From Agromyces terreus (GTDB taxonomy: Bacteria; Actinomycetota; Actinomycetes; Actinomycetales; Microbacteriaceae), in assembly GCF_009749465.1 (NCBI RefSeq), contig NZ_WBIS01000001.1, positions 124,001-188,000 of the forward strand: a stretch of DNA of 64,000 nt. Direction: 5' to 3'. The notes under the pieces are model-generated. The model searched no databases. It saw nothing but the letters and a program-made list of their open reading frames with translations, and was not told where the DNA came from. The position numbers and the translations under genes are program-made. Below are positions 1 to 64,000 of the stretch, piece after piece (positions within the stretch are counted from its first letter, which is position 1; each line of letters begins with the position of its first letter).

Positions 1-932
1 AGCGGCGTGGGGAGCTCGCGATCGCGGGCCATCGCGAGCGTCGTCCGGCCGACGCCCGCGATGAGCGCGAGCAGGGCGCCGCAGGCGGCGACGGCCGCCG
101 CGATGCGCACCACGGGGGCCAGCGCCGGCCAGCCGCTCTGTTCGGCGAGATCCGCGAGCGGCGCATCGCCGGCCGTCGCCAGCGACGTCGGACCGAGCAC
201 GAGGAGCAGCACCACCGCGATGGCCGCGTACACGCCGAGCGCGATGCCGAGCGCCGTCCCGATCGCGCGGGGGATCGTGCGCGCGGGGTCGCGCACCTCT
301 TCGCCGAGCGTCGCGACGCGGGCGTACCCGGCGAACGCGAAGAACAGCAGGCCCGCCGACTGCAGCACGCCGAACCAGCCTGCGGCGGGCGCCTCGGCGG
401 GAGGATGCTGCGGGATGCCGGATGCGAGCAGCCCGCCGGCGCCCGCCGCGACGACGAGCCCGAGGACCGCGAGCACGAACGTCACGATCACGGTCGCCGC
501 GCGCGCCGTGCGCGTGACGCCGAGCAGGTCGACACCGGCGAGCACGAGCACCGCCGCCACGGCGACCGGCTTCTGCCACGGCTCCGGAACGAGGTAGCCG
601 GCCGCGGTCATCGCCATCGCGGCGCAGCTCGCGGTCTTGCCCACGACGAAACCCCAGCCGGCGAGGAACCCCGGCCACGCGCCGAGGCGCGCTCGCCCGT
701 AGCGGTAGGCGCCGCCGGACTCGGGGTGGCGTGCGGCGAGCTGGCCGGTCGAGCTCGCGTTCGCGAACGCGACGAGGGCAGCCACGGCGAGCCCGCCGAG
801 CAGCCATGGTCCGGCCGCCTGAGCGGCAGGGACCCACACCGCGAACACGCCGGCGCCGATCATCGAGGCGAGCCCGATCGCCACGGCGTCGCGCAGTCCG
901 AGGCGTCGGGCCAGGGCGGGTCGATCGTCCAC
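1..932 (-). CDS. APC-family amino acid permease, 3' end cut by window edge
   Basis: The reading frame on the minus strand opens with a GTG (VDDRPALARRLGLRDAV) and runs off the window start, so only about 310 residues are visible. The opening has the APC hallmark G-L-A-S-M-I-G-A-G-V-F in the first helix, where backbone atoms contact the substrate amino group in this superfamily. Several hydrophobic helices follow, and a conserved loop near residue 215 reads GYARVATLGEEVRDPARTIP. This marks it as a cytoplasmic-membrane amino acid or polyamine transporter of the APC superfamily. The substrate cannot be read from the sequence. It is divergent from the YbaK-like gene, with 74 bases between them. 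Confidence 0.85.
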   Translation of the reverse strand, partial: MDDRPALARRLGLRDAVAIGLASMIGAGVFAVWVPAAQAAGPWLLGGLAVAALVAFANASSTGQLAARHPESGGAYRYGRARLGAWPGFLAGWGFVVGKTASCAAMAMTAAGYLVPEPWQKPVAVAAVLVLAGVDLLGVTRTARAATVIVTFVLAVLGLVVAAGAGGLLASGIPQHPPAEAPAAGWFGVLQSAGLLFFAFAGYARVATLGEEVRDPARTIPRAIGTALGIALGVYAAIAVVLLLVLGPTSLATAGDAPLADLAEQSGWPALAPVVRIAAAVAACGALLALIAGVGRTTLAMARDRELPTP

Positions 933-1006
933 GTTCGGCACCCTACGGCATCCGGATGTCGCGGCGACGGCTTCGGGGCATCCGCTCGTGTTCGTAGGAT
1001 CGAGGC

Positions 1007-1513
1007 ATGGCCAACACCTCCCATCCCGCGGTCGATCGCGTCGTCGAAGCCCTCGAGCTCCAAGGGCTCTCGCCCGAGATCGTCTGGTTCGACGACGCGG
1101 TGACGACGGCGAGGCTCGCCGCGGACGCGCTCGGAGTCGAGGTCGGCCAGATCGCGAACTCGCTCGTGTTCGCGCTCGATGGAGAGCCGATCCTCGTGCT
1201 CACCTCCGGCGCGCATCGGGTCGACACCGGCTGGTTGGGCGCGCAGTTGGGCGGGGTGCTCGGTCGCGCGTCGAAGGATGCCGTCAAGGAGGCCACCGGG
1301 CAGGTGATCGGCGGCGTCGCGCCCGTGGGACACCCCGGGCCCCTGCGCACGCTCGTCGACGTGGACCTCGACCGCTACGACCAGATCTGGGCCGCCGCCG
1401 GCCACGCCAAGACCGTGTTCCCGACGACGTTCGCCGAACTCGTCCGCATCACGGGCGGCACGCCGCACGCCGTCGTCCCACCGTCGGAGGCGGGTGCCGA
1501 GACGCCCGAGTGA
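1007..1513 (+). CDS. YbaK/EbsC-family aminoacyl-tRNA deacylase
   Basis: At 168 residues this matches the YbaK/EbsC single-domain length. Members hydrolyse mischarged tRNAs, for example Cys-tRNA(Pro), or related substrates. Family features are the segment IANSLVFALDGEPILVLTSGAHRVD near residues 48-70, the GQVIGGVAPVGHP loop near 97-110 that lines the pocket, and the C-terminal stretch WAAAGHAKTVFPTTFAEL. The ATG start follows a short intergenic region downstream of the divergent permease. Assignment to the family is firm. The tRNA or amino acid specificity is not visible. Confidence 0.85.
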   Translation: MANTSHPAVDRVVEALELQGLSPEIVWFDDAVTTARLAADALGVEVGQIANSLVFALDGEPILVLTSGAHRVDTGWLGAQLGGVLGRASKDAVKEATGQVIGGVAPVGHPGPLRTLVDVDLDRYDQIWAAAGHAKTVFPTTFAELVRITGGTPHAVVPPSEAGAETPE

Positions 1514-1666
1514 CGGCGCCCGAGTGACGGCTCGCCCGTTCCGGCAACGCCCCGTTCACGCGAGGCCCCGATCCCGCAACGCCAGGTCCCGCGACGCACC
1601 GATCGCCCGCCGCCCGTGCTCATGCGCTCCACGAGTTCCCACTCCGCAGTCGAGGCCGTTCTCGTG

Positions 1667-1711
1667 GAGACTCTGCCACTGATGCCACCCTGGCATCAGT
1701 GGCAGAGTCTC
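1667..1711. repeat. Perfect 21-bp inverted repeat with 3-base loop
   Basis: The left arm 1667-1687 begins GAGACTCTGCC and ends TGATGCCA. The right arm 1691-1711 is its exact complement, and only CCC separates them. The arms are less GC-rich than the surroundings. No T-run follows on either strand, so it does not look like a typical intrinsic terminator. It could still stop transcription from the YbaK-type gene, act as an operator, or be a mobile-element remnant. Confidence 0.85.
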
Positions 1712-1904
1712 GAGAAGGCGATCAAGGGTCCAGGGCCGTCGCGCGATGGAGCGCCGGCGCATGCCGTCGATCACACGGCGCTTCGGCCCGGACAGCCCGG
1801 CCGGCCCAGCCCAACCCGGCGAGCGTCCTCGGCCTTTCGTGTCGGGGGGAGCTGGCAGAGTGCGGTGCGCCGGAGATGCGGTGCCCGCCGACGGCCTCGA
1901 CGCT

Positions 1905-1966
1905 GACAGCGGGCCCAGCGGGCCCAGCGGGTACAGCGGGTACAGCGGGCACGCGGGCACAGCGGG
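1905..1966. repeat. Seven near-identical 9-base tandem units
   Basis: Units of the form NNCAGCGGG follow each other at 1905, 1914, 1923, 1932, 1941, 1950 (one base short) and 1958. The first two bases vary as ga, cc, ta or ca. The array ends 19 bases before the ATG of the HTH gene, so it lies in its likely promoter or leader. Copy number could vary between strains. Confidence 0.8.
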
Positions 1967-1985
1967 AAGCAGCGAATGGAGCGGG

Positions 1986-2645
1986 ATGCAGAGCGAGAGC
2001 GGATCGGCTCGAGGTGACGACGGTCGCGGTGACGGCGCGTCGAGCGGTCTCGACGCCGCGGGGCTGATCCTGCGGGTGCGACGCTCGCGCGATCTGAGCC
2101 AACGGCAATTGGCCGTGGCGATCGGGATCGCGCAGTCGCAAGTCGCACGGCTGGAATCGGGCGGGCGTCGCCTCGACGTCGATCTGCTCGAGCGCATCCT
2201 CGCCGTGGGCGGCATGAGGATCGCCGTCCTCGACGAGCGCGGTGCCGAGGTGAGCCCGGTTCCGGCCGAGGTGATCCGCGACAACGCCGGCCGACGCTAC
2301 CCGGCGCACCTGGATCCGCGGGTGCCGAGATCGCCGTGGATCGAGGATCACCTCACCGGCCGGCACCGTGTCCCCTCGGCGCCCGCCCGATACCACCACC
2401 GGGCGATCCGCGACGGTCATCGACGCGCCGCCGGCATCGACGCCGTGCGGGGAGGAACGCCGCACCTCCGCGACCACCCGACGTCCCACGAGGTCCAGCG
2501 CGCGATCGTCGAGCGACGCGAGAGCGCAAGAGCCCGCGCACTCGGTCGGCACGAGAGCCTGCTGGATCCGGCGTGCGACTGTCCGCCCGGCTGTTGGGAG
2601 GCGTCGTCGTGCGCGCCAGGTTGCCCATGCCGCTGCGAGACGTGA
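1986..2645 (+). CDS. XRE-type HTH protein with a seven-cysteine C-terminal tail
   Basis: At 219 residues, the protein carries an XRE/Cro helix-turn-helix at about residues 26-80, including LRVRRSRDLSQRQLAVAIGI and QSQVARLESG. The middle is basic and poorly conserved-looking. The last 25 residues hold seven cysteines in the pattern CDC, PPGC, then C, APGC, PC and RC, which resembles a metal-binding knuckle. I chose the ATG at 1986 because it lies just before the HTH and after the tandem repeats, with a weak GGAG at 1978. The frame is open further upstream, but that part is repeat-encoded. It probably binds DNA; targets and ligand are unknown. Confidence 0.6.
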   Translation: MQSESGSARGDDGRGDGASSGLDAAGLILRVRRSRDLSQRQLAVAIGIAQSQVARLESGGRRLDVDLLERILAVGGMRIAVLDERGAEVSPVPAEVIRDNAGRRYPAHLDPRVPRSPWIEDHLTGRHRVPSAPARYHHRAIRDGHRRAAGIDAVRGGTPHLRDHPTSHEVQRAIVERRESARARALGRHESLLDPACDCPPGCWEASSCAPGCPCRCET

Positions 2646-2734
2646 TCGCGACCGGGCGCGCAGCGTCGATCGAAGCGCAGGGCGGCACGCATCGGGTGCG
2701 CCCGGACCGTTGAACCCGTGAACCCCCGACGGGC

Positions 2735-3897
<1,163 letters not shown>

Positions 3898-3901
<4 letters not shown>

Positions 3902-5103
3902 GCGCTGCGTCCTTCGGGCTCGGTCGGCGTGGGCTCGGTCGGCGTGGGTGCGGTCTCGTGCGCGAGCCCGTCGGCCTCGGCGATCGCCCGGCGAAGCGCC
4001 TCGGCGGCCGCCTCGGGCGTCACATCGCCGATCCAGGCGCCCATCGCGGCCTCGGAACCGGCGAGGTACTTCAGCTTGTCGGCCGCGCGACGAGGACTCG
4101 TGAGCTGCAGCATGAGGCGCACCTCGTCGCGGTGCTCGTGCACGGGCGCCTGGTGCCAGGCGGCGATGTAGGGCGTGGGGGTGTCGTAGAGTCGGTCGAC
4201 GCCTCGCAGCAGTCGCAGGTAGAGGCCGGCGAGCTCGTCGCGCTCGGCGAGCGTGGTCGCGGCGAAGTCGGGCACGTGCCTGTGGGGGAGCAGGTGGATC
4301 TCGATCGGCCAGCGCGCGGCGAACGGCACGAACGCCGTCCAGTGCTCGCCCGAGACGAGCACCCGGGGGCCATCGCGCTCGCGCTCGAGGAGGTCGGCCA
4401 TGAGCCCTGGCCCGTAGTCGTCGATGGCCGCGAGCAGCCGCTCGGTGCGGGGGGTCACGTAGGGGTACGAGTAGATCTGCCCGTGCGGATGCGGCAACGT
4501 CACGCCGATCTCGCGCCCGCGGTTCTCGAACGGGAAGACCTGTTCGACGCCGGGCATCGCCGAGAGGGCGGCCGTGCGATGCGCCCACGCCTCGATGACG
4601 GTGCGCGCGCGCGAGCGGCTGAGCGAGCCGAAGGACCCCTCGTGCTCCGGGCTGAAGCACACGACCTCGCAGCGGCCGACCGAGGTGCGGGTGCGTTCGA
4701 GACCCACGCGTCGCAACTCCGCGAGCGTCTCGGCGGGGGAGGCATCCGCGTCTGCGAGGTCGGGGCCGAACGAGGGGGAACGGTTCTCGAAGACGGCGAC
4801 GTCGTAGACGCTCGGGATCTCGGAGGGGTTCTCGGCGGTCTGCGGCGCGAGCGGGTCGAGATGCGCCGGCGGCAGGAACACGCGGTTCTGGCGGGCCGCC
4901 GCGATCGAGACCCATTCGCCGGTGAGCGCGTCCTGGCGCATGTGGGCGTTCGCGGGCCGGGGGTCGAGCGTGCGCGCGTCGATCGCGCGTTCGGGCGGCA
5001 GCGACGAGTCGGCGTCGTCGAAGTAGATGAGCTCGCGGCCGTCGGCGAGCACGGCCGGGCGCACCGCGATGCGGGCGTCGAAGGCGGGTTCTGTGTCGTG
5101 CAC
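3898..5103 (-). CDS. galT: Galactose-1-phosphate uridylyltransferase
   Basis: This 401-residue enzyme exchanges UMP between UDP-glucose and galactose-1-phosphate. The active-site motif LPHPHGQIYSYPY holds the nucleophilic histidine in HPH. Further histidines in IEIHLLPHRHVPDF and AWHQAPVHEH match the metal and substrate ligands of the family. The start is the GTG at 5103. A promoter with a 17-base spacer ends six bases before it, so the transcript is probably leaderless. First gene of the galT-galK operon. Confidence 0.95.
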
Positions 5104-5109
5104 GCGGCA

Positions 5110-5138
5110 ACCCTACGCGCTTTTCGTTTTGCAAACAA
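5110..5138 (-). promoter_or_regulatory. Probable galT promoter giving a leaderless mRNA
   Basis: Reading the minus strand, TTGTTT (-35, 5138-5133) is followed by a 17-base spacer and TAGGGT (-10, 5115-5110). The GTG of galT starts only seven bases past the -10 box, so transcription would begin at or next to the start codon. No ribosome binding site is present. The first TTTTGCAAAC box overlaps the -35 and the spacer. Confidence 0.55.
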
Positions 5139-5159
5139 GCTGGTTTCGTATTGCAAAAT
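5127..5159. promoter_or_regulatory. Probable DeoR operator: two TTGCAA boxes 22 bp apart
   Basis: TTTTGCAAAC (5127-5136) and ATTGCAAAAT (5150-5159) are two palindromic boxes whose centres are 22 bp apart, about two helical turns. They lie in an AT-rich island between galT and the divergent DeoR gene. Both promoters would be covered. Operators with repeated boxes are usual for DeoR-family sugar regulators. Binding by the neighbour is inferred. Confidence 0.6.
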
Positions 5160-5185
5160 GGCCCGCCGTGGTCGAGGATGCCGAT

Positions 5186-6031
5186 ATGACGGATGTCGCG
5201 ACCGGGCCCCATTCCGCGCTGACCGCGCCCGAACGACGCGAACGCGCGCTCGCCCTCGTCGCCGAACGCGGCTTCGTCCGCGTGGCCGAGCTGAGCGGCG
5301 TGTTCGGCGTCACGACCGTCACCGCGCGCGCCGACCTCGACGCCCTCGAGCGTCAGGGCTCCATCAGGCGCGTGCACGGCGGCGCGGTGCCGGTCTCGTC
5401 GCTCATCGAGGCGGAGCGCCCCGAACGGGAACCGACGTTCGAGGAGGCGCTCGCGGCATCCGTCGAACCGAAGCGCCTCATCGGCGTGCACGCGGCGTCG
5501 CTCGTGCGCAGCGGCCGCAGCATCATCCTCGACGTCGGCACGACGACGCTGCAGATCGCGCGGGCGCTGCGGGCCCGGGACGACCTCGAAGACGTCACGA
5601 TCTTCACGAACGGGCTCTCGATCGCCCTCGAGCTCGAAGCCGAGATCCCGCGCTTCACCGTCGTCGTGACCGGCGGCACCCTGCGCCCGAAGCAGCACTC
5701 GCTCGTGCATCCGCTCGCCGGCTCGATGCTCGAGGAGGTGCACGTCGATCTCGCGTTCATCGGCTGCAACGGGGTCGACCCGGTGCACGGCGTGACGAAC
5801 GCGAACCTGCCCGAGGCGTCCGTCAAGTCGCTCATGCTGCGGGCCGCGGCGCGCTCGGTCGTCGTCGCCGACGCCGCCAAGCTCGGCGAGGTGCATCTCG
5901 GCCGCATCGCCGCGGTCGACGCCTTCGACACCCTGATCACGGATGCCGCGGCGCCGCCGGCGCTCGTCGAGGAACTGCGCGGCTCGGGGCTCGCGACCGT
6001 GATCGCACGAGACCCTAGAGTGGAGGCATGA
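5186..6031 (+). CDS. DeoR/GlpR-family sugar-phosphate-responsive repressor
   Basis: This 281-residue protein has an N-terminal DeoR winged HTH, with RRERALALVAERGFVRVAEL and then FGVTTVTARADLDALERQG at about residues 14-60. A DeoR C-terminal sensor domain follows, with the motifs IILDVGTTTLQIA, FIGCNG and VVADAAKLG that bind phosphorylated sugars in this family. The ATG at 5186 places the HTH at the usual distance from the start. It overlaps galM by four bases and is divergent from galTK, so it most likely controls galactose use. The inducer is probably a galactose-derived phosphate, which is inference. Confidence 0.88.
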   Translation: MTDVATGPHSALTAPERRERALALVAERGFVRVAELSGVFGVTTVTARADLDALERQGSIRRVHGGAVPVSSLIEAERPEREPTFEEALAASVEPKRLIGVHAASLVRSGRSIILDVGTTTLQIARALRARDDLEDVTIFTNGLSIALELEAEIPRFTVVVTGGTLRPKQHSLVHPLAGSMLEEVHVDLAFIGCNGVDPVHGVTNANLPEASVKSLMLRAAARSVVVADAAKLGEVHLGRIAAVDAFDTLITDAAAPPALVEELRGSGLATVIARDPRVEA

Positions 6032-6960
6032 CGCTTCCCACGGGCGAGCAGTTCGTGCTCGAGACCTCGACCGCGAGCGGAGACCTGAGCGCGACCATCA
6101 CCGGCGTCGCCGCGGGCATCCGCGCCCTCAGCCTGAACGGCATCGACCTCGTGCCGCCGTTCGCCGAAGACGCGACGCCGCCGAGCGGCGCGGGCATCGT
6201 GCTGGTGCCGTGGCCCAACCGCATCCGCGACGGCGTCTGGACCGCCGACGGCGTCGAGCACCGGCTCGCGATCACCGAGCCGAAGCACCACAACGCCATC
6301 CACGGGCTGCTGCGCTACACCGAGTACCGCCTCGTCGACCAGCAGCGCGACTCCGTCACGCTCTCGGCGACGGTGTTCCCGCAGCTCGGCTACCCGTACC
6401 TGCTCGAGACGGCGGTGCACTACGAACTCGTCGCCGACGGGCTCCGCGTGACGCACCATCTCGAGAACATGGGCGGCGAGGCGGCCCCGGTCGCGATCGG
6501 AACGCACCCGTACCTGAAGATCGGCGGCGTGCCCACGTCGGATCTGATGCTCCGGCTCGACGCCGCGAGCCACATCGAGGTCGACGAGCGGATGCTGCCG
6601 ACGGGCGAGGTTCCCGTCGACGGCACCGAGTGGGATCTGCGCGACGGGCGCCGCGTCGGCGACCTCCAGCTCGACGACGCCTTCGGCGAGGTCGCGAGCC
6701 GCGACGGCGAGGTGCTGCACTCGCTCACCGCACCCGACGGGCGCAGCGTGTCGATCTGGGCCGACGACGAGTTCGAGTACGTGCAGGTCTTCACGAGCCG
6801 GGCGTTCCCCGGCGAAGAGGGCGACGTGGCCATCGCGATCGAGCCGATGACGGCGCCCGCCGAGGCGTTCAACTCGGGTCGCGGGCTGCGCTGGCTCGAT
6901 CCGGGCGAGGCATGGGAGCTCTCCTGGGGCATCCGCTTCGAGGGCTTCACCGCCGAGTAG
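6028..6960 (+). CDS. galM: Aldose 1-epimerase (mutarotase)
   Basis: This 310-residue protein belongs to the GalM/YphB beta-sandwich family that interconverts alpha and beta anomers of galactose before GalK acts. Visible motifs are VLVPWPNRIRDG and HNAIHGLLRYTEY with the conserved histidine. The second histidine is in IGTHPYLK, and IEPMTAPAEAFN carries the catalytic glutamate region. The ATG overlaps the DeoR stop as ATGA, so both come from one mRNA. This completes the entry of the Leloir pathway. No galE is in the window. Confidence 0.9.
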   Translation: MTLPTGEQFVLETSTASGDLSATITGVAAGIRALSLNGIDLVPPFAEDATPPSGAGIVLVPWPNRIRDGVWTADGVEHRLAITEPKHHNAIHGLLRYTEYRLVDQQRDSVTLSATVFPQLGYPYLLETAVHYELVADGLRVTHHLENMGGEAAPVAIGTHPYLKIGGVPTSDLMLRLDAASHIEVDERMLPTGEVPVDGTEWDLRDGRRVGDLQLDDAFGEVASRDGEVLHSLTAPDGRSVSIWADDEFEYVQVFTSRAFPGEEGDVAIAIEPMTAPAEAFNSGRGLRWLDPGEAWELSWGIRFEGFTAE

Positions 6961-6986
6961 CGGCATCCGCTCGCCCGCGCCGCCGC

Positions 6987-8165
6987 TCAGCCTGTGGTGC
7001 AGGTGCCGGAGTCGACCGCACGGTCGAGCGACCCGGCGTCGCCCGCGAACGCGGTGAGCGTCGAGACGGGAATCGCGAAGCCGACGTTCTCGACGCTCTC
7101 GGACTTCGCGAAGACGACGCCGCCGACCGCCCCGTCGCCCGTGATCACGGGGCCGCCGGAGTTGCCGTGGTCGACGTCGGCCGCGAGGGTCATCACGTCG
7201 CGCGTCGATGATCCGTCGTCCTCGAGGAACGTGACCGGACCGACGGACATCACGCTGCCCGGCCGCAGTTCGAGCGGGCCGCCGAACGGATACCCGGCGA
7301 CGGCGATCTCCGAGCCGGCCGCCGGGTCGGCGATCGGCAGTGCGTCGGCCCCGAGTCCGTCGACGGCGATGACGGCGAGGTCGAGGCCGGCGTCGTAGGC
7401 GACGACCCGTCCGGAGCGGGCGGCGAGCCCGGGTGTCTCGACGACGGGTTCGTCGACGCCCGCGACCACGTGCGCGTTCGTCACGATGCGGTCGGGCGCG
7501 ATCACGAACCCGCTGCCCGACATGGAGACGCCGCATTCGAACGCGGTGCCCGTGATGCGGACCACGGATGCCGCAGCCGCCGTGATCTCGGGATCGTCGA
7601 CGCTGCCCGACGGCACCTGGGGGGCCGCCTCGGGCACCTCGAGCACGTCGACGAGCCACGGCAGCGCCTCGCCGACGGCGGCGGACCGCACCTCGGCGAG
7701 GAATCGCTGCGTGGGCTCGGGGGTGAGGGCGTCGACCGTGGACAGGACTCGCGACCCCGCGATCGCGGGGGAGAGGACGGGGACGCCCATCGCCGAGACG
7801 CCCGACGCGACGAGCATGACGACGAACACGGTGACGACGAGGTTGCCGACCGCGCCGAGCAGCCGGTCGACGACGCCGAGCTTCACGGCGACCGCGCCGC
7901 GCCCGAGCGCCGCGCCGACCGCGCCGCCGATCGAGGCGCCGACGCCGATGAGGAGCAGCGCCGCGCCGAGCGCTGCGGGGGCGCGCCACTCGGGGGCGGT
8001 GACGAGGGCGGTGACCCACGGCATGACGAATGCCGCGGCGGCGGCGCCGAGGACGACGCCGATGAGGCCGGCGGCCGTGCGCAGGAGCCCTGCGCGATAG
8101 CCGTTCGCGATCGCGCCGACGAACACGAGGACGAGGACGAGGTCGAGCACCAGGCTCCAGTCCAT
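6987..8165 (-). CDS. MarP-like membrane serine protease (CvpA domain plus trypsin domain)
   Basis: This is a 392-residue protein. Residues about 1-140 form four hydrophobic helices of the CvpA/colicin V production type. A trypsin-like domain follows outside the membrane. The catalytic triad is visible as His in VTNAHVVAG, Asp in GLDLAVIAVD and Ser in HGNSGGPV. Mycobacterium MarP has the same layout and is needed for acid and oxidative resistance. The ATG at 8165 has a GGAG upstream and begins with MDWSLVLDL; upstream codons lack a site. It is convergent with galM. Confidence 0.85.
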   Translation of the reverse strand: MDWSLVLDLVLVLVFVGAIANGYRAGLLRTAAGLIGVVLGAAAAAFVMPWVTALVTAPEWRAPAALGAALLLIGVGASIGGAVGAALGRGAVAVKLGVVDRLLGAVGNLVVTVFVVMLVASGVSAMGVPVLSPAIAGSRVLSTVDALTPEPTQRFLAEVRSAAVGEALPWLVDVLEVPEAAPQVPSGSVDDPEITAAAASVVRITGTAFECGVSMSGSGFVIAPDRIVTNAHVVAGVDEPVVETPGLAARSGRVVAYDAGLDLAVIAVDGLGADALPIADPAAGSEIAVAGYPFGGPLELRPGSVMSVGPVTFLEDDGSSTRDVMTLAADVDHGNSGGPVITGDGAVGGVVFAKSESVENVGFAIPVSTLTAFAGDAGSLDRAVDSGTCTTG

Positions 8166-8436
8166 GCGGTGCTCCGTTCGTCGGGTCGAGAGGGAAGGCG
8201 GCGTCGTGGGCGGCTCGGGTGCCGCGGGACGGCATGCGCCGCGCACTCAAGCCTGCGGCATCCGCCTCCGAGCATCCTGCGAGCCGCGGGGTCGATGCGC
8301 GAATCCACCATCGCCGGCCCGTCGGCGCCGCTCGCGTTCGTGGGGCCCGCACAATCGGGCGCGCCCCGACGGAGGGGTCGGCTAGCCTCGACACAGCCCG
8401 CGACCGGTCGGGCGATCACACGATGAGGAGTGACCC

Positions 8437-9477
8437 ATGCGCGTCGGCATGTTCCTGAACTACGCAGGCGGATTCCGCGAGGTGGCCGACGAGGTCGTCG
8501 AGCTCGAGCAGGCCGGCGTCGACCTCATCGCGATGCCCGAGGCGTACTCGTTCGATGCCGTCAGCCAGCTCGGGTTCCTCGCGGCGCGCACCTCCCGCAT
8601 CACCCTGGCCTCCGGCATCCTGCAGCTGTACACGCGCACGCCCAGTCTCACCGCGATGACGGCGGCGGGGCTCGACTACGTCAGCGACGGCCGCTTCGAG
8701 CTCGGCATCGGCGCGTCCGGGCCGCAGGTCATCGAGGGCTTCCACGGCGTCAAGTACGACGCGCCCGTGGGCCGCATCCGCGAGATCGTCGACATCTGCC
8801 GTATGACGTGGCGTCGCGAGCCCGTCGTGCACCAGGGACGCAACTACCGCATCCCGCTGCCGGCGGGCGAGGGCACGGGGCTCGGCAAGCCGCTGAAGCT
8901 CATCAACCACCCCGTCCGCGACCGCATCCCCATCTCGATCGCCGCCCTAGGCCCGAAGTCGGTGGAGCAGACGGCCGAGATCGCCGACGGCTGGCTGCCG
9001 ATGTTCTACCACCCCGAGAAGGCGGCGGATGTCTGGGGCGCCGCGCTCGCCGCGGGTGCCGCGAAGCGCTCCGACGAGCTCGGGCCGCTCGACGTGCACG
9101 CGAGTCCGGCGCTCGCCATCACCGATCACCCCGAGGCCGTGCTGCCGCTCGTGAAGCCGCAGCTGGCGCTGTACGTGGGCGGCATGGGCGCACGCGGGAA
9201 GAACTTCTACAACGACCTCATCTCGAGCTACGGGTTCGAGGCCGAGGCCGCGCGCATTCAGGATCTCTATCTCGAGGGTCGCCGCGACGAGGCGATCGCG
9301 GCGGTTCCCGACGAGCTCGTGCGGGCGATCTCGCTCATCGGCACCGCGTCCGAGGTTGCCGATCGCGTCGCCGCGTTCCGCGAGTCGGGGGTGACGACGC
9401 TCGCGGTGACCCCGCTCGCCCGTTCGTCCGCCGAGCGCGTCGCGCTCATGTCGGCGTTCCGCGAGCTCGTCGGCTGA
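8437..9477 (+). CDS. LLM-class F420-dependent oxidoreductase
   Basis: This 346-residue protein has the luciferase-like TIM barrel: RVGMFLNYAGGFREVADEV at the start, then ASGILQLYTRTP and LGIGASGPQVIEGFHG in the middle. These suggest binding of the deazaflavin F420, as in actinobacterial homologues of Rv3520c. The substrate is not known. AGGAG sits eight bases before the ATG. It stands alone upstream of the tRNA/intron patch. Confidence 0.85.
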   Translation: MRVGMFLNYAGGFREVADEVVELEQAGVDLIAMPEAYSFDAVSQLGFLAARTSRITLASGILQLYTRTPSLTAMTAAGLDYVSDGRFELGIGASGPQVIEGFHGVKYDAPVGRIREIVDICRMTWRREPVVHQGRNYRIPLPAGEGTGLGKPLKLINHPVRDRIPISIAALGPKSVEQTAEIADGWLPMFYHPEKAADVWGAALAAGAAKRSDELGPLDVHASPALAITDHPEAVLPLVKPQLALYVGGMGARGKNFYNDLISSYGFEAEAARIQDLYLEGRRDEAIAAVPDELVRAISLIGTASEVADRVAAFRESGVTTLAVTPLARSSAERVALMSAFRELVG

Positions 9478-9865
9478 TCCCGCACGAGATCCGATGTTCG
9501 GGTCGCCAGGTGAAGCTCGGGGCGACGGCGTTGGTCGTTGTACGGCACCCACCGTATGATCGCGCTCTCACAGGGCATCGGAGACAACGGATGTCTCGGC
9601 TCCGCATTTTCTCGAAGAATCCCGGCCGAACCGCTGGTGAAACCGGACGCACCGGCGTACCGTGATGCGTATTCGCACGAGGTCGTGCGAACCAAGGGGA
9701 CACTTGGGGAGGAGCCGCCGGGACGGGAGCGTCCGATCCTCGCTGTGACGGGGTGCGGACCCCCGTCGGGCGGTGCCCCGGTCGAAGTCCGTCTCAGCTG
9801 CTCCGCGAAGCCTCGTCGCGAACCCGTCGCCGGCGCACTGGTACTCCCGATCAGCGGCGCATCGC
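9478..9865. other. 388-base gap without a recognisable gene
   Basis: Open frames exist but show no family motif. Those at the right-hand end owe their apparent protein sequence to antisense tRNA arms. I see no clear RNA gene, promoter or terminator. The gap lies between a conserved metabolic gene and the tRNA fragment, as expected for an accessory insertion site. Confidence 0.5.
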
Positions 9866-9906
9866 GGTGGGCCCCGTGGGGCTCGAACCCACGAATAGTG
9901 CGATGG
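9866..9906 (-). pseudogene. 3' fragment of a second tRNA
   Basis: On the minus strand the T-arm is intact: GTGGG, loop TTCGAGC, then CCCAC at 9876-9892. It is followed by an acceptor strand GGGGCCC, an A and CC. Only about 25 bases separate it from the end of tRNA-Lys, so no room is left for a D-arm and 5' acceptor strand. The sequence is not a copy of the Lys 3' end. It may be a decayed tRNA or the remains of an integration event. The amino acid identity cannot be given. Confidence 0.6.
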
Positions 9907-9931
9907 CGCAGTCGAAATCTTACACCGACAT

Positions 9932-10254
9932 TGGTGCCCCCACAGGGGCTCGAACCCTGGACCCACGGATTAACCTGCTGCACTAAGTTTCCCTAGCCAC
10001 CGTCTCCGGCTTGCAGTCTGGACTATATCTTCACCTTCGGCCGGGCCGTTCAGGTGCGCCGCGTGTAGTCTCTGAGGTTCCCTTGCGGTTACCTGCTGAT
10101 TGCCCAATCCCTCGGATTGTCACTGCCAAGAAGGCGAGTACCTCGGGCTCTCAGGGTGTTCCAGCATATAGCGGCGGTCATCTGACGTATTTCGACGTCA
10201 GCGCTCCATTTGTTTTGTTGAAGTCCGTTGCTCTACCAACTGAGCTATAGGGGC
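9932..10254 (-). tRNA. tRNA-Lys(UUU) interrupted by a group I intron
   Basis: Exon 1 is 10254-10221 and exon 2 is 9973-9932, read on the minus strand. Joining them gives acceptor GCCCCTA pairing with TGGGGGC, D-stem GCTC/GAGC, anticodon stem ACGGA/TCCGT, loop CTTTTAA, T-arm CAGGG-TTCGAGC-CCCTG, discriminator A and an encoded CCA. The split falls between positions 34 and 35 of the anticodon, so the tRNA works only after splicing. A -10-like TAGGGT lies just upstream of the 5' end. No other tRNA-Lys is in the window. Confidence 0.88.
9974..10220 (-). ncRNA. Group I self-splicing intron in tRNA-Lys anticodon loop
   Basis: The intron is 247 bases long with no room for an internal gene. On the minus strand it contains CTCAGAGACTACACG (R element, around 10062-10076) and AAGATATAGTCC (S element, 10020-10031). 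GACTA and TAGTC of these elements pair to form P7, which holds the guanosine site. An AATCAGCAGG segment further 5' matches the Q element. The 5' exon ends in T and the intron ends in G, as group I splicing needs. The insertion site, after position 34, matches that of cyanobacterial tRNA-Leu(UAA) introns. Confidence 0.87.
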
Positions 10255-10433
10255 ATTCATCACCCTAACAGGATCCGTGAGTCGCATCGGTGCTGCCTCC
10301 AGTACGGCTCTCAGGGTGAATCGATCAGTGACGACGTCGGTGGTGAACCGTAATGTGTGCGACGCGCTGCGCGATCAACCACCGTGAGATTGCTGCCGCG
10401 CTTCGATTTGTGCGTTTCGAGCGAAGGAGGATT

Positions 10434-10910
10434 GTGAAGAGGTGCTCCACGTGTCGGATCGAGCGTGCGCATTCAGACTTCAATCTGCGCAAGGCGTCGC
10501 GCGATGGCTATCAGTCGGTGTGCCGGGCTTGCAACAAAGCGCGTGCCAGACGCTACTACGTTGAGAATCTCGAGCATCATCGTCGGGCGGTGGCTGTACA
10601 GGTCGCGAAGACCAGGGCTGCTCACCTCGAACGCATCGGCACGTATCTCCTCTCTCATCCGTGCGTCGACTGTGGGGAGCGAGACATTCGTGTCCTCGAT
10701 TTCGACCATCGACATGGTGTCGAGAAGTCGGGCGAGGTGATGAAGCTCGCGAAGGCGGCCTACTCGTGGCGCCGGGTTGCGGCCGAGATCGTGAAGTGCG
10801 ACGTCCGCTGCCGCAACTGCCACGCCCGTGTCACCTACGAACGGCTTGGAGACGACTGGCGTAGCCGGATGTGGTCCCAGCGGCAGGCCGAGATCCAGCC
10901 GGCGGAGTAG
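10434..10910 (+). CDS. HNH endonuclease-like protein next to the intron
   Basis: This is a 158-residue protein. The N-terminus has a zinc-finger pair, CSTC (4-7) and CRAC (30-33). The C-terminal half has CVDC (77-80), the DFDHRHG metal site (89-95) and CRNCH (126-130), a treble-clef HNH fold as in phage and free-standing homing nucleases. A strong AAGGAGG precedes the GTG at 10434. The frame is open further upstream, but that part lacks a binding site. It lies about 180 bases upstream of the tRNA-Lys 5' end on the opposite strand. A role in intron spread is possible but unproven. Confidence 0.7.
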   Translation: MKRCSTCRIERAHSDFNLRKASRDGYQSVCRACNKARARRYYVENLEHHRRAVAVQVAKTRAAHLERIGTYLLSHPCVDCGERDIRVLDFDHRHGVEKSGEVMKLAKAAYSWRRVAAEIVKCDVRCRNCHARVTYERLGDDWRSRMWSQRQAEIQPAE

Positions 10911-10920
10911 CCTTGCGTCG

Positions 10921-11565
10921 ATGGCCTCCGACGACAGTTTCCACCGGCCGACCCGGTTCGCCCCGCACAAGTTCGACGCGATCGTGGGCGGTGCCGATCC
11001 GGCGCAACTCAGCCGCATGGCGCACGACACCGCGTCGGCGCTCCTCGCACGTGTGCGCGAAGATCCCGATCCGGCGGTGGTCGCCCGGCTCGTGTCGTAC
11101 ACCGACGAGCACGGCATCGACGCGATCGCCGAGCTCTGGTCGCACGCGGCGGCGAAGAGCCTGCCGGGGGCGCTCTGGCGGGTCTACCTGCTGCGCACGC
11201 TCATCCGACAGGATCCGCAGGGCGTGAGCCTCGGCTATCAGCGCGGCGCCGAGGTCTCGCACACGATCGACCAGGTCGTCGCGGGCGCCCCGGCCCCGGC
11301 CGGCCCCGACGAGGTCCGCGAACTCGCCGACCGCATCCTGCAGGGGGTGTTCACGGGCGACTTCGCCGTCGCCCTCGACCGCGCCGCGGCATTCTGCCGG
11401 GTCGTGGCCGCGGGGTTCGCGAGCATCGCCGACGATGCGGATGCCTCGGACTCGGTGCACCCCGATCGTCCGGGCGAGCTGACCCGCCGTGCCCTGCGCC
11501 TCACGCAGCTCGCCGACGAGCTGCACGCGTGCGCCCGGCTGTGGCGTCGAGACGCCCTCGACTGA
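10921..11565 (+). CDS. Conserved actinobacterial protein of unknown function
   Basis: This 214-residue protein has no signal peptide or membrane segment. It is rich in alanine-heavy helices, with visible stretches such as FAPHKFDAIVGGADPAQLSR and LPGALWRVYLLRTLIRQDP. The style suggests an all-helical cytoplasmic protein. I recall similar proteins in Microbacteriaceae but know no function. The start is the ATG at 10921, ten bases after the HNH stop. Codon use is like the rest of the window, unlike the HNH gene, so this marks the right edge of the accessory patch. Confidence 0.65.
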   Translation: MASDDSFHRPTRFAPHKFDAIVGGADPAQLSRMAHDTASALLARVREDPDPAVVARLVSYTDEHGIDAIAELWSHAAAKSLPGALWRVYLLRTLIRQDPQGVSLGYQRGAEVSHTIDQVVAGAPAPAGPDEVRELADRILQGVFTGDFAVALDRAAAFCRVVAAGFASIADDADASDSVHPDRPGELTRRALRLTQLADELHACARLWRRDALD

Positions 11566-11607
11566 TCGTGGAATAGAGCGCCCTCCGACCTCGTTTACAC
11601 TTGACGT

Positions 11608-11686
11608 GGCCGGCCGCAGTAACCCCGGGCTCCAATATTCGCCGCTCCGAGCGGCCTCGCGCCGAGAGGCGTTCCTGCGGCCGGTC
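11608..11686. ncRNA. Candidate structured RNA: three-way junction
   Basis: A 12-bp closing helix pairs 11608-11619 with 11675-11686, with one G-U pair on the + strand. Inside are hairpin GCCGC-TCCGA-GCGGC (11641-11655) and hairpin CGCC-GAGA-GGCG (11660-11671), which ends in a GNRA loop. A single strand of 21 bases joins helix one to the first hairpin. It lies between two convergent genes, after a TTTACACTTGACG segment. It could be a small RNA, a 3' UTR structure or an unusual terminator. No known family was recognised. Confidence 0.4.
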
Positions 11687-11729
11687 ACTCACGTCCCGGG
11701 CACCACGAGGGTCGGCACGGAGCCGCGAT

Positions 11730-12707
11730 TCAGGCCGTCTCCGCGACGGTGAGCACGAGACCGCGTTCGCCGCTCCACTCGGTGCGACGAAGCTCCAGGT
11801 CGGTGCGACCGACCTTCCCGGTCGGGGAGTCGGTGCGCACGAACCGCCCGGGGTGCACGCGCGGGTCGTCGGCCCAGAGGGCGTCGAGACGCTGCTCGGC
11901 GGTCTCGTCACCGGCATCGGCGTCCACGGTGAGCCGGGCGAGCTCGTCGGTCAGCGCGACCTGCTCGGCATCGAGTCCGGCCGCGGCCGGCGAGGCCATC
12001 GCGCCCCAGCCGTCCCAGAGCAGCACCTCGCAGCGCTGACGGTGGGCGAGGTCGGCGAACACGTAGCGCTGCACGAATGCCGGTCCGGCGAACGGGGTGT
12101 CGGGCCCGACGCCGTGGTCGGCGAGATCGGTCGAGCCCTCCCGGTACGCGGTCCACGCCTCGGCGGCGGTGCGGAACACGGATGCCTCGCCGACCGGCAG
12201 GTCGTCGACGGCGAACGCGTACGAGGCGGGGTCGAGTTCGGGGTCGAACCGCCGCCAGCGCCCGCCCGCGGCATCCCACCGCTCGGCGACGACGTGGTCG
12301 CTGCGGTAGCCGGGCGTGAAGTACCCGGCGAATCCGAGCCTCGTGCGGGCCGGCACCCCGTGCTCGCGCAGGATCGCGACGGCGAGCAGCGAGTGGTCGC
12401 GGCAGCATCCGCCCAGGCGGCAGGACGCCGGCCGCGGGTCGGCCAGAGGGCCGGCCCGTCGGGCGACGAGTTCGTCCAGCTGCGCCGCGACCCAACGGCG
12501 GTCGATGTCGGCCTGCTGCTCGGCGCCGACGCCGCCAGGGGTCGCCCGGTAGTGGTCGACGAGGTTGCCGACCACCTGGTGCAGGGCGGCGAAGTCGGTG
12601 CCGATCGCGTGCAGCAGGCCGGCGTGCGCGCCGGGGTCGGAGAACGCGGAGTGAGTGCGATAGCGCTCGGCTCGAGCGGCGGCGGGGGAGTCGGGGTGTT
12701 CGGTCAT
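11730..12707 (-). CDS. Transglutaminase-like cysteine peptidase-fold protein
   Basis: A 325-residue cytosolic protein with the transglutaminase-superfamily core. The nucleophile is in GGCCRDHSLLAVAILREHG (Cys101 or Cys102). The histidine lies in GYRSDHVVAERW and the aspartate in WRRFDPELD. Many bacterial members are peptidases or act on cell-wall or pterin-like substrates; none can be chosen here. The C-terminal third is specific to this group. No signal peptide. The candidate structured RNA lies 44 bases past its stop. Confidence 0.75.
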   Translation of the reverse strand: MTEHPDSPAAARAERYRTHSAFSDPGAHAGLLHAIGTDFAALHQVVGNLVDHYRATPGGVGAEQQADIDRRWVAAQLDELVARRAGPLADPRPASCRLGGCCRDHSLLAVAILREHGVPARTRLGFAGYFTPGYRSDHVVAERWDAAGGRWRRFDPELDPASYAFAVDDLPVGEASVFRTAAEAWTAYREGSTDLADHGVGPDTPFAGPAFVQRYVFADLAHRQRCEVLLWDGWGAMASPAAAGLDAEQVALTDELARLTVDADAGDETAEQRLDALWADDPRVHPGRFVRTDSPTGKVGRTDLELRRTEWSGERGLVLTVAETA

Positions 12708-12764
12708 GCGGCGAGTCTGGTGTCCGCCCCTGGGGCGGAGTCAACAGCCGCGGCGGGCGGGCCG

Positions 12765-13592
12765 TCAGGCGTCGACGGGAACCGCGATCGTCACGACGAC
12801 CGCGCCCGGCGCGGTGCTCCACGGGTGCTCGTAGATCTCCCTCGGCGGTCCGAGCGGGCCGCCGAGGTGTTCGGCGGCCGTCGTGACCGCATCGTAGAAC
12901 CGCAGCAGCTCGGGGTACACGAGCTCGGGGGCGGTCACGTCGATCGCGGCCAGCGCGGTCGCGGGCTGCACGCTCAGCACGATCTCGACCGCCGGGTCGC
13001 AGCTCGCGACGTAGGGCACGACGGTCTCGACCCGGCCCGGCAGCCCCGACCCGACCGGTTCGTGGAACACGAACTGGTGGGCGTCGAGCGGGGCGGCGCC
13101 CTGCTCGGCGAGGTGACGGCGTAACAGGATGACGTCGGCGAGCCCTGTCGGCACGAGCTCGGACTGCTCGACGACCCGCGTGATCGACGCGACCCTCTGC
13201 TCGGGCCGGTGCACCACGCGCACGCGCGAGGCGGCCTCGGCCGCGGCATGCGGATCGAGCGCCGCCCGCGCCGTCGCGTCGGCCACCTCGTCGACGAGAC
13301 GGCCGCGACGGGCGAACGCGGCACGCTCGTCGGCCCACCAGGCGCTGAGTCCGGCGCGCAGTCGGTCCGACGGGGCGTCGAGCAGGTCGCGCACGCCCGC
13401 GAGCGGCATGCCCGCGTCGCGGAGGCTCCGAATCGACCGGCCGCGCGCCACCTCGGCCTCGCCGTAGCGCCGGTACCCGGTGACGTCGTCGACGGATGCC
13501 GGCAGCAGCAGTCCGTTGGCCTCGTACAGGCGCAGCGCCTTCAACGAGAGCCCCGACGCGCGGCTCATGCCGGCGGTGCCGAGATCGACCAT
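12765..13592 (-). CDS. MerR-family regulator with effector-binding C-terminus
   Basis: This 275-residue protein has a MerR-type HTH in the first 70 residues (SRASGLSLKALRLYEANGLLLPA, then TGYRRYGEAEVARG and LRDAGMPLAGVRDLL). The C-terminal half resembles the GyrI-like/AraC effector-binding fold (RVASITRVVEQSEL near residue 130, later FYDAVTTAAEHLGG). Together they suggest sensing of a hydrophobic or drug-like molecule, in the style of BmrR or TipA. The target promoter and ligand are unknown. The ATG at 13592 places the HTH at the usual position. It is divergent from the aminotransferase gene. Confidence 0.8.
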   Translation of the reverse strand: MVDLGTAGMSRASGLSLKALRLYEANGLLLPASVDDVTGYRRYGEAEVARGRSIRSLRDAGMPLAGVRDLLDAPSDRLRAGLSAWWADERAAFARRGRLVDEVADATARAALDPHAAAEAASRVRVVHRPEQRVASITRVVEQSELVPTGLADVILLRRHLAEQGAAPLDAHQFVFHEPVGSGLPGRVETVVPYVASCDPAVEIVLSVQPATALAAIDVTAPELVYPELLRFYDAVTTAAEHLGGPLGPPREIYEHPWSTAPGAVVVTIAVPVDA

Positions 13593-13658
13593 GGGCTCGA
13601 CGCTAGCGTGCGGCGGGAGGCGGGGCGATGCGCTGCGGCATCCGCGTAGCATCGAGGC

Positions 13659-14540
13659 ATGACCGTGACGCTGCTGCTCGAACCGCTGCCCGCCGATGCG
13701 CGAATCGACGATCTCGCCTCGACGTTCCGCGAGGTGCCCGCAGACGCTCCCGCGCTTAGGGTCGGAGAGCTCTCGACGCAGCGCGGCGACGGCGTCTTCG
13801 AGACGATCTCGGTCACCGACGGCCACGCGCAGGAGACGGGTCCGCACCTCGACCGGCTCCGCAACTCGGCGGTGATCTGCGAGCTTCCCGAGCCGAATCT
13901 CGCGCAGTGGCGTGCCGCGATCGCGGCGGCGGTCGCCCTGCTGCCCGCCCGGGGCGAGTTCGCGCTGAAGCTCGTGCTGAGCAGGGGCGTCGAGCACGGC
14001 CCGGCGCCGACCGCGTGGCTGCATGCGGCGCCCGCCGCCGACTTCGCACGGGTGCGCGAACAGGGCATCAGCGTGGTCACCCTCGATCGCGGGTACGCCC
14101 ACGATGCGGCGGCGAAGGCGCCCTGGCTCCTGCTCGGCGCGAAGACGCTGAGCTACGCGACGAACATGGCCGCGCTGCGCGAGGCGCGCCGGCGCGGTGC
14201 CGACGACACGATCTTCGTCTCCTCCGACGGGTTCGTGATGGAGGGGCCGACCTCGAGCGTGATCCTGCGGCACGGCGAGGTCTACTCCACCCCGGCACCG
14301 TCGGGGGCGATCCTGCACGGCACCACGCAGATGAGCCTCTTCGACCACCTCGCCGAGACGGGCCGCACGACCGAGTACCGCGACGTCCGGGTCGAGGAGC
14401 TCTCCACGGCCGACGCCGTCTGGCTCGTCTCGAGCGTTCGGCTCGCGGCCGGCGTGACCGAGCTCGACGGGGCGGTCTTCCCGTACGACGCCGACGAGAC
14501 GCGAGCGTTCAACGACTACCTGCTGACGCCGCGCGACTGA
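13659..14540 (+). CDS. Aminotransferase class IV, likely aminodeoxychorismate lyase
   Basis: This 293-residue PLP enzyme has the fold-IV motif LLGAKTLSYATNMAALREARR with the Schiff-base lysine at 162. VMEGPTSSVILR holds the conserved glutamate. RGDGVFETI near residue 44 is typical of the PabC/Ilv group. PabC releases p-aminobenzoate for folate; the branched-chain and D-amino-acid enzymes share this fold, so PabC is a likely but not certain call. It is alone between the MerR and LuxR genes. Confidence 0.75.
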   Translation: MTVTLLLEPLPADARIDDLASTFREVPADAPALRVGELSTQRGDGVFETISVTDGHAQETGPHLDRLRNSAVICELPEPNLAQWRAAIAAAVALLPARGEFALKLVLSRGVEHGPAPTAWLHAAPAADFARVREQGISVVTLDRGYAHDAAAKAPWLLLGAKTLSYATNMAALREARRRGADDTIFVSSDGFVMEGPTSSVILRHGEVYSTPAPSGAILHGTTQMSLFDHLAETGRTTEYRDVRVEELSTADAVWLVSSVRLAAGVTELDGAVFPYDADETRAFNDYLLTPRD

Positions 14541-14695
14541 TTCCGCGCCACGCACCCTGCTCGTTCGCGCCCATCGCTCCGCGTCCCCTGAACGGGGAAT
14601 TGCGCTCCGGTGAATTTTCCCTCGACGCAGGTTTGTAAATGTTGCTAACATAACCGCACGCGATCAATGAAGTGAGCGAGCGGAGGTCGGCACAC

Positions 14696-17149
14696 ATGCA
14701 AGAGCAACCGCATCGAGAACCACGCCATCGCGGGGCGGTCGAGGCGTTCGAGGGGTCCGGCGCGATCGTCGAGCTGCTCTCGGAGCACGGCATCGTCGTC
14801 GCGCCGCAGGTCGCCGCGCGTCTCGGCCTCGGCCTCGGGGGCGACGCCGAGGCGATCGTCGAGGTCGCGTCGGCGCTTCGCGCATCGCAGCGCCTGGGCC
14901 TCGCCGCGCTGCCCGACCCGCTCCCGCTCGTGCCCGCGATCGACGCGGCCGTCGGTCCCGACGGGCACGGCCTCCAACCGTGGGAGCGGCAGGCGCTCGT
15001 CATCGCCGCCGTCTGCGTCGACGACCGCGTCGACGTGCTGCTCGCCGCGACCGGACGATCCATGGCCGAACTCGTCGGCAGCCGGTTGAGCCGGCACCTC
15101 CTGCTCGTCGCGGGCCACTTCGCCTTCGCCGATCCTCGCGCCCGCGTCTGGGCCCACGCCCATGCCTCGCTCGCCGAGCGCACGGCCGCGCATCAGGCGC
15201 TCGCCGAGGCGTACCTCGAGATCGGCATCGCCGACCAGGCGACCTGGCACCGCTCGCTCGCCACGCTCGAGGGATCGAGCGACCTCGTCGATCCCCTGCT
15301 CGACATCGCCCGGCGGGCGGATGCCGCCGGCGAGGCCGAATGGGCCCACTCGGTCGCCCGAGAGGCCGTCAGCCACGCCTTCGGCGAGCCGGCGGTTCGG
15401 GCGCGATGCATCGCGGGCCGCGCCGCGCTCCACGCCGGGTACGTCGAGGACGCCGAGCGCTGGTTCGACGTCGTACTCCGCACGGGCGACGAGGCGAGCC
15501 GTGTCGCCGTGCTCGGCGATTCGCTGATCGCGGTCGCGATGCTGAGCGGCGACGTGCCCGATCACGATCTCGACGAACGGCTCGAGCGGGCGCGATCCGG
15601 CGCGATCGAGCCGTCGAGCCGTCGAGCACTGCTGCATGCGGTGCTCGTCTCGGCGGTCCTGCTCGCCGAGCGCGGTGCGACGCATCGCGCCGAACGCCGG
15701 CTCGTCGAGGCCTGCGACCTCCTCGACGGCAGCGAGCACGAGCGCGACGAATGGCGGGCGATGGTCGATCGGTGCGCGCTCTTCGGGCAGCTCGGCATCC
15801 CGTCCGATCTGCTTGCGGCCGGCCGGTCCGCGATCCCGTGCTCGACCGGTTCGCTCGCGGTCCTTCCCGACGACGGATTCCTCTGCGGCGTCCGCGACCT
15901 CACCCGCGCGCTCGAACAGGGCCTCGCGGGCGGCGCGGGCGGTGCGGCGCGCGCACTCGGCCTGCGTCGCGAGCACGGCGAACTCGAGGCGTGCGCGGCG
16001 CGAGTCGAACGGTCGCCGCTCAGGCGGGCCGAGCGCGCCGTCGCCATCGCCCTGCTCGAGCTCTGGGCCGGCGAGGTGCGGCGCGCGGCGAACGGCCTGC
16101 GGCAGGCGGCATCCGATCTCCCGATCGCGTTGGCGTTCGGCGGCCTCGGCGCCGCGCTCGCGCGCCGGGTCGAGCTCATCTCGACCGGCGAGATCGGCCC
16201 GTGGGCGCGCTCGCTCGAGGCGGTGCTCCCGCAACCGTCCGTCGGGGTTCGGCGCGAGGACCTCATCGACCGTGCCGTCGGGGCGCACCTGTCGGGTCGG
16301 CGGGCCGAGGCCGAGACCCTCGTCGCGCTCGCCGACGAACGTATGCGCGGCGGCTTCGGCCTGCACCTGCCCGGCCTCGACGCGGCAGCGGAGGAACCGG
16401 CGGGGGGCGGCGCACGAACGGGCCGCACCGACCGCCGCACGCCCGACGCCCGGCTCGCGAGCGAGCTGCGCCACCGCATGCGCTGCACCGACCGCGACGC
16501 GTTCGACCTCGAGTCGGCGGCCGTCGCCGAACGCGCGCGAGAGATCGTCTCGCCCTACGAGCGGGCCAGGACCGAGCTCATGCTCTCCAGGGTGTGCGCC
16601 TCGTTCGGCGAGCGCGCGCGCGCCGATCGCCACCTCGTCGCGGCCGAGCACCTCTTCGGCGACTGCGGCGCGGCCGGCTGGCTCCGCGCGGTCGAGGCCG
16701 AGCGGGAGGTGCAGGCACGATCGCGGTCGGATGCCGCGGCGGCGCCCGCGACCGCACGCCCGCCGGTCGGCATCCCCTCGGCCGGTCCCGCGCGCGAAAC
16801 AGCGCGGCCGTCCCCGCGCGCCGGCACCGGCTCGACCCGCCCCGGTGCGGACGCGGCATCCGCCCGAGCGTATGAGACGGGCTCGGGCCGGTCGGATTCC
16901 GGAGCCTGGGATCTCGCGGAGTGCCGCGACGCCTGGTCGCTGGTGCTGACCGAACGCGAGCTCGAGGTCGCCATGCTCGTCGTCGAGGGCATCTCGAACC
17001 GTGACGCCGCCGCGAAGCTCTTCGTCTCGGTGCGCACCGTCGAGGTGCATGTCGGGCGTGTGTTCTCCAAGCTCGCCGTGCACTCGCGTGTCGAGCTCGC
17101 GGTGCTCGCCCACCGCATGCGCGGACGGATGTCCGGCACGCATACGTAG
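14696..17149 (+). CDS. Large LuxR-type regulator, likely activator of the chitinases
   Basis: This 817-residue protein has a long helical repeat region (TPR-like) from about 100 to 690. A glycine/alanine/proline-rich low-complexity hinge follows, and a C-terminal LuxR/GerE HTH: LTERELEVAMLVVEGISNRDAAAKLF, then SVRTVEVHVGRVFSKL. No Walker motif of the MalT type is visible, so it differs from the LAL class. The ATG at 14696 has GGAGGT eight bases upstream, better than the alternative GTG at 14672. It directly precedes two chitinase genes that share a palindromic core, so control of chitin use is likely. The inducer is unknown. Confidence 0.8.
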   Translation: MQEQPHREPRHRGAVEAFEGSGAIVELLSEHGIVVAPQVAARLGLGLGGDAEAIVEVASALRASQRLGLAALPDPLPLVPAIDAAVGPDGHGLQPWERQALVIAAVCVDDRVDVLLAATGRSMAELVGSRLSRHLLLVAGHFAFADPRARVWAHAHASLAERTAAHQALAEAYLEIGIADQATWHRSLATLEGSSDLVDPLLDIARRADAAGEAEWAHSVAREAVSHAFGEPAVRARCIAGRAALHAGYVEDAERWFDVVLRTGDEASRVAVLGDSLIAVAMLSGDVPDHDLDERLERARSGAIEPSSRRALLHAVLVSAVLLAERGATHRAERRLVEACDLLDGSEHERDEWRAMVDRCALFGQLGIPSDLLAAGRSAIPCSTGSLAVLPDDGFLCGVRDLTRALEQGLAGGAGGAARALGLRREHGELEACAARVERSPLRRAERAVAIALLELWAGEVRRAANGLRQAASDLPIALAFGGLGAALARRVELISTGEIGPWARSLEAVLPQPSVGVRREDLIDRAVGAHLSGRRAEAETLVALADERMRGGFGLHLPGLDAAAEEPAGGGARTGRTDRRTPDARLASELRHRMRCTDRDAFDLESAAVAERAREIVSPYERARTELMLSRVCASFGERARADRHLVAAEHLFGDCGAAGWLRAVEAEREVQARSRSDAAAAPATARPPVGIPSAGPARETARPSPRAGTGSTRPGADAASARAYETGSGRSDSGAWDLAECRDAWSLVLTERELEVAMLVVEGISNRDAAAKLFVSVRTVEVHVGRVFSKLAVHSRVELAVLAHRMRGRMSGTHT

Positions 17150-17164
17150 TCCTGCGTATGCGTG
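17137..17164. promoter_or_regulatory. Palindrome upstream of chitinase 1, probable LuxR operator
   Basis: CACGCATACGTAG (17137-17149), TC, then CTGCGTATGCGTG (17152-17164) form a 13-bp inverted repeat with one mismatch. The core TACGTAGTCCTGCGTA recurs upstream of chitinase 2. It overlaps the last codons of the LuxR gene. A possible -10 CAATAG lies about 45 bases downstream, so the site is placed well for activation from upstream. It could also act as a hairpin terminator for the regulator gene. Confidence 0.6.
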
Positions 17165-17253
17165 GATGTGCTGATTCGGCGCCTCACGCACTGCAATAGC
17201 GTCGGGCTGCCCGCGCGGTGCGTGCGGAGACCTCCGAATCAGACAGGAACGAC

Positions 17254-19842
17254 ATGCGAACTCCCAAACTCTCGCGCCTGCGGCTCGCGGCCGCCGTCGC
17301 CGGGGTCGGTCTGCTCGCGGCGCTGATCCCAGCGACGATCGCGAACGCAGCCGAGGCCTGCGCCCCCGCCTGGAATGCGACGGCCGCCTACTCGGGCGGC
17401 GCCAAGGCGTCGTACCAGGGCGCCAACTACACCGCCAAGTGGTGGACCCAGAACAACGTGCCCGGCACCGAGCAGTGGGGTCCGTGGACGAGCAACGGTT
17501 CGTGCGGCACCACCACCCCGACGCCGACGCCGACCCCCGACCCGACGCCGACGCCGACCCCCGACCCGACGCCGACGCCGACCCCCGACCCCACGCCGAC
17601 GCCGACCCCCGGCACCGACACGGGCACCCCGTGGACGACCAACCCCGACGAGAAGTGCCGCCCCGACGGCCTCTACCAGACGCCCGGCGTGAAGGTGCCG
17701 TACTGCACCGTCTACGACGAGCAGGGCCGTGAGAAGCTGCCCAACGGGCTCGAGCACCGCGTCATCGGCTACTTCACGAACTGGCGCACCGGCGCCAACG
17801 GGCAGCCGCGCTACCTCGCGAGCGACATCCCGTGGAAGCAGCTCAGCCACATCAACTACGCCTTCGCCCACATCGACGGCCAGGGCAAGGTGTCGGTCAA
17901 CCAGACGGTCGCCGGCAACGCATCGACCGACATGACCTGGCCCGGCGTCGCCGGTGCCGAGATGGACCCGTCGCTTCCGTACCAGGGCCACTTCAACCTG
18001 CTCACGAAGTACAAGAAGCAGAACCCGGGCGTCAAGGCGCTCGTGTCGGTCGGCGGCTGGGCCGAGACCGGCGGCTACTTCGACGCCTCCGGCGACCGCG
18101 TCGCCGACGGCGGCTTCTACACGATGACCGAGACGCAGGCCAAGATCGACGCGTTCGCCGACTCGGCGGTCGCGTTCATCCGCACCTACGGCTTCGACGG
18201 CGTCGACATCGACTACGAGTACGCCAACAGCAACGGCAAGGCGGGCAGCCCCGACGACTTCGCCTTCTCGGAGCCGCGTCGCGCCAAGCTGTGGGCGGGC
18301 TACGAGTCGCTCATGAAGACCCTCCGCGAGAAGCTCGACCGCGCGGGCGCGGCCGACGGCGAGCACTACCTGCTCACCGTCGCGGCGCCGGCGTCCGGAT
18401 GGCTGCTGCGCGGCGCCGAGGTCTACCAGGTGACCCCGTACCTCGACTACGTCAACATCATGAGCTACGACCTGCACGGATCGTGGAACGACTACGTGGG
18501 CGGCAACGGCCCGCTGTTCGACGACGGCAAGGACCCCGAGCTGGCGGCCGGCGGCGTCTACGGCGCCTACAACAACATCGGCTACCTCAACACCGACTGG
18601 GCGTACCACTACTTCCGCGGCTCGATGCCGGCCGGGCGCATCAACATCGGCGTGCCGTTCTACACGCGCGGATGGGACGGCGTCCAGGGCGGCACGAACG
18701 GCCTGTACGGCAAGGCGCCGCTGGCCGACCAGACGAAGTGCCCCCCGGGCACCGGTCCGACGCTCGGCGGCACCTCGAAGTGCGGCGCGGGCGCCGTCGG
18801 CATCAACAACCTCTGGCACGACCTCGACAAGACAGGGGCAGAGGTGGGCGCCGGCGCCAACCCGATCTGGCACGTCCTGAACCTGCAGAAGGGCATCGCG
18901 GGCGACTACGCCGCCTCCTACGGCGCCCCGACCACGCTGACCGGGACGTACACCCACCACTTCGACGCGGTCACCAAGACCGAGTGGTGGTGGAACGCCA
19001 CGACGAAGACGTTCCTGTCGGGCGACGCCGACCAGGCGATCACGGCGAAGGCCGACTACATCGCCGACAACGGCATCGGCGGCGCGATGATCTGGGAGCT
19101 CGCGGGCGACTACTCGTACAACGCCCAGAAGGGCCAGTACGAGATGGGGTCAGATCTGGTCGGCATCCTGCACGACAAGCTCGCCGCCTCGCAGCCGTAC
19201 GACGCGTCGAAGGCGAACGTCGCGATGCCGACGAAGGCGATCGACCTGCAGGTCAAGTACTCCGAGTTCGCCCTCGGCGACAACAACTACCCGATCAACC
19301 CCCGGGTGACGTTCGTCAACAACTCCAAGACGGCGATCCCGGCGGGCGCGACCATCACCTTCGACACCGCGACGAGCGACACGGGCGCGATGGGCGAGCA
19401 GAACGGATGGGGCATCACGAAGGTCTCGAGCGACCACACCGGCAGCAACGTCGGCGGTCTCAAGGGCGACTTCCACACGTACACGCTCAAGGTCCCGTCG
19501 GGCGGCATCCCCGCCAACGGAACGGCGTACACGAAGCTGTCGTGGCGACTGCCGATGTCGGAGATGTCCAACCTGCGGGTCAAGATCGGCTCCGAGACGT
19601 ACGCGACGCTGTACGACCTTCCGCGCAACGCGACCGTGGTCGAGCCCGGCGGCGCCGGCGGCGGAACCGGCGGCGGCACGGGCGGCACCGGAACTTGCGA
19701 CGCTGCCGCGTGGAGCGCGACGTCCGTCTACACCGGCGGGCAGCAGGTCTCGTACCAGGGCTCCGAGTACACCGCGAAGTGGTGGACCCAGGGCGACACC
19801 CCCGGCAAGAACGGCGTGTGGGGAGACCCCGCCGCCTGCTGA
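17254..19842 (+). CDS. Secreted GH18 chitinase with CBM5/12 at both ends
   Basis: This 862-residue protein begins with a signal peptide (cut near residue 31-33). Domains in order: CBM5/12 chitin-binding (about 36-84, with YTAKWWTQ), a Pro-Thr-Asp linker (about 86-120), a GH18 barrel (about 168-640), a chitinase C-terminal beta domain (about 665-800), a Gly-Thr linker and a second CBM5/12. The catalytic motif is DGVDIDYEY with Glu322; the tyrosine replaces the usual tryptophan. It should cut beta-1,4 links of chitin outside the cell. The ATG at 17254 follows AGGA. Confidence 0.93.
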   Translation: MRTPKLSRLRLAAAVAGVGLLAALIPATIANAAEACAPAWNATAAYSGGAKASYQGANYTAKWWTQNNVPGTEQWGPWTSNGSCGTTTPTPTPTPDPTPTPTPDPTPTPTPDPTPTPTPGTDTGTPWTTNPDEKCRPDGLYQTPGVKVPYCTVYDEQGREKLPNGLEHRVIGYFTNWRTGANGQPRYLASDIPWKQLSHINYAFAHIDGQGKVSVNQTVAGNASTDMTWPGVAGAEMDPSLPYQGHFNLLTKYKKQNPGVKALVSVGGWAETGGYFDASGDRVADGGFYTMTETQAKIDAFADSAVAFIRTYGFDGVDIDYEYANSNGKAGSPDDFAFSEPRRAKLWAGYESLMKTLREKLDRAGAADGEHYLLTVAAPASGWLLRGAEVYQVTPYLDYVNIMSYDLHGSWNDYVGGNGPLFDDGKDPELAAGGVYGAYNNIGYLNTDWAYHYFRGSMPAGRINIGVPFYTRGWDGVQGGTNGLYGKAPLADQTKCPPGTGPTLGGTSKCGAGAVGINNLWHDLDKTGAEVGAGANPIWHVLNLQKGIAGDYAASYGAPTTLTGTYTHHFDAVTKTEWWWNATTKTFLSGDADQAITAKADYIADNGIGGAMIWELAGDYSYNAQKGQYEMGSDLVGILHDKLAASQPYDASKANVAMPTKAIDLQVKYSEFALGDNNYPINPRVTFVNNSKTAIPAGATITFDTATSDTGAMGEQNGWGITKVSSDHTGSNVGGLKGDFHTYTLKVPSGGIPANGTAYTKLSWRLPMSEMSNLRVKIGSETYATLYDLPRNATVVEPGGAGGGTGGGTGGTGTCDAAAWSATSVYTGGQQVSYQGSEYTAKWWTQGDTPGKNGVWGDPAAC

Positions 19843-19921
19843 TTCCCCGTCCGGTCGTCGGTGCCCCTTCGCCGACGACCGGACGACCCCGGCAGACCCG
19901 GTCCATGCGGGACTGCCAGAC

Positions 19922-19957
19922 CGGAGCCGAGTACGTAGTCCTACGTACTCGGCTCCG
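19922..19957. promoter_or_regulatory. 17-bp perfect palindrome upstream of chitinase 2
   Basis: Arms 19922-19938 (CGGAGCCGAGTACGTAG) and 19941-19957 are exact complements around the centre TC. The core TACGTAGTCCTACGTA matches the palindrome before chitinase 1, including the central TC. It starts 80 bases after the stop of chitinase 1, so it may also terminate that transcript. The shared core argues for a bound protein, most likely the neighbouring LuxR regulator. Confidence 0.65.
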
Positions 19958-20069
19958 TCGCGTCAGCGCCGCGACCATGTGGATCGTGCGGACGACGCAC
20001 CCTGGCATCCGCTCGTACCGTGGCGTCGAGAGCGCGACCTGCGCCCGACCTCCATCGACGAAGGACACC

Positions 20070-21947
<1,878 letters not shown>

Positions 21948-21991
21948 CCCGACTCGGTCAGTGACGGCGTCGTGAGACGCCGAGCAGGAAC

Positions 21992-22029
21992 ACGGATGCC
22001 TCGGAGCGAACCCGCTCCGAGGCATCCGT
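21992..22029. terminator. Bidirectional terminator between chitinase 2 and pstB
   Basis: A 17-bp perfect stem pairs 21992-22008 with 22013-22029 around loop AACC. Both arms contain the abundant word CGGATGCC and its complement. It sits between the stops of the two convergent genes. No strong T-run follows, as is common in GC-rich actinobacteria. Confidence 0.8.
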
Positions 22030-22060
22030 CATGCCGTGCGTCCCCCGACGCGACGGCGGC

Positions 22061-22840
22061 TCAACCGAACCGGCCCGAGACGTAGTCCTCGGTCGCCTTC
22101 ACGGTGGGGTTCGAGAAGATCGTCGTGGTCTGGTCGTACTCGATGAGCTTGCCGGGCTTGCCCGTGCCCGCGATGTTGAAGAACGCGGTCTTGTCGGAGA
22201 CCCGGCTCGCCTGCTGCATGTTGTGCGTCACGATGACGATCGTGTACTGCAGCTTGAGGTCTTCGATGAGGTCCTCGATCGCGAGCGTCGAGATCGGGTC
22301 GAGTGCGGAGCAGGGCTCGTCCATGAGGATGACCTCGGGGGAGACCGCGATCGCGCGGGCGATGCAGAGACGCTGCTGCTGGCCGCCCGAGAGGCCGGAT
22401 CCGGGCCGGTCGAGGCGGTCCTTCACCTCGTTCCAGAGGTTGGCGCCCTGCAGCGAGCGCTCGACCAGGTCGTCGGCGTCGGACTTCGAGATGCGGGCGT
22501 TGTTCAGCTTCACGCCGGCGAGCACGTTCTCTTTGATCGACATCGTCGGGAACGGGTTCGGCCGCTGGAACACCATGCCCACCTGGCGCCGCACGAGCAC
22601 CGGGTCGACGTCGGGGTCGTAGAGGTTGTTGCCGTCGATGAGCACTTCACCCTCGACCCGGGCACCCGGGATCACCTCGTGCATGCGGTTCAGGGTGCGC
22701 AGGAACGTCGACTTGCCGCAGCCCGACGGGCCGATGAAGGCGGTGACGCTGCGGGGCTCGATCTCGAGGGAGACGCCCTCGACGGCGAGGAACTTGCTGT
22801 AGTACACGTTGAGGTCGCGGACCTCGATGCGCTTTGACAC
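22061..22840 (-). CDS. pstB: Phosphate ABC transporter ATPase
   Basis: This 259-residue ATPase powers high-affinity phosphate import. Walker A is GPSGCGKST, the signature [16 protein letters not shown] and Walker [14 protein letters not shown], followed by the switch THNMQQA. The PstB-type ending [11 protein letters not shown] is present. The start is GTG at 22840 with AAGGAAA upstream; the codons before it belong to the spacer. It is the last gene of pstSCAB, 23 bases after pstA. Confidence 0.95.
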
Positions 22841-22863
22841 GGGTTTCCTTACTGGCTCGCGGT

Positions 22864-23958
22864 TCAGCGACCGAACTTGGGGGCGAAGAATCGGGCGATG
22901 AGCCGCGCGATGAGGTTCAGCGCCATGACGATGAGGATCAGGGTGAGCGCACCCGCCCAGGCACGGTCGAGGTACGCCTCGGGCGGGTTGCCCTGGTTGG
23001 CGTACTGCGTGTAGACGAACACCGGCAGCGAGCTCATGCGGCCCTCGAAGAGGTTGTAGTTCATGCTCTGCGTGAAGCCGGCGGCGATGAGGAGCGGTGC
23101 GGTCTCGCCGATGACGCGGGCGATCGAGAGCATGATGCCCGTGGTGATGCCCGCGATCGACGTGGGGAGCACGACCTTCAGGATCGTCAGCCACTTCGGC
23201 ACGCCGAGCGCGTAGGCGGCTTCGCGCAGTTCGTTCGGCACGAGGCGCAGCATCTCCTCGCTCGACCGCACGACCACCGGGATCATGAGCACGGCCAGGG
23301 CGATCGCGCCCGCGATGCCGAGGCGCACGCCAGGGCCGAAGAAGATCGCGAACAGCGCGTACGCGAACAGGCCGGCGACGATCGAGGGGATGCCGGTCAT
23401 GACGTCGACGAGGAACGTGATGCCCTGCGCGAGTCGGCCGCGGCCGTACTCGACGAGGTAGATCGAGGCGAGCAGGCCGATCGGGATCGAGATGATCGCC
23501 GCCGTGCCGGTCATGAGCAGGGTGCCGACGATCGCGTGCAGCGCGCCGCCGCCCTCGCCGGTCACGTTGCGCATCGAGGAGGTGAAGAACTCCACGTCGA
23601 ACCGCGACGCGCCGAGCGTGATGACCGTGATGGCCAGCGAGATCAGCGGGATCATGGCGAGCACGAACGCGGCGGTGACGAGCGCCGTCACGAGCCGGTC
23701 GGTCGCGCGACGGGCGCCCTCGACGAGGCGCGAGAAGATCCAGATCGAGGGGATGTAGAGCAGGCCGCCGACGGCGATGGCTCCACCCCAGTCGAAGCCG
23801 GCTCCTGCCGCGAATCCGACGATCGCGAACAGGGCGGCGGAGACGGCCATCGCGACGCCGAGGATGACCCACGGCGCGGAGGCGGGCAGTCGGCCCGCGG
23901 TGAGGGAGTTCGCGATCGGTGTCGCGGTGCGGGGTTCTTGAGGGGTCGTGACGGTCAT
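22864..23958 (-). CDS. pstA: Phosphate ABC transporter permease PstA
   Basis: This 364-residue membrane protein has an N-terminal extension with two hydrophobic segments and then the permease core. The EAA loop reads [23 protein letters not shown], the contact site for PstB. Six or more helices are visible. The ATG shares one base with the pstC stop (TGATG), so translation is coupled. It imports inorganic phosphate with PstC, PstB and PstS. Confidence 0.93.
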
Positions 23959-24896
23959 CAGTTGGCTCCCGAGAAGTCCTTGCGGCGGCTGACGATCCAG
24001 CGGGCGAACGCGTTGACCGCGAAGGTCACGACGAAGAGGATGAGGCCGGTGGCGATCAGGACGTTGACGTTCAGCCCGTACGCCTCCGGGAAGCTCAGAG
24101 CGATGTTGGCGGCGATCGTCGACGGGTTGACCGAGGTCAGCAGCTGGAAGCTGATCACGCCCGTCGCGGAGAGGACCATGGCGACGGCCATCGTCTCGCC
24201 GAGCGCCCGACCGAGTCCGAGCACCGAGGCGGAGACGATGCCCGAACGGCCGAACGGCAGCACGGCCATGCGGATCATCTCCCAACGGGTGGCGCCGAGT
24301 GCGAGCGCCGCCTCCTCATGCAGCACGGGGGTCTGCAGGAAGACCTCGCGGCAGATGGCGGTCATGATCGGGAGCACCATCACGGCGAGCACGATCGCGG
24401 CCGTGAGGATCGTGCGGCCGGTGCCCGAGACCGGTCCGGCGAAGAGCGGGAACCAACCGAGGTTCTCGACGAGCCAGGAGTAGACCGGCTGCACGGCCGG
24501 GGCGAGCACGCCGATGCCCCACAGGCCGAACACCACCGACGGGACCGCGGCCAGCAGGTCGACGATGTAGCCGAGCACCGACGCCAGCCGGCGAGGGGCG
24601 TAGTGCGAGATGAAGAGGGCGATGCCGATCGAGACGGGGAGGGCCATGAGCAACGCCAGCGCCGCGGCCCAGACGGTGCCGAACAGCAGCGGCCACACGT
24701 AGTCCCAGAAGTTCGTCGTGAGGATCGACGCTTCCTCGCTCGTCGCGAACAGGGCGGGGACGCTCTGCACGATGAGGAAGATGGCGACGGCAGCGAGCGT
24801 GACGAGGATCATCGAGCCGGCGAAGACCGCCGAACCGGAGAAGACCCGATCGCCCGGCCGTTGCTTGGCCTTGATCGTGGTGGCCGCGGAACTCAT
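23958..24896 (-). CDS. pstC: Phosphate ABC transporter permease PstC
   Basis: This 312-residue permease partner of PstA has helices starting near residue 23. The EAA-type loop [26 protein letters not shown] and the family stretch [17 protein letters not shown] are present. The ATG at 24896 ([15 protein letters not shown]) fits the family N-terminus, although the binding site upstream is weak. The gap to pstS is 96 bases, so an mRNA hairpin or processing site may lie there. Same operon as pstA and pstB. Confidence 0.93.
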
Positions 24897-24992
24897 GTGT
24901 GTCGAAATCCTCGAATCGGGGGATCGGAATCGTAAGAGACATGATCGTGCCCGACCCCGTGCGACGAGCACAGGGGGTCGGGCACGAACCTA

Positions 24993-26087
24993 CTACTTGA
25001 TGGAGTCGATCGCAGCGTTGATCTTCTCGCGCAGCGAGTCCGAGATCGGCGCCGAGCCGGCGTCGGTCGCGGCGGTCGCCTGGCCGTCCTCGCTCGCCGT
25101 GTAGGCGAGGTAGGACTTCAGGAGCTCGACGTTCGCGGCATCGGCGTACTCCTCGCACGCGATGAGGTAGCTGACGAGGACGATCGGGTACACGCCCGTG
25201 TCGTCCGCGTTGCGGTCGAGCTCGATCGCGAGGTCGCCCTCGGTGCGGCCCTCGGCGAACGGCGAGGCGTCGACGACGGCCGACGCGGCCTCGGGGGAGT
25301 ACGGCACGAACTCGTCGCCGACCTTGACCGAGACGATGCCGAGGTCGCCGGCGCGCGAGGCGTCGGCGTAGCCGATGGTGCCCGAGCCGCCCGTGACGGC
25401 GTCGACCACGCCGGAGGTGCCCTGAGCGGCCTCGCCGCCCTCGATCGGCCACTCCTCGACCGAACCGGCGGTCCACACCCCGGGTGCGGCCGCGGCCAGG
25501 TAGTCGGTGAAGTTGCCCGTGGTGCCCGACTTGTCGGAGCGGTGCACGGCCGTGATGGCGAGGTCGGGCAGCGTCGCGTCGGGGTTCGTCGCGACGATGG
25601 CCGGGTCGTTCCAGTTCGTGATGGTGCCCGCGAAGATGCCGGCGATGGTCGCGGCGTCGAGGTCGAGCGAGTCGATGCCGTCGAGGTTGAAGACGACCGC
25701 GATCGGCGAGATGTAGACCGGGAGCTCTACGATGCCCGTGTCGGGGGCGCAGGCGGTGAAGCCGCCCGCGGCGATCTCCTCGTCCTTGAACGCGCGGTCG
25801 GAGCCGGCGTAGTCGCTCGCGCCGGCGAGGAAGGTGTCGCGACCGGCTCCGGAGCCCGAGGGGTCGTAGTCGATGGTGACGTCGGGGTTCGCGGTCTGGA
25901 AGCCGGCGATCCAGGACTGCTGGGCGGTGTCCTGGGAGGATGCGCCCGCGCCGACGAGGTTGCCCGAGAGCGTGGAGGCGGACTCCTCGGGTGCGGCGGC
26001 GCCGCCTTCGTTCGAGGCGCAGGAGCTGAGCGCGAGCGCCGCAGTGACGGCGACGACGGCGGGCACGCCGAAACGCTTGAGGTTCAC
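24993..26087 (-). CDS. pstS: Phosphate-binding lipoprotein PstS
   Basis: This 364-residue lipoprotein binds phosphate outside the membrane. The lipobox LALSSC puts the lipidated cysteine at 23. Ligand-binding motifs include GAGASSQDTAQQSWI near the mature N-terminus, SGSGAGRDTFLAGASDYAGSDR in the first lobe and HRSDKSGTTGNFTDYL in the second. Lengths match actinobacterial PstS. It is the first gene of the operon and is preceded by a PHO box about 97 bases upstream. Confidence 0.94.
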   Translation of the reverse strand: MNLKRFGVPAVVAVTAALALSSCASNEGGAAAPEESASTLSGNLVGAGASSQDTAQQSWIAGFQTANPDVTIDYDPSGSGAGRDTFLAGASDYAGSDRAFKDEEIAAGGFTACAPDTGIVELPVYISPIAVVFNLDGIDSLDLDAATIAGIFAGTITNWNDPAIVATNPDATLPDLAITAVHRSDKSGTTGNFTDYLAAAAPGVWTAGSVEEWPIEGGEAAQGTSGVVDAVTGGSGTIGYADASRAGDLGIVSVKVGDEFVPYSPEAASAVVDASPFAEGRTEGDLAIELDRNADDTGVYPIVLVSYLIACEEYADAANVELLKSYLAYTASEDGQATAATDAGSAPISDSLREKINAAIDSIK

Positions 26088-26183
26088 GTGAGATTCCCTT
26101 CCGGGGATTCGATTGCAGGTTCCGGGCCGGTGCCGACCCGCCTGCGACGCTAATCAGCGCGCCTTACGAGCATGCGCTGAAGT

Positions 26184-26201
26184 GGTGAACGGAAGGTGAA
26201 C
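26184..26201 (-). promoter_or_regulatory. PHO box upstream of pstS
   Basis: On the minus strand GTTCACC occurs twice, at 26201-26195 and 26190-26184, with an 11-base period. Direct repeats of GTTCACC with this period bind PhoP/RegX3-type regulators in actinobacteria. The RegX3 gene is 10 kb away in this window. It lies 97 bases before the pstS start, a usual promoter distance. Confidence 0.75.
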
Positions 26202-26250
26202 GACCGCTGTCCGATGCGGATCCGGGGCCTGCGGCCCGGGATGCCGCCCG

Positions 26251-27192
26251 TCAGACGCGCGGTGCGTGCGTCTCGATCGCGATGATGCCGGAACCCGAGT
26301 TGGTCGCCGAGAGGTGCGCGACGCTGAAGCCGCCCGGCTCCAGCTCCGCGGCATCCGTCACATACGAGCCGAGGGGCGTCGAGGTCGCGAGGGCGACCTC
26401 GCGGACGATCTCGGGAAGCACCGGTCCGTGACTGCAGACCACGGCCGCGCGGCCCGAGCGCACGCGTTTGCCGATGACGCGACGCACGTCGGCGTCGCCG
26501 GTCGTCCAGGCGTCCTGGCTGATGCGGTCGTCGAGCTTGACCTTGACCGCCGTCGCCGCGGAGAGCGGCCGCACGGTCGTCACGCATCGGATCGCCGGGC
26601 TGGACACGATGCGGGTCGGCTGCCACGCGCGGAGGGTCTCGACGAGCGCCGCGGCCTCCTTCACCCCGTGGCCGCTCAGCGGGCGCGCGGCGTCGGCGCC
26701 GTCCCACGAACCGCGCGAGACGGCCTTGCCGTGCCGCAGCAGGATGAGCGGGAAGGTGCTGGTCACGCCCTGGTCGACGAGCGCCGCGAAGTTCTCGAGG
26801 ATCTCGACGTCGGGCTGGTACGACAGGTAGGTGCGGGCCCGCTTGACGGTGACCCACTCGAGCGCCGCGACCTCGCCGTTCGGCTTGAACGTGGAATGCT
26901 GCAGCGCGTGGTCGCTGACCTCGCCGGCCCAGTAGTGCACGACCTTCTCGCGCCCGTTGGGCATGTCGTAGCGGGAGATGCCGATGGGCACCCCGAGGGC
27001 GATCTCGAGCCCGGTCTCCTCGGCGATCTCGCGCACGGCGGTCTGCGGCAGGGACTCGCCGGGGTCGACCTTGCCCTTGGGGATCGTCACGTCGCCGTGC
27101 ACCGTGCGGTGGATGAGCAGCACGTGCATGCGCCCGTCGATGATGCGCCAGCACACCGCTCCCGCCGCGTAGACGGCCGTCTCGGCCTTCAC
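26251..27192 (-). CDS. Nudix hydrolase fused to a histidine phosphatase, MutT1-like
   Basis: This 313-residue protein has an N-terminal Nudix domain with the box [25 protein letters not shown]. The C-terminal histidine phosphatase has ILLRHGKA with the catalytic histidine and a second in [11 protein letters not shown]. Mycobacterium MutT1 has the same fusion and also lies next to ppk; it hydrolyses 8-oxo-dGTP and related diadenosine or diphosphate compounds. The GTG at 27192 overlaps the ppk stop by four bases, so the two genes are coupled. Confidence 0.9.
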
Positions 27193-29369
27193 CGGCGGTG
27201 TCCGGATCGTGCGCTCCGCTGCCCGATCTCGAGCATGAGCGCGGCCTGGAGGTCGTCGAGCGGCTGCCCGTCCTCGTCGACGGTGTGCCGGGTCCACACG
27301 CCGTCGCCGTCGAGGTGCCAGGAGCTCGTGCGGTCGTCCATCGCCCGGTCGAACAGGGCGGAGACCTCGCTGACGTGCTTCGGATCCACCAGTCGCACGA
27401 GCGCTTCGACGCGGCGATCGAGGTTGCGGTGCATCATGTCGGCCGACCCGATGTGGATCTGCGTGTCGCCGTCGTTCACGAACGCGAAGATGCGCGAGTG
27501 CTCGAGGTAGCGGCCGAGGATGGATCGCACGGTGATGTTCTCGCTCAGCCCCGGCAGTCCGGGGCGCAGGCTGCAGATGCCCCGCACCCACACCTCGACC
27601 TTGACCCCGGCGTTCGACGCTCGGTACAGCGCGTCGATGATGGCCTCGTCGACCATCGAGTTGACCTTGATGCGGATGCCGGCCGGCTTGCCGCGCTCGG
27701 CGTTGCGGACCTCGGCGGCGATGAGCTTCAGGAGGCCTTTGCGCAGGTGGAGCGGGGCCACGAGGAGACGCTTGAACTTCTTCTCGATGGCGTAGCCCGA
27801 GAGCTCGTTGAAGAGCCGGGTGAGGTCTTTCCCGACCTGGTCGTCGGCGGTCAGCAGCCCGAGGTCCTCGTAGATGCGGCTCGTCTTCGGGTTGTAGTTT
27901 CCGGTGCCGATGTGGCTGTAGTGCCGCAGCGTGCCCTTCTCCTGGCGGATCACGAGGGCGAGCTTGCAGTGCGTCTTCAGCCCCACGAGCCCGTAGACGA
28001 CGTGCACGCCGGCCTTCTCGAGCTTGCGCGCCCAGGTGATGTTCGCCTGCTCGTCGAAGCGGGCCTTGATCTCGACGAGCGCGAGCACCTGCTTGCCGGA
28101 CTCCGCCGCGTCGATGAGCGCCTCGACGATCGGGCTGTCGCCGGAGGTCCGGTAGAGGGTCTGCTTGATGGCCAGCACGTCGGGGTCGGCCGCGGCCTGC
28201 TCGAGGAAGGCCTGCACGCTCGTCGCGAAGGACTCGTACGGGTGGTGGAGCAGGACGTCCTGACGGGAGACGGCCTTGAAGATGTCGGCGCGCAGGTTCG
28301 TGTCGGACGGCTGCAGCTGCGAGGCGGTCACCGGCACGTGGGTCGGATAGTGCAGCTCGGGGCGGTCGAGACGGGCGAGGTCGAACAGGCCGCCGAGGTC
28401 GAGCGGGGAGGGCAGGCGGAAGACCTCGTGGTCGGTCACGTCGAGCTCGCGCACGAGCAGCCCGAGGGTGACGTCGTCCATGTCGTCGCTGACCTCGAGG
28501 CGGATGGGCGGGCCGAAGCGCCGTCGCAGCAGCTCCTTCTCGAGCGCCTTGATGAGGTTCTCGGTCTCGTCCTCCTCGATCTCGACGTCTTCGTTGCGCG
28601 TGACGCGGAAGACGTGGTGCGCGAGGATCTCCATGCCGGGGAACAGATCGCCGAGGTGGTTGGCGATGAGGTCCTCGAGCGCGATGTACCGGGCGTCCTC
28701 GATGGGCTCGGTCGGGTCGACGCGCACGAAGCGGGGGAGCATCTGCGGCACCTTGACGCGCGCGAACTCCTGCCGGCCCGTGCGGCTGTTGCGCACCCGG
28801 ACCGAGAGGTTCAGCGAGAGCCCGGAGATGTAGGGGAACGGATGCGCGGGGTCCACCGCGAGCGGCATGAGCACCGGGAAGATCTGGCTCGAGAAGTAGT
28901 CGTGCAGGTGCTCGCGGGCGTCTTCGCCGAGCCCGTCCCAGGCGACGACGCGGATGCCGGCCTCGGCGAGGGCCGGCTTCACGAGCTCCTGGTAGGCGAG
29001 CGAATGGCGCTCCTGGAGCTCGTGCGCCTGACGGGAGATGTCGCTCAGCACGTCGAGCGGCGCGCGGCCGACGTTGGTGGGCACCGCGAGCCCCGTGATG
29101 ATGCGGCGCTTGAGGCCCGCGACGCGCACCATGAAGAACTCGTCGAGGTTCGACGCGAAGATCGCGAGGAAGTTCGCGCGCTCGAGCACGGGGATCTTCG
29201 GATCCTCGGCGAGCTCGAGCACGCGGAGGTTGAACGCGAGCCAGCTGAGCTCGCGATCGAGGTAACGCTCGGCGGGCAGCTCGGGGGCGCCCTCGATGTC
29301 GAACGGTTCGAAGTCGTCGTCGAAATCGCTCAGCGTCGAGCCGTCGTCGAGAGTGCTGTCCACGGTCAT
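27189..29369 (-). CDS. ppk: Polyphosphate kinase 1
   Basis: This 726-residue enzyme makes polyphosphate from ATP and is the phosphate-storage partner of Pst. The N-terminal domain begins with [18 protein letters not shown]. The catalytic part has the autophosphorylated histidine in [14 protein letters not shown] and the second conserved histidine region [15 protein letters not shown]. Length is typical. The MutT1-like gene follows in the same operon. A single GTTCACC lies upstream of the start, too little to call a PHO box. Confidence 0.95.
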
Positions 29370-29414
29370 CCTGACATCATGCCACCCGCGTCGTTTCGCC
29401 CGGTGAACGGGGCG

Positions 29415-30101
29415 TCAACGAACCGTGACGGGGGCGCCTTCGTCGTCTTCGTGCACGTTGAAGCGGTAGCCGACGTTGCGCACCGTGCCGATGAGGCTGT
29501 CGAGGTCGCCGAGCTTCGCCCGGAGCCGTCGCACGTGCACGTCGACGGTGCGCGTGCCGCCGAAGTAGTCGTAGCCCCAGACCTCGCTCAGCAGCTGCTC
29601 GCGGGTGAACACCCGGGACGGGTGCGCCGCGAGGAAGCGGAGCAGCTCGAACTCCTTGTACGTCAGGTCGAGCGTGCGGCCGTGGACCTTCGCTGAGTAG
29701 CTGGCCTCGTCGATGACGACGCCGGAGGTCTGGATGCGCTCGCTCGGCTGCGTCGCCTGGGCGCGGCCGAGGGCCAGGCGGATGCGTGCGTCGACCTCGG
29801 CGGGGCCGGCGTGCTCGAGCACGACGTCGTCGATGCCCCAGTCGGGCGTGACGGCGGTGAGGCCACCCTCGGTGACGATGAGGATCAGCGGGGCGGACAG
29901 GCCGGTCGTGCGGAGGATCTGCGAGAGCGCCTTCGCGCCGGCGAGGTTCGTGCGGGCGTCGAGGAACACGAGATCGGATTCGGGCGCTCTGACCAACTGC
30001 TCAGGCGAAGCGGGAATGATCCGCGTTCGGTGAGACAACAGGGACAGCGCCGGGAGAACTTCGTCGTTTGCCGCCGGCGACAGGATCAAGAGCTGCGCCA
30101 C
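29415..30101 (-). CDS. glnR: OmpR-type nitrogen regulator GlnR
   Basis: This 228-residue orphan regulator has an N-terminal receiver-like domain and a C-terminal winged helix ([21 protein letters not shown], later [22 protein letters not shown]). The receiver resembles GlnR of actinobacteria, with VAQLLILSP at the start, and lacks the usual acidic pocket, so it is not a normal phospho-switch. GlnR controls glnA, amt and other nitrogen genes. The GTG at 30101 follows GGAGG by seven bases. It is divergent from a small membrane protein. Confidence 0.85.
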
Positions 30102-30176
30102 GTACACCCCTCCAGGAGTAAGTTCGTCAATACTACGGGACGGCGCGCGCCGACCGGCGACACGAACGAGGAAGAC

Positions 30177-30497
30177 ATGCAGACGCAGACCCGGAACGAC
30201 ACACGGGGCGGCGCCGTCGCCGTGGCGGCGGTGTGGGCGCTCGCCGTCATCGGAGCCGCGATCGTGCTCGTCCTCGCGTTCGGCGGCACCGACGAATGGT
30301 TCGGCTCGACCGGCCCGCTCGGGGTGTACGCGGCGCTCGGCGTCGTGTTCGCGGCATCCGTGCTCGGAGCGCTGCTCGCCCAGCTCATGACGCGACGGCC
30401 GCACGGGTTCGTCGAACGCGCCAGCGTCAGCGTCGGCGGCGCGGCGCTCGTGCTCGCCGTCGCCGCCGTCGCGGTCGCGCCGACGGCCTTCGCCTGA
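30177..30497 (+). CDS. Small three-helix membrane protein
   Basis: This 106-residue protein has three hydrophobic stretches (about 13-35, 47-67 and 81-103) and a loop after the second that is basic (TRRPHGF). No catalytic motif is visible. It looks like a small integral membrane protein of actinobacterial type. The ATG at 30177 has a GAGGA upstream. It is divergent from glnR with 75 bases between starts. Function unknown. Confidence 0.65.
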
Positions 30498-30547
30498 TCC
30501 GGTCGCCGAGGCGACGCCGGCCCCGCCCGACCGGATAGACTCGGAGC

Positions 30548-30664
30548 ATGTCGCAGCTGCTCGCCCTCGAACTCCTCTTCATCGGCCTGCTCGGTCTCGC
30601 GAGCCTCTCGATCGCGTGGATCAGCGGAGTCGTCGTGTACAAGCTCTTCAAGGGCCAGCGCTGA
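30548..30664 (+). CDS. 38-residue single-helix membrane peptide
   Basis: The small frame encodes a membrane peptide beginning [11 protein letters not shown] and ending KLFKGQR. One hydrophobic helix (about 5-32) and a basic tail are all that is visible. Codon usage is GC-rich at the third position, which supports real coding. The nitrobindin gene starts four bases after its stop, so it is in the same operon. Function unknown. Confidence 0.5.
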
Positions 30665-30668
30665 GCGC

Positions 30669-31271
30669 ATGATCGACCTGCCCGCGGGTCTTCCGCCCGA
30701 GCTCGTTCCGCTCTCCTGGCTCCTCGGCGTCTGGGAGGGCTCGGGCGTCATCGACTACGCCGTCGGCGACGAGAAGGTCACGCACGAGTTCGGTCAGCGC
30801 CTGAGCTTCAGCCACGACGGCCTGCCGCACCTGAACTACTCGTCGTACACCTGGCTCACCGACGCCGACGGCGAGCAGCAGCCCCTGGCCACCGAGACCG
30901 GGTACTGGCGCATCGCGCGCGAGCTCGGCGACGCCGACCCCGGTCCGGCGATGCTGCCCGGCGTGGGTGAGTCGCGCTACGGCACGGCCGACGACGTCGA
31001 GACGCTGCGCAACGCCGACGGCGGGTTCGATCTCGAGGTCTCGCTCGTGCATCCCGGAGGGGTCTCCGAGCTCTACCTCGGGCAGGTCAAGGGTCCGCGG
31101 GTCGATCTCGCGACCGACGCCGTGATGCGCGGGGCCGGGGCGAAGGACTACGCGGCGGCCACCAGGCTCTACGGACTCGTCGAGGGCCACCTGCTCTGGG
31201 CATGGGACATCGCGGCGCTCGGGCAGGATCTGCGCACGCACGCGTCGGCCCGGCTCGCGAAGGTCGACTGA
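30669..31271 (+). CDS. Nitrobindin-family heme protein (FABP-like)
   Basis: This 200-residue protein is a beta-barrel of the DUF1794/THAP4-like group. The N-terminal motif LLGVWEGSG and the C-terminal segment LVEGHLLWAWDIAALGQDL-RTHASARL match the family, and the last histidine (in THASARL) fits the heme ligand. Related nitrobindins bind ferric heme and isomerise peroxynitrite. The stop shares one base with the ygfZ start (TGATG). Confidence 0.85.
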   Translation: MIDLPAGLPPELVPLSWLLGVWEGSGVIDYAVGDEKVTHEFGQRLSFSHDGLPHLNYSSYTWLTDADGEQQPLATETGYWRIARELGDADPGPAMLPGVGESRYGTADDVETLRNADGGFDLEVSLVHPGGVSELYLGQVKGPRVDLATDAVMRGAGAKDYAAATRLYGLVEGHLLWAWDIAALGQDLRTHASARLAKVD

Positions 31272-32428
31272 TGCACGCGTCTCCGTTCCTCTCGCTTCCG
31301 GGCGCGGTCGCCGTCGAGGGCATCGACGAGGGCGTCGCCGGCCACTACGGCAACCCCATCGTCGAGCAGCGCCGACTCGAACGCGGCGAGGCGATCGTCG
31401 ATCTCTCGACGCGCGGCATCGTCGCGGTCGCCGGGCCCGACCGGCTCTCGTGGCTGCACTCCATGGCGAGCCAGTCGTTCGCCGGCCTGCGCCCGGGCGA
31501 CAGCGCCGAGGCGCTGTTCCTCGACGCGTCGGGCCATATCGAGCACGTGGTCCACGCGGTCGACGACGGTGAGACGACCTGGCTCGTCTGCGAGCGGGCG
31601 GATGCCGCGCCGCTTTCGGCATTCCTCGACCGCATGCGGTTCATGCTGCGGGTCGAGGTCGCCGATCGCGGCGACGAGTTCGCCGTGATCGCCGCGATGT
31701 CGACCGCGGCGCTGGATGCCGCGGCACCCGCCGCGTCGCCGTCGGGTGTCGCGCTCGACTGGGTCGACCCGTGGTCCGAGCGCATCCCCGGAACGCACCG
31801 CTACGCCGCCGACGCCGGCCACCCGGCATCCGAGTGGCGTGCGATCGAGCGCATCGTGCCTCGGTCCTCGCTCGCCGAGGCCGCCGACGCCGTCCGGTCC
31901 GGTCGTATCGGCGTGGCCGGTTCGCTCGCGCTCGAGGCGTTGCGGGTCGCCGCCTGGCGACCGAGGCTCGCGACCGAGGTCGACGAGAAGAGCCTGCCGC
32001 ACGAGCTCGACTGGCTGCAGAGCGCCGTCGACCTGGGCAAGGGCTGCTACAAGGGGCAGGAGACGGTCGCGAAGGTGCTGAACCTCGGCCGCCCGCCCCG
32101 GCGCCTCGTGCTGCTGCATCTCGACGGCAGCGACACCGTGCTGCCCGAGACCGGTGACGAGGTCATCGGCGAGAAGGTGCGACCCGAGCCGGTCGAGGGG
32201 CAGGCGCCCGAGCGACGCGTGGTCGGCCGCATCACCTCGAGCGCGATGCACCACGAGCTGGGACCGATCGCGCTCGCCGTCGTGAAGCGTGCGGTGCCCG
32301 GAGATCTGCCGCTCATCGTCGAGAGCCACGAGACCGACGTCGCAGCAGCCCAGGTCGAGATCGTGCCGGCCGACGCGCGCGCCGCCGTCGACGTGCCCAG
32401 GCTTCCGAGGCTCGGCGCCCGCCCCTGA
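31271..32428 (+). CDS. ygfZ: YgfZ/GcvT-like folate-binding protein
   Basis: This 385-residue protein binds folate and helps repair or assemble Fe-S proteins. The hallmark motif KGCYKGQE is present near residue 260, with the essential cysteine. The N-terminal GcvT-like domain has STRGIVAVAGPDRLSWLHSM. The ATG lies on the nitrobindin stop, giving translational coupling. This pairing of nitrobindin and YgfZ is common in actinobacteria. An inverted repeat follows before the convergent methyltransferase. Confidence 0.88.
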   Translation: MHASPFLSLPGAVAVEGIDEGVAGHYGNPIVEQRRLERGEAIVDLSTRGIVAVAGPDRLSWLHSMASQSFAGLRPGDSAEALFLDASGHIEHVVHAVDDGETTWLVCERADAAPLSAFLDRMRFMLRVEVADRGDEFAVIAAMSTAALDAAAPAASPSGVALDWVDPWSERIPGTHRYAADAGHPASEWRAIERIVPRSSLAEAADAVRSGRIGVAGSLALEALRVAAWRPRLATEVDEKSLPHELDWLQSAVDLGKGCYKGQETVAKVLNLGRPPRRLVLLHLDGSDTVLPETGDEVIGEKVRPEPVEGQAPERRVVGRITSSAMHHELGPIALAVVKRAVPGDLPLIVESHETDVAAAQVEIVPADARAAVDVPRLPRLGARP

Positions 32429-32449
32429 CCCCTGACCGCTCCTCTTTCA

Positions 32450-32538
32450 CTTTTCAGGAGGGGGTGTGGGCGGGAAGCGCCATCCGCGGTCGATTCCGCC
32501 GCGAACGGCCGCGCGATCGCACACCCCCTCCTGAAAAG
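32450..32538. repeat. 19-bp perfect inverted repeat flanking 51 bases
   Basis: Arm CTTTTCAGGAGGGGGTGTG (32450-32468) and its exact complement (32520-32538) enclose 51 bases that can fold further. It lies between the stops of two convergent genes. It could stop both transcripts: read on the minus strand, the stem ends with GTGAAAG. The long inner part and perfect ends also recall a small non-autonomous mobile element. Confidence 0.75.
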
Positions 32539-32553
32539 CGGAGCCGAGGGTCG

Positions 32554-33408
32554 TCAGCCGGGGGCCACGGCCTGCCACGGCACGGTGAGCTCGCCGAGCC
32601 GGGCGCGGCGTGGGCCGCCGATCACGGGCCAGCCCTCGTGCCGAAGGGTCGCGACCGTCGCGATCCACCGCTGAGACGGCCCGTAGACCGCCATCGGCGC
32701 GTGCACCTGCCACGCGCGGTCGAGCGAGCCGAGCAGTTCGTGCACCCGTTCGCCCGGCACATTGCGGTGGATGAGCGCCTTCGGCAGGCGTTCCGCCACG
32801 ACCGACGGCCGCTCGAGGCCGGAGCGGCGCAGGCTCACCGTGAAGGTGCGGGGGCCGGATGCGTCGAGCCCCACCCAGCTCGAGACGCGCCCGAGCTCGT
32901 CGCAGGTGCCCTCGACGAGGAGCCCGCCGGGCGCGAGGCGCGAGGCCATCAGCCGCCAGGCCGCCGCCACCTCGGACTCGTCGTACTGCCGCAGCACGTT
33001 GAACGCGCGGATGACGGCCGGCCGCCGGTCGCGCGGCGTCGGCACTTCGAACCCCCCGACCGCGAACGCGACCTCGAGGGCCGGGTCGAAGTGGGTCTCC
33101 CCGGCACGCACGCGGGCGAGCTGTTCGTTCGCGACGCGCACACGCTCGGGTTCGATCTCGAGGCCGAGCACGCGCACGGCGGGACGGGTGCGGGCGAGCC
33201 TCGTCGCGAGCTCGAGCGCGGTCACGCCGCTCGCGCCGTAGCCGAGGTCGACGACGAACGGGTCGACGGCGTGCCGCAGTTCGGGCTGCGCGGCGATCCA
33301 GCGATCGACCCGTCGCAGCCGGTTCGTGTTCGTCGTGCCGCGCGTGACGGTGCCGACGCGCTGCCCGGGTCGGAGCCGACGCGGGTGGGGCGAGGCGTCG
33401 GCGGGCAT
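32554..33408 (-). CDS. Class I SAM-dependent methyltransferase
   Basis: This 284-residue protein has a Rossmann-type glycine loop, VVDLGYGASGVTALELA, near residue 50, and an acidic residue (LGLEIEPERV) about 25 residues later that binds the SAM ribose. A later stretch, FNVLRQYDESEVAAAWRLM, is in the fourth strand region. The substrate is not shown by the sequence. The start is ATG at 33408. It is convergent with ygfZ and divergent from gpm. Confidence 0.75.
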   Translation of the reverse strand: MPADASPHPRRLRPGQRVGTVTRGTTNTNRLRRVDRWIAAQPELRHAVDPFVVDLGYGASGVTALELATRLARTRPAVRVLGLEIEPERVRVANEQLARVRAGETHFDPALEVAFAVGGFEVPTPRDRRPAVIRAFNVLRQYDESEVAAAWRLMASRLAPGGLLVEGTCDELGRVSSWVGLDASGPRTFTVSLRRSGLERPSVVAERLPKALIHRNVPGERVHELLGSLDRAWQVHAPMAVYGPSQRWIATVATLRHEGWPVIGGPRRARLGELTVPWQAVAPG

Positions 33409-33524
33409 GCCTCAAGCATGCCAGCGCGGCCGCGCCGCGGCATCCGCTCGCCCTCGACCCGAGCCGCGCGTCATCGGCCGACCCGCGGCATGGGCGGAGG
33501 ATGCCTCACGGCTAGGCTGGTGGC

Positions 33525-34271
33525 ATGCCTCACACCCTCGTGCTGCTTCGCCACGGCAACAGCGAATGGAACCAGAAGAACCTGTTCACCGGTTGGGTCG
33601 ACGTGCGACTCAGCGAACTCGGCCGCACCGAGGCCGCACGCGCGGGCGAGCTGCTCGCCGAGTCGGGCCTGCTGCCCGACGTGCTGCACACCTCGGTGCT
33701 CACCCGCGCGATCCAGACTGCGAACATCGCGCTCGACGTCGCCGACCGCGCGTGGATCGACGTGCGTCGCACCTGGCGCCTCAACGAGCGCCACTACGGC
33801 GCGCTGCAGGGCCTCGACAAGGCCGAGACGCTCGAGAAGTACGGTCCCGAGCAGTTCCAGCTCTGGCGCCGCTCGTTCGACGTGCCGCCGCCCGTGCTGG
33901 CCGACGACGCCGAGTACTCGCAGGTCGGCGACCCCCGCTACGCCGACCTCGACGACGCCGACCTGCCGCGCACCGAGTGCCTGAAAGACGTCATCGCGCG
34001 CATGCTGCCCTACTGGGAATCGGGCATCGTCCCCGACCTCGCCGCGGGCAAGACGGTGCTCGTCACCGCGCACGGCAACTCGCTGCGCGCGCTCGTAAAG
34101 CACCTCGACGGCATCGGCGACGACGACATCGCCGAGCTGAACATCCCCACCGGCATCCCGCTGGTCTACGAGCTCGGCGACGACTTCACGCCGCTCGCTC
34201 CCGGCCGCTACCTCGACCCCGAGGCTGCCGCGGCCGGTGCCGCCGCGGTCGCCGCGCAGGGCAAGAAGTAG
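33525..34271 (+). CDS. gpmA: 2,3-bisphosphoglycerate-dependent phosphoglycerate mutase
   Basis: This 248-residue glycolytic enzyme interconverts 3- and 2-phosphoglycerate. The histidine phosphatase motif [10 protein letters not shown] carries the phosphorylated histidine and [18 protein letters not shown] the second. [13 protein letters not shown] is the family loop. Length fits the dPGM class. A strong terminator follows, so it is probably a single-gene transcript. Confidence 0.95.
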
Positions 34272-34292
34272 GCGCGAGCCGCGCGCACGACG

Positions 34293-34320
34293 AAGGGCGG
34301 GGGAGTGATCCCCCGCCCTT
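34293..34320 (+). terminator. Intrinsic terminator after gpmA
   Basis: A 12-bp perfect stem AAGGGCGGGGGA pairs with its complement around loop GTGA. It ends in TT and is followed by TCGCTG. It lies 21 bases past the gpmA stop. The phoU gene converges from the other side, 62 bases further on. Confidence 0.85.
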
Positions 34321-34382
34321 TCGCTGTGCCGCCTGCGTCGAGCGGATGCCGCGGCGCGACGTGCGGATGCCGCAGCGCGGCG

Positions 34383-35045
34383 TTAGACGCCGGCGTTGAT
34401 GTCGGGGTCCCAATCGCCCGTCACGAGGTACTGCACCTTCTTCGCGATCGAGACGGCGTGGTCGGCGAAGCGCTCGTGGTAGCGGCTCGCGAGGGTCGCG
34501 TCGACCGTGTCGGCGGCCTCGCCCTTCCACTTCTCGCCGAGCACGGTGTCGAAGACCGAGAGATGCAGGTCGTCGACCTTGTCGTCCTCGTTGCGGATCT
34601 CCTCGGCGAGCTTCACGTCTTCGGTGCGGAGCAGCTCGGCGAGCTTCTGCGCGATCTCGACATCGAGCGCCCCCATGTCGGCGAAGGTGCCGCGCAGCTT
34701 CTTCGGCACGACCTTGTCGGGGAACCGGTAGCGCGCGAGCTGCGCGATGTGGGTCGACATGTCGCCCATGCGCTCGAGCGAGGCGCTGATGCGCAGGGCG
34801 CTGACGACGATGCGGAGGTCGCGGGCCACGGGCTGCTGCTTGGCGAGGATCGTGATCGCGAGTTCGTCGAGCGCCACGGTGCCCTGGTCGATGCGGTGGT
34901 CTTCGGCGATCACCTCCTCGGCGAGGCTGACGTCGGATTCGTTGAACGCGCGCGTGGCCTTCTCGATCGATGTCGCGACGAGTTCGGCGATCTCGACGAG
35001 TCGCTCGCGAACCTCCTGCAGTTCCTGCTGGAACACCTCACGCAT
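34383..35045 (-). CDS. phoU: PhoU phosphate-signalling regulator
   Basis: This 220-residue protein has two three-helix PhoU repeats, with the metal motif-like stretches AEDHRIDQGTVALDE and NEDDKVDDLHLSVFD. It relays the state of the Pst transporter to the SenX3 kinase and keeps the pho genes off when phosphate is high. The ATG at 35045 has AAGGAAG upstream. It is divergent from senX3, so the control circuit is adjacent. Confidence 0.93.
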   Translation of the reverse strand: MREVFQQELQEVRERLVEIAELVATSIEKATRAFNESDVSLAEEVIAEDHRIDQGTVALDELAITILAKQQPVARDLRIVVSALRISASLERMGDMSTHIAQLARYRFPDKVVPKKLRGTFADMGALDVEIAQKLAELLRTEDVKLAEEIRNEDDKVDDLHLSVFDTVLGEKWKGEAADTVDATLASRYHERFADHAVSIAKKVQYLVTGDWDPDINAGV

Positions 35046-35137
35046 GAATGACTCTTCCTTCTCTCGACGACGGCGATGCGCGGAGCGCACGCCTCAGCGC
35101 CCGGGTTGACGCCGGGCCCCGACATCGTCGCGTTCCA

Positions 35138-35177
35138 AAGTGAACGGCAGGTGCCGTGGGCCTGAACACTCGTTAAC
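35138..35177. promoter_or_regulatory. Possible PHO box between phoU and senX3
   Basis: TGAAC at 35141 and 35163 are 22 bases apart, that is two 11-base turns. A degenerate third half, GTTAAC, starts at 35172. On the minus strand these read GTTCA, as in PHO boxes. The repeats are weaker than those before pstS. Autoregulation of phoU or senX3 is likely but not shown. Confidence 0.35.
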
Positions 35178-35239
35178 CTACCGCCGGAGGCGGGGGGAAG
35201 CGGCGATCGGGCCGTTCGCCGTGTGGCTACGCTACAGAC

Positions 35240-36487
35240 ATGGACTCCATCTGGTTGGTGCTCGTCGCGCTGGCCCTCGGCGTGTTCCTCGGCGCCGGCA
35301 TCCTCCTCATGCTCTACATGGCCGAGCGGCGCGGCGCGCATGCGGCGAAGGTCATCGCGCCGAGCATCCCCGACGGCGTCGAACAGGTGCTCGACGTGCT
35401 CGAATCGGCGGGCATCGTGCTCGACCCGTCCAACAACGTGTTGAAGGCCTCGCCCGGCGCGCTCGCGCTCGGCCTCGTGCACGGGGGCATGCTGACGCAT
35501 CCCGAACTCGTCGCGCTCGCGGCATCCGTCCGCACCGACGGCGACACGGTGACCGAGGAGGTCACCGTGGCGCGCGGCCCCTACGGCGACTCCACGATGC
35601 GGCTGCACGTGCTGGTCGCCCGCCTCGGAACGCGCTTCGTGCTGCTGCTGGCCGAGGACCGCACCGAGGCGCACCGCCTCGACGAGGTCCGGCGCGACTT
35701 CGTCGCCAACATCAGCCACGAGCTCAAGACGCCGATCGCGTCGGTGAGCCTGCTCGCCGAGGCCATCGAGCAGGCCTCCGACGAACCCGACCAGGTGCGG
35801 CGCTTCGCCGGCCGGCTCTCGACCGAGGCGACCAGGTTGGCGCGCATCACGAGCGAGGTCATCGAACTCTCACGACTGCAGGCGCGCGACGCCCTGCGCC
35901 CCGACGCCCTCGTCTCGATCGACGAGGTGGTCGCTGAAGCCGTCGACCAGAACCGCATCGTGGCCGCGGCGAAGCACATCGACGTGGCCGTCCGCGTCGC
36001 GGCGGGCGCGAAGGTCTACGGCGATCGCGCGCTCATCATCGTCGCCGTGCACAACCTCATCTCCAACGCGATCGCCTACTCGAACGACGGCGGCCGGGTC
36101 GGCGTCGGCGTGCGCGTCGAGGACGACGCCGTCGAGATCGCGATCACCGATCAGGGCATCGGCATCGGCCCCGATGATCTCGACCGCGTGTTCGAGCGCT
36201 TCTTCCGCGTCGATCAGGCGCGCTCGCGCAACACGGGCGGTTCGGGCCTCGGCCTCAGCATCGTGAAGCACACCGTGCAGAACCACGGGGGCGACGTGCG
36301 CGTGTGGTCGCGCCCGGGTCGGGGGTCGACGTTCGTCATCCGCCTGCCGCTCGCCGAGGAGGCCCCACGGGCGGCCGACGCCGAGGGGTCGCCCGATCGC
36401 ACCGCCACGCCGTCCGCCCGGGCCGACGGGGTCGAGCATCAGGCGCCGGATGCCGCAGAGCGGCGTTCCCCGCATCCGGTGCGTTAG
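35240..36487 (+). CDS. senX3: SenX3/PhoR-type phosphate sensor kinase
   Basis: This 415-residue kinase has one N-terminal membrane helix (about 4-26). A PAS-like region follows, then the dimerisation motif FVANISHELKTPIASVSLLAE with phosphorylated His160. The ATPase part has NLISNAIAYSND, DQGIGIG, FERFFRVDQARSRNTGGSGLGLSIVK in order. The C-terminal 50 residues are a disordered tail. It pairs with regX3, 66 bases downstream, and is opposite phoU. Confidence 0.92.
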   Translation: MDSIWLVLVALALGVFLGAGILLMLYMAERRGAHAAKVIAPSIPDGVEQVLDVLESAGIVLDPSNNVLKASPGALALGLVHGGMLTHPELVALAASVRTDGDTVTEEVTVARGPYGDSTMRLHVLVARLGTRFVLLLAEDRTEAHRLDEVRRDFVANISHELKTPIASVSLLAEAIEQASDEPDQVRRFAGRLSTEATRLARITSEVIELSRLQARDALRPDALVSIDEVVAEAVDQNRIVAAAKHIDVAVRVAAGAKVYGDRALIIVAVHNLISNAIAYSNDGGRVGVGVRVEDDAVEIAITDQGIGIGPDDLDRVFERFFRVDQARSRNTGGSGLGLSIVKHTVQNHGGDVRVWSRPGRGSTFVIRLPLAEEAPRAADAEGSPDRTATPSARADGVEHQAPDAAERRSPHPVR

Positions 36488-36553
36488 CCGCGACACCCGA
36501 ACCCGCACAACCGCCGGCGCGGAACGCCGAGCCACATCCGAGGAGAGAACCCC

Positions 36554-37234
36554 GTGACCCGCATCCTGCTCGTCGAAGACGAGATCGCCCTGAGCGACCC
36601 GCTGAGCTTCCTCCTCGAACGCGAGGGGTACGAGATCGAGGTCGCCGCAGACGGGCCTACCGCGATCGCCGCGTTCGACCGCGCCGGCGCCGACCTGATC
36701 CTGCTCGACCTGATGCTGCCCGGGCTCCCCGGCACCGAGGTGTGCCGTGAGATCCGGGCGCGATCGAACGTGCCGATCATCATGCTCACAGCCAAGGACT
36801 CCGAGATCGACATCGTCGTCGGGCTTGAGCTCGGTGCCGACGACTACGTGACGAAGCCCTACTCGACGCGTGAACTCCTGGCCCGCATCCGTGCGGTGCT
36901 GCGTCGGCGCATCGACGCGGAGGACTTCGACGAGGCGCTGCTCGAGGGGGGCCGGGTGCGCATGGACATCGACCGCCACACGGTCGAGGTCGACGGCGAG
37001 GCCGTGCCGATGCCGTTGAAGGAATTCGAGCTGCTCGAGCTGCTGATGCGCAACCCGGGCCGGGTGCTGACGCGCGGACAGCTGATCGATCGTGTGTGGG
37101 GCTCGGACTACTTCGGCGACACGAAGACCCTCGACGTGCACATCAAGCGCATCCGCTCGAAGATCGAGCGACAGCCGTCGGAGCCGGTGCAGCTCGTCAC
37201 CGTGCGCGGTCTCGGCTACCGGTTCGAGGCGTAG
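36554..37234 (+). CDS. regX3: RegX3/PhoB-type phosphate response regulator
   Basis: This 226-residue OmpR-type regulator has phosphorylated Asp52 and the switch Lys101, and a winged helix with PMPLKEFELLELLMRNPGRVLTR and DYFGDTKTLDVHIKRIRSK. It binds PHO boxes such as the one upstream of pstS. The start is GTG, with GAGAG upstream. It is cotranscribed with senX3. A terminator overlaps its stop codon. Confidence 0.93.
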   Translation: MTRILLVEDEIALSDPLSFLLEREGYEIEVAADGPTAIAAFDRAGADLILLDLMLPGLPGTEVCREIRARSNVPIIMLTAKDSEIDIVVGLELGADDYVTKPYSTRELLARIRAVLRRRIDAEDFDEALLEGGRVRMDIDRHTVEVDGEAVPMPLKEFELLELLMRNPGRVLTRGQLIDRVWGSDYFGDTKTLDVHIKRIRSKIERQPSEPVQLVTVRGLGYRFEA

Positions 37235-37257
37235 CGGGGGCGCGATCGCGCCCCGCT
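37233..37257 (+). terminator. Terminator at the end of regX3
   Basis: AGCGGGGGCGCGA pairs with TCGCGCCCCGCT, with one bulged G. The stem overlaps the TAG stop of regX3. It has no T-run but a very stable stem. Confidence 0.6.
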
Positions 37258-37264
37258 GCCTGCG

Positions 37265-37323
37265 GTCGGACCGCGAGGTCGTCGGACCGCGAGGTCGTCG
37301 GACCGCGAGGCCGTCAGGCCGCG
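37265..37323. repeat. 16-bp tandem repeats after regX3
   Basis: GTCGGACCGCGAG occurs at 37265, 37281 and 37297, separated by GTC or GCC. A fourth, degraded copy starts at 37313. The period is exactly 16 bases. It lies between the regX3 terminator and the lipoprotein stop, so no coding role is visible. Confidence 0.8.
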
Positions 37324-37336
37324 CAGCGGCGGACGG

Positions 37337-37789
37337 TCAGGGCGCGAGGCCCTCGTAGAGCCGGCTGTCGAGAACCGGGATCCGCTTCTCGATGCCCTCT
37401 TCGCTCGCGTACTGGAAGAAGATCGGGGTCAGGCCGCCGACCTCGGCGTCGATGCCCTCGAGCAGCACCGGCTCGGCGTCTTCGGAGCCGAGCACGACCG
37501 TCTCGTGCGCGGGCACCTCGAGCTCGACGACGTCTGCGCCCTCGGGCGTGATCTTCAGCGTCTGATCGCGGTCGCCGGTGTTGACGACGGTCATGACGAG
37601 GTTGCCGTCGGTGCCGTCGTCGCTCACGACGAGGACGTTGCGCAGATCGAGGTCTCCGACGTCGACCGAGACGCCGTCGCTCGCGTCGTAGTGCTCGGTG
37701 GTCGCCTGGTAGGTGACCATCGAGCAGCCGGTCGCGCCGATGGCGAGACCCAGGGCCAGAACAGCGGATGCCGCGAGACGCGCCTTCAC
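37337..37789 (-). CDS. LpqE-like small lipoprotein
   Basis: This 150-residue lipoprotein has a signal peptide and lipobox AIGATGC with Cys22. The mature part is a beta-rich domain with VVNTGDRDQTLKITP and DLDLRNVLVVSDDG. Mycobacterium LpqE sits next to carD as well, which supports a match. The start is the GTG at 37789, with GGAGG upstream. Function is unknown; envelope location is likely. Confidence 0.75.
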   Translation of the reverse strand: MKARLAASAVLALGLAIGATGCSMVTYQATTEHYDASDGVSVDVGDLDLRNVLVVSDDGTDGNLVMTVVNTGDRDQTLKITPEGADVVELEVPAHETVVLGSEDAEPVLLEGIDAEVGGLTPIFFQYASEEGIEKRIPVLDSRLYEGLAP

Positions 37790-37949
37790 AGAACCTCCAA
37801 GTACGGGCGTGCACGCAGCTGTCGAGGCGAGCACGGGGAACCGAATCCGAGTGTAGCCTAACGGCGCGACCGGGCTCCGGACGCAGCGGCGGAACCTTAG
37901 CATGAACCGGAATGTGATATCCTGAAAGTTGCCGGAAGGACATACATTC

Positions 37950-38432
37950 ATGCTTTTTGAGGTTGGCGAAACCGTCGTGTATCCGCACCACGGAGCAGCG
38001 ACGATCATCGAAGTCAAAGACCGCGTCATCAAGGGCGAGACCAAGAAATACCTGAAGCTGAACGTCACGCAGGGTGATCTCGTCATCGAGGTCCCTGCCG
38101 AGAATGTCGATCTGGTCGGCGTCCGCGACGTCATCGGCCAAGACGGACTCGACAAGGTGTTCGAGGTGCTGCGCGCCCCGTTCACCGAGGAGCCGACCAA
38201 CTGGTCGCGTCGCTACAAGGCGAACCTCGAGAAGCTCGCCTCCGGCGATGTGATCAAGGTCTCCGAGGTCGTGCGCGATCTGTGGCGCCGCGACCAGGAC
38301 CGCGGACTCTCCGCGGGTGAGAAGCGCATGCTCGCCAAGGCGCGTCAGATCCTCATCTCCGAGCTCGCGCTCGCAGAGAAGACCGACGAAGAGGCCGCGT
38401 CGACCGTGCTCGACGAGGTCCTCGCGTCCTAG
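37950..38432 (+). CDS. carD: CarD-type RNA polymerase-binding regulator
   Basis: This 160-residue protein stabilises open complexes at actinobacterial promoters, including rRNA. The N-terminal RID domain has [19 protein letters not shown] and the C-terminal part has the DNA-binding tryptophan in [15 protein letters not shown]. It is an essential regulator in mycobacteria. The ATG at 37950 begins MLFEVGETV and is preceded by GGAAGGA. A terminator follows, before ispDF. Confidence 0.94.
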
Positions 38433-38437
38433 TCTCC

Positions 38438-38473
38438 CGACGGCACCCCGGTCGATCGACCGGGGTGCCGTCG
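38438..38473 (+). terminator. Terminator after carD
   Basis: A 16-bp perfect stem (38438-38453 with 38458-38473) closes on the tetraloop GATC. It begins five bases past the carD stop and TCGTC follows. It separates carD from ispDF, whose own promoter must lie in the 41 bases after it. Confidence 0.85.
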
Positions 38474-38514
38474 TCGTCTCCGCGCGCCCCGGCGGCAGCC
38501 GATACGCTCGGAGC

Positions 38515-39747
38515 ATGAGCGCCTCGTCGACGGTCGCCGTCATCCTGGTCGCCGCTGGCAGCGGCACGCGCCTCGGGCACCCCGAGCCGAAGGCGCTCGT
38601 GCCGCTCGGCTCCTCGAGCATCCTCGGCGTCGCGCTCGACGCCGTGCTGCGCATGCGCGAGACGCCGCACGTCGTCGTCGTCGCCCCCGAGCAGCGCGTC
38701 GACGAGGTCCGCGACATGATCGCCGGGGTCGCCGACGCGGCATCCGCCCCCTTCGACGTCGTTCCCGGGGCTGCTTCCCGACAGGAATCCGTCGCAGCAG
38801 GCCTCGACGTGCTGCCCCGGCACGTCGACACCGTGCTCGTGCACGACGCCGCACGACCGCTCGCGCCCGCGGAACTCTTCGACGAGGTCGTCGCGGCGGT
38901 GCGGGCGCGCGGCCACGGCGTCGTTCCCGGCCTGCCGGTCGTCGACACCATCAAGCGGGTCGACTCGGGGCGCGTGGTCGAGACGGTCGACCGCTCGCAG
39001 CTCGCCGCCGTGCAGACGCCGCAGGGCTTCCCGCGCGACGCCCTCGATGAGGCGTACTCGGGCGTCGCCTCGCTCGCCGAGTTCACCGACGACGCCGCGC
39101 TCGCGGCCGCGGTGGGCGTCACGGTCGACGTGGTTCCCGGCGACGCCCGGGCCTTCAAGATCACCGTTCCCGAAGACCTGCGCCGTGCCGAGCGCATCGT
39201 CCGCACCGAAGGAGCCGCCATGGCCGACGCCGCACCGTCGAACGGCACAGGGGCGGATGCCGCGAGGCCGGCCGGCCTGCGCATCGGCACCGGGGTCGAC
39301 GTGCACGCGTTCGACGACGACCCGGCGACGCCGCTGTGGCTCGCAGGCCTCGAATGGCCGGGCGAACGCGGACTCTCGGGCCACTCCGACGGCGACGTCG
39401 CCGCCCACGCCGTCTGCGACGCGCTGCTCGCCGCCGCCGGCCTCGGCGACGTCGGGGCGGTGTTCGGCACGGCGGACCCCCGGTTCGCGTCCGCGCATGG
39501 CGAGGTGTTCCTCGCCGAGACGCGTCGGCTCGTCGAGGCATCCGGATTCCGCATCGTCAACGTGACCGTGCAGGTGCTCGGCAACCGCCCCAAGCTCGCA
39601 CCGCGCCGCGCCGAGGCGCAGGCGCTGCTCTCCGGCGTGCTCGGCGCTCCCGTGTCGGTCGCGGCCACCACCACCGACGGTCTCGGGTTCACCGGGCGCG
39701 GCGAGGGCCTGCAGGCCATCGCGACCGCGATGCTCGAAGCCCGCTGA
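38515..39747 (+). CDS. ispDF: Bifunctional IspD-IspF of the MEP pathway
   Basis: This 410-residue fusion carries out two separate steps of isoprenoid synthesis. The IspD half (about 1-235) has [10 protein letters not shown] and VHDAARPL and makes CDP-methylerythritol. The IspF half (about 255-410) has GTGVDVHAF and [17 protein letters not shown] with metal ligands, and [18 protein letters not shown] short alanine-rich linker joins them. IspE, the enzyme between them in the pathway, is not here. The start is the ATG at 38515. Confidence 0.93.
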
Positions 39748-39822
39748 CACGCGCGTCGCGCCCGTCGCGCCGTCGCGCCGTCACACAGCCGTTGCGCGGG
39801 TCCGCGCCGGTAGGCTTGCGAG

Positions 39823-41250
39823 GTGACCGTGCGACTCTACGACTCGAAGGCCCAGGCCCTGCGTGACTTCGTGCCCCTCCGCGAGGGGCACGTCGGCATG
39901 TACGTCTGCGGTCCGACCGTGCAGTCCAGCCCGCACATCGGCCACCTGCGCAGCGCGCTCGTGTACGACATCCTGCGTCGCTGGTTCTCGTACCGCGGCT
40001 ACGACGTCGCGTTCGTGCGCAACGTCACCGACATCGACGACAAGATCCTCGATGCGGCGCACCGCGACGAGCAGGGCGCGGGCGAGCAGTGGTGGGCGCT
40101 CGCGTACCGCGTCGAGCTCGAGTTCCAGGCCGCGTACGCGTCGCTCGGAATCCAGGCGCCCACCTACGAGCCGCGCGCGACCGCGAGCGTGCAGCAGATG
40201 CAGCAGCTCATCGTGCGACTCATCGAGGCAGGTCACGCATATGCCGCGCCCGACGCCTCCGGCGACGTCTACTTCGACACCGCGAGCTGGCCCGCCTATG
40301 GCGGCCTGACGCGGCAGGCCCGCGACAACATGGAGGCCGCGGCCGATGCGGATCCGCGCGGCAAGCGCGATCCGCGCGACTTCGCCCTCTGGAAGGGCCG
40401 CAAGGCCGACGAGCCGGCATCGGCGTCGTGGGCCTCGCCCTGGGGCGACGGGCGTCCGGGCTGGCACATCGAGTGCTCGGCCATGGCGGCGCGCTACCTC
40501 GGCCCCGAATTCGACATCCACGGCGGCGGACTCGACCTCCGGTTCCCCCACCACGAGAACGAACTGGCCCAGTCCACGGCCGCGGGCGACGGCTATGCGC
40601 GCTACTGGGTGCACAACGGGCTCGTGAACATCGGCGGACAGAAGATGTCGAAGTCGCTCGGCAACTCCGTCTACGCCGGGCAGCTCCTCGAACTGGCCTC
40701 CCCGCTCGCCGTGCGGTACCTGCTCGGCGCGGCGCACTACCGCTCGACGCTCGACTACGCGCCCACCTCGCTGGCCGAGGCCGAAGCCGCCGTCGATCGC
40801 ATCCGCACCTTCCTCGACCGCGTCGAGCGGCGCCTGGCCGGCACCCGGTACGCCGGGGTCGGCGCACCGCTCATCCCCGACGCGTTCGCCGCCGCCATGG
40901 ACGACGACCTCGGGGTGCCGCAGGCGCTCGCCGTGCTGCACGACACGGTGCGCGCCGGCAACCAGGCCCTCGACGCCGACGAACTCCACGACGCGGCCGT
41001 GCTGCACGGGCAGGTCGCCGCCATGGTCGGCGTGCTCGGCATCGACCCCCGCGACGCGCAGTGGGCGCCCGACGCCGCCCCCGCGGCATCCGCGCTCGAG
41101 GTGCTCGTCGACCGGCTCCTCGAAGACCGCCGGGCCGCACGCGCAGCCAAGGACTTCGCCGCCGCCGACCGTATCCGCGCCGAACTCTCGGCCGCGGGCA
41201 TCACCATCGAAGACAGCCAGACCGGCACGCATTGGAGCTTGGAATCATGA
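39823..41250 (+). CDS. cysS: Cysteinyl-tRNA synthetase
   Basis: This 475-residue class I synthetase charges tRNA-Cys. Motifs are MYVCGPTVQ, the HIGH variant [22 protein letters not shown], the zinc histidines in [11 protein letters not shown] and KMSKSLGN. The start is a GTG at 39823. It overlaps rlmB by four bases (ATGA). MshC, the related mycothiol enzyme, lacks the full-length C-terminal domain seen here, so CysS is preferred. Confidence 0.95.
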
Positions 41251-42275
41251 AGGGCAGCGGCAAGCCTCGCGCCGGGGCAGTACGCAAGAGCAAGAACAAG
41301 CAGGTCGGATCCGGGGGCCAGGGTCGACAGGCCCTCGAGGGCAAAGGCCCGACGCCGAAGGCCGAGGATCGCGCCTGGCACCCCGCCGGCAAGCGCAAGG
41401 CCGCCCAGGAGCGCTACGCCGCCACGGGCGGCAAGGGCAAGCCGGCCGGCAAGGTCGCAGGGCAGGGCTCTCGTGCCGGTGCCCCGCGCGGCGCATCGGG
41501 TGCATCGCGCCGCTCGAAGTCGGGCGACGAGTCCGAGATCGTGACGGGCCGCAACTCCGTCGTCGAGGCGCTGCGCACGCGCATCCCGGCGACCACGCTC
41601 TACGTCGCCTCGCGCATCGAGATGGACGACCGGGTCAAGGAGGCGATGAAGATCGCCACCAACCGCGGCATCCCGATCCTCGAGGTCATGCGACCCGAAC
41701 TCGATCGTCTGGCCGGCGAGGGCGGCGTGCACCAGGGCCTCGCGCTCAAGGTCCCGCCGTACGAGTACGCCCACCCGATCGAACTGCTCGACGAGGTGCT
41801 CTCGGGCGACGAGACGCCGCTCTTCGTCGCCCTCGACGGCATCACCGATGCGCGCAACCTCGGCGCCATCATCCGCTCGACCGCGGCCTTCGGCGGGCAG
41901 GGCGTGATCGTGCCGCAGCGCCGTTCCGTCGGCGTCAACGCCGGGGCCTGGAAGACCTCCGCCGGCGCCGCAGCGCGCGTGCCGGTGGCCATGGCCCCGA
42001 ACCTGACGCAGACCCTCAAGGCGCTCAAGGAGCGCGGCGTCTTCGTGCTCGGGCTCGACGGCGACGGCGACGTCTCGCTCCCCGGCCTCTCCTGGGCCGA
42101 CCGGCCGATCGTCGTCGTAGTCGGCAGCGAGGGCAAGGGCCTCTCGCGACTCGTCGCGGAGACCTGCGACGCGATCGTCTCGATCCCGATCAATGCGGCG
42201 ACCGAGTCCTTGAACGCCGGCATCGCGGCATCCGTCACGCTCTACGAGATCTCGAAGCTCCGCGCCGAGAAGTAG
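41247..42275 (+). CDS. rlmB: 23S rRNA 2'-O-methyltransferase, SpoU type
   Basis: This 342-residue protein has an N-terminal lysine/glycine-rich basic extension of about 90 residues, then the substrate domain and the SpoU knot domain. Motifs are [28 protein letters not shown] and [15 protein letters not shown]. It methylates 23S rRNA, in the RlmB/TrmH group. The ATG overlaps the cysS stop, giving coupling. The basic extension is typical of actinobacterial homologues. Confidence 0.92.
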
Positions 42276-42296
42276 GGACCGACGCCTCAGTCGATC

Positions 42297-42335
42297 CGTT
42301 CGCACTCGCACATCAGCCGTGTGCGAGCGCGAACG
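42297..42335. terminator. Bidirectional terminator between rlmB and DUF4032 gene
   Basis: A 16-bp stem pairs 42297-42312 with 42320-42335 around a 7-base loop, with one mismatch. It lies between two convergent stops. The AACG end is followed by TCGTT on the + strand. Confidence 0.75.
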
Positions 42336-42339
42336 TCGT

Positions 42340-43659
42340 TCAGACCTTGGCGCGCCAGTCGTTCTCGTCGTCGGGATCGACGACCGCGACGGCCGCCGTG
42401 TCCAACGGCACGACCTCGATCGACGTCGTGATGGCGCCGGTCTGCGGGCCGATGACGGTCGCCTCGTCGCGCCGGTGCCGCAGCACCGTGTTGATGTAGG
42501 AACCCACCGCCTCGGCGAGGGGGATGTCGTGCGAGGCCTGCTGCGCGAGGAACCACCGATGGTCGAGCAACTGGTGGAAGACCTCGGCGGGTTCGAGCTT
42601 GCCGCGCAGCTCGGTCGGGATGGCCCGGACGACGGGCTCGAACACGCGGACGAGCCACTCGTGGGCGACCATCTCCTCGTCGAGGGCCTCTTTGCCGTAC
42701 GAGGCGCGGTACGAATCGAGGTCGTTCAGCAGGCGCCTGGCCTGGTTCTCGCCGGCGTCGAGCCCCGTCAGGCGGAGCAGGCGGCGCTGGTGGTGGCCGG
42801 CGTCGACCACCTTCGGCTGGATGCGCACCGTCGTGCCGGCGTCGGACGTGCGGATCGCCAGTTCCTCGATGTCGAAGCCGAGGTCGTTCAGCCGGCCCAC
42901 GCGCTCGTTGATGCGCCAGCGTTCGGCCGAGGAGAAGGACTCGGAGCCCGTGAGCTCCTGCCACAGGCTGCGATAGGCCTCGACGATGCCGTCGGAGATG
43001 CGGACCGGGTCGAGCTCGTCGGCGACCTTGCCGCCGGCCTCGAGGTCGAGCAGCTCGCCGGCGATGTTGACGCGAGCGATCTCGAGGTCGTTCTCGCGCT
43101 GCCCGTTGGACAGCCCGCCCTCGTAGAGCTTGCCCGTCTCGGCGTCGACGAGGTACGCCGCGAACGCCCCGGCATCACGACGGAACAGCGTGTTGGAGAG
43201 CGAGACGTCGCCCCAGAAGAAGCCGACGATGTGCAGGCGCACGAGCAGGACCGCGAGGGCGTCGACGAGCCGGGTCGCGGTGTCGGGCCGCAACGTCTGC
43301 GAGAACAGCGCGCGGTAGGGGAGGGAGAAGCGCAGGTGCCGGGTGACGAGCACCGGCTTGAGGGGTTCGCCCTCGGCATCCGTTCGGTTCGTGATCACGG
43401 CGGCCGGGTCGACGCAGGGGATCTCGAGCTTCTGCAGGGTGCGCAGCATCTCGTACTCGCCGCGCGCCATCTCGGCCGTCGTCTCCTTGATGGCGACGAC
43501 ATGACCGGCGAGATGCGCGAAGCGAACGAGGTGCCGCGAGATGCCCTTCGGCAGCGTCGCGATGTTCTCGCTCGGCCATGCCTCGAGCGGAAGGTGCCAG
43601 GGGAGGTCGAGCAGTGCCGGATCGGTCATCGCCGACGTGATCGAAAGTGAGCCGCTCAT
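42340..43659 (-). CDS. DUF4032 kinase-like protein
   Basis: This 439-residue protein combines a kinase-like N-terminal half with a DUF4032 C-terminal half. The lysine in VVAIKETTAEMARGE, the catalytic-loop-like FWGDVSLSNTLF and the YLVDAETGKL segment match the lipopolysaccharide-kinase (WaaP/Kdo-kinase) type. Actinobacteria lack LPS, so the substrate must differ. The ATG at 43659 fits the N-terminal alignment; an internal ATG at 43629 is also possible. It is alone on its strand. Confidence 0.75.
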   Translation of the reverse strand: MSGSLSITSAMTDPALLDLPWHLPLEAWPSENIATLPKGISRHLVRFAHLAGHVVAIKETTAEMARGEYEMLRTLQKLEIPCVDPAAVITNRTDAEGEPLKPVLVTRHLRFSLPYRALFSQTLRPDTATRLVDALAVLLVRLHIVGFFWGDVSLSNTLFRRDAGAFAAYLVDAETGKLYEGGLSNGQRENDLEIARVNIAGELLDLEAGGKVADELDPVRISDGIVEAYRSLWQELTGSESFSSAERWRINERVGRLNDLGFDIEELAIRTSDAGTTVRIQPKVVDAGHHQRRLLRLTGLDAGENQARRLLNDLDSYRASYGKEALDEEMVAHEWLVRVFEPVVRAIPTELRGKLEPAEVFHQLLDHRWFLAQQASHDIPLAEAVGSYINTVLRHRRDEATVIGPQTGAITTSIEVVPLDTAAVAVVDPDDENDWRAKV

Positions 43660-43787
43660 CAGGCTTCAGCGTAGTCGCGGCGGGGCTCCGCCGACGAACC
43701 GCGCCGAGTCGCGGCGTCGCCGGGCCCGGGGTGCGCGGGCGGATGCCGCGCCGCCGAGTGCCGCCGGGCGCCGCCGCGCAGACGGAA

Positions 43788-43821
43788 GACGCCGGCCGGG
43801 CTCGAGAGCCCGACCGGCGTC
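43788..43821 (-). terminator. Terminator after the sugar ABC ATPase
   Basis: GACGCCGGCCGGGC pairs with its complement, with one mismatch, around a 6-base loop. It begins 20 bases past the stop of the ABC gene on the minus strand. No T-run. Confidence 0.65.
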
Positions 43822-43840
43822 GATCGTCGGTGCGGGAGCG

Positions 43841-44941
<1,101 letters not shown>

Positions 44942-44996
44942 GGTTGTTCTTCTCCTTCACCGGCAGGTACGTGCCGGACGATCCGTAGTGATGGAC

Positions 44997-45014
44997 TGCG
45001 TCGACGTCGACGCA
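44997..45014. promoter_or_regulatory. 18-bp perfect palindrome upstream of the sugar ATPase
   Basis: TGCGTCGACGTCGACGCA reads the same on both strands, with a central ACGT. It lies 56 bases upstream of the ATPase ATG, in its leader or promoter. LacI-type operators have comparable size and a central CG. A weaker hairpin (44960-44977) follows before the start codon. Confidence 0.45.
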
Positions 45015-45216
45015 CCCACCAGTATCGCATGCGAGGGGGCGCCCTCGGACCACGCCCTCGTCGCCGCACGACGGCTGGGAGCGCGCCCTGAGCCGCGTGC
45101 ACGGCCGCCGTGAGCGGACTGTGCCATGCGTGTGGCGGATTCACAGCCATCGTTCCTACTATCGTGGGTGCGTTCGCAGCACGCGCGCGCCCACACAGCG
45201 ACCGGAGTGACCATCG

Positions 45217-46152
45217 ATGACCAACGGCGGATCCAATCAGCCACGCGCCACCCGTAACGATCGCCGGGAGGCGGCCCGCGAGAAGGCCCGCGTCCTTCGC
45301 GAAGAGCAGAAGAAGCGCGAGAAGCGCAACAAGCTGCTGATCCAGGGCGGTGTCGTCGTCGCCGTCCTGGCCATCGCCGCCATCATCGGAACGCTCATCT
45401 TCAACAGCGTCAAGCCTGCCGGCCCCGGCCCGGCGAACATGGCGAGCGACGGCATCCTCCTCGTCGCCGGCGACGAGGGCGCGATCACCGCCGTCGAGAC
45501 GCCCGCGCTCGATGCCGGCGAGGACCCGACGCCGACCGTGCCCGACGACAGCGGCACCGTCGCGAACATCGTCACCTACGTCGACTACCTGTGCCCCTAT
45601 TGCGGCCAGTTCGAGATGACGAACTCCGAGGCGATCCGCACCATGGTCGAATCCGGCGCCGCGACCCTCGAGATCCATCCGATCGCGATCCTGACGAACA
45701 AGTCCGCGGGCACCCAGTACTCGCTCCGCGCCGCCAACGCCGCGGCCTGCGTCGCCGACCTCTCGCCCGACGCGTTCTTCGACTACAACGAGCTCCTCTT
45801 CGAGAACCAGCCCGAAGAGGGTTCGACGGGGCTGTCGAACTCCGACCTCAAGAAGCTCGCGACCGACGCGGGCGCCGCGTCCGGCGTCGGCGCGTGCATC
45901 GACGACACGCGCTTCAAGACGTGGGTGCAGGACGCGACGAACCGCGCCCTCACCGAGCCGATCCCGAACTCCGACCTCCCGTCGGTGACCGGAACGCCCA
46001 CGGTGCTCGTGAACGGCCAGCAGTACAGCGGCTCGCTCGACGACGCGCAGGAGTTCCAGTCCTTCGTGGTCCAGGCCACGAGCGCCACGTTCAACGAGTC
46101 CGAGTCCACCCCGACGCCGAGCCCCGAGGCGACGCCGACGCCGACGCCGTGA
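45217..46152 (+). CDS. DsbA-like membrane-anchored thioredoxin-fold protein
   Basis: This 311-residue protein has a basic cytosolic N-terminus, one membrane helix (about 44-63), a spacer and a DsbA-type domain. The active site is CPYC (Cys126 and Cys129) in DYLCPYCGQF. The cis-proline is in SVTGTPTVLVNGQ. It should catalyse disulfide formation outside the cell. The C-terminus is a Thr-Pro tail. The stop lies 14 bases before the homopolymer tract. Confidence 0.88.
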   Translation: MTNGGSNQPRATRNDRREAAREKARVLREEQKKREKRNKLLIQGGVVVAVLAIAAIIGTLIFNSVKPAGPGPANMASDGILLVAGDEGAITAVETPALDAGEDPTPTVPDDSGTVANIVTYVDYLCPYCGQFEMTNSEAIRTMVESGAATLEIHPIAILTNKSAGTQYSLRAANAAACVADLSPDAFFDYNELLFENQPEEGSTGLSNSDLKKLATDAGAASGVGACIDDTRFKTWVQDATNRALTEPIPNSDLPSVTGTPTVLVNGQQYSGSLDDAQEFQSFVVQATSATFNESESTPTPSPEATPTPTP

Positions 46153-46158
46153 TCCGCG

Positions 46159-46252
<94 letters not shown>

Positions 46253-46281
46253 GTAGCATTGCCCGGGGCCTCCCGCCCCTC

Positions 46282-46354
46282 GCCGGCTTGGCGCAATTGG
46301 TAGCGCACCGCTCTTGTAAAGCGGGGGTTGCGAGTTCGAGTCTCGCAGCCGGCA
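46282..46354 (+). tRNA. tRNA-Thr(UGU)
   Basis: The 73-base gene has acceptor GCCGGCT/AGCCGGC, D-stem GCGC/GCGC, anticodon stem CCGCT/AGCGG with loop CTTGTAA, and T-arm TGCGA-GTTCGAGT-TCGCA-like stem. The anticodon is TGT. CCA is not encoded. No intron is present. The next gene starts two bases later. Confidence 0.92.
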
Positions 46355-46355
46355 C

Positions 46356-47411
46356 TTGACCGACGACCGAGCTCCCGACGCCGCACCGCGGACGGCGTCG
46401 ACCGAATCCGAGCACCGCCACGCGCACGCCGCACCGCGCCTGCTGCCCGGGTGGGTCGCGATCGCGCTGGCGGTCCTGGCCGGAGGATTCACGGCCGTGC
46501 AGTCGCGCATCAACGGACAGCTCGCGGCCCGCCTCGACGACGCCTACACGGCCGCGGCGATCTCGTTCGGCAGCGGGCTCGCGATCCTGCTCGCGGTGCT
46601 CGTGTTCTGGCGGCCCGGACGTGTCGGCTTCGCGAAGGCGTTCGAGCAGCTCCGTGCCGGACGCATCTCCTGGTGGATGCTGCTCGGCGGGCTCGCGGGC
46701 GCCTGGTTCGTGGTCACTCAGGGGCTGTCGGCCGGGGTCATCGGCGTCGCGCTGTTCACGGTGTCGATCGTGGCCGGGCAGACCGTCGGCGGCGTCGTCT
46801 TCGATCTCGTCGGCCTCGGGCCGGCCGGGCGACGACCGATCACCGTCGCCCGCGCGATCGGCGCCGTCATCGCCCTCGGCGCCGTGCTCTGGACGGTGTC
46901 TGCAGAGCTGGGCGGCGACGCCCCGATCGTGCTGATCCTGCTGCCGTTCACGGCCGGGCTCGGCGCCGCATGGCAGCAGGCCGTGAACGGCCGCGTCCGG
47001 GCGGCGGCATCGAGCGCCCTGACCTCGACCGTCGTCAACTTCGCCGTCGGCACGACGGTGCTCGTCGCCGTCATGCTCCTGCACGCGGCATCCGCGGGCT
47101 GGCCCGCCTCGCTGCCGACGGAACCGTGGCTCTACGCGGGCGGTGCGATCGGCTGCGTGTTCATCGCCGTGCAGGCCGTGGTCGTGCGGGTGATCGGCGT
47201 GCTCGTGCTCGCCCTCGGCGGCGTCGCCGGGCAGCTCACGGCCGCGCTCGCGCTCGACCTGATCTGGCCGATCGGCGATGCGACCGTCGACCTGGCGACC
47301 ATCGCCGGAACGCTGCTCGCGCTCGTCGCGGTCGTCATCGCGAGCGTGCGCTGGAGGGGGAGCCGGCACGCCGCCCGGCCAGAGGCCGACGAGGTCAGTC
47401 CAACGTCGTGA
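46356..47411 (+). CDS. DMT-type transporter of the YdcZ/DUF606 family, duplicated
   Basis: This 351-residue protein has about ten membrane helices in two YdcZ-like halves: one has GGFTAVQSRINGQLAARLDD and WWMLLGGLAGAWFVV, the second has AAWQQAVNGRVRAAASSALTSTVVNFAVG. The family moves small metabolites; the substrate is unknown. The assigned start is a TTG, two bases after the tRNA; no better start is nearby, so the mRNA could be processed from the tRNA transcript. Its last codons overlap the convergent nitroreductase by 17 bases. Confidence 0.75.
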   Translation: MTDDRAPDAAPRTASTESEHRHAHAAPRLLPGWVAIALAVLAGGFTAVQSRINGQLAARLDDAYTAAAISFGSGLAILLAVLVFWRPGRVGFAKAFEQLRAGRISWWMLLGGLAGAWFVVTQGLSAGVIGVALFTVSIVAGQTVGGVVFDLVGLGPAGRRPITVARAIGAVIALGAVLWTVSAELGGDAPIVLILLPFTAGLGAAWQQAVNGRVRAAASSALTSTVVNFAVGTTVLVAVMLLHAASAGWPASLPTEPWLYAGGAIGCVFIAVQAVVVRVIGVLVLALGGVAGQLTAALALDLIWPIGDATVDLATIAGTLLALVAVVIASVRWRGSRHAARPEADEVSPTS

Positions 47412-47955
47412 ACCTCGACGCGGCGTCGCCGGTGCGCCGGCGCTCTGGCCGCCATCGCTCGGGTCTCCCGCCCACGTAGAGCCAGCCGAGCAGGCGCTCG
47501 TGCTCGCCGAGTCCGTGCATCGCCGAGACGGTCGGATGCCGCGTGTGCGGCCCGGTGCGCCACATGACGCCCCACCCGGCTTCGTCGAGCAGCAGGCTGA
47601 GCAGATGGGCGACGCCCGCGGCCGTGGCATCCTGCTCCCACGCCGGGACCTTCTCGTGGTCGGGCGTGCGCACCGCGACGAGGGCGAGGAGCACCGGCGC
47701 ACGCAGCGGCTTGCCGGCGAGCTTCTCGGCGGCACGGTCAGCTGGCTCGAGCCCGGCGGCTTCCACCAGCGCGGCGCCGAGGCGTTCGCGGGCGGCACCC
47801 CGGAGCGCGATGATGCGCCACGGACGCAGTCCCGCATGATCGGCAGCCCGACCCGCCGCCTCGAGGAGTTCGACGAGCTCGGCATCGCCCGGCGCGTCGC
47901 CGGTCACCTTCGAGACCGAGCGCCGCGCGGTCACCGCGGCCCGGACCGGCCGCAC
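47395..47955 (-). CDS. Nitroreductase-family FMN enzyme
   Basis: This 186-residue protein has the FMN-binding arginine motif TARRSVSK at the N-terminus, DHAGLRPWRII, and the C-terminal GWGVMWRTG near residue 125. It resembles YdjA/RutE-type small nitroreductases. Substrate unknown. The GTG at 47955 lies two bases after the msrB stop, so both genes form an operon. A flavin enzyme with MsrB fits a redox-stress role. Confidence 0.8.
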   Translation of the reverse strand: MRPVRAAVTARRSVSKVTGDAPGDAELVELLEAAGRAADHAGLRPWRIIALRGAARERLGAALVEAAGLEPADRAAEKLAGKPLRAPVLLALVAVRTPDHEKVPAWEQDATAAGVAHLLSLLLDEAGWGVMWRTGPHTRHPTVSAMHGLGEHERLLGWLYVGGRPERWRPERRRTGDAASRFTTLD

Positions 47956-47957
47956 GT

Positions 47958-48359
47958 TCAGGACTCGGGCGTGAAGTCGAGCGCGATCGAGTTCATGCAG
48001 TAGCGATCGCCGGTCGGCGTGCCGAAGCCGTCGGGGAACACGTGGCCCAGATGCGAGCCGCATGCGGCGCAGCGCACCTCGGTGCGGACCATTCCGAGCG
48101 AGGTGTCCTCGATGAGCTCGACCGCCTCGGGGCGGACCGACTCGTAGAAGCTCGGCCAGCCGCAACCCGAGTCGAACTTCGTGCCGCTCTTGAAGAGTTC
48201 GGCACCGCACGCGGCGCAGGCGTAGACGCCCGCGCGCTCCTCGTCGAGCAGTTCACCCGTCCAGGGTCGCTCGGTCGATGCCTCGCGGAGCACGGCGAAC
48301 TGTTCGTCGCCGAGCTGCTCGCGCCACTCGCCTTCGGACTTCTCGACTCGATACGTCAT
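47958..48359 (-). CDS. msrB: Peptide-methionine (R)-S-oxide reductase
   Basis: This 133-residue enzyme repairs oxidised methionine. The catalytic cysteine is Cys121 in RYCMNS. Zinc is held by CAAC (48-51) and CAAC (97-100). The GCGWPSF motif near residue 65 and HVFPDG near 106 are family marks. GGAGG precedes the ATG at 48359. It is in an operon with the nitroreductase. Confidence 0.95.
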   Translation of the reverse strand: MTYRVEKSEGEWREQLGDEQFAVLREASTERPWTGELLDEERAGVYACAACGAELFKSGTKFDSGCGWPSFYESVRPEAVELIEDTSLGMVRTEVRCAACGSHLGHVFPDGFGTPTGDRYCMNSIALDFTPES

Positions 48360-48539
48360 CGCGGTTCCTCCAGAACTGTCGGGTCCCTCCATCGTCGCAC
48401 GTCGCCGGAGGGCCGCCGCCCGCACGCACACGCCGCGCGCGCTCGGCTCCCTCACGGCTGCGGATCCCTAGGATGTCAGCGAAGCGAAGCCCGGTGCACC
48501 GGGCCGAGGCCGAGCCGTGACGAGATCTCGAGGAGGAAC

Positions 48540-48839
48540 ATGGGCGCCGAGCATGCGCACGCGCGTTCCGACGCAGGCGAGGCGCTCGACGACTTCGCCG
48601 CGCGCGTGCTCGCCTTTGAGGCGCGTTCCTCGCAGCAGGGGGGAGCGAAGGCCGAGGGCATCCGCGACGAGTTCGGGATCTCCGCGGCTCGCTACTATCG
48701 GATCCTCGGCGAGCTCATCGACTCGCCGGCAGCGCTCCGCCACGATCCCATGCTCGTCAAGCGGCTCCTGCGCATGCGGGAGGCGCGCGCCGCCGACCGT
48801 TCCCGACGCTCCCTCACGAACCCCCGCCCGCTCGGCTGA
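48540..48839 (+). CDS. DUF3263 small helical protein
   Basis: This 99-residue protein has the DUF3263 core (VLAFEARSSQQGGAKAEGIRDEFGISAARYYRILGELI), which resembles an HTH of sigma region 4 type. It is a conserved actinobacterial protein of unknown function and may bind DNA. GAGGAGG lies just before the ATG. The LytR_C gene follows, 25 bases downstream, likely the same operon. Confidence 0.8.
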   Translation: MGAEHAHARSDAGEALDDFAARVLAFEARSSQQGGAKAEGIRDEFGISAARYYRILGELIDSPAALRHDPMLVKRLLRMREARAADRSRRSLTNPRPLG

Positions 48840-48864
48840 GCCCGGCCCGAACCCGACTGGACCC

Positions 48865-49410
48865 ATGGCGCAGAACTATCCACGAGACCGATTCGATTCC
48901 ATCCCGCACGGCATCGAGCGCGTCGGCGCGCACCGCGCCCCGCAGCGCCGCGGCGCGAAGTGGATCGCCTTCGGATGGGCCGCCCTCGCGACGGCGGTGC
49001 TCACCGCGATCGGCATCGTCGGCGTCGTCGTGGTCAACGATCGGCTCGACTTCTCGGAGGCGTCGCCGTCGGCTCCCGCGACGCCCGTCGTGACGGCGGA
49101 GCCGACGATCGCCGCCGATGTGCCGGTGACGGTACTGAACGGCACGCCGACGTCCGGACTGGCCGCCGCCGCCGCCGAGACGCTGACTGCCGCCGGCATC
49201 CCGGTCAGCGCGACCGCGAACGCGAGCGAGGACGACCTCACCGAGACGGTCGTGTACTACGCGAGCGAGGACCTCGAGGGCGCCGCACGCGGCGTCGCCG
49301 GCGCGATCCCCGGCACCGACGTGAGAATGGACCCGAAGTTCGGCGAGATCGGCACGCCGCTCGTGCTCGTGGTCGGCTCCGACTACGCCGAGGAGAGCTC
49401 CGAGGGCTGA
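48865..49410 (+). CDS. LytR_C-domain membrane protein (Cei-like)
   Basis: This 181-residue protein has one membrane helix (about 33-56) and an outer LytR_C domain with VPVTVLNGTPTSGLAAAAAETL. Cei of mycobacteria has the same layout and supports envelope integrity. A link to cell-wall assembly is likely. It is in an operon with DUF3263. No catalytic motif is visible. Confidence 0.8.
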   Translation: MAQNYPRDRFDSIPHGIERVGAHRAPQRRGAKWIAFGWAALATAVLTAIGIVGVVVVNDRLDFSEASPSAPATPVVTAEPTIAADVPVTVLNGTPTSGLAAAAAETLTAAGIPVSATANASEDDLTETVVYYASEDLEGAARGVAGAIPGTDVRMDPKFGEIGTPLVLVVGSDYAEESSEG

Positions 49411-49614
49411 CCGGCGCCAATCGTTGCCAATCCGCGACATTGCGGTGCTTCCAACCCCTTTTCTTCGCCGTATCGCCGTCGCTACTATCTGGAATTGGCC
49501 GCTCGAACCCGTGTGAGGGCCGGTACCAGCAGTGGTCCCAGTCGGCACGCGTCAGAGGCCCGGTACAGGCGACAGGCACGTGCTGATCGACACACAGCAA
49601 CATGGGAGCAACGC

Positions 49615-49818
49615 ATGGCGAACGGAACCGTCAAGTGGTTCAACGCTGAAAAAGGCTACGGATTCATCACCGTCGACGATGGAGGGCAGGACGTCTTCGT
49701 CCACTACTCCGCCATCGACATGGCCGGCTACAAGGTCCTCGAAGAGGGGCAGGCCGTCGTGTTCGAGGTCGGCACCGGATCGAAGGGCCCCCAGGCCGAG
49801 GCGGTCCGTCCCGCCTGA
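49615..49818 (+). CDS. cspA: Cold-shock protein CspA
   Basis: This 67-residue OB-fold protein begins [16 protein letters not shown] (RNP1-like) and has VFVHYSAI (RNP2). It binds RNA or single-stranded DNA as a chaperone. A candidate promoter (TTCTTC, 16 bases, TACTAT) at 49461-49488 would leave a 5' UTR of about 120 bases, as is usual for cold-shock genes. A strong terminator follows, so it is a single gene. Confidence 0.95.
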
Positions 49819-49831
49819 GTCGCAGCGTGCG

Positions 49832-49861
49832 AGCACCGCCGGTCCTCCGACCGGCGGTGCT
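49832..49861 (+). terminator. Intrinsic terminator after cspA
   Basis: A 13-bp perfect stem closes on loop CTCC and is followed by TCGTTTTCC, a true T-rich tail. It begins 14 bases after the stop. Confidence 0.92.
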
Positions 49862-49964
49862 TCGTTTTCCGTGCCGCGCACCTCGACTCCACACGGCCGC
49901 GTCCCGCGTTCGGCGCCCGGCGAGTCGCGGCGTTCCCCGGCCCCCGCGGTGGTTTGCTGTCGGC

Positions 49965-51020
49965 ATGGCGAGGGGCGATCATTCGGCCAGAGGGGTGCGG
50001 GCGCTCGGGGTGCTGCTCGTGACATCCGCGATCCTGCTGGCCGGATGCACCGGCCCGACGGCCGCCGACCCGCCGCCGGTGACTGAGACCCCCGAAGCCC
50101 GGCCGATCGGCACCTCGTCCGTGCCCGCCGCGGTCGCCTTCGCCCCGCTGCGCGGGACCCGCGCGGACTGGGCGGCGATGCAGCACCCGGCGCTCGCGGC
50201 GAAGATCGACGACCACGAGGAGGCGCGGCCGCAGATCGCCCTGAATCGCACCGACCTCGTGTTCGAGGAACTCGTCGAGGGCGGTCTCACGAGGTACGTC
50301 GCCGTGTGGCATTCCGACATCCCCGCCGAGATCGGCCCCGTGCGTTCCATCCGCCCGATGGATCCCGACATCGTGTCGCCGCTCGGCGGCATCGTCGCCT
50401 ACTCGGGCGGACAGGATCAGTTCGTGGCGATGATGCAGGCCGCGCCGGTCGTGAACCTCGTCTTCGACTACGACGACACCGGGCTCTTCACGCGGGCGGA
50501 CGACCGGCCCGGCCCCCACGACGTGATCCTCGACTCGACGGAGGCGGTCGGCCGCTACGCCGAGCTCCCGCCGCCCCAGGTGCACTTCGCCTACGGCGGC
50601 GCCGACCCGCTCGCCGACCCCGCGTTCGCGGCGGCGCCCACCTCGAGCATCTCGCAGGTGTTCTCCGAGGAGCGGTACCCGTCGTGGACCTGGGATGCCG
50701 CGAGCTCGGCGTGGCTCCGCTCGCAGGAGGGGCAGCCCGACATGGAGGCGTCCGGCGAGCGCGTGCACGCCGTCAATGTCGTGACGCTGCGGGTCGCCAT
50801 CGACTGGCGGTACGGAGAGGTGCCGAAGACGACGTTGATCGGCGACGGCGAGGCCTGGGCCTCGGTGGGCGGGCGCACCGCGCACGGCACCTGGTCGAAG
50901 GACGCCGCGACCTCTCCCATCGTGCTCACGGCGGACGACGGGGGGCCGCTGCCGCTCGCTCCCGGCAACACCTGGATCGAACTCGTGCCCGTGGGCGGAT
51001 CGGTGACGTTCGCGCCGTGA
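49965..51020 (+). CDS. DUF3048 lipoprotein
   Basis: This 351-residue protein has a lipobox ILLAGC with Cys28 and a DUF3048/YerB fold: AAKIDDHEEARPQIAL, VFEELVEGGLTRYVAVWHSDIP, and RSIRPMDPDIVSPLGG. Members are extracellular lipoproteins of unknown role in Gram-positive bacteria. The start is ATG at 49965; codons upstream have no membrane signal. GroEL follows after a CIRCE pair. Confidence 0.8.
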   Translation: MARGDHSARGVRALGVLLVTSAILLAGCTGPTAADPPPVTETPEARPIGTSSVPAAVAFAPLRGTRADWAAMQHPALAAKIDDHEEARPQIALNRTDLVFEELVEGGLTRYVAVWHSDIPAEIGPVRSIRPMDPDIVSPLGGIVAYSGGQDQFVAMMQAAPVVNLVFDYDDTGLFTRADDRPGPHDVILDSTEAVGRYAELPPPQVHFAYGGADPLADPAFAAAPTSSISQVFSEERYPSWTWDAASSAWLRSQEGQPDMEASGERVHAVNVVTLRVAIDWRYGEVPKTTLIGDGEAWASVGGRTAHGTWSKDAATSPIVLTADDGGPLPLAPGNTWIELVPVGGSVTFAP

Positions 51021-51049
51021 GCGAACGCCCTGAGAAGGGGCCGTGCTCG

Positions 51050-51110
51050 CTTGCACTCGTGGCAGTCGAGTGCCAGAATCGTCTTAGCACTCATCCGAAT
51101 CGAGTGCTAA
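51050..51110 (+). promoter_or_regulatory. CIRCE element and a second degenerate copy before groEL
   Basis: A perfect CIRCE, TTAGCACTC, nine bases, GAGTGCTAA, lies at 51084-51110. A second copy, CTTGCACTC, nine bases, GAGTGCCAG, lies at 51050-51076 with two or three changes. Both are binding sites of the HrcA heat-shock repressor. Two sites suggest tighter repression. Confidence 0.93.
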
Positions 51111-52772
<1,662 letters not shown>

Positions 52773-52809
52773 TCCGACCCGATCCTCGGCCGTCACGGCC
52801 TGATCAGCG

Positions 52810-52841
52810 CGAAGGGCGCCTCCTGATGGAGGCGCCCTTCG
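52810..52841 (+). terminator. Terminator after groEL
   Basis: A 14-bp perfect stem (CGAAGGGCGCCTCC with its complement) closes on loop TGAT, 38 bases past the stop. GTCGTT follows. Confidence 0.85.
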
Positions 52842-52930
52842 TCGTTCCCGGATCGGCCGGTGTCGACCGGGCCGACCGGCCGGCCACGACCGTGCCGACT
52901 GCCGGCCGCGACCGGGCCGACCGACGGCCG

Positions 52931-52957
52931 CGACGGGGCCGACAGCCGGCCCCGTCG
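52931..52957 (-). terminator. Terminator after the WXG100 gene
   Basis: An 11-bp stem CGACGGGGCCG pairs with its complement around loop ACAGC. It begins 12 bases past the WXG100 stop on the minus strand. The stretch to its left (52856-52930) is a GC-rich imperfect repeat. Confidence 0.65.
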
Positions 52958-52968
52958 GCCCGAGGCTT

Positions 52969-53259
52969 TCAGCGCAGGAAGAGCCTCGCGTTCGCCTGTT
53001 CGGCCTCGGCGTACTGCGTCGCGGCGAGCGAGAGCGCCTGGTTTAGGCTGTCGAGGCTCTGCTCGACCCTCGACTGCGTCTCGCGCCAGTCGGCGACGGC
53101 GCCCTGGAACGCGCTCGCCGCCTGGCCCGACCAGGAGGACTGCAGGCCGGTGAGTTGGCCGAGCAGGGAGGAGACCTCGGACTGGATGCGCCCGATCGTG
53201 CCCTTCACGGTCTGGGTGGCGGCCGAGACCTGAGCGGCATCGACGTGGTAACTGGACAT
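52969..53259 (-). CDS. WXG100 (ESAT-6-like) protein
   Basis: This 96-residue protein is a two-helix hairpin with the WSG turn at residue 43, as in WXG100 proteins. It has the typical start SYHVDAAQVSAATQTVKG. WXG100 proteins are exported by a type VII system. No ESX core gene is nearby, so it may be a lone substrate or a paralog. The mature C-terminus is LFLR, without the usual YxxxD/E export signal in clear form. Confidence 0.85.
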   Translation of the reverse strand: MSSYHVDAAQVSAATQTVKGTIGRIQSEVSSLLGQLTGLQSSWSGQAASAFQGAVADWRETQSRVEQSLDSLNQALSLAATQYAEAEQANARLFLR

Positions 53260-53371
53260 GGGATCCCTTCGATCGGTGATGACGTCACGCTAGGCGCGCG
53301 CGGTGACCGTCGGGGCCTCCCGGGGATCGGCGAGGGTCCGCAGACCCGTGGGCGGTGCTGTGGAGGAGCGG

Positions 53372-55147
53372 TCAGGCCGTGGTCACGGACTGGGGGGCCG
53401 CGGCGCTGTTTGCAAGGGGCAGCTGCACCCGGAACGTGGCGCCGCCGCCGGGCGTCTCGACCACGTCGACGCTGCCGTTGTGCGCCGCGACGATGGACGA
53501 CACGATTGCCAGGCCGAGGCCCGAACCGCCCGTCTCGCGGGTGCGCGACGTGTCGGCACGCCAGAACCGCTGGAAGATCTTCTCGCGGATCTGGGGCGGG
53601 ATGCCCTCGCCGTGGTCGACGATCTCGATCATCGCGCGCTCGGTCGAGGCGTCGGCGCTGACCCGGATGTCGATGGGGCTGTCGGGGGCCGTGAAACGCA
53701 CCGCGTTGCCCATGAGGTTCGTGATCACCTGGCGGATCTTGTTCTCTTCGGCGAGCACGACCGCCTGGGGCCCGGTCGGCGGCGTCTGCGCGCCCTCGGG
53801 CGCCTGATCGGGGGCGGATGCCTCGGCCGCGGCCCCCGCGGGCTGCGTGCCCGTCGAGCCGCCCCGACGCGCGCCGGCGCCGTTCGGCTCCGTGCGAGGG
53901 CGTCGACCGCGCAGCCGCGCGAGCGTCGCCCCGGCGAACGAGATCGCCCCGGTCGACGGCCGGCCGGGCGTGTGGTCGGCAGAGGACGGGAGGGAGCCGA
54001 GCGGGGCGCCCGCGGCATCCGCTGCCCGCACGTCGTCGGGGGTGATGACGGTGACCGTGCGGGTGGGGTGCGCGGCCATGGCGTCGAGCGCGGCGTCGCG
54101 GGCCAGCGGGACGAGATCGACCTCGGCGAGCTCGAGCGGCTTCGCCTCGTCGAGCCGGGCGAGGGCGAGGAGGTCCTCGACGAGGCCGCCCATGCGGATG
54201 GCCTCCTTCTCGATGCGATCCATGGCCTGTGCCACGTCGTCGGGCGTCTGCAGCGCGCCCATGCGGTACAGCTCGGCGTAGCCGCGCACCGAGACGAGGG
54301 GGGTCCTGAGCTCATGCGAGGCGTCGCCGACGAATCGGCGCATCTGGTCGATGGTGCGCGCGCGGTCGCGGAACGCCCGATCGATGCGGTTGAGCATGGT
54401 GTTCAGCGAACGGTTGAGCCGGCCGACCTCGGTGTTCGGGGTCGCGCCGCCGAGTCGCTGGCTGAAGTCGCCGTCGGCGATGGCGGCGGCCGTGGCCTCG
54501 ACCTCGCGGAGCGGGGTGAACGTCGTCGTGACGAGCATGCGCGTGAGCAGCGCGCCGACGAGCACGACGCCCACCCCGAAGCCGAGGAAGATCGTGAGGT
54601 ACACCGCGATCAGCGACTCGGTGTCCTTCGAGGAGATGGCGATGATGATCGGCGTGAGGTTGCCGTGGCTGTCGGCGACCATGAGGGCCGCGACCCCGCG
54701 GAACGTCTTGTCGCCGTTCGCGTCCTCGAGCTGGAACGTCGTGTACCCGGAACCCTTCGAGTTGAGGGCGTTGACCTCGCCGCGCGTGAGCGTGGCGGGC
54801 ACGTGCGGCAGGTTCTCGGGTGCCCGGCCGTCCCAGTTGGTGGCCTCGAGGGTGTTCGTCTCCTCGTCGTAGACCGCGACGAACACCTGGTCGCTCTCGG
54901 AGAACTTGCGGGTGTCGGCGTCGGAGGAGCCGTCGCCCGAGCTCTCGTCGATGAAGTACCGGTCGAGGGTGCCGCTCGCGATGCTCGCGAGCTTGGCCGC
55001 CATCTGGTCCTCGACGTAGGAACGCAGCATGGCCGCCGTTCCGATGCCCGAGACGAGCAGACCGAGGGTCAGCATCAGCACCGTCACACCGGTGATCTTG
55101 GTGCGCAGCGAGATGCGGTTCCACCGCTCGGAGATCGTCTGATGCAT
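53372..55147 (-). CDS. Sensor histidine kinase, TcrY/TrcS type
   Basis: This 591-residue kinase has two membrane helices (about 20-41 and 178-204) with an outer sensor between, then a HAMP region, dimerisation motif DASHELRTPLVSVRGYAELY (His278), and an ATPase domain. A 90-residue low-complexity insertion, about 365-455, separates the helices from the N-box NLMGNAVRF. The last motifs are GEGIPP and FWRADTSRTRETGGSGLGL. The sensed signal is unknown. It is cotranscribed with the upstream regulator gene. Confidence 0.88.
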   Translation of the reverse strand: MHQTISERWNRISLRTKITGVTVLMLTLGLLVSGIGTAAMLRSYVEDQMAAKLASIASGTLDRYFIDESSGDGSSDADTRKFSESDQVFVAVYDEETNTLEATNWDGRAPENLPHVPATLTRGEVNALNSKGSGYTTFQLEDANGDKTFRGVAALMVADSHGNLTPIIIAISSKDTESLIAVYLTIFLGFGVGVVLVGALLTRMLVTTTFTPLREVEATAAAIADGDFSQRLGGATPNTEVGRLNRSLNTMLNRIDRAFRDRARTIDQMRRFVGDASHELRTPLVSVRGYAELYRMGALQTPDDVAQAMDRIEKEAIRMGGLVEDLLALARLDEAKPLELAEVDLVPLARDAALDAMAAHPTRTVTVITPDDVRAADAAGAPLGSLPSSADHTPGRPSTGAISFAGATLARLRGRRPRTEPNGAGARRGGSTGTQPAGAAAEASAPDQAPEGAQTPPTGPQAVVLAEENKIRQVITNLMGNAVRFTAPDSPIDIRVSADASTERAMIEIVDHGEGIPPQIREKIFQRFWRADTSRTRETGGSGLGLAIVSSIVAAHNGSVDVVETPGGGATFRVQLPLANSAAAPQSVTTA

Positions 55148-55178
55148 AGCGGAGCGAGTCTAGGCGGCGAAGCCTGAG

Positions 55179-55874
55179 TCAGGGCTTGGAGGAGGACTTC
55201 AGCATGTACCCGAACCCGCGCTTGGTCTGGATGAGCGGCTCGGCCGAGTGCTGGTCGAGCTTTCGGCGCAGGTAGGAGATGTAGCTCTCGACGATGCCGG
55301 CGTCGCCGTTGAAGTCGTACTCCCAGACGTGATCGAGGATCTGCGCCTTCGACAGCACGCGGTTGGGGTTCAGCATGAGATAGCGCAGCAGCTTGAACTC
55401 GGTGGGGGAGAGCTCGACCGGGACGTCGCCCACGAGGACCTCGTGCGTGTCCTGGTCCATCATGAGCTCGCCCGTGCGGATGACCGCGTCTTCTTCGGCG
55501 TGCATGGTGCGGCGCAGGATCGCCTTGATGCGCGCGACGATCTCGTCGAGGCTGAATGGCTTGGTGACGTAGTCGTCGCCGCCGACCGTGAGGCCGGTGA
55601 TCTTGTCTTCGGTGTCGTCCTTCGCCGTCAGGAAGAGGATCGGCGCCGTGTAGCCCGCCGAACGCAGGCGCTTGGTCACGCCGAAGCCGTTCATGTCGGG
55701 CAGCATCACGTCGAGGATGATGAGGTCGGGTTCTTCTTCGAGGACCGCGGAGATGGTCTGCGCGCCGTTGCTCACGGCACGCACCGCGAAGCCCGCGAAG
55801 CGGAGGCTCGTGGTGAGCAGATCGCGGATGTTGGGCTCGTCGTCGACGATGAGGATTCTGGGTCCGTCAGCCAT
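55179..55874 (-). CDS. OmpR-type response regulator
   Basis: This 231-residue regulator has acidic pocket DD at 11-12, phosphorylated Asp55 and TAKDDTEDKITGLTVGGDDYVTKPFS with the switch lysine. The winged helix has VELSPTEFKLLRYLMLNPNRVLSK. The partner is the kinase gene, 31 bases downstream. It resembles TrcR/TcrX-type regulators. Target genes are unknown. Confidence 0.9.
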   Translation of the reverse strand: MADGPRILIVDDEPNIRDLLTTSLRFAGFAVRAVSNGAQTISAVLEEEPDLIILDVMLPDMNGFGVTKRLRSAGYTAPILFLTAKDDTEDKITGLTVGGDDYVTKPFSLDEIVARIKAILRRTMHAEEDAVIRTGELMMDQDTHEVLVGDVPVELSPTEFKLLRYLMLNPNRVLSKAQILDHVWEYDFNGDAGIVESYISYLRRKLDQHSAEPLIQTKRGFGYMLKSSSKP

Positions 55875-56008
55875 GTTTTCAGTGTGCTGCAGGTTCGCTG
55901 AATGCCGGCTGAGAATACTGCGACAGAAGCCGGGGCGGTTGCTGCACCCCGCGCGCCGTCGAGTCGGCCGGCCTTCCGAGCGTCGGTCGGCCGTGCGAGA
56001 CTCGCAGC

Positions 56009-57241
56009 ATGGCAGTGGCTGAGCGCATCGTGATCATCGGCGGGGGGCTGACCGCGGCGCGTGCGGTCGAGCAGCTCCGGGCGGAGGGCTTCGACGGCGA
56101 GGTGCTCGTCGCCACCGCGGAGGGGCGACCGCCCTACGAGCGGCCTCCGCTCTCGAAGGGCTACCTGCTCGGCACCGACGACCCGGCGAGCACGATCCCG
56201 TTGACGAAGCGGTGGTACCGCGAGCATGAGGTCGAGCTCCGAACGGATGCCGCGGCGACGGCCCTCGACGTCGCGGCCCACGCCGTGACGATCGGCGCCG
56301 ATGCCGTGGCGTACGACCGTCTGCTGCTCGCCACCGGTGCACGGCCGCGTCGCTTCACCGGACCGGGCGCGGAGCTCACGGGCGTGCACACGCTGCGCAC
56401 GCTGCCCGATTCGACCCGGTTGCGCACGGCGCTGAAGGACGGCGGGCGCCGGGTGGTGCTCATGGGCGCCGGATGGATCGGGCTCGAGGTCGCGGCGGCG
56501 GCGCGCGGGTACGGCAACGAGGTGACGGTCGTCGCGCCGGGCGAGGTACCGCTGGCTTCGGCCGTCGGGCCCGAGGTCGGCGCCGTGTTCGCACGGCTGC
56601 ACGAGCAGCACGGGGTCGTGCTCCGCATGGGCGCCGCGGTGACCGCCGTCCGGGGGCGGCGCCGGGTCGACGGCGTGATCCTCGGCACCGGAGAAGAGCT
56701 CGACGCCGACCTCGTCGTCGTGGGCATCGGTGCCGTGCCGAACACCGAGCTCGCGGCATCCGCGGGTCTGACGATCGACGACGGCATCGTGACGGACTCC
56801 GGGTTCCGCACGAGCGCGCCCGACGTGTTCGCCGCGGGCGACGTGGCGAACGTGCGGCATCCCGTGCTCGAGCGACACCTGCGCGTCGAGCACTGGGCGA
56901 ACGCCGAGAACCAGGGCCGGGCGGTCGGCCGCGTCCTCGCCGGGGCCGACCTCGTGTACGACGAGATCCCCTACTTCTTCACCGACCAGTACGACCTCGG
57001 CATGGAGTACTCGGGCTACGGGCCGCTCGCGGCAGACGCGAGCGTGGTGTTCCGAGGCGATGTGGCGGGGCGCGAGTTCCTGGCGTTCTGGGTGCGCGAC
57101 CACCGGGTGGTCGCGGGCATGAACGTGAACGTCTGGGACGTGAACGAGACGGTGCAGACCCTGATCCGCACCGGGGCGACCGTCGATCCCGAGATGCTCC
57201 GAGACCCGGCCGTGCCGCTCGAGAGCCTGATCCCCGTATGA
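56009..57241 (+). CDS. FAD-dependent NAD(P)H reductase of the ferredoxin-reductase type
   Basis: This 410-residue flavoprotein begins IVIIGGGLTAARAVEQLR (FAD fold) and has the second fold VVLMGAGWIGLEVAAAARGYG. The GDVANVRHP segment binds FAD. The C-terminal reductase part ends with an NVWDVNETVQTLI stretch. It probably passes electrons to a ferredoxin or rubredoxin, as in P450 or dioxygenase systems. No partner is next to it. The stop overlaps the folP2 start. Confidence 0.85.
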   Translation: MAVAERIVIIGGGLTAARAVEQLRAEGFDGEVLVATAEGRPPYERPPLSKGYLLGTDDPASTIPLTKRWYREHEVELRTDAAATALDVAAHAVTIGADAVAYDRLLLATGARPRRFTGPGAELTGVHTLRTLPDSTRLRTALKDGGRRVVLMGAGWIGLEVAAAARGYGNEVTVVAPGEVPLASAVGPEVGAVFARLHEQHGVVLRMGAAVTAVRGRRRVDGVILGTGEELDADLVVVGIGAVPNTELAASAGLTIDDGIVTDSGFRTSAPDVFAAGDVANVRHPVLERHLRVEHWANAENQGRAVGRVLAGADLVYDEIPYFFTDQYDLGMEYSGYGPLAADASVVFRGDVAGREFLAFWVRDHRVVAGMNVNVWDVNETVQTLIRTGATVDPEMLRDPAVPLESLIPV

Positions 57242-58101
57242 GCGACGGCCTCATGCGCCTCGGTGCCCGCACGTTCGACTTCGGCCGCGAGGCGGCCGTG
57301 ATGGCCATCGTCAACCGCACGCCCGACTCGTTCTACGATCGCGGGCGCACCGACGCCCTCGACGCAGCGGTCGCCGCGGCCGAACGGGCGATCGTCGACG
57401 GTGCCGATTGGGTCGACATCGGCGGGGCGAAGTTCGCGCCGGGTCCGCCGATCCCCGTCGCCGAGGAGATCGATCGCGTCGTCCCGGTCGTCGCCGCCCT
57501 CGCCGGGTCGGGTGCGGTGATCTCGGTCGACACGTTCCACGCCGAGGTCGCACGGGCGGCGATCGCGGCGGGCGCCCACGTCGTGAACGACACCACCGGG
57601 CTCAGCGATCCCGACATGATCGCGGTGCTCGTCGAGACCGGGGCCGCCGTCGTCGTCACCCACAGCCTGGCGCCGCCGCGCACGCCGTACCCCTCGCCGC
57701 GTTACGACGACGTCGTTGGCGAGGTGGCGGCGTTCCTGCGAGAGCGCGTGGCGCGTGCCGAGGCGGCCGGCGTGCGGTCCGACCGCATCATCGTCGACCC
57801 CGGGCACGACCTCAACAAGCACACGCTCGATTCGCTCGAGCTGACGCGCCGCCTCGACGAGATCGTGGCCATCGGGTATCCCACGCTCGTCGCGCTCTCC
57901 AACAAGGACTTCATCGGCGAGAGCCTGGGCCGTGATCGCGGCGAACGCGTCGAGGGGTCCATCGCCGCCGCGGTCTACGCGGTGATGCGGGGCGCGCGCA
58001 TCGTGCGGGTGCACAACGTTCGCGAGACCGTCGACGCGATGCGCATGGTCGGAGCGATCGAGGGCTGGCGGCAGCCCGCCTTCCTGGAGCACAACCGATG
58101 A
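57238..58101 (+). CDS. FolP2-type dihydropteroate synthase homologue
   Basis: This 287-residue protein has a DHPS barrel with MAIVNRTPDSFYDRGR, DWVDIGGAKFAPG and SVDTFHAEVARAAI. It follows the FolP2 version in place of the classical NVTPDSFSDGG and GGESTRPG motifs. The mycobacterial FolP2 did not act as a DHPS in published work. So folate synthesis is not certain here. It overlaps the flavoprotein and the reductase by four bases each. Confidence 0.85.
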   Translation: MSDGLMRLGARTFDFGREAAVMAIVNRTPDSFYDRGRTDALDAAVAAAERAIVDGADWVDIGGAKFAPGPPIPVAEEIDRVVPVVAALAGSGAVISVDTFHAEVARAAIAAGAHVVNDTTGLSDPDMIAVLVETGAAVVVTHSLAPPRTPYPSPRYDDVVGEVAAFLRERVARAEAAGVRSDRIIVDPGHDLNKHTLDSLELTRRLDEIVAIGYPTLVALSNKDFIGESLGRDRGERVEGSIAAAVYAVMRGARIVRVHNVRETVDAMRMVGAIEGWRQPAFLEHNR

Positions 58102-58817
58102 GCGACCGAGCCGCCGTCGAACGCGCGACGCTCTTCGAGGCCTACGCCCTCCGCGACCGATCGGTGCCGCGCGTCCGCATGAACTTCGTCGCGAGCATCG
58201 ACGGGTCGGCCACGCTCGACGGCCGCAGCGGCGGACTCGGCGATGCGAGCGACCGGCTGACCATGCAGGTCCTGCGTGCGATGGCCGACGTCGTGCTCGT
58301 CGGAGCGGGAACGGTGCGCGCCGAGGGCTACGGAGGACTCGCCGTCGACGAGGCCGATGCCGCATGGCGGCGCTCCGAGGGCCTCGGCGAACAGCCCAAG
58401 ATCGCCGTCGTATCCTCTCGGCTCGACCTCGATCCGCGGCATCCGTTGTTCGCCGAGTCGGTCGTGCGGCCGATCGTCGTGACCCACGCCGCCGCTCCAC
58501 AAGAGAAGCGGAACGCGCTCGCCGAGGTCGCCGAGGTGCACGTGTGCGGCCAGGAGGAGGTCGACCCCGCCCGCATGCTGGCCATGCTCGCCGACCAGGG
58601 CCTCGCCCAGGTGCTCTGCGAAGGCGGTCCCCACCTGTTCGGCAGCCTCCTCGACGCGGGACTCGTCGACGAGGTGTGCCTGAGCCTCTCGCCGACCCTC
58701 GTCGGCGGCGCCGGACGCCGCATCTCGCAGGGCGCCCAGGAGCGCGCACGTCCGATGCGACTGGTGCACGCGATGCCCGCGGGCGATCTCGTGCTGCTGC
58801 GCTACGCGCGCGACTGA
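58098..58817 (+). CDS. RibD C-terminal-type pyrimidine/dihydrofolate reductase
   Basis: This 239-residue protein has the RibD_C fold (related to DHFR) with MNFVASIDGSATLDGRSGGLG near residue 30, VLVGAGTVRAEGYG and CEGGPHLFGSLLDAGLVDE. It resembles Mycobacterium Rv2671, reported to have DHFR-like activity. Its coupling with folP2 by a four-base overlap suggests joint pterin or folate work. The NADPH site is intact. Confidence 0.85.
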   Translation: MSDRAAVERATLFEAYALRDRSVPRVRMNFVASIDGSATLDGRSGGLGDASDRLTMQVLRAMADVVLVGAGTVRAEGYGGLAVDEADAAWRRSEGLGEQPKIAVVSSRLDLDPRHPLFAESVVRPIVVTHAAAPQEKRNALAEVAEVHVCGQEEVDPARMLAMLADQGLAQVLCEGGPHLFGSLLDAGLVDEVCLSLSPTLVGGAGRRISQGAQERARPMRLVHAMPAGDLVLLRYARD

Positions 58818-58858
58818 GCCCGGCGGGTCCGGCGTGATCGAGACCTGTCGGCGACCGG

Positions 58859-60502
58859 TCAGGCGGCCTCGAGCGAGTGCGCGTCGAGGATCGTGTAGCT
58901 GTAGCCCTGCTCGGCGAGGAACCGCTGCCGGTTCTGCGCGAAGTCCTGGTCGACCGTGTCGCGCGAGACGAGCGTGTAGAAGTTCGCGGTGAGGCCGGAC
59001 TCCTTGGGGCGCAGCAGCCGGCCGAGACGCTGGGCCTCCTCCTGCCGCGAGCCGTAGGATCCGGACACCTGGATGGCGACCGTCGCCTCGGGCAGGTCGA
59101 CCGAGAAGTTCGCGACCTTCGACACGACGAGCACCTGCGTGGTGCCGTCGCGGAACTCCTGGAAGAGGCGCTCGCGCTCGTCGACGGGCGTCGCGCCCGT
59201 CAGCTGCGGGGCGTCGAGCGCCTCGGCGAGCTCGTCGATCTGGTCGAGGTACTGGCCGATGACCAGGATGCGCTCGCCGCGATGCTTCTCGACGAGCTCT
59301 CGGACGACGTCGAGCTTCGCGGGCGCGGTGGCGGCGAGCCGGTAGCGCTCGTCGTCGGCGGATGCCGCGTACGCGAGCCGCTCGGAGGCGGGCAGGTCGA
59401 TGCGCACCTCGTAGCAGGCCGCGGGGGAGATGAAGCCCTGCGCCTCGATCTCCTTCCAGGGGGCGTCGAACCGCTTGGGGCCGATGAGGCTGAACACGTC
59501 GCCCTCGCGACCGTCTTCGCGCACGAGCGTCGCCGTGAGGCCGAGACGGCGGCGGGCCTGGAGCTCGGCGGTGAGCTTGAACACGGGCGCGGGCAGCAGG
59601 TGCACCTCGTCGTAGACCACGAGTCCCCAGTCGAGGGCGTCGAGGAGGGCGAGGTGGGCGTACTCCCCCTTCCGCTTCGCGGTGAGGATCTGGTAGGTCG
59701 CGATGGTGACGGGCTTGACCTCTTTCGTCTGGCCCGAGTACTCGCCGATCTCCTCGGACGTGAGCGAGGTGCGCTTCAGCAGTTCGTCGCGCCACTGGCG
59801 TGCCGACACGGTGTTCGTGACGAGGATGAGCGTGGTCGTCTTCGCGGTGGCCATCGCCCCTGCGCCGACGAGGGTCTTGCCCGCGCCGCAGGGGAGCACG
59901 ACGACGCCCGAGCCGCCGTCGAAGAAGTTGTCGACCGCCTTCTGCTGGTAGCTGCGAAGCTGCCAGCCCGACTCGTCGAGCGCGATCGGATGCGGCGTGC
60001 CCGGCGTGTACCCGGCGAGGTCCTCGGCCGGCCAGCCGAGCTTGACGAGTTCTTGCTTCAGCGCGCCGCGCGCCCAGGCGTCGACGAGGAAGCCGGATTC
60101 GTCGATGCGCTCGAGCAGCAGGGGGGCGATGCGCTTCGCACCGGCGACCTCGGTGAGCACGGCGAGGTCGTCGGACCTCAGGCGGAGTGCGCCGTCGTCG
60201 GTGCGATCGACAACGAGCCGCCCGTATCGCGCGACGGTCTCGCGCATGTCGACGGACACGGTCTGCGGCACCGGGAACTTGGCGTACTTCTCGAGCGTGC
60301 CGAGCATGTCTTCGGCGGTGTGGCCCGCGGCTCTGGCGTTCCAGAGCCCGAGGCGCGTGATGCGGTAGGTGTGCACGTGCTCGGGTGCGCGTTCGAGTTC
60401 TGCGAAGATCGCGAGGTCGTGCCGCGCGTCCTCCGCCAGGGGGTGCGCGACCTCGAGGAGCACGGTGCGGTCGCTCTGCACGATGAGGGGGCCGTCTGAC
60501 AT
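58859..60502 (-). CDS. XPB/Rad25-family DNA helicase
   Basis: This 547-residue superfamily-2 helicase has Walker A PCGAGKTLV, DEVH box, motif III LTATL followed by the RED motif (VREDGRE), motif VI QRLGRLLRPK and a thumb region. It is the archaeal/actinobacterial XPB, acting in DNA repair or transcription-coupled unwinding. The start is ATG at 60502. The helicase-associated gene lies 57 bases upstream in the same direction. Confidence 0.93.
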   Translation of the reverse strand: MSDGPLIVQSDRTVLLEVAHPLAEDARHDLAIFAELERAPEHVHTYRITRLGLWNARAAGHTAEDMLGTLEKYAKFPVPQTVSVDMRETVARYGRLVVDRTDDGALRLRSDDLAVLTEVAGAKRIAPLLLERIDESGFLVDAWARGALKQELVKLGWPAEDLAGYTPGTPHPIALDESGWQLRSYQQKAVDNFFDGGSGVVVLPCGAGKTLVGAGAMATAKTTTLILVTNTVSARQWRDELLKRTSLTSEEIGEYSGQTKEVKPVTIATYQILTAKRKGEYAHLALLDALDWGLVVYDEVHLLPAPVFKLTAELQARRRLGLTATLVREDGREGDVFSLIGPKRFDAPWKEIEAQGFISPAACYEVRIDLPASERLAYAASADDERYRLAATAPAKLDVVRELVEKHRGERILVIGQYLDQIDELAEALDAPQLTGATPVDERERLFQEFRDGTTQVLVVSKVANFSVDLPEATVAIQVSGSYGSRQEEAQRLGRLLRPKESGLTANFYTLVSRDTVDQDFAQNRQRFLAEQGYSYTILDAHSLEAA

Positions 60503-60559
60503 AACCGTCGAGTCTACGCCCGGATCATGTGAGGGCGGCCGCTCGGGGCGGGATCGACC

Positions 60560-62428
60560 TCAGACGTTCGACGGTGCGGGCACGACCGCGGCGATCGCGG
60601 AGAGCGGCAGCGTGCGCTCGATGTCGGCCTTGCGGTCGCGCGCCCTGAGCCGCCCGTTCGCCACGCTCGCGGGTGCGAGCAGGTAGTCGGCCGTGGTGCC
60701 GCCCGGCATGCGCACGGTGACGGTCAGGGTCTCCTTCGCGCGCGCTGCGGCCTCGAGCTGTCGCGCGAGCCAGGCGACCTCGGTGGCGTCGTCGTCGGCC
60801 ACGACGAGCACCCGGTCGAGCAGCGCGCCCAGGGGGTCGGTCGCGGGCGGCGCCGGGGGGGACTGCGCGAGGTGGTGGCGGCGGAGCCGGAGGATGGCGC
60901 CCTCGCGGTCCTCGGCGGCGGCGGGGTACCTCGCGTCGGAGAGTGCCCAGAAGACGACGTCGGGTGCGAAGCGCGAGAGCAGGCGGTGCGGGCCGACCTG
61001 TCGCAGCCCGATGGCGCTGAGCGCCTGATCGACCGCGAGGGTGCGCACGAGCTGCTCGTCGTCGGAGCGCACGACGGTGCGGGCCGGAAATTCGGCGTCG
61101 TCGGCGGATGCCACGCGCACGCTGCCGAACCGCTTGGACGCCTCCTCGACGAGGTACGCCACCGGCTGCGGGATGCCCGTCAGGGAGATCTCGAGCAGGA
61201 ACTCGAGGATCGTCTCGGCCGATTCGCCGGCGGCGAGGCCGCGGTTCACGGATGCCGCGCTGACGCGATACGTCGAGGCGAGGTCGCGGGCCTCGACCTC
61301 GGCGAAGCCCCGGAGCCGGGCGTCGAGCGCCGGCTCGAGGGGGCCGGGGGCGACGACGGTGAGGTCGTGCTGCAGGTAGACCCTCGACACCTCGGCGGGG
61401 AAGTGGGCCGAGAGGATGGCGGCGGCGCGTTCGACCTCGCCGGCGAGCACGAGCCGCCCCGATTCGACCGGTTCGCCCGCCACGGCGAGGCCGAGCGCCT
61501 CGGCGTCGTCGACGAGGCGGTCGAGCCCGTCGTCGAGCCAGCGGCCGCCCGCGGGGTACAGCCACCGCACGTCGTCGCGGAGGTCGGTCGACGAGAGGGT
61601 CTCGCTGCGACGCGCGACGAGCTCGCGGAGCATCGGCGGGATGCGGCTGAGCCACTGCTCGGCGAGACGCTGCCACCGATCGGCGGCATTGCACTGGGTC
61701 CACGCCGCCCCGACGTCGGACTCGAGCCAGTATGCACCGTCGCGCAGCACGAGTCCGGCCTCGTCGGCGCGGTGGAAGAGCCGCGGGAGCGCCTCGAGGT
61801 CGATGCCGCACACCTCGGCGAGCCGCTTCGAATCGGGCAGCGTGAGGCCGCCCTTCGCGAGCTCCCGCGCGGGCTGCACGCCGAGGGCCGCGAGAAGCTC
61901 GGCGGTGGCGGCGACGGTGGCGTACGCCGTCTCGGACGCACGGCGGTCGAGGATCGTGCGATCGACCTCGTCGACCCCGACGAGCACGGGCGGGGCGGGC
62001 GCGGCCAGCTCCGCGGCATCCGGGACGTCGCGGCCGATGCGCACCGCGAGGCGGCTCGACACCGCGCCCGGCAGGTGGACGCGCTCGCCGTCGAGGACGA
62101 GCAGCAGGATCTCGGCCAGCCGGCCGACGAGTTCGGGCACCGCGGCGGTCAGGTCAGCGGATGCCCCGAGCCGGCCGAGCTCGACGGCGATCGCGTCGAC
62201 GGTGGTGTCGGAATGGTCGGCGGTGGTCAGCTCGGCGGCCGCCGCGAGCGTCGCGAGGCGCGGGCGGTCGAGGCGGGAGATGGCGTGGTCGAGCGAGTCG
62301 GGCGCGAGGAGCACCTCGGCGAGATCGAACAGGTCTCGGATGCCGGTCGTGTCGAACTCGCGCGTCTGCAGCGCGGCCGCGAGGTCTGGTCGGGGCAGCG
62401 CGCGGAGTCGCGCGGCGAGTTCGAGCAT
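60560..62428 (-). CDS. Helicase-associated protein of the XPB partner type
   Basis: This 622-residue protein has an N-terminal region of repeated helices (LRALPRPDLAAALQTREFDTTGIRDLFDLAEVLLAP) and a later part resembling the XPB N-terminal damage-recognition fold. Homologues such as Rv0862c sit beside XPB in actinobacteria. No enzyme motif is visible. It probably contacts the helicase or DNA. It is in the same operon as XPB. Confidence 0.75.
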   Translation of the reverse strand: MLELAARLRALPRPDLAAALQTREFDTTGIRDLFDLAEVLLAPDSLDHAISRLDRPRLATLAAAAELTTADHSDTTVDAIAVELGRLGASADLTAAVPELVGRLAEILLLVLDGERVHLPGAVSSRLAVRIGRDVPDAAELAAPAPPVLVGVDEVDRTILDRRASETAYATVAATAELLAALGVQPARELAKGGLTLPDSKRLAEVCGIDLEALPRLFHRADEAGLVLRDGAYWLESDVGAAWTQCNAADRWQRLAEQWLSRIPPMLRELVARRSETLSSTDLRDDVRWLYPAGGRWLDDGLDRLVDDAEALGLAVAGEPVESGRLVLAGEVERAAAILSAHFPAEVSRVYLQHDLTVVAPGPLEPALDARLRGFAEVEARDLASTYRVSAASVNRGLAAGESAETILEFLLEISLTGIPQPVAYLVEEASKRFGSVRVASADDAEFPARTVVRSDDEQLVRTLAVDQALSAIGLRQVGPHRLLSRFAPDVVFWALSDARYPAAAEDREGAILRLRRHHLAQSPPAPPATDPLGALLDRVLVVADDDATEVAWLARQLEAAARAKETLTVTVRMPGGTTADYLLAPASVANGRLRARDRKADIERTLPLSAIAAVVPAPSNV

Positions 62429-62437
62429 CGTCTCCGA

Positions 62438-62713
62438 TCAGTTCGTTCGAGGGCGCGTGGATCGGGCGCGCTTCACCGCGTGCACGATGAGCAGGGAGAT
62501 GAGCAGCAGGAAGCCCAGCGGAAGCGCGAACCACGGCAGCATGATGACGACGGGCCAGAGGCCCTGGCTGAAGCCGTCGTTCTCGGCCGCACCCGCCATG
62601 GTGCCGACCATCACGGCGATGAACGCGGCGACGGACAGCAGCACCATCGCGGTGAACATGTACGCGAGGATGCGTTCGAGACGCTGACTGTCGGCCTGCC
62701 GGGGTTCACTCAC
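62438..62713 (-). CDS. Small two-helix membrane protein
   Basis: This 91-residue protein has a cytosolic start (PRQADSQRLERIL) and two membrane helices (about 17-42 and 52-78) with a basic C-terminus. It lies nine bases upstream of the helicase-associated gene on the same strand. No function is known. It is divergent from the cold-shock gene. Confidence 0.65.
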   Translation of the reverse strand: MSEPRQADSQRLERILAYMFTAMVLLSVAAFIAVMVGTMAGAAENDGFSQGLWPVVIMLPWFALPLGFLLLISLLIVHAVKRARSTRPRTN

Positions 62714-62819
62714 TCCTCAAGGATACGGCAGCGGCGTCTCGCGGGGGGCCGGGACTCTAGACTGGTCGTTGCAGGGCGCGCGCATTCGGCGCGCCTCCGA
62801 CATGAGCGAGGTTCACACG

Positions 62820-63200
62820 ATGCCCACCGGCAAGGTCAAGTTCTACGACGAGGAGAAGGGGTTCGGCTTCATCAGCTCAGATGACGGCCAGGAGGTCTTC
62901 CTCCACGCTTCCGCTCTTCCCGCCGGCGCGACCGTGCGTGCGGGCTCTCGCCTCGAGTTCGGCGTGGCCGAGGGCAAGCGCGGCGCTCAGGCGCTTTCGG
63001 TGCGGGTGCTCGACGCGCCCGTCAGCCTCACCAAGCTCAACCGCAAGCCCGCCGACGACATGGCGATCATCGTCGAAGACGTCGTGAAGGTGCTCGACGG
63101 CATCGGGGCCGACCTCCGCCGGGGCCGTTACCCCGAGAAGTCGAAGGCCCGCACGGTCGCGGCCGTGCTGCGCAAGGTGGCTGACGACCTGGATGCCTGA
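62820..63200 (+). CDS. Cold-shock protein with a C-terminal extension
   Basis: This 126-residue protein has a CSD domain (GKVKFYDEEKGFGFI, VFLHASAL) and a 55-residue helical extension, as in mycobacterial CspB. The extension may bind RNA or a partner. The ATG at 62820 is the first codon of the CSD. A hairpin in the leader (62775-62795) may shape translation. The stop overlaps the DUF3027 gene by eight bases. Confidence 0.88.
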   Translation: MPTGKVKFYDEEKGFGFISSDDGQEVFLHASALPAGATVRAGSRLEFGVAEGKRGAQALSVRVLDAPVSLTKLNRKPADDMAIIVEDVVKVLDGIGADLRRGRYPEKSKARTVAAVLRKVADDLDA

Positions 63201-63996
63201 GCTTCCCGATTCCGAGATCCGAGCGGATGCCCCGACCGACGTCGAGGCGTCGGCGCCCGTCGAGACGCTCGACGCCGACGTGACGGAGGCCGCGGACGCG
63301 ACCGAGGCCGCGGACCCGACGGAAGGTGCTGACGCGACGGACGGTGCTGAGGCGACCGAGGTCGCCGACGCGCCCGCAGCCCATGAGCCCGACCCCGTGC
63401 TGCTCGCGTCGGTCGACCTCGCGCGCCGGGCCCTGCTCGAGACGACCGCGCCCGAGACCGTCGGGTCGGTCCTCGGCCACGTGGTCGAAGACGAGCATGT
63501 GCTCACCCTGCATTTCGCCTCCGACCTCGCCGGCTATCCGGGGTGGCACTGGAGCGTCACGCTCGTGCGCGTCGAGGACGCCGAGCCGACGATCGTCGAG
63601 ACGCAGCTGCTGCCCGGGGAACGGGCGCTGCTCGCCCCCGCGTGGATCCCGTGGTCCGAACGGCTCGCCGACTACCGTGCGGCGCAGGCGGCCGCGGCCG
63701 CGGCCGCGCGCGAGGCCGCCGACGGCCACGGCGAGGGCGACGACCTCGACGACGCCTCCGAAGAGCTCGAGATCGTCGCCGACGACGCGTTCGACAATGA
63801 CGCTGACGACCACGACGATGACGATCACGACGATGACGATCACGACGTCGAAGTCGACGACGAAAACGATGAGGATCACGACGACGACGGGCTCGACGGG
63901 GACCACGACGACCTCGATGTCGATGTCGATGTCGATGTCGACGCCGACGACGACGCGCACGACGACCTCGACGTCGACGACGACCGCGACGACTGA
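63193..63996 (+). CDS. DUF3027 protein with an Asp/His-rich tail
   Basis: This 267-residue protein has an acidic, repetitive N-terminus (about 1-65), then a DUF3027 core with HWSVTLVRVEDAEPTIVETQLLPGERALLAPAW and WSERLADYRAAQ. Its C-terminal 80 residues are almost only Asp, His, Glu and Val. DUF3027 is a conserved actinobacterial protein of unknown function, often near cspB. The tail could bind divalent metals. It ends four bases from the window end, so it is complete. Confidence 0.8.
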   Translation: MPELPDSEIRADAPTDVEASAPVETLDADVTEAADATEAADPTEGADATDGAEATEVADAPAAHEPDPVLLASVDLARRALLETTAPETVGSVLGHVVEDEHVLTLHFASDLAGYPGWHWSVTLVRVEDAEPTIVETQLLPGERALLAPAWIPWSERLADYRAAQAAAAAAAREAADGHGEGDDLDDASEELEIVADDAFDNDADDHDDDDHDDDDHDVEVDDENDEDHDDDGLDGDHDDLDVDVDVDVDADDDAHDDLDVDDDRDD

Positions 63997-64000
63997 CCCG

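Follow-up and report, generated by a model that had tools for sequence, protein, structure and literature searches.

A tRNA-Lys(UUU) gene is split by a group I intron

Agromyces terreus is a soil bacterium. On the minus strand at 9932-10254 of the window (the whole 64,000-nt stretch of its DNA that we analysed), it carries a tRNA-Lys(UUU) gene split between positions 34 and 35 by a group I intron. A preliminary description of this DNA, made from the letters alone, had proposed both the intron and its insertion site, and both are confirmed here. A gene for a free-standing HNH endonuclease lies beside the tRNA and is transcribed away from it; that description had noted neither this gene nor the tRNA remnant listed below. 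The features of the locus are listed below.

8437-9477, plus strand: luciferase-like monooxygenase gene (flanking family 3), the usual neighbour on the other side from the nuclease
9866-9894, minus strand: 29-nt remnant of a native GGGCC-type tRNA-Lys(UUU), made up of T arm, acceptor 3' strand and ACC
9932-9934, minus strand: encoded CCA of the split tRNA-Lys(UUU), read from the sequence
9935-9973, minus strand: 3' exon of tRNA-Lys(UUU), positions 35-73, read from the sequence
9974-10220, minus strand: group I intron of 247 nt (RF00028, covariation and ORF list)
10021-10025, minus strand: P7 3' strand, UAGUC, in the S element
10057-10062, minus strand: P3 3' strand, GCGGCG
10066-10070, minus strand: P7 5' strand, GACUA, in the R element
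10171-10176, minus strand: P3 5' strand, CGCCGC
10204-10223, minus strand: P1, with the U.G pair at the 5' splice site (CUU^CA / UGGAG)
10221-10254, minus strand: 5' exon of tRNA-Lys(UUU), positions 1-34, read from the sequence
10335-10356, plus strand: candidate PafBC/P1-type promoter motif upstream of the HNH gene, CGTCGGTG-N8-TAATGT
10431-10910, plus strand: free-standing HNH endonuclease gene, 158 aa, divergent from the tRNA (PHROG match, family alignment and structure model)
10915-11565, plus strand: conserved flanking gene (family 1, no Pfam hit), a fixed neighbour

An Infernal search of the whole window with the Rfam group I model (RF00028) returned a minus-strand match at 10007-10230 of 59.3 bits, above the gathering threshold of 50 (E = 1.7e-12), and a P3-P7 core is present. 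No ORF of 80 aa or more on the ORF list lies wholly within the intron. Its structure was assessed in an alignment (A2) of 22 sequences with both exons, in which pairs were counted over the 21 distinct sequences. The structure, named by hand, comprised P1-P9, the P3-P7 pseudoknot and the tRNA cloverleaf (85 pairs, 1765 cells), and standard pairs filled 99.5% of the cells. Twelve pairs had changed on both sides, compared with 6.2 +/- 1.2 when the 3' letters were shuffled. Sliding the partners by 1-3 columns left 31-44% of them paired and gave at most one both-sided change. The both-sided changes were located in the P2, P5 and P8 extensions, the P9 hairpin and the T arm, whilst the P3, P4, P6, P7 and P8 pairs were retained in all 21 sequences. 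The intron core is thus conserved rather than covarying. U34 pairs with G in P1, and this U.G pair at the 5' splice site is invariant in A2, as is the last intron base, G281 in the numbering of the window's row.

With introns allowed, ARAGORN detected the split tRNA, shifted the site by one and called it Asn(GUU). We rejected a spliced tRNA-Asn(GUU) because it would need the 5' cut to fall on a U-A pair, because A occupies the discriminator position and because the genome encodes a separate tRNA-Asn(GUU) elsewhere. The Lys(UUU) identity is favoured by the U.G pair, the seven-base anticodon loop, the separate tRNA-Asn(GUU) and A73, a discriminator that we take to separate Lys from Asn identity. 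It is also favoured by the relatives that carry tRNA-Lys(UUU) at the same locus. The insertion site, 34/35, is presumably the position of the intron in tRNA-Leu(UAA).

The split gene encodes the only AAA-reading tRNA found in the genome

The preliminary description had raised the possibility that no other UUU tRNA is present, and the genome (3.7 Mb in 27 contigs, 99.98% complete) bears this out. Besides the split gene, 46 tRNAs scored above the Rfam cut-off; the sole tRNA-Lys among them is CUU, an anticodon that cannot read AAA. Two sequence patterns for the intact gene found no intact tRNA-Lys(UUU) in the genome. The eight frames near the locus, HNH gene included, use 2 AAA and 29 AAG codons for lysine, so AAA is rare yet used. 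The intron would excise itself, with a 5' cut after U34 and a 3' cut after the terminal G. This splicing would leave a normal tRNA-Lys(UUU) and thereby allow the cell to read AAA.

Two other RNA features were observed. Elsewhere in the A. terreus genome (L061, C12:871759-871800), an isolated 3' half of a tRNA scores under the Rfam cut-off; it may be what is left of the attachment site of an integrated element. At 44944-45003 of the window, on the minus strand, there is an msiK RNA (RF01747, 63.6 bits), a cis-regulatory RNA family.

The neighbouring HNH family is associated with tRNA genes

The GTG start of the HNH gene was picked by conservation. Its frame matches PHROG 2255 (HNH endonuclease, E = 1.8e-32), and H93, N129, H131 and nine Cys are invariant in the 38-row family alignment. 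Neither Pfam (best 0.17, zf-C3HC) nor PADLOC gave a match to the protein, NCBIfam gave none above cut-off, and a sequence search of solved structures gave cytochrome matches alone (E = 0.09). Its structure was modelled at pLDDT 95, and the model matched PDB folds weakly (best E 0.13, best Z 5.6), among them the HNH protein 4h9d (Z 4.5 over 65 residues) and Hpy99I (Z 5.6 over 39). These matches of a predicted model to Hpy99I and HNH nickase folds fit the HNH assignment but prove little.

Relatives were drawn from 84,980 species genomes by protein similarity alone, and the best 80 of 95 confirmed loci were studied. A tRNA gene lies within 206 nt of the HNH gene in 79 of these 80 bacterial loci, where chance would give a rough 1.2% per locus. 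Among the best 80 of 95 the partner is most often tRNA-Lys(UUU) (57 loci), followed by Arg(UCU) (9), Pro(UGG) (5), Trp (3), Cys (2) and Arg(UCG), Arg(ACG) and Gln (1 each), with one locus lacking a partner. For 43 of the 57 Lys(UUU) partners, which have introns or odd T arms, the tRNA was identified via custom sequence patterns and not by ARAGORN. The HNH gene is present in 18 of 398 sampled Microbacteriaceae. At two loci (L255, 4014-4490; L256, 3833-4310) the HNH frame extends, antisense, into tRNA-Arg(UCU) at its 3' end and terminates with SPRRDSNSRPSG. HNH relatives in Eremiobacterota (L323, L328, L334-L336) are directly upstream of, or overlap, tRNA-Pro(UGG), and at four of these five loci more tRNAs (Arg, His; Lys too in two) follow behind it.

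Phages also carry the family. An HNH relative is found in 192 phage records, directly beside a tRNA gene in all four that were viewed, and ARAGORN found a tRNA within 200 nt at 12 of the 32 viral loci checked (32 of 80). Passages of two studies describe HNH genes within mycobacteriophage tRNA arrays (PMC5966550, PMC6409571). The intron DNA itself matched none of 50,697 phage records, and no phage record matched the intron-bearing tRNA.

The motif upstream of the window's HNH gene resembles the LexA/RecA-independent consensus tTGTCRgtg-8-TannnT given in a passage of PMC5656591, with C in place of the first T of TGTC. The pattern YGTCRGTG-N8-TANNNT has a single match in the 64 kb, where 0.02 are expected. 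A looser motif was found within 450 nt upstream of HNH at 47 of the 80 loci, compared with 2.6 and at most 6 in 50 shuffles, and on the reverse strand at 2 of 80; a stricter motif was found at 24 of 80 loci against 0.08 in shuffles. Two WYL-domain frames lie 1 kb apart in the genome, as expected of pafB-pafC. The promoter sequences thus suggest that the HNH gene is DNA-damage-inducible, of PafBC type. At 8 of 11 loci with the odd tRNA described below, the motif lies on the far side of the tRNA, past its 3' end; a nuclease transcript from there would open with antisense tRNA.

Two unlike introns occupy the same position

Among the best 80 of 95 HNH loci, 13 carry the window's intron (intron 1) and 19 a second, diverged group I intron (intron 2) at the same site of tRNA-Lys(UUU). 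As a result, 32 of the 57 nuclease-linked tRNA-Lys(UUU) genes are split at 34/35. The 13 and 19 named loci all adjoin HNH, but they were found through HNH. Of the intron-2 loci, 17 belong to Microbacterium and two to Frankiales, and the tRNA and nuclease genes are arranged in tandem; L276 3667-3967 is one of the 19. With lax filters, three of five scored intron-2 loci reached sub-threshold scores of 32-38 bits against the group I model, and the other two gave no group I match at E 0.1. Two unlike introns at one position beside one nuclease family would fit a nuclease that targets that position.

The preliminary description regarded a Lys(UUU) host in an actinobacterium as unusual. The host stands, but the gene is not a one-off: intron 1 occurs in 15 of 60 Agromyces genomes (13 by Rfam and two more by blastn) and also at seven Microbacterium loci. 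Rarity across Actinomycetota has likewise to be qualified. An RF00028 search of Microbacteriaceae matched in 2 of 398 genomes, probably an undercount because the filters were strict and intron 2 scores low, and a group I match was found in 60 of 396 sampled Actinomycetota genomes, A. terreus included. Among 29 Actinomycetota group I loci, ARAGORN in intron mode placed ten split tRNAs in or close to the matched region, with the names Asn, Thr, Gln, Ser, Tyr and Asp. These isotypes are unsure, since ARAGORN misnames the window's own gene, and the same holds for the group I matches at tRNAs called Asn, Thr and Gln at L425-L427, L429, L430, L436, L437 and L442. At six of the 29 loci, all in other Actinomycetota (L430, L431, L433-L435, L443), a distant HNH match (E 1e-6 to 1e-13) overlaps the intron or lies within about 150 nt of it.

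One tRNA gene changes repeatedly beside stable neighbours

Across the 60 Agromyces genomes, tRNA-Lys(UUU) is found in four types. Alongside the 15 genomes with the intron, 26 have a canonical intact gene, three an altered anticodon stem and 15 an odd type with a short D loop, T53-T61 mismatched in most and the loop GTCGGAA in 14. Thirteen genomes had at first seemed to have no tRNA-Lys(UUU). This was refuted for 12 of them, in which a looser pattern revealed the odd type; in the remaining genome (G011, an assembly in 840 contigs) no tRNA-Lys(UUU) was found, the looser pattern included. Loci L171-L182, L285 and L298 combine the odd T arm (T53-T61) with the short D loop and, except for L182, have the loop GTCGGAA. 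A genome assembled in 810 contigs (G021) has the intron tRNA-Lys (L156) and an intact copy (L258) on separate contigs, possibly through contamination.

Synteny, judged by the protein families of neighbouring genes, is stable. Of 60 loci in 59 genomes (G021 has two), 58 have two conserved genes on one side, and the tRNA is flipped relative to its conserved neighbours in four loci. A tree of three flanking genes was built by a quick method for 58 rows, with G013 and the second G021 copy left out. It is not a species tree, because its genes are linked to the locus. On this tree, allele type (intron, odd, altered stem or canonical) requires 20 changes. The intron requires 10 when scored by itself, at least 7 of them forced by well-supported branches, and the odd and canonical types have 9 forced changes each. 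Sister rows differ in allele: the window's intron is paired with a canonical gene in A. salentinus, and introns in G029 and G050 are paired with odd types in G012 and G016.

The HNH tree, comprising 71 named rows, the window and G008, after nine of the 80 loci were excluded for stops or short proteins, gives a similar picture. Here intron 1 requires 9 changes, at least 6 of them forced, and the HNH sequences of the window and of A. salentinus, a species with an intact tRNA, are sisters (support 100/90).

The window also retains part of a displaced gene. The remnant at 9866-9894 follows the CCA of the split gene after 37 nt and is continuous with the native 3' flank; remnant and flank match the corresponding site of G055 with 95% identity across 40 nt. 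The incoming split tRNA therefore replaced all but the native 3' end. Such a remnant was seen at one of the 15 intron loci.

Nuclease presence follows altered alleles without reaching significance

An HNH relative is found in 32 of the 60 Agromyces genomes. It lies at tRNA-Lys(UUU) in 30, where three copies are broken or partial, and a weaker copy adjoins tRNA-Arg(UCU) in three, one of which is also among the 30. The tRNA-Arg(UCU) genes beside these three copies comprise two unlike alleles, both of which differ from the HNH-less allele of the A. terreus genome.

Presence was entered by hand for each genome, with broken copies counted. HNH adjoins the intron allele in 10 of 15 cases (one copy broken; these loci were found through the intron, and five have no HNH), the odd allele in 14 of 15 and the altered stem in one of three, as a fragment. 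It adjoins the canonical allele in 5 of 26, for example in G008, G040, G058 and G059. A raw Fisher test thus links altered alleles to HNH (25/33 vs 5/26, p = 1.7e-5). In independent pairs on the tree, 5.2 of 9 were for the link, 0.4 against and 3.4 tied (median p = 0.125). The direction is consistent, but the association is not significant after correction for relatedness.

We also considered altered tRNA as the general source of immunity to the nuclease. This idea is less convincing given that one and the same canonical tRNA sequence occurs both in genomes that have HNH and in genomes that lack it. In A. tardus (G059), which has HNH, the tRNA is identical to HNH-less ones such as that of G009, so its sequence cannot be the protector there.

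A chromosomal homing system is the favoured reading

The split AAA tRNA and the tRNA-associated nuclease suggest a selfish element that repeatedly swaps an essential tRNA gene. An ordinary single intron in an actinobacterium was rejected as the whole story, since the HNH partner and the allele changes recur. We consider it probable that the locus is a collaborative homing system, in which an intron and the adjacent nuclease operate on the chromosome with an essential tRNA as the battleground. Such a system would have three parts: the free-standing, putatively damage-inducible HNH endonuclease, an intron without a nuclease of its own and the host tRNA-Lys(UUU) gene. The most likely target of the HNH enzyme would be any resident tRNA-Lys(UUU) gene without protection. 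With a transferred piece of chromosome or a phage as the donor for repair, the nuclease would then be imported together with the donor tRNA allele, and the intron with it if present. Split or altered alleles would be spared from cutting.

In favour of homing we count the adjacency to tRNAs at 79 of 80 loci, the split in 32 of 57 partners and the syntenic locus for which the flank tree nonetheless requires 20 allele changes. The native remnant, the PafBC-type motifs, the phage relatives at tRNAs and the six of 29 intron loci near HNH count on the same side. The five canonical tRNAs with a nuclease and the five introns without one count against it. A wider reading, which we put forward tentatively and think rather doubtful, is that of a natural cleave-and-rescue element. 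In whatever cell it reaches, a damage-induced nuclease would destroy an essential tRNA gene whilst the same small piece of DNA carries a cleavage-proof copy, protected through recoding or because a self-splicing intron interrupts its anticodon loop. An essential translation gene would thereby be driven through populations and between genera, and the nuclease family would act in this way at Lys, Arg, Pro, Trp, Cys and Gln tRNAs in several phyla.

The main rival to homing is that decayed tRNA-dependent prophages could explain how the first alleles arrived: a phage destroys tRNA-Lys(UUU) and supplies its own, the tRNA and HNH gene remain, and the nuclease plays no part in the swaps. Mycobacterium and Gordonia phages do so at tRNA-Lys-TTT, according to passages of PMC10865867, the window's remnant is a native tRNA 3' end like an att remnant, and the phage HNH relatives adjoin tRNA genes. 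A variant, in which the intron was kept for breaking the attachment site, has a parallel in the proposal that introns block viral integration at Sulfolobus tRNAs (a passage of PMC4090602). We nevertheless judge this explanation unlikely. A Pfam scan of the eight flanking frames found no integrase, though a fully decayed prophage would leave no more than this; gene order at the locus is otherwise maintained across the genus, and phage records hold no match to the intron tRNA. Taken alone, it also fails to explain why a single HNH family accompanies tRNAs for Lys, Arg, Pro, Trp and Cys.

A still less likely explanation than prophage decay is that tRNA flanks are merely safe, recombination-prone sites for HNH insertion and that the swaps are ordinary homologous recombination. 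HNH does adjoin unchanged canonical tRNA-Lys (the G008, G040, G058 and G059 cases), and the allele association loses significance under phylogenetic correction. Against this stand the close spacing (0-206 nt) and the strong Lys(UUU) and Arg(UCU) preference of a single nuclease family, the flank tree with its 20 allele changes in one essential tRNA and the two unlike tRNA-Arg(UCU) alleles beside HNH in three Agromyces genomes. We regard as very improbable an arms race in which odd or imported tRNA-Lys alleles resist tRNA-Lys-cutting RNases with HNH as a passenger. Phage tRNAs escape host anticodon nucleases via anticodon-loop changes (as described in part of PMC10264068), and the odd alleles do differ in anticodon stem and T arm. 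The HNH protein has no PADLOC match and is found beside tRNAs of six amino acids, and the intron would give no resistance, since its spliced product would be a canonical tRNA.

Relation to known systems

The cyanophage enzyme of collaborative homing is, we presume, F-CphI, with psbA. Joint transfer of an intron and a separate endonuclease has been proposed for phages in passages of PMC2988022 and PMC10448857, and the Agromyces locus resembles these systems (cyanophage, T3 and T7-like phages, ICP1) in having the endonuclease gene separate from, and adjoining, the intron-bearing gene. It differs in its bacterial chromosome, tRNA host, damage motif, intact and altered alleles and two introns. T4 SegB and mycobacteriophage HNH enzymes are likewise homing endonucleases in tRNA regions, held in parts of PMC2988022, PMC6409571 and PMC5966550 to spread or diversify tRNA genes. 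SegB is a phage-borne GIY-YIG enzyme, whereas in Agromyces a single essential chromosomal tRNA is replaced, often by an intron-split one. The tRNA-dependent lysogeny of phage Fionnbharth, as outlined in PMC10865867, is similar in that a native tRNA-Lys(UUU) is destroyed and replaced by a tRNA of the same isotype; it is driven by the integrase of a prophage, whereas the frames scanned at the Agromyces locus contained no integrase.

The intron is like other bacterial tRNA introns in being of group I and unlike them in its tRNA-Lys(UUU) host, its actinobacterial setting and its neighbouring HNH gene. Bacterial group I introns are also found in tRNA-Arg(CCU), and 22-49 nt is too short for a group I core. 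The hosts named in passages of PMC4033280 and PMC8450103 are Leu(UAA), fMet and Ile tRNAs of cyanobacteria and proteobacteria, and according to part of PMC5733544, tRNA-Arg, -Gly and -Lys(CTT) genes of cyanobacteria contain introns of 22-49 nt that it assigns to group I. Among the papers listed by searches of 5.39 million open-access articles, queried without the name Agromyces, none was seen from its title, abstract start or passages to describe such an intron in tRNA-Lys(UUU) or in any tRNA of Microbacterium or Agromyces.

If the homing reading is true, the reach of collaborative homing, known from phages, widens to the chromosomes of bacteria and to a non-coding gene that is essential. Homing may also account for the 20 allele changes that the flank tree requires of a single essential tRNA beside stable neighbours. 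The locus could further serve to test how group I introns without an ORF spread and why the introns of bacterial tRNAs are sited in the anticodon loop.

Such introns escape tRNA finders, as noted in a passage of PMC8450103, and this was the case here. ARAGORN in default mode overlooks the intron-split genes and also misses 11 of the 12 odd-T-arm tRNA-Lys genes at L171-L182. Genomes can therefore seem to be without AAA decoding, of which annotators should be warned.
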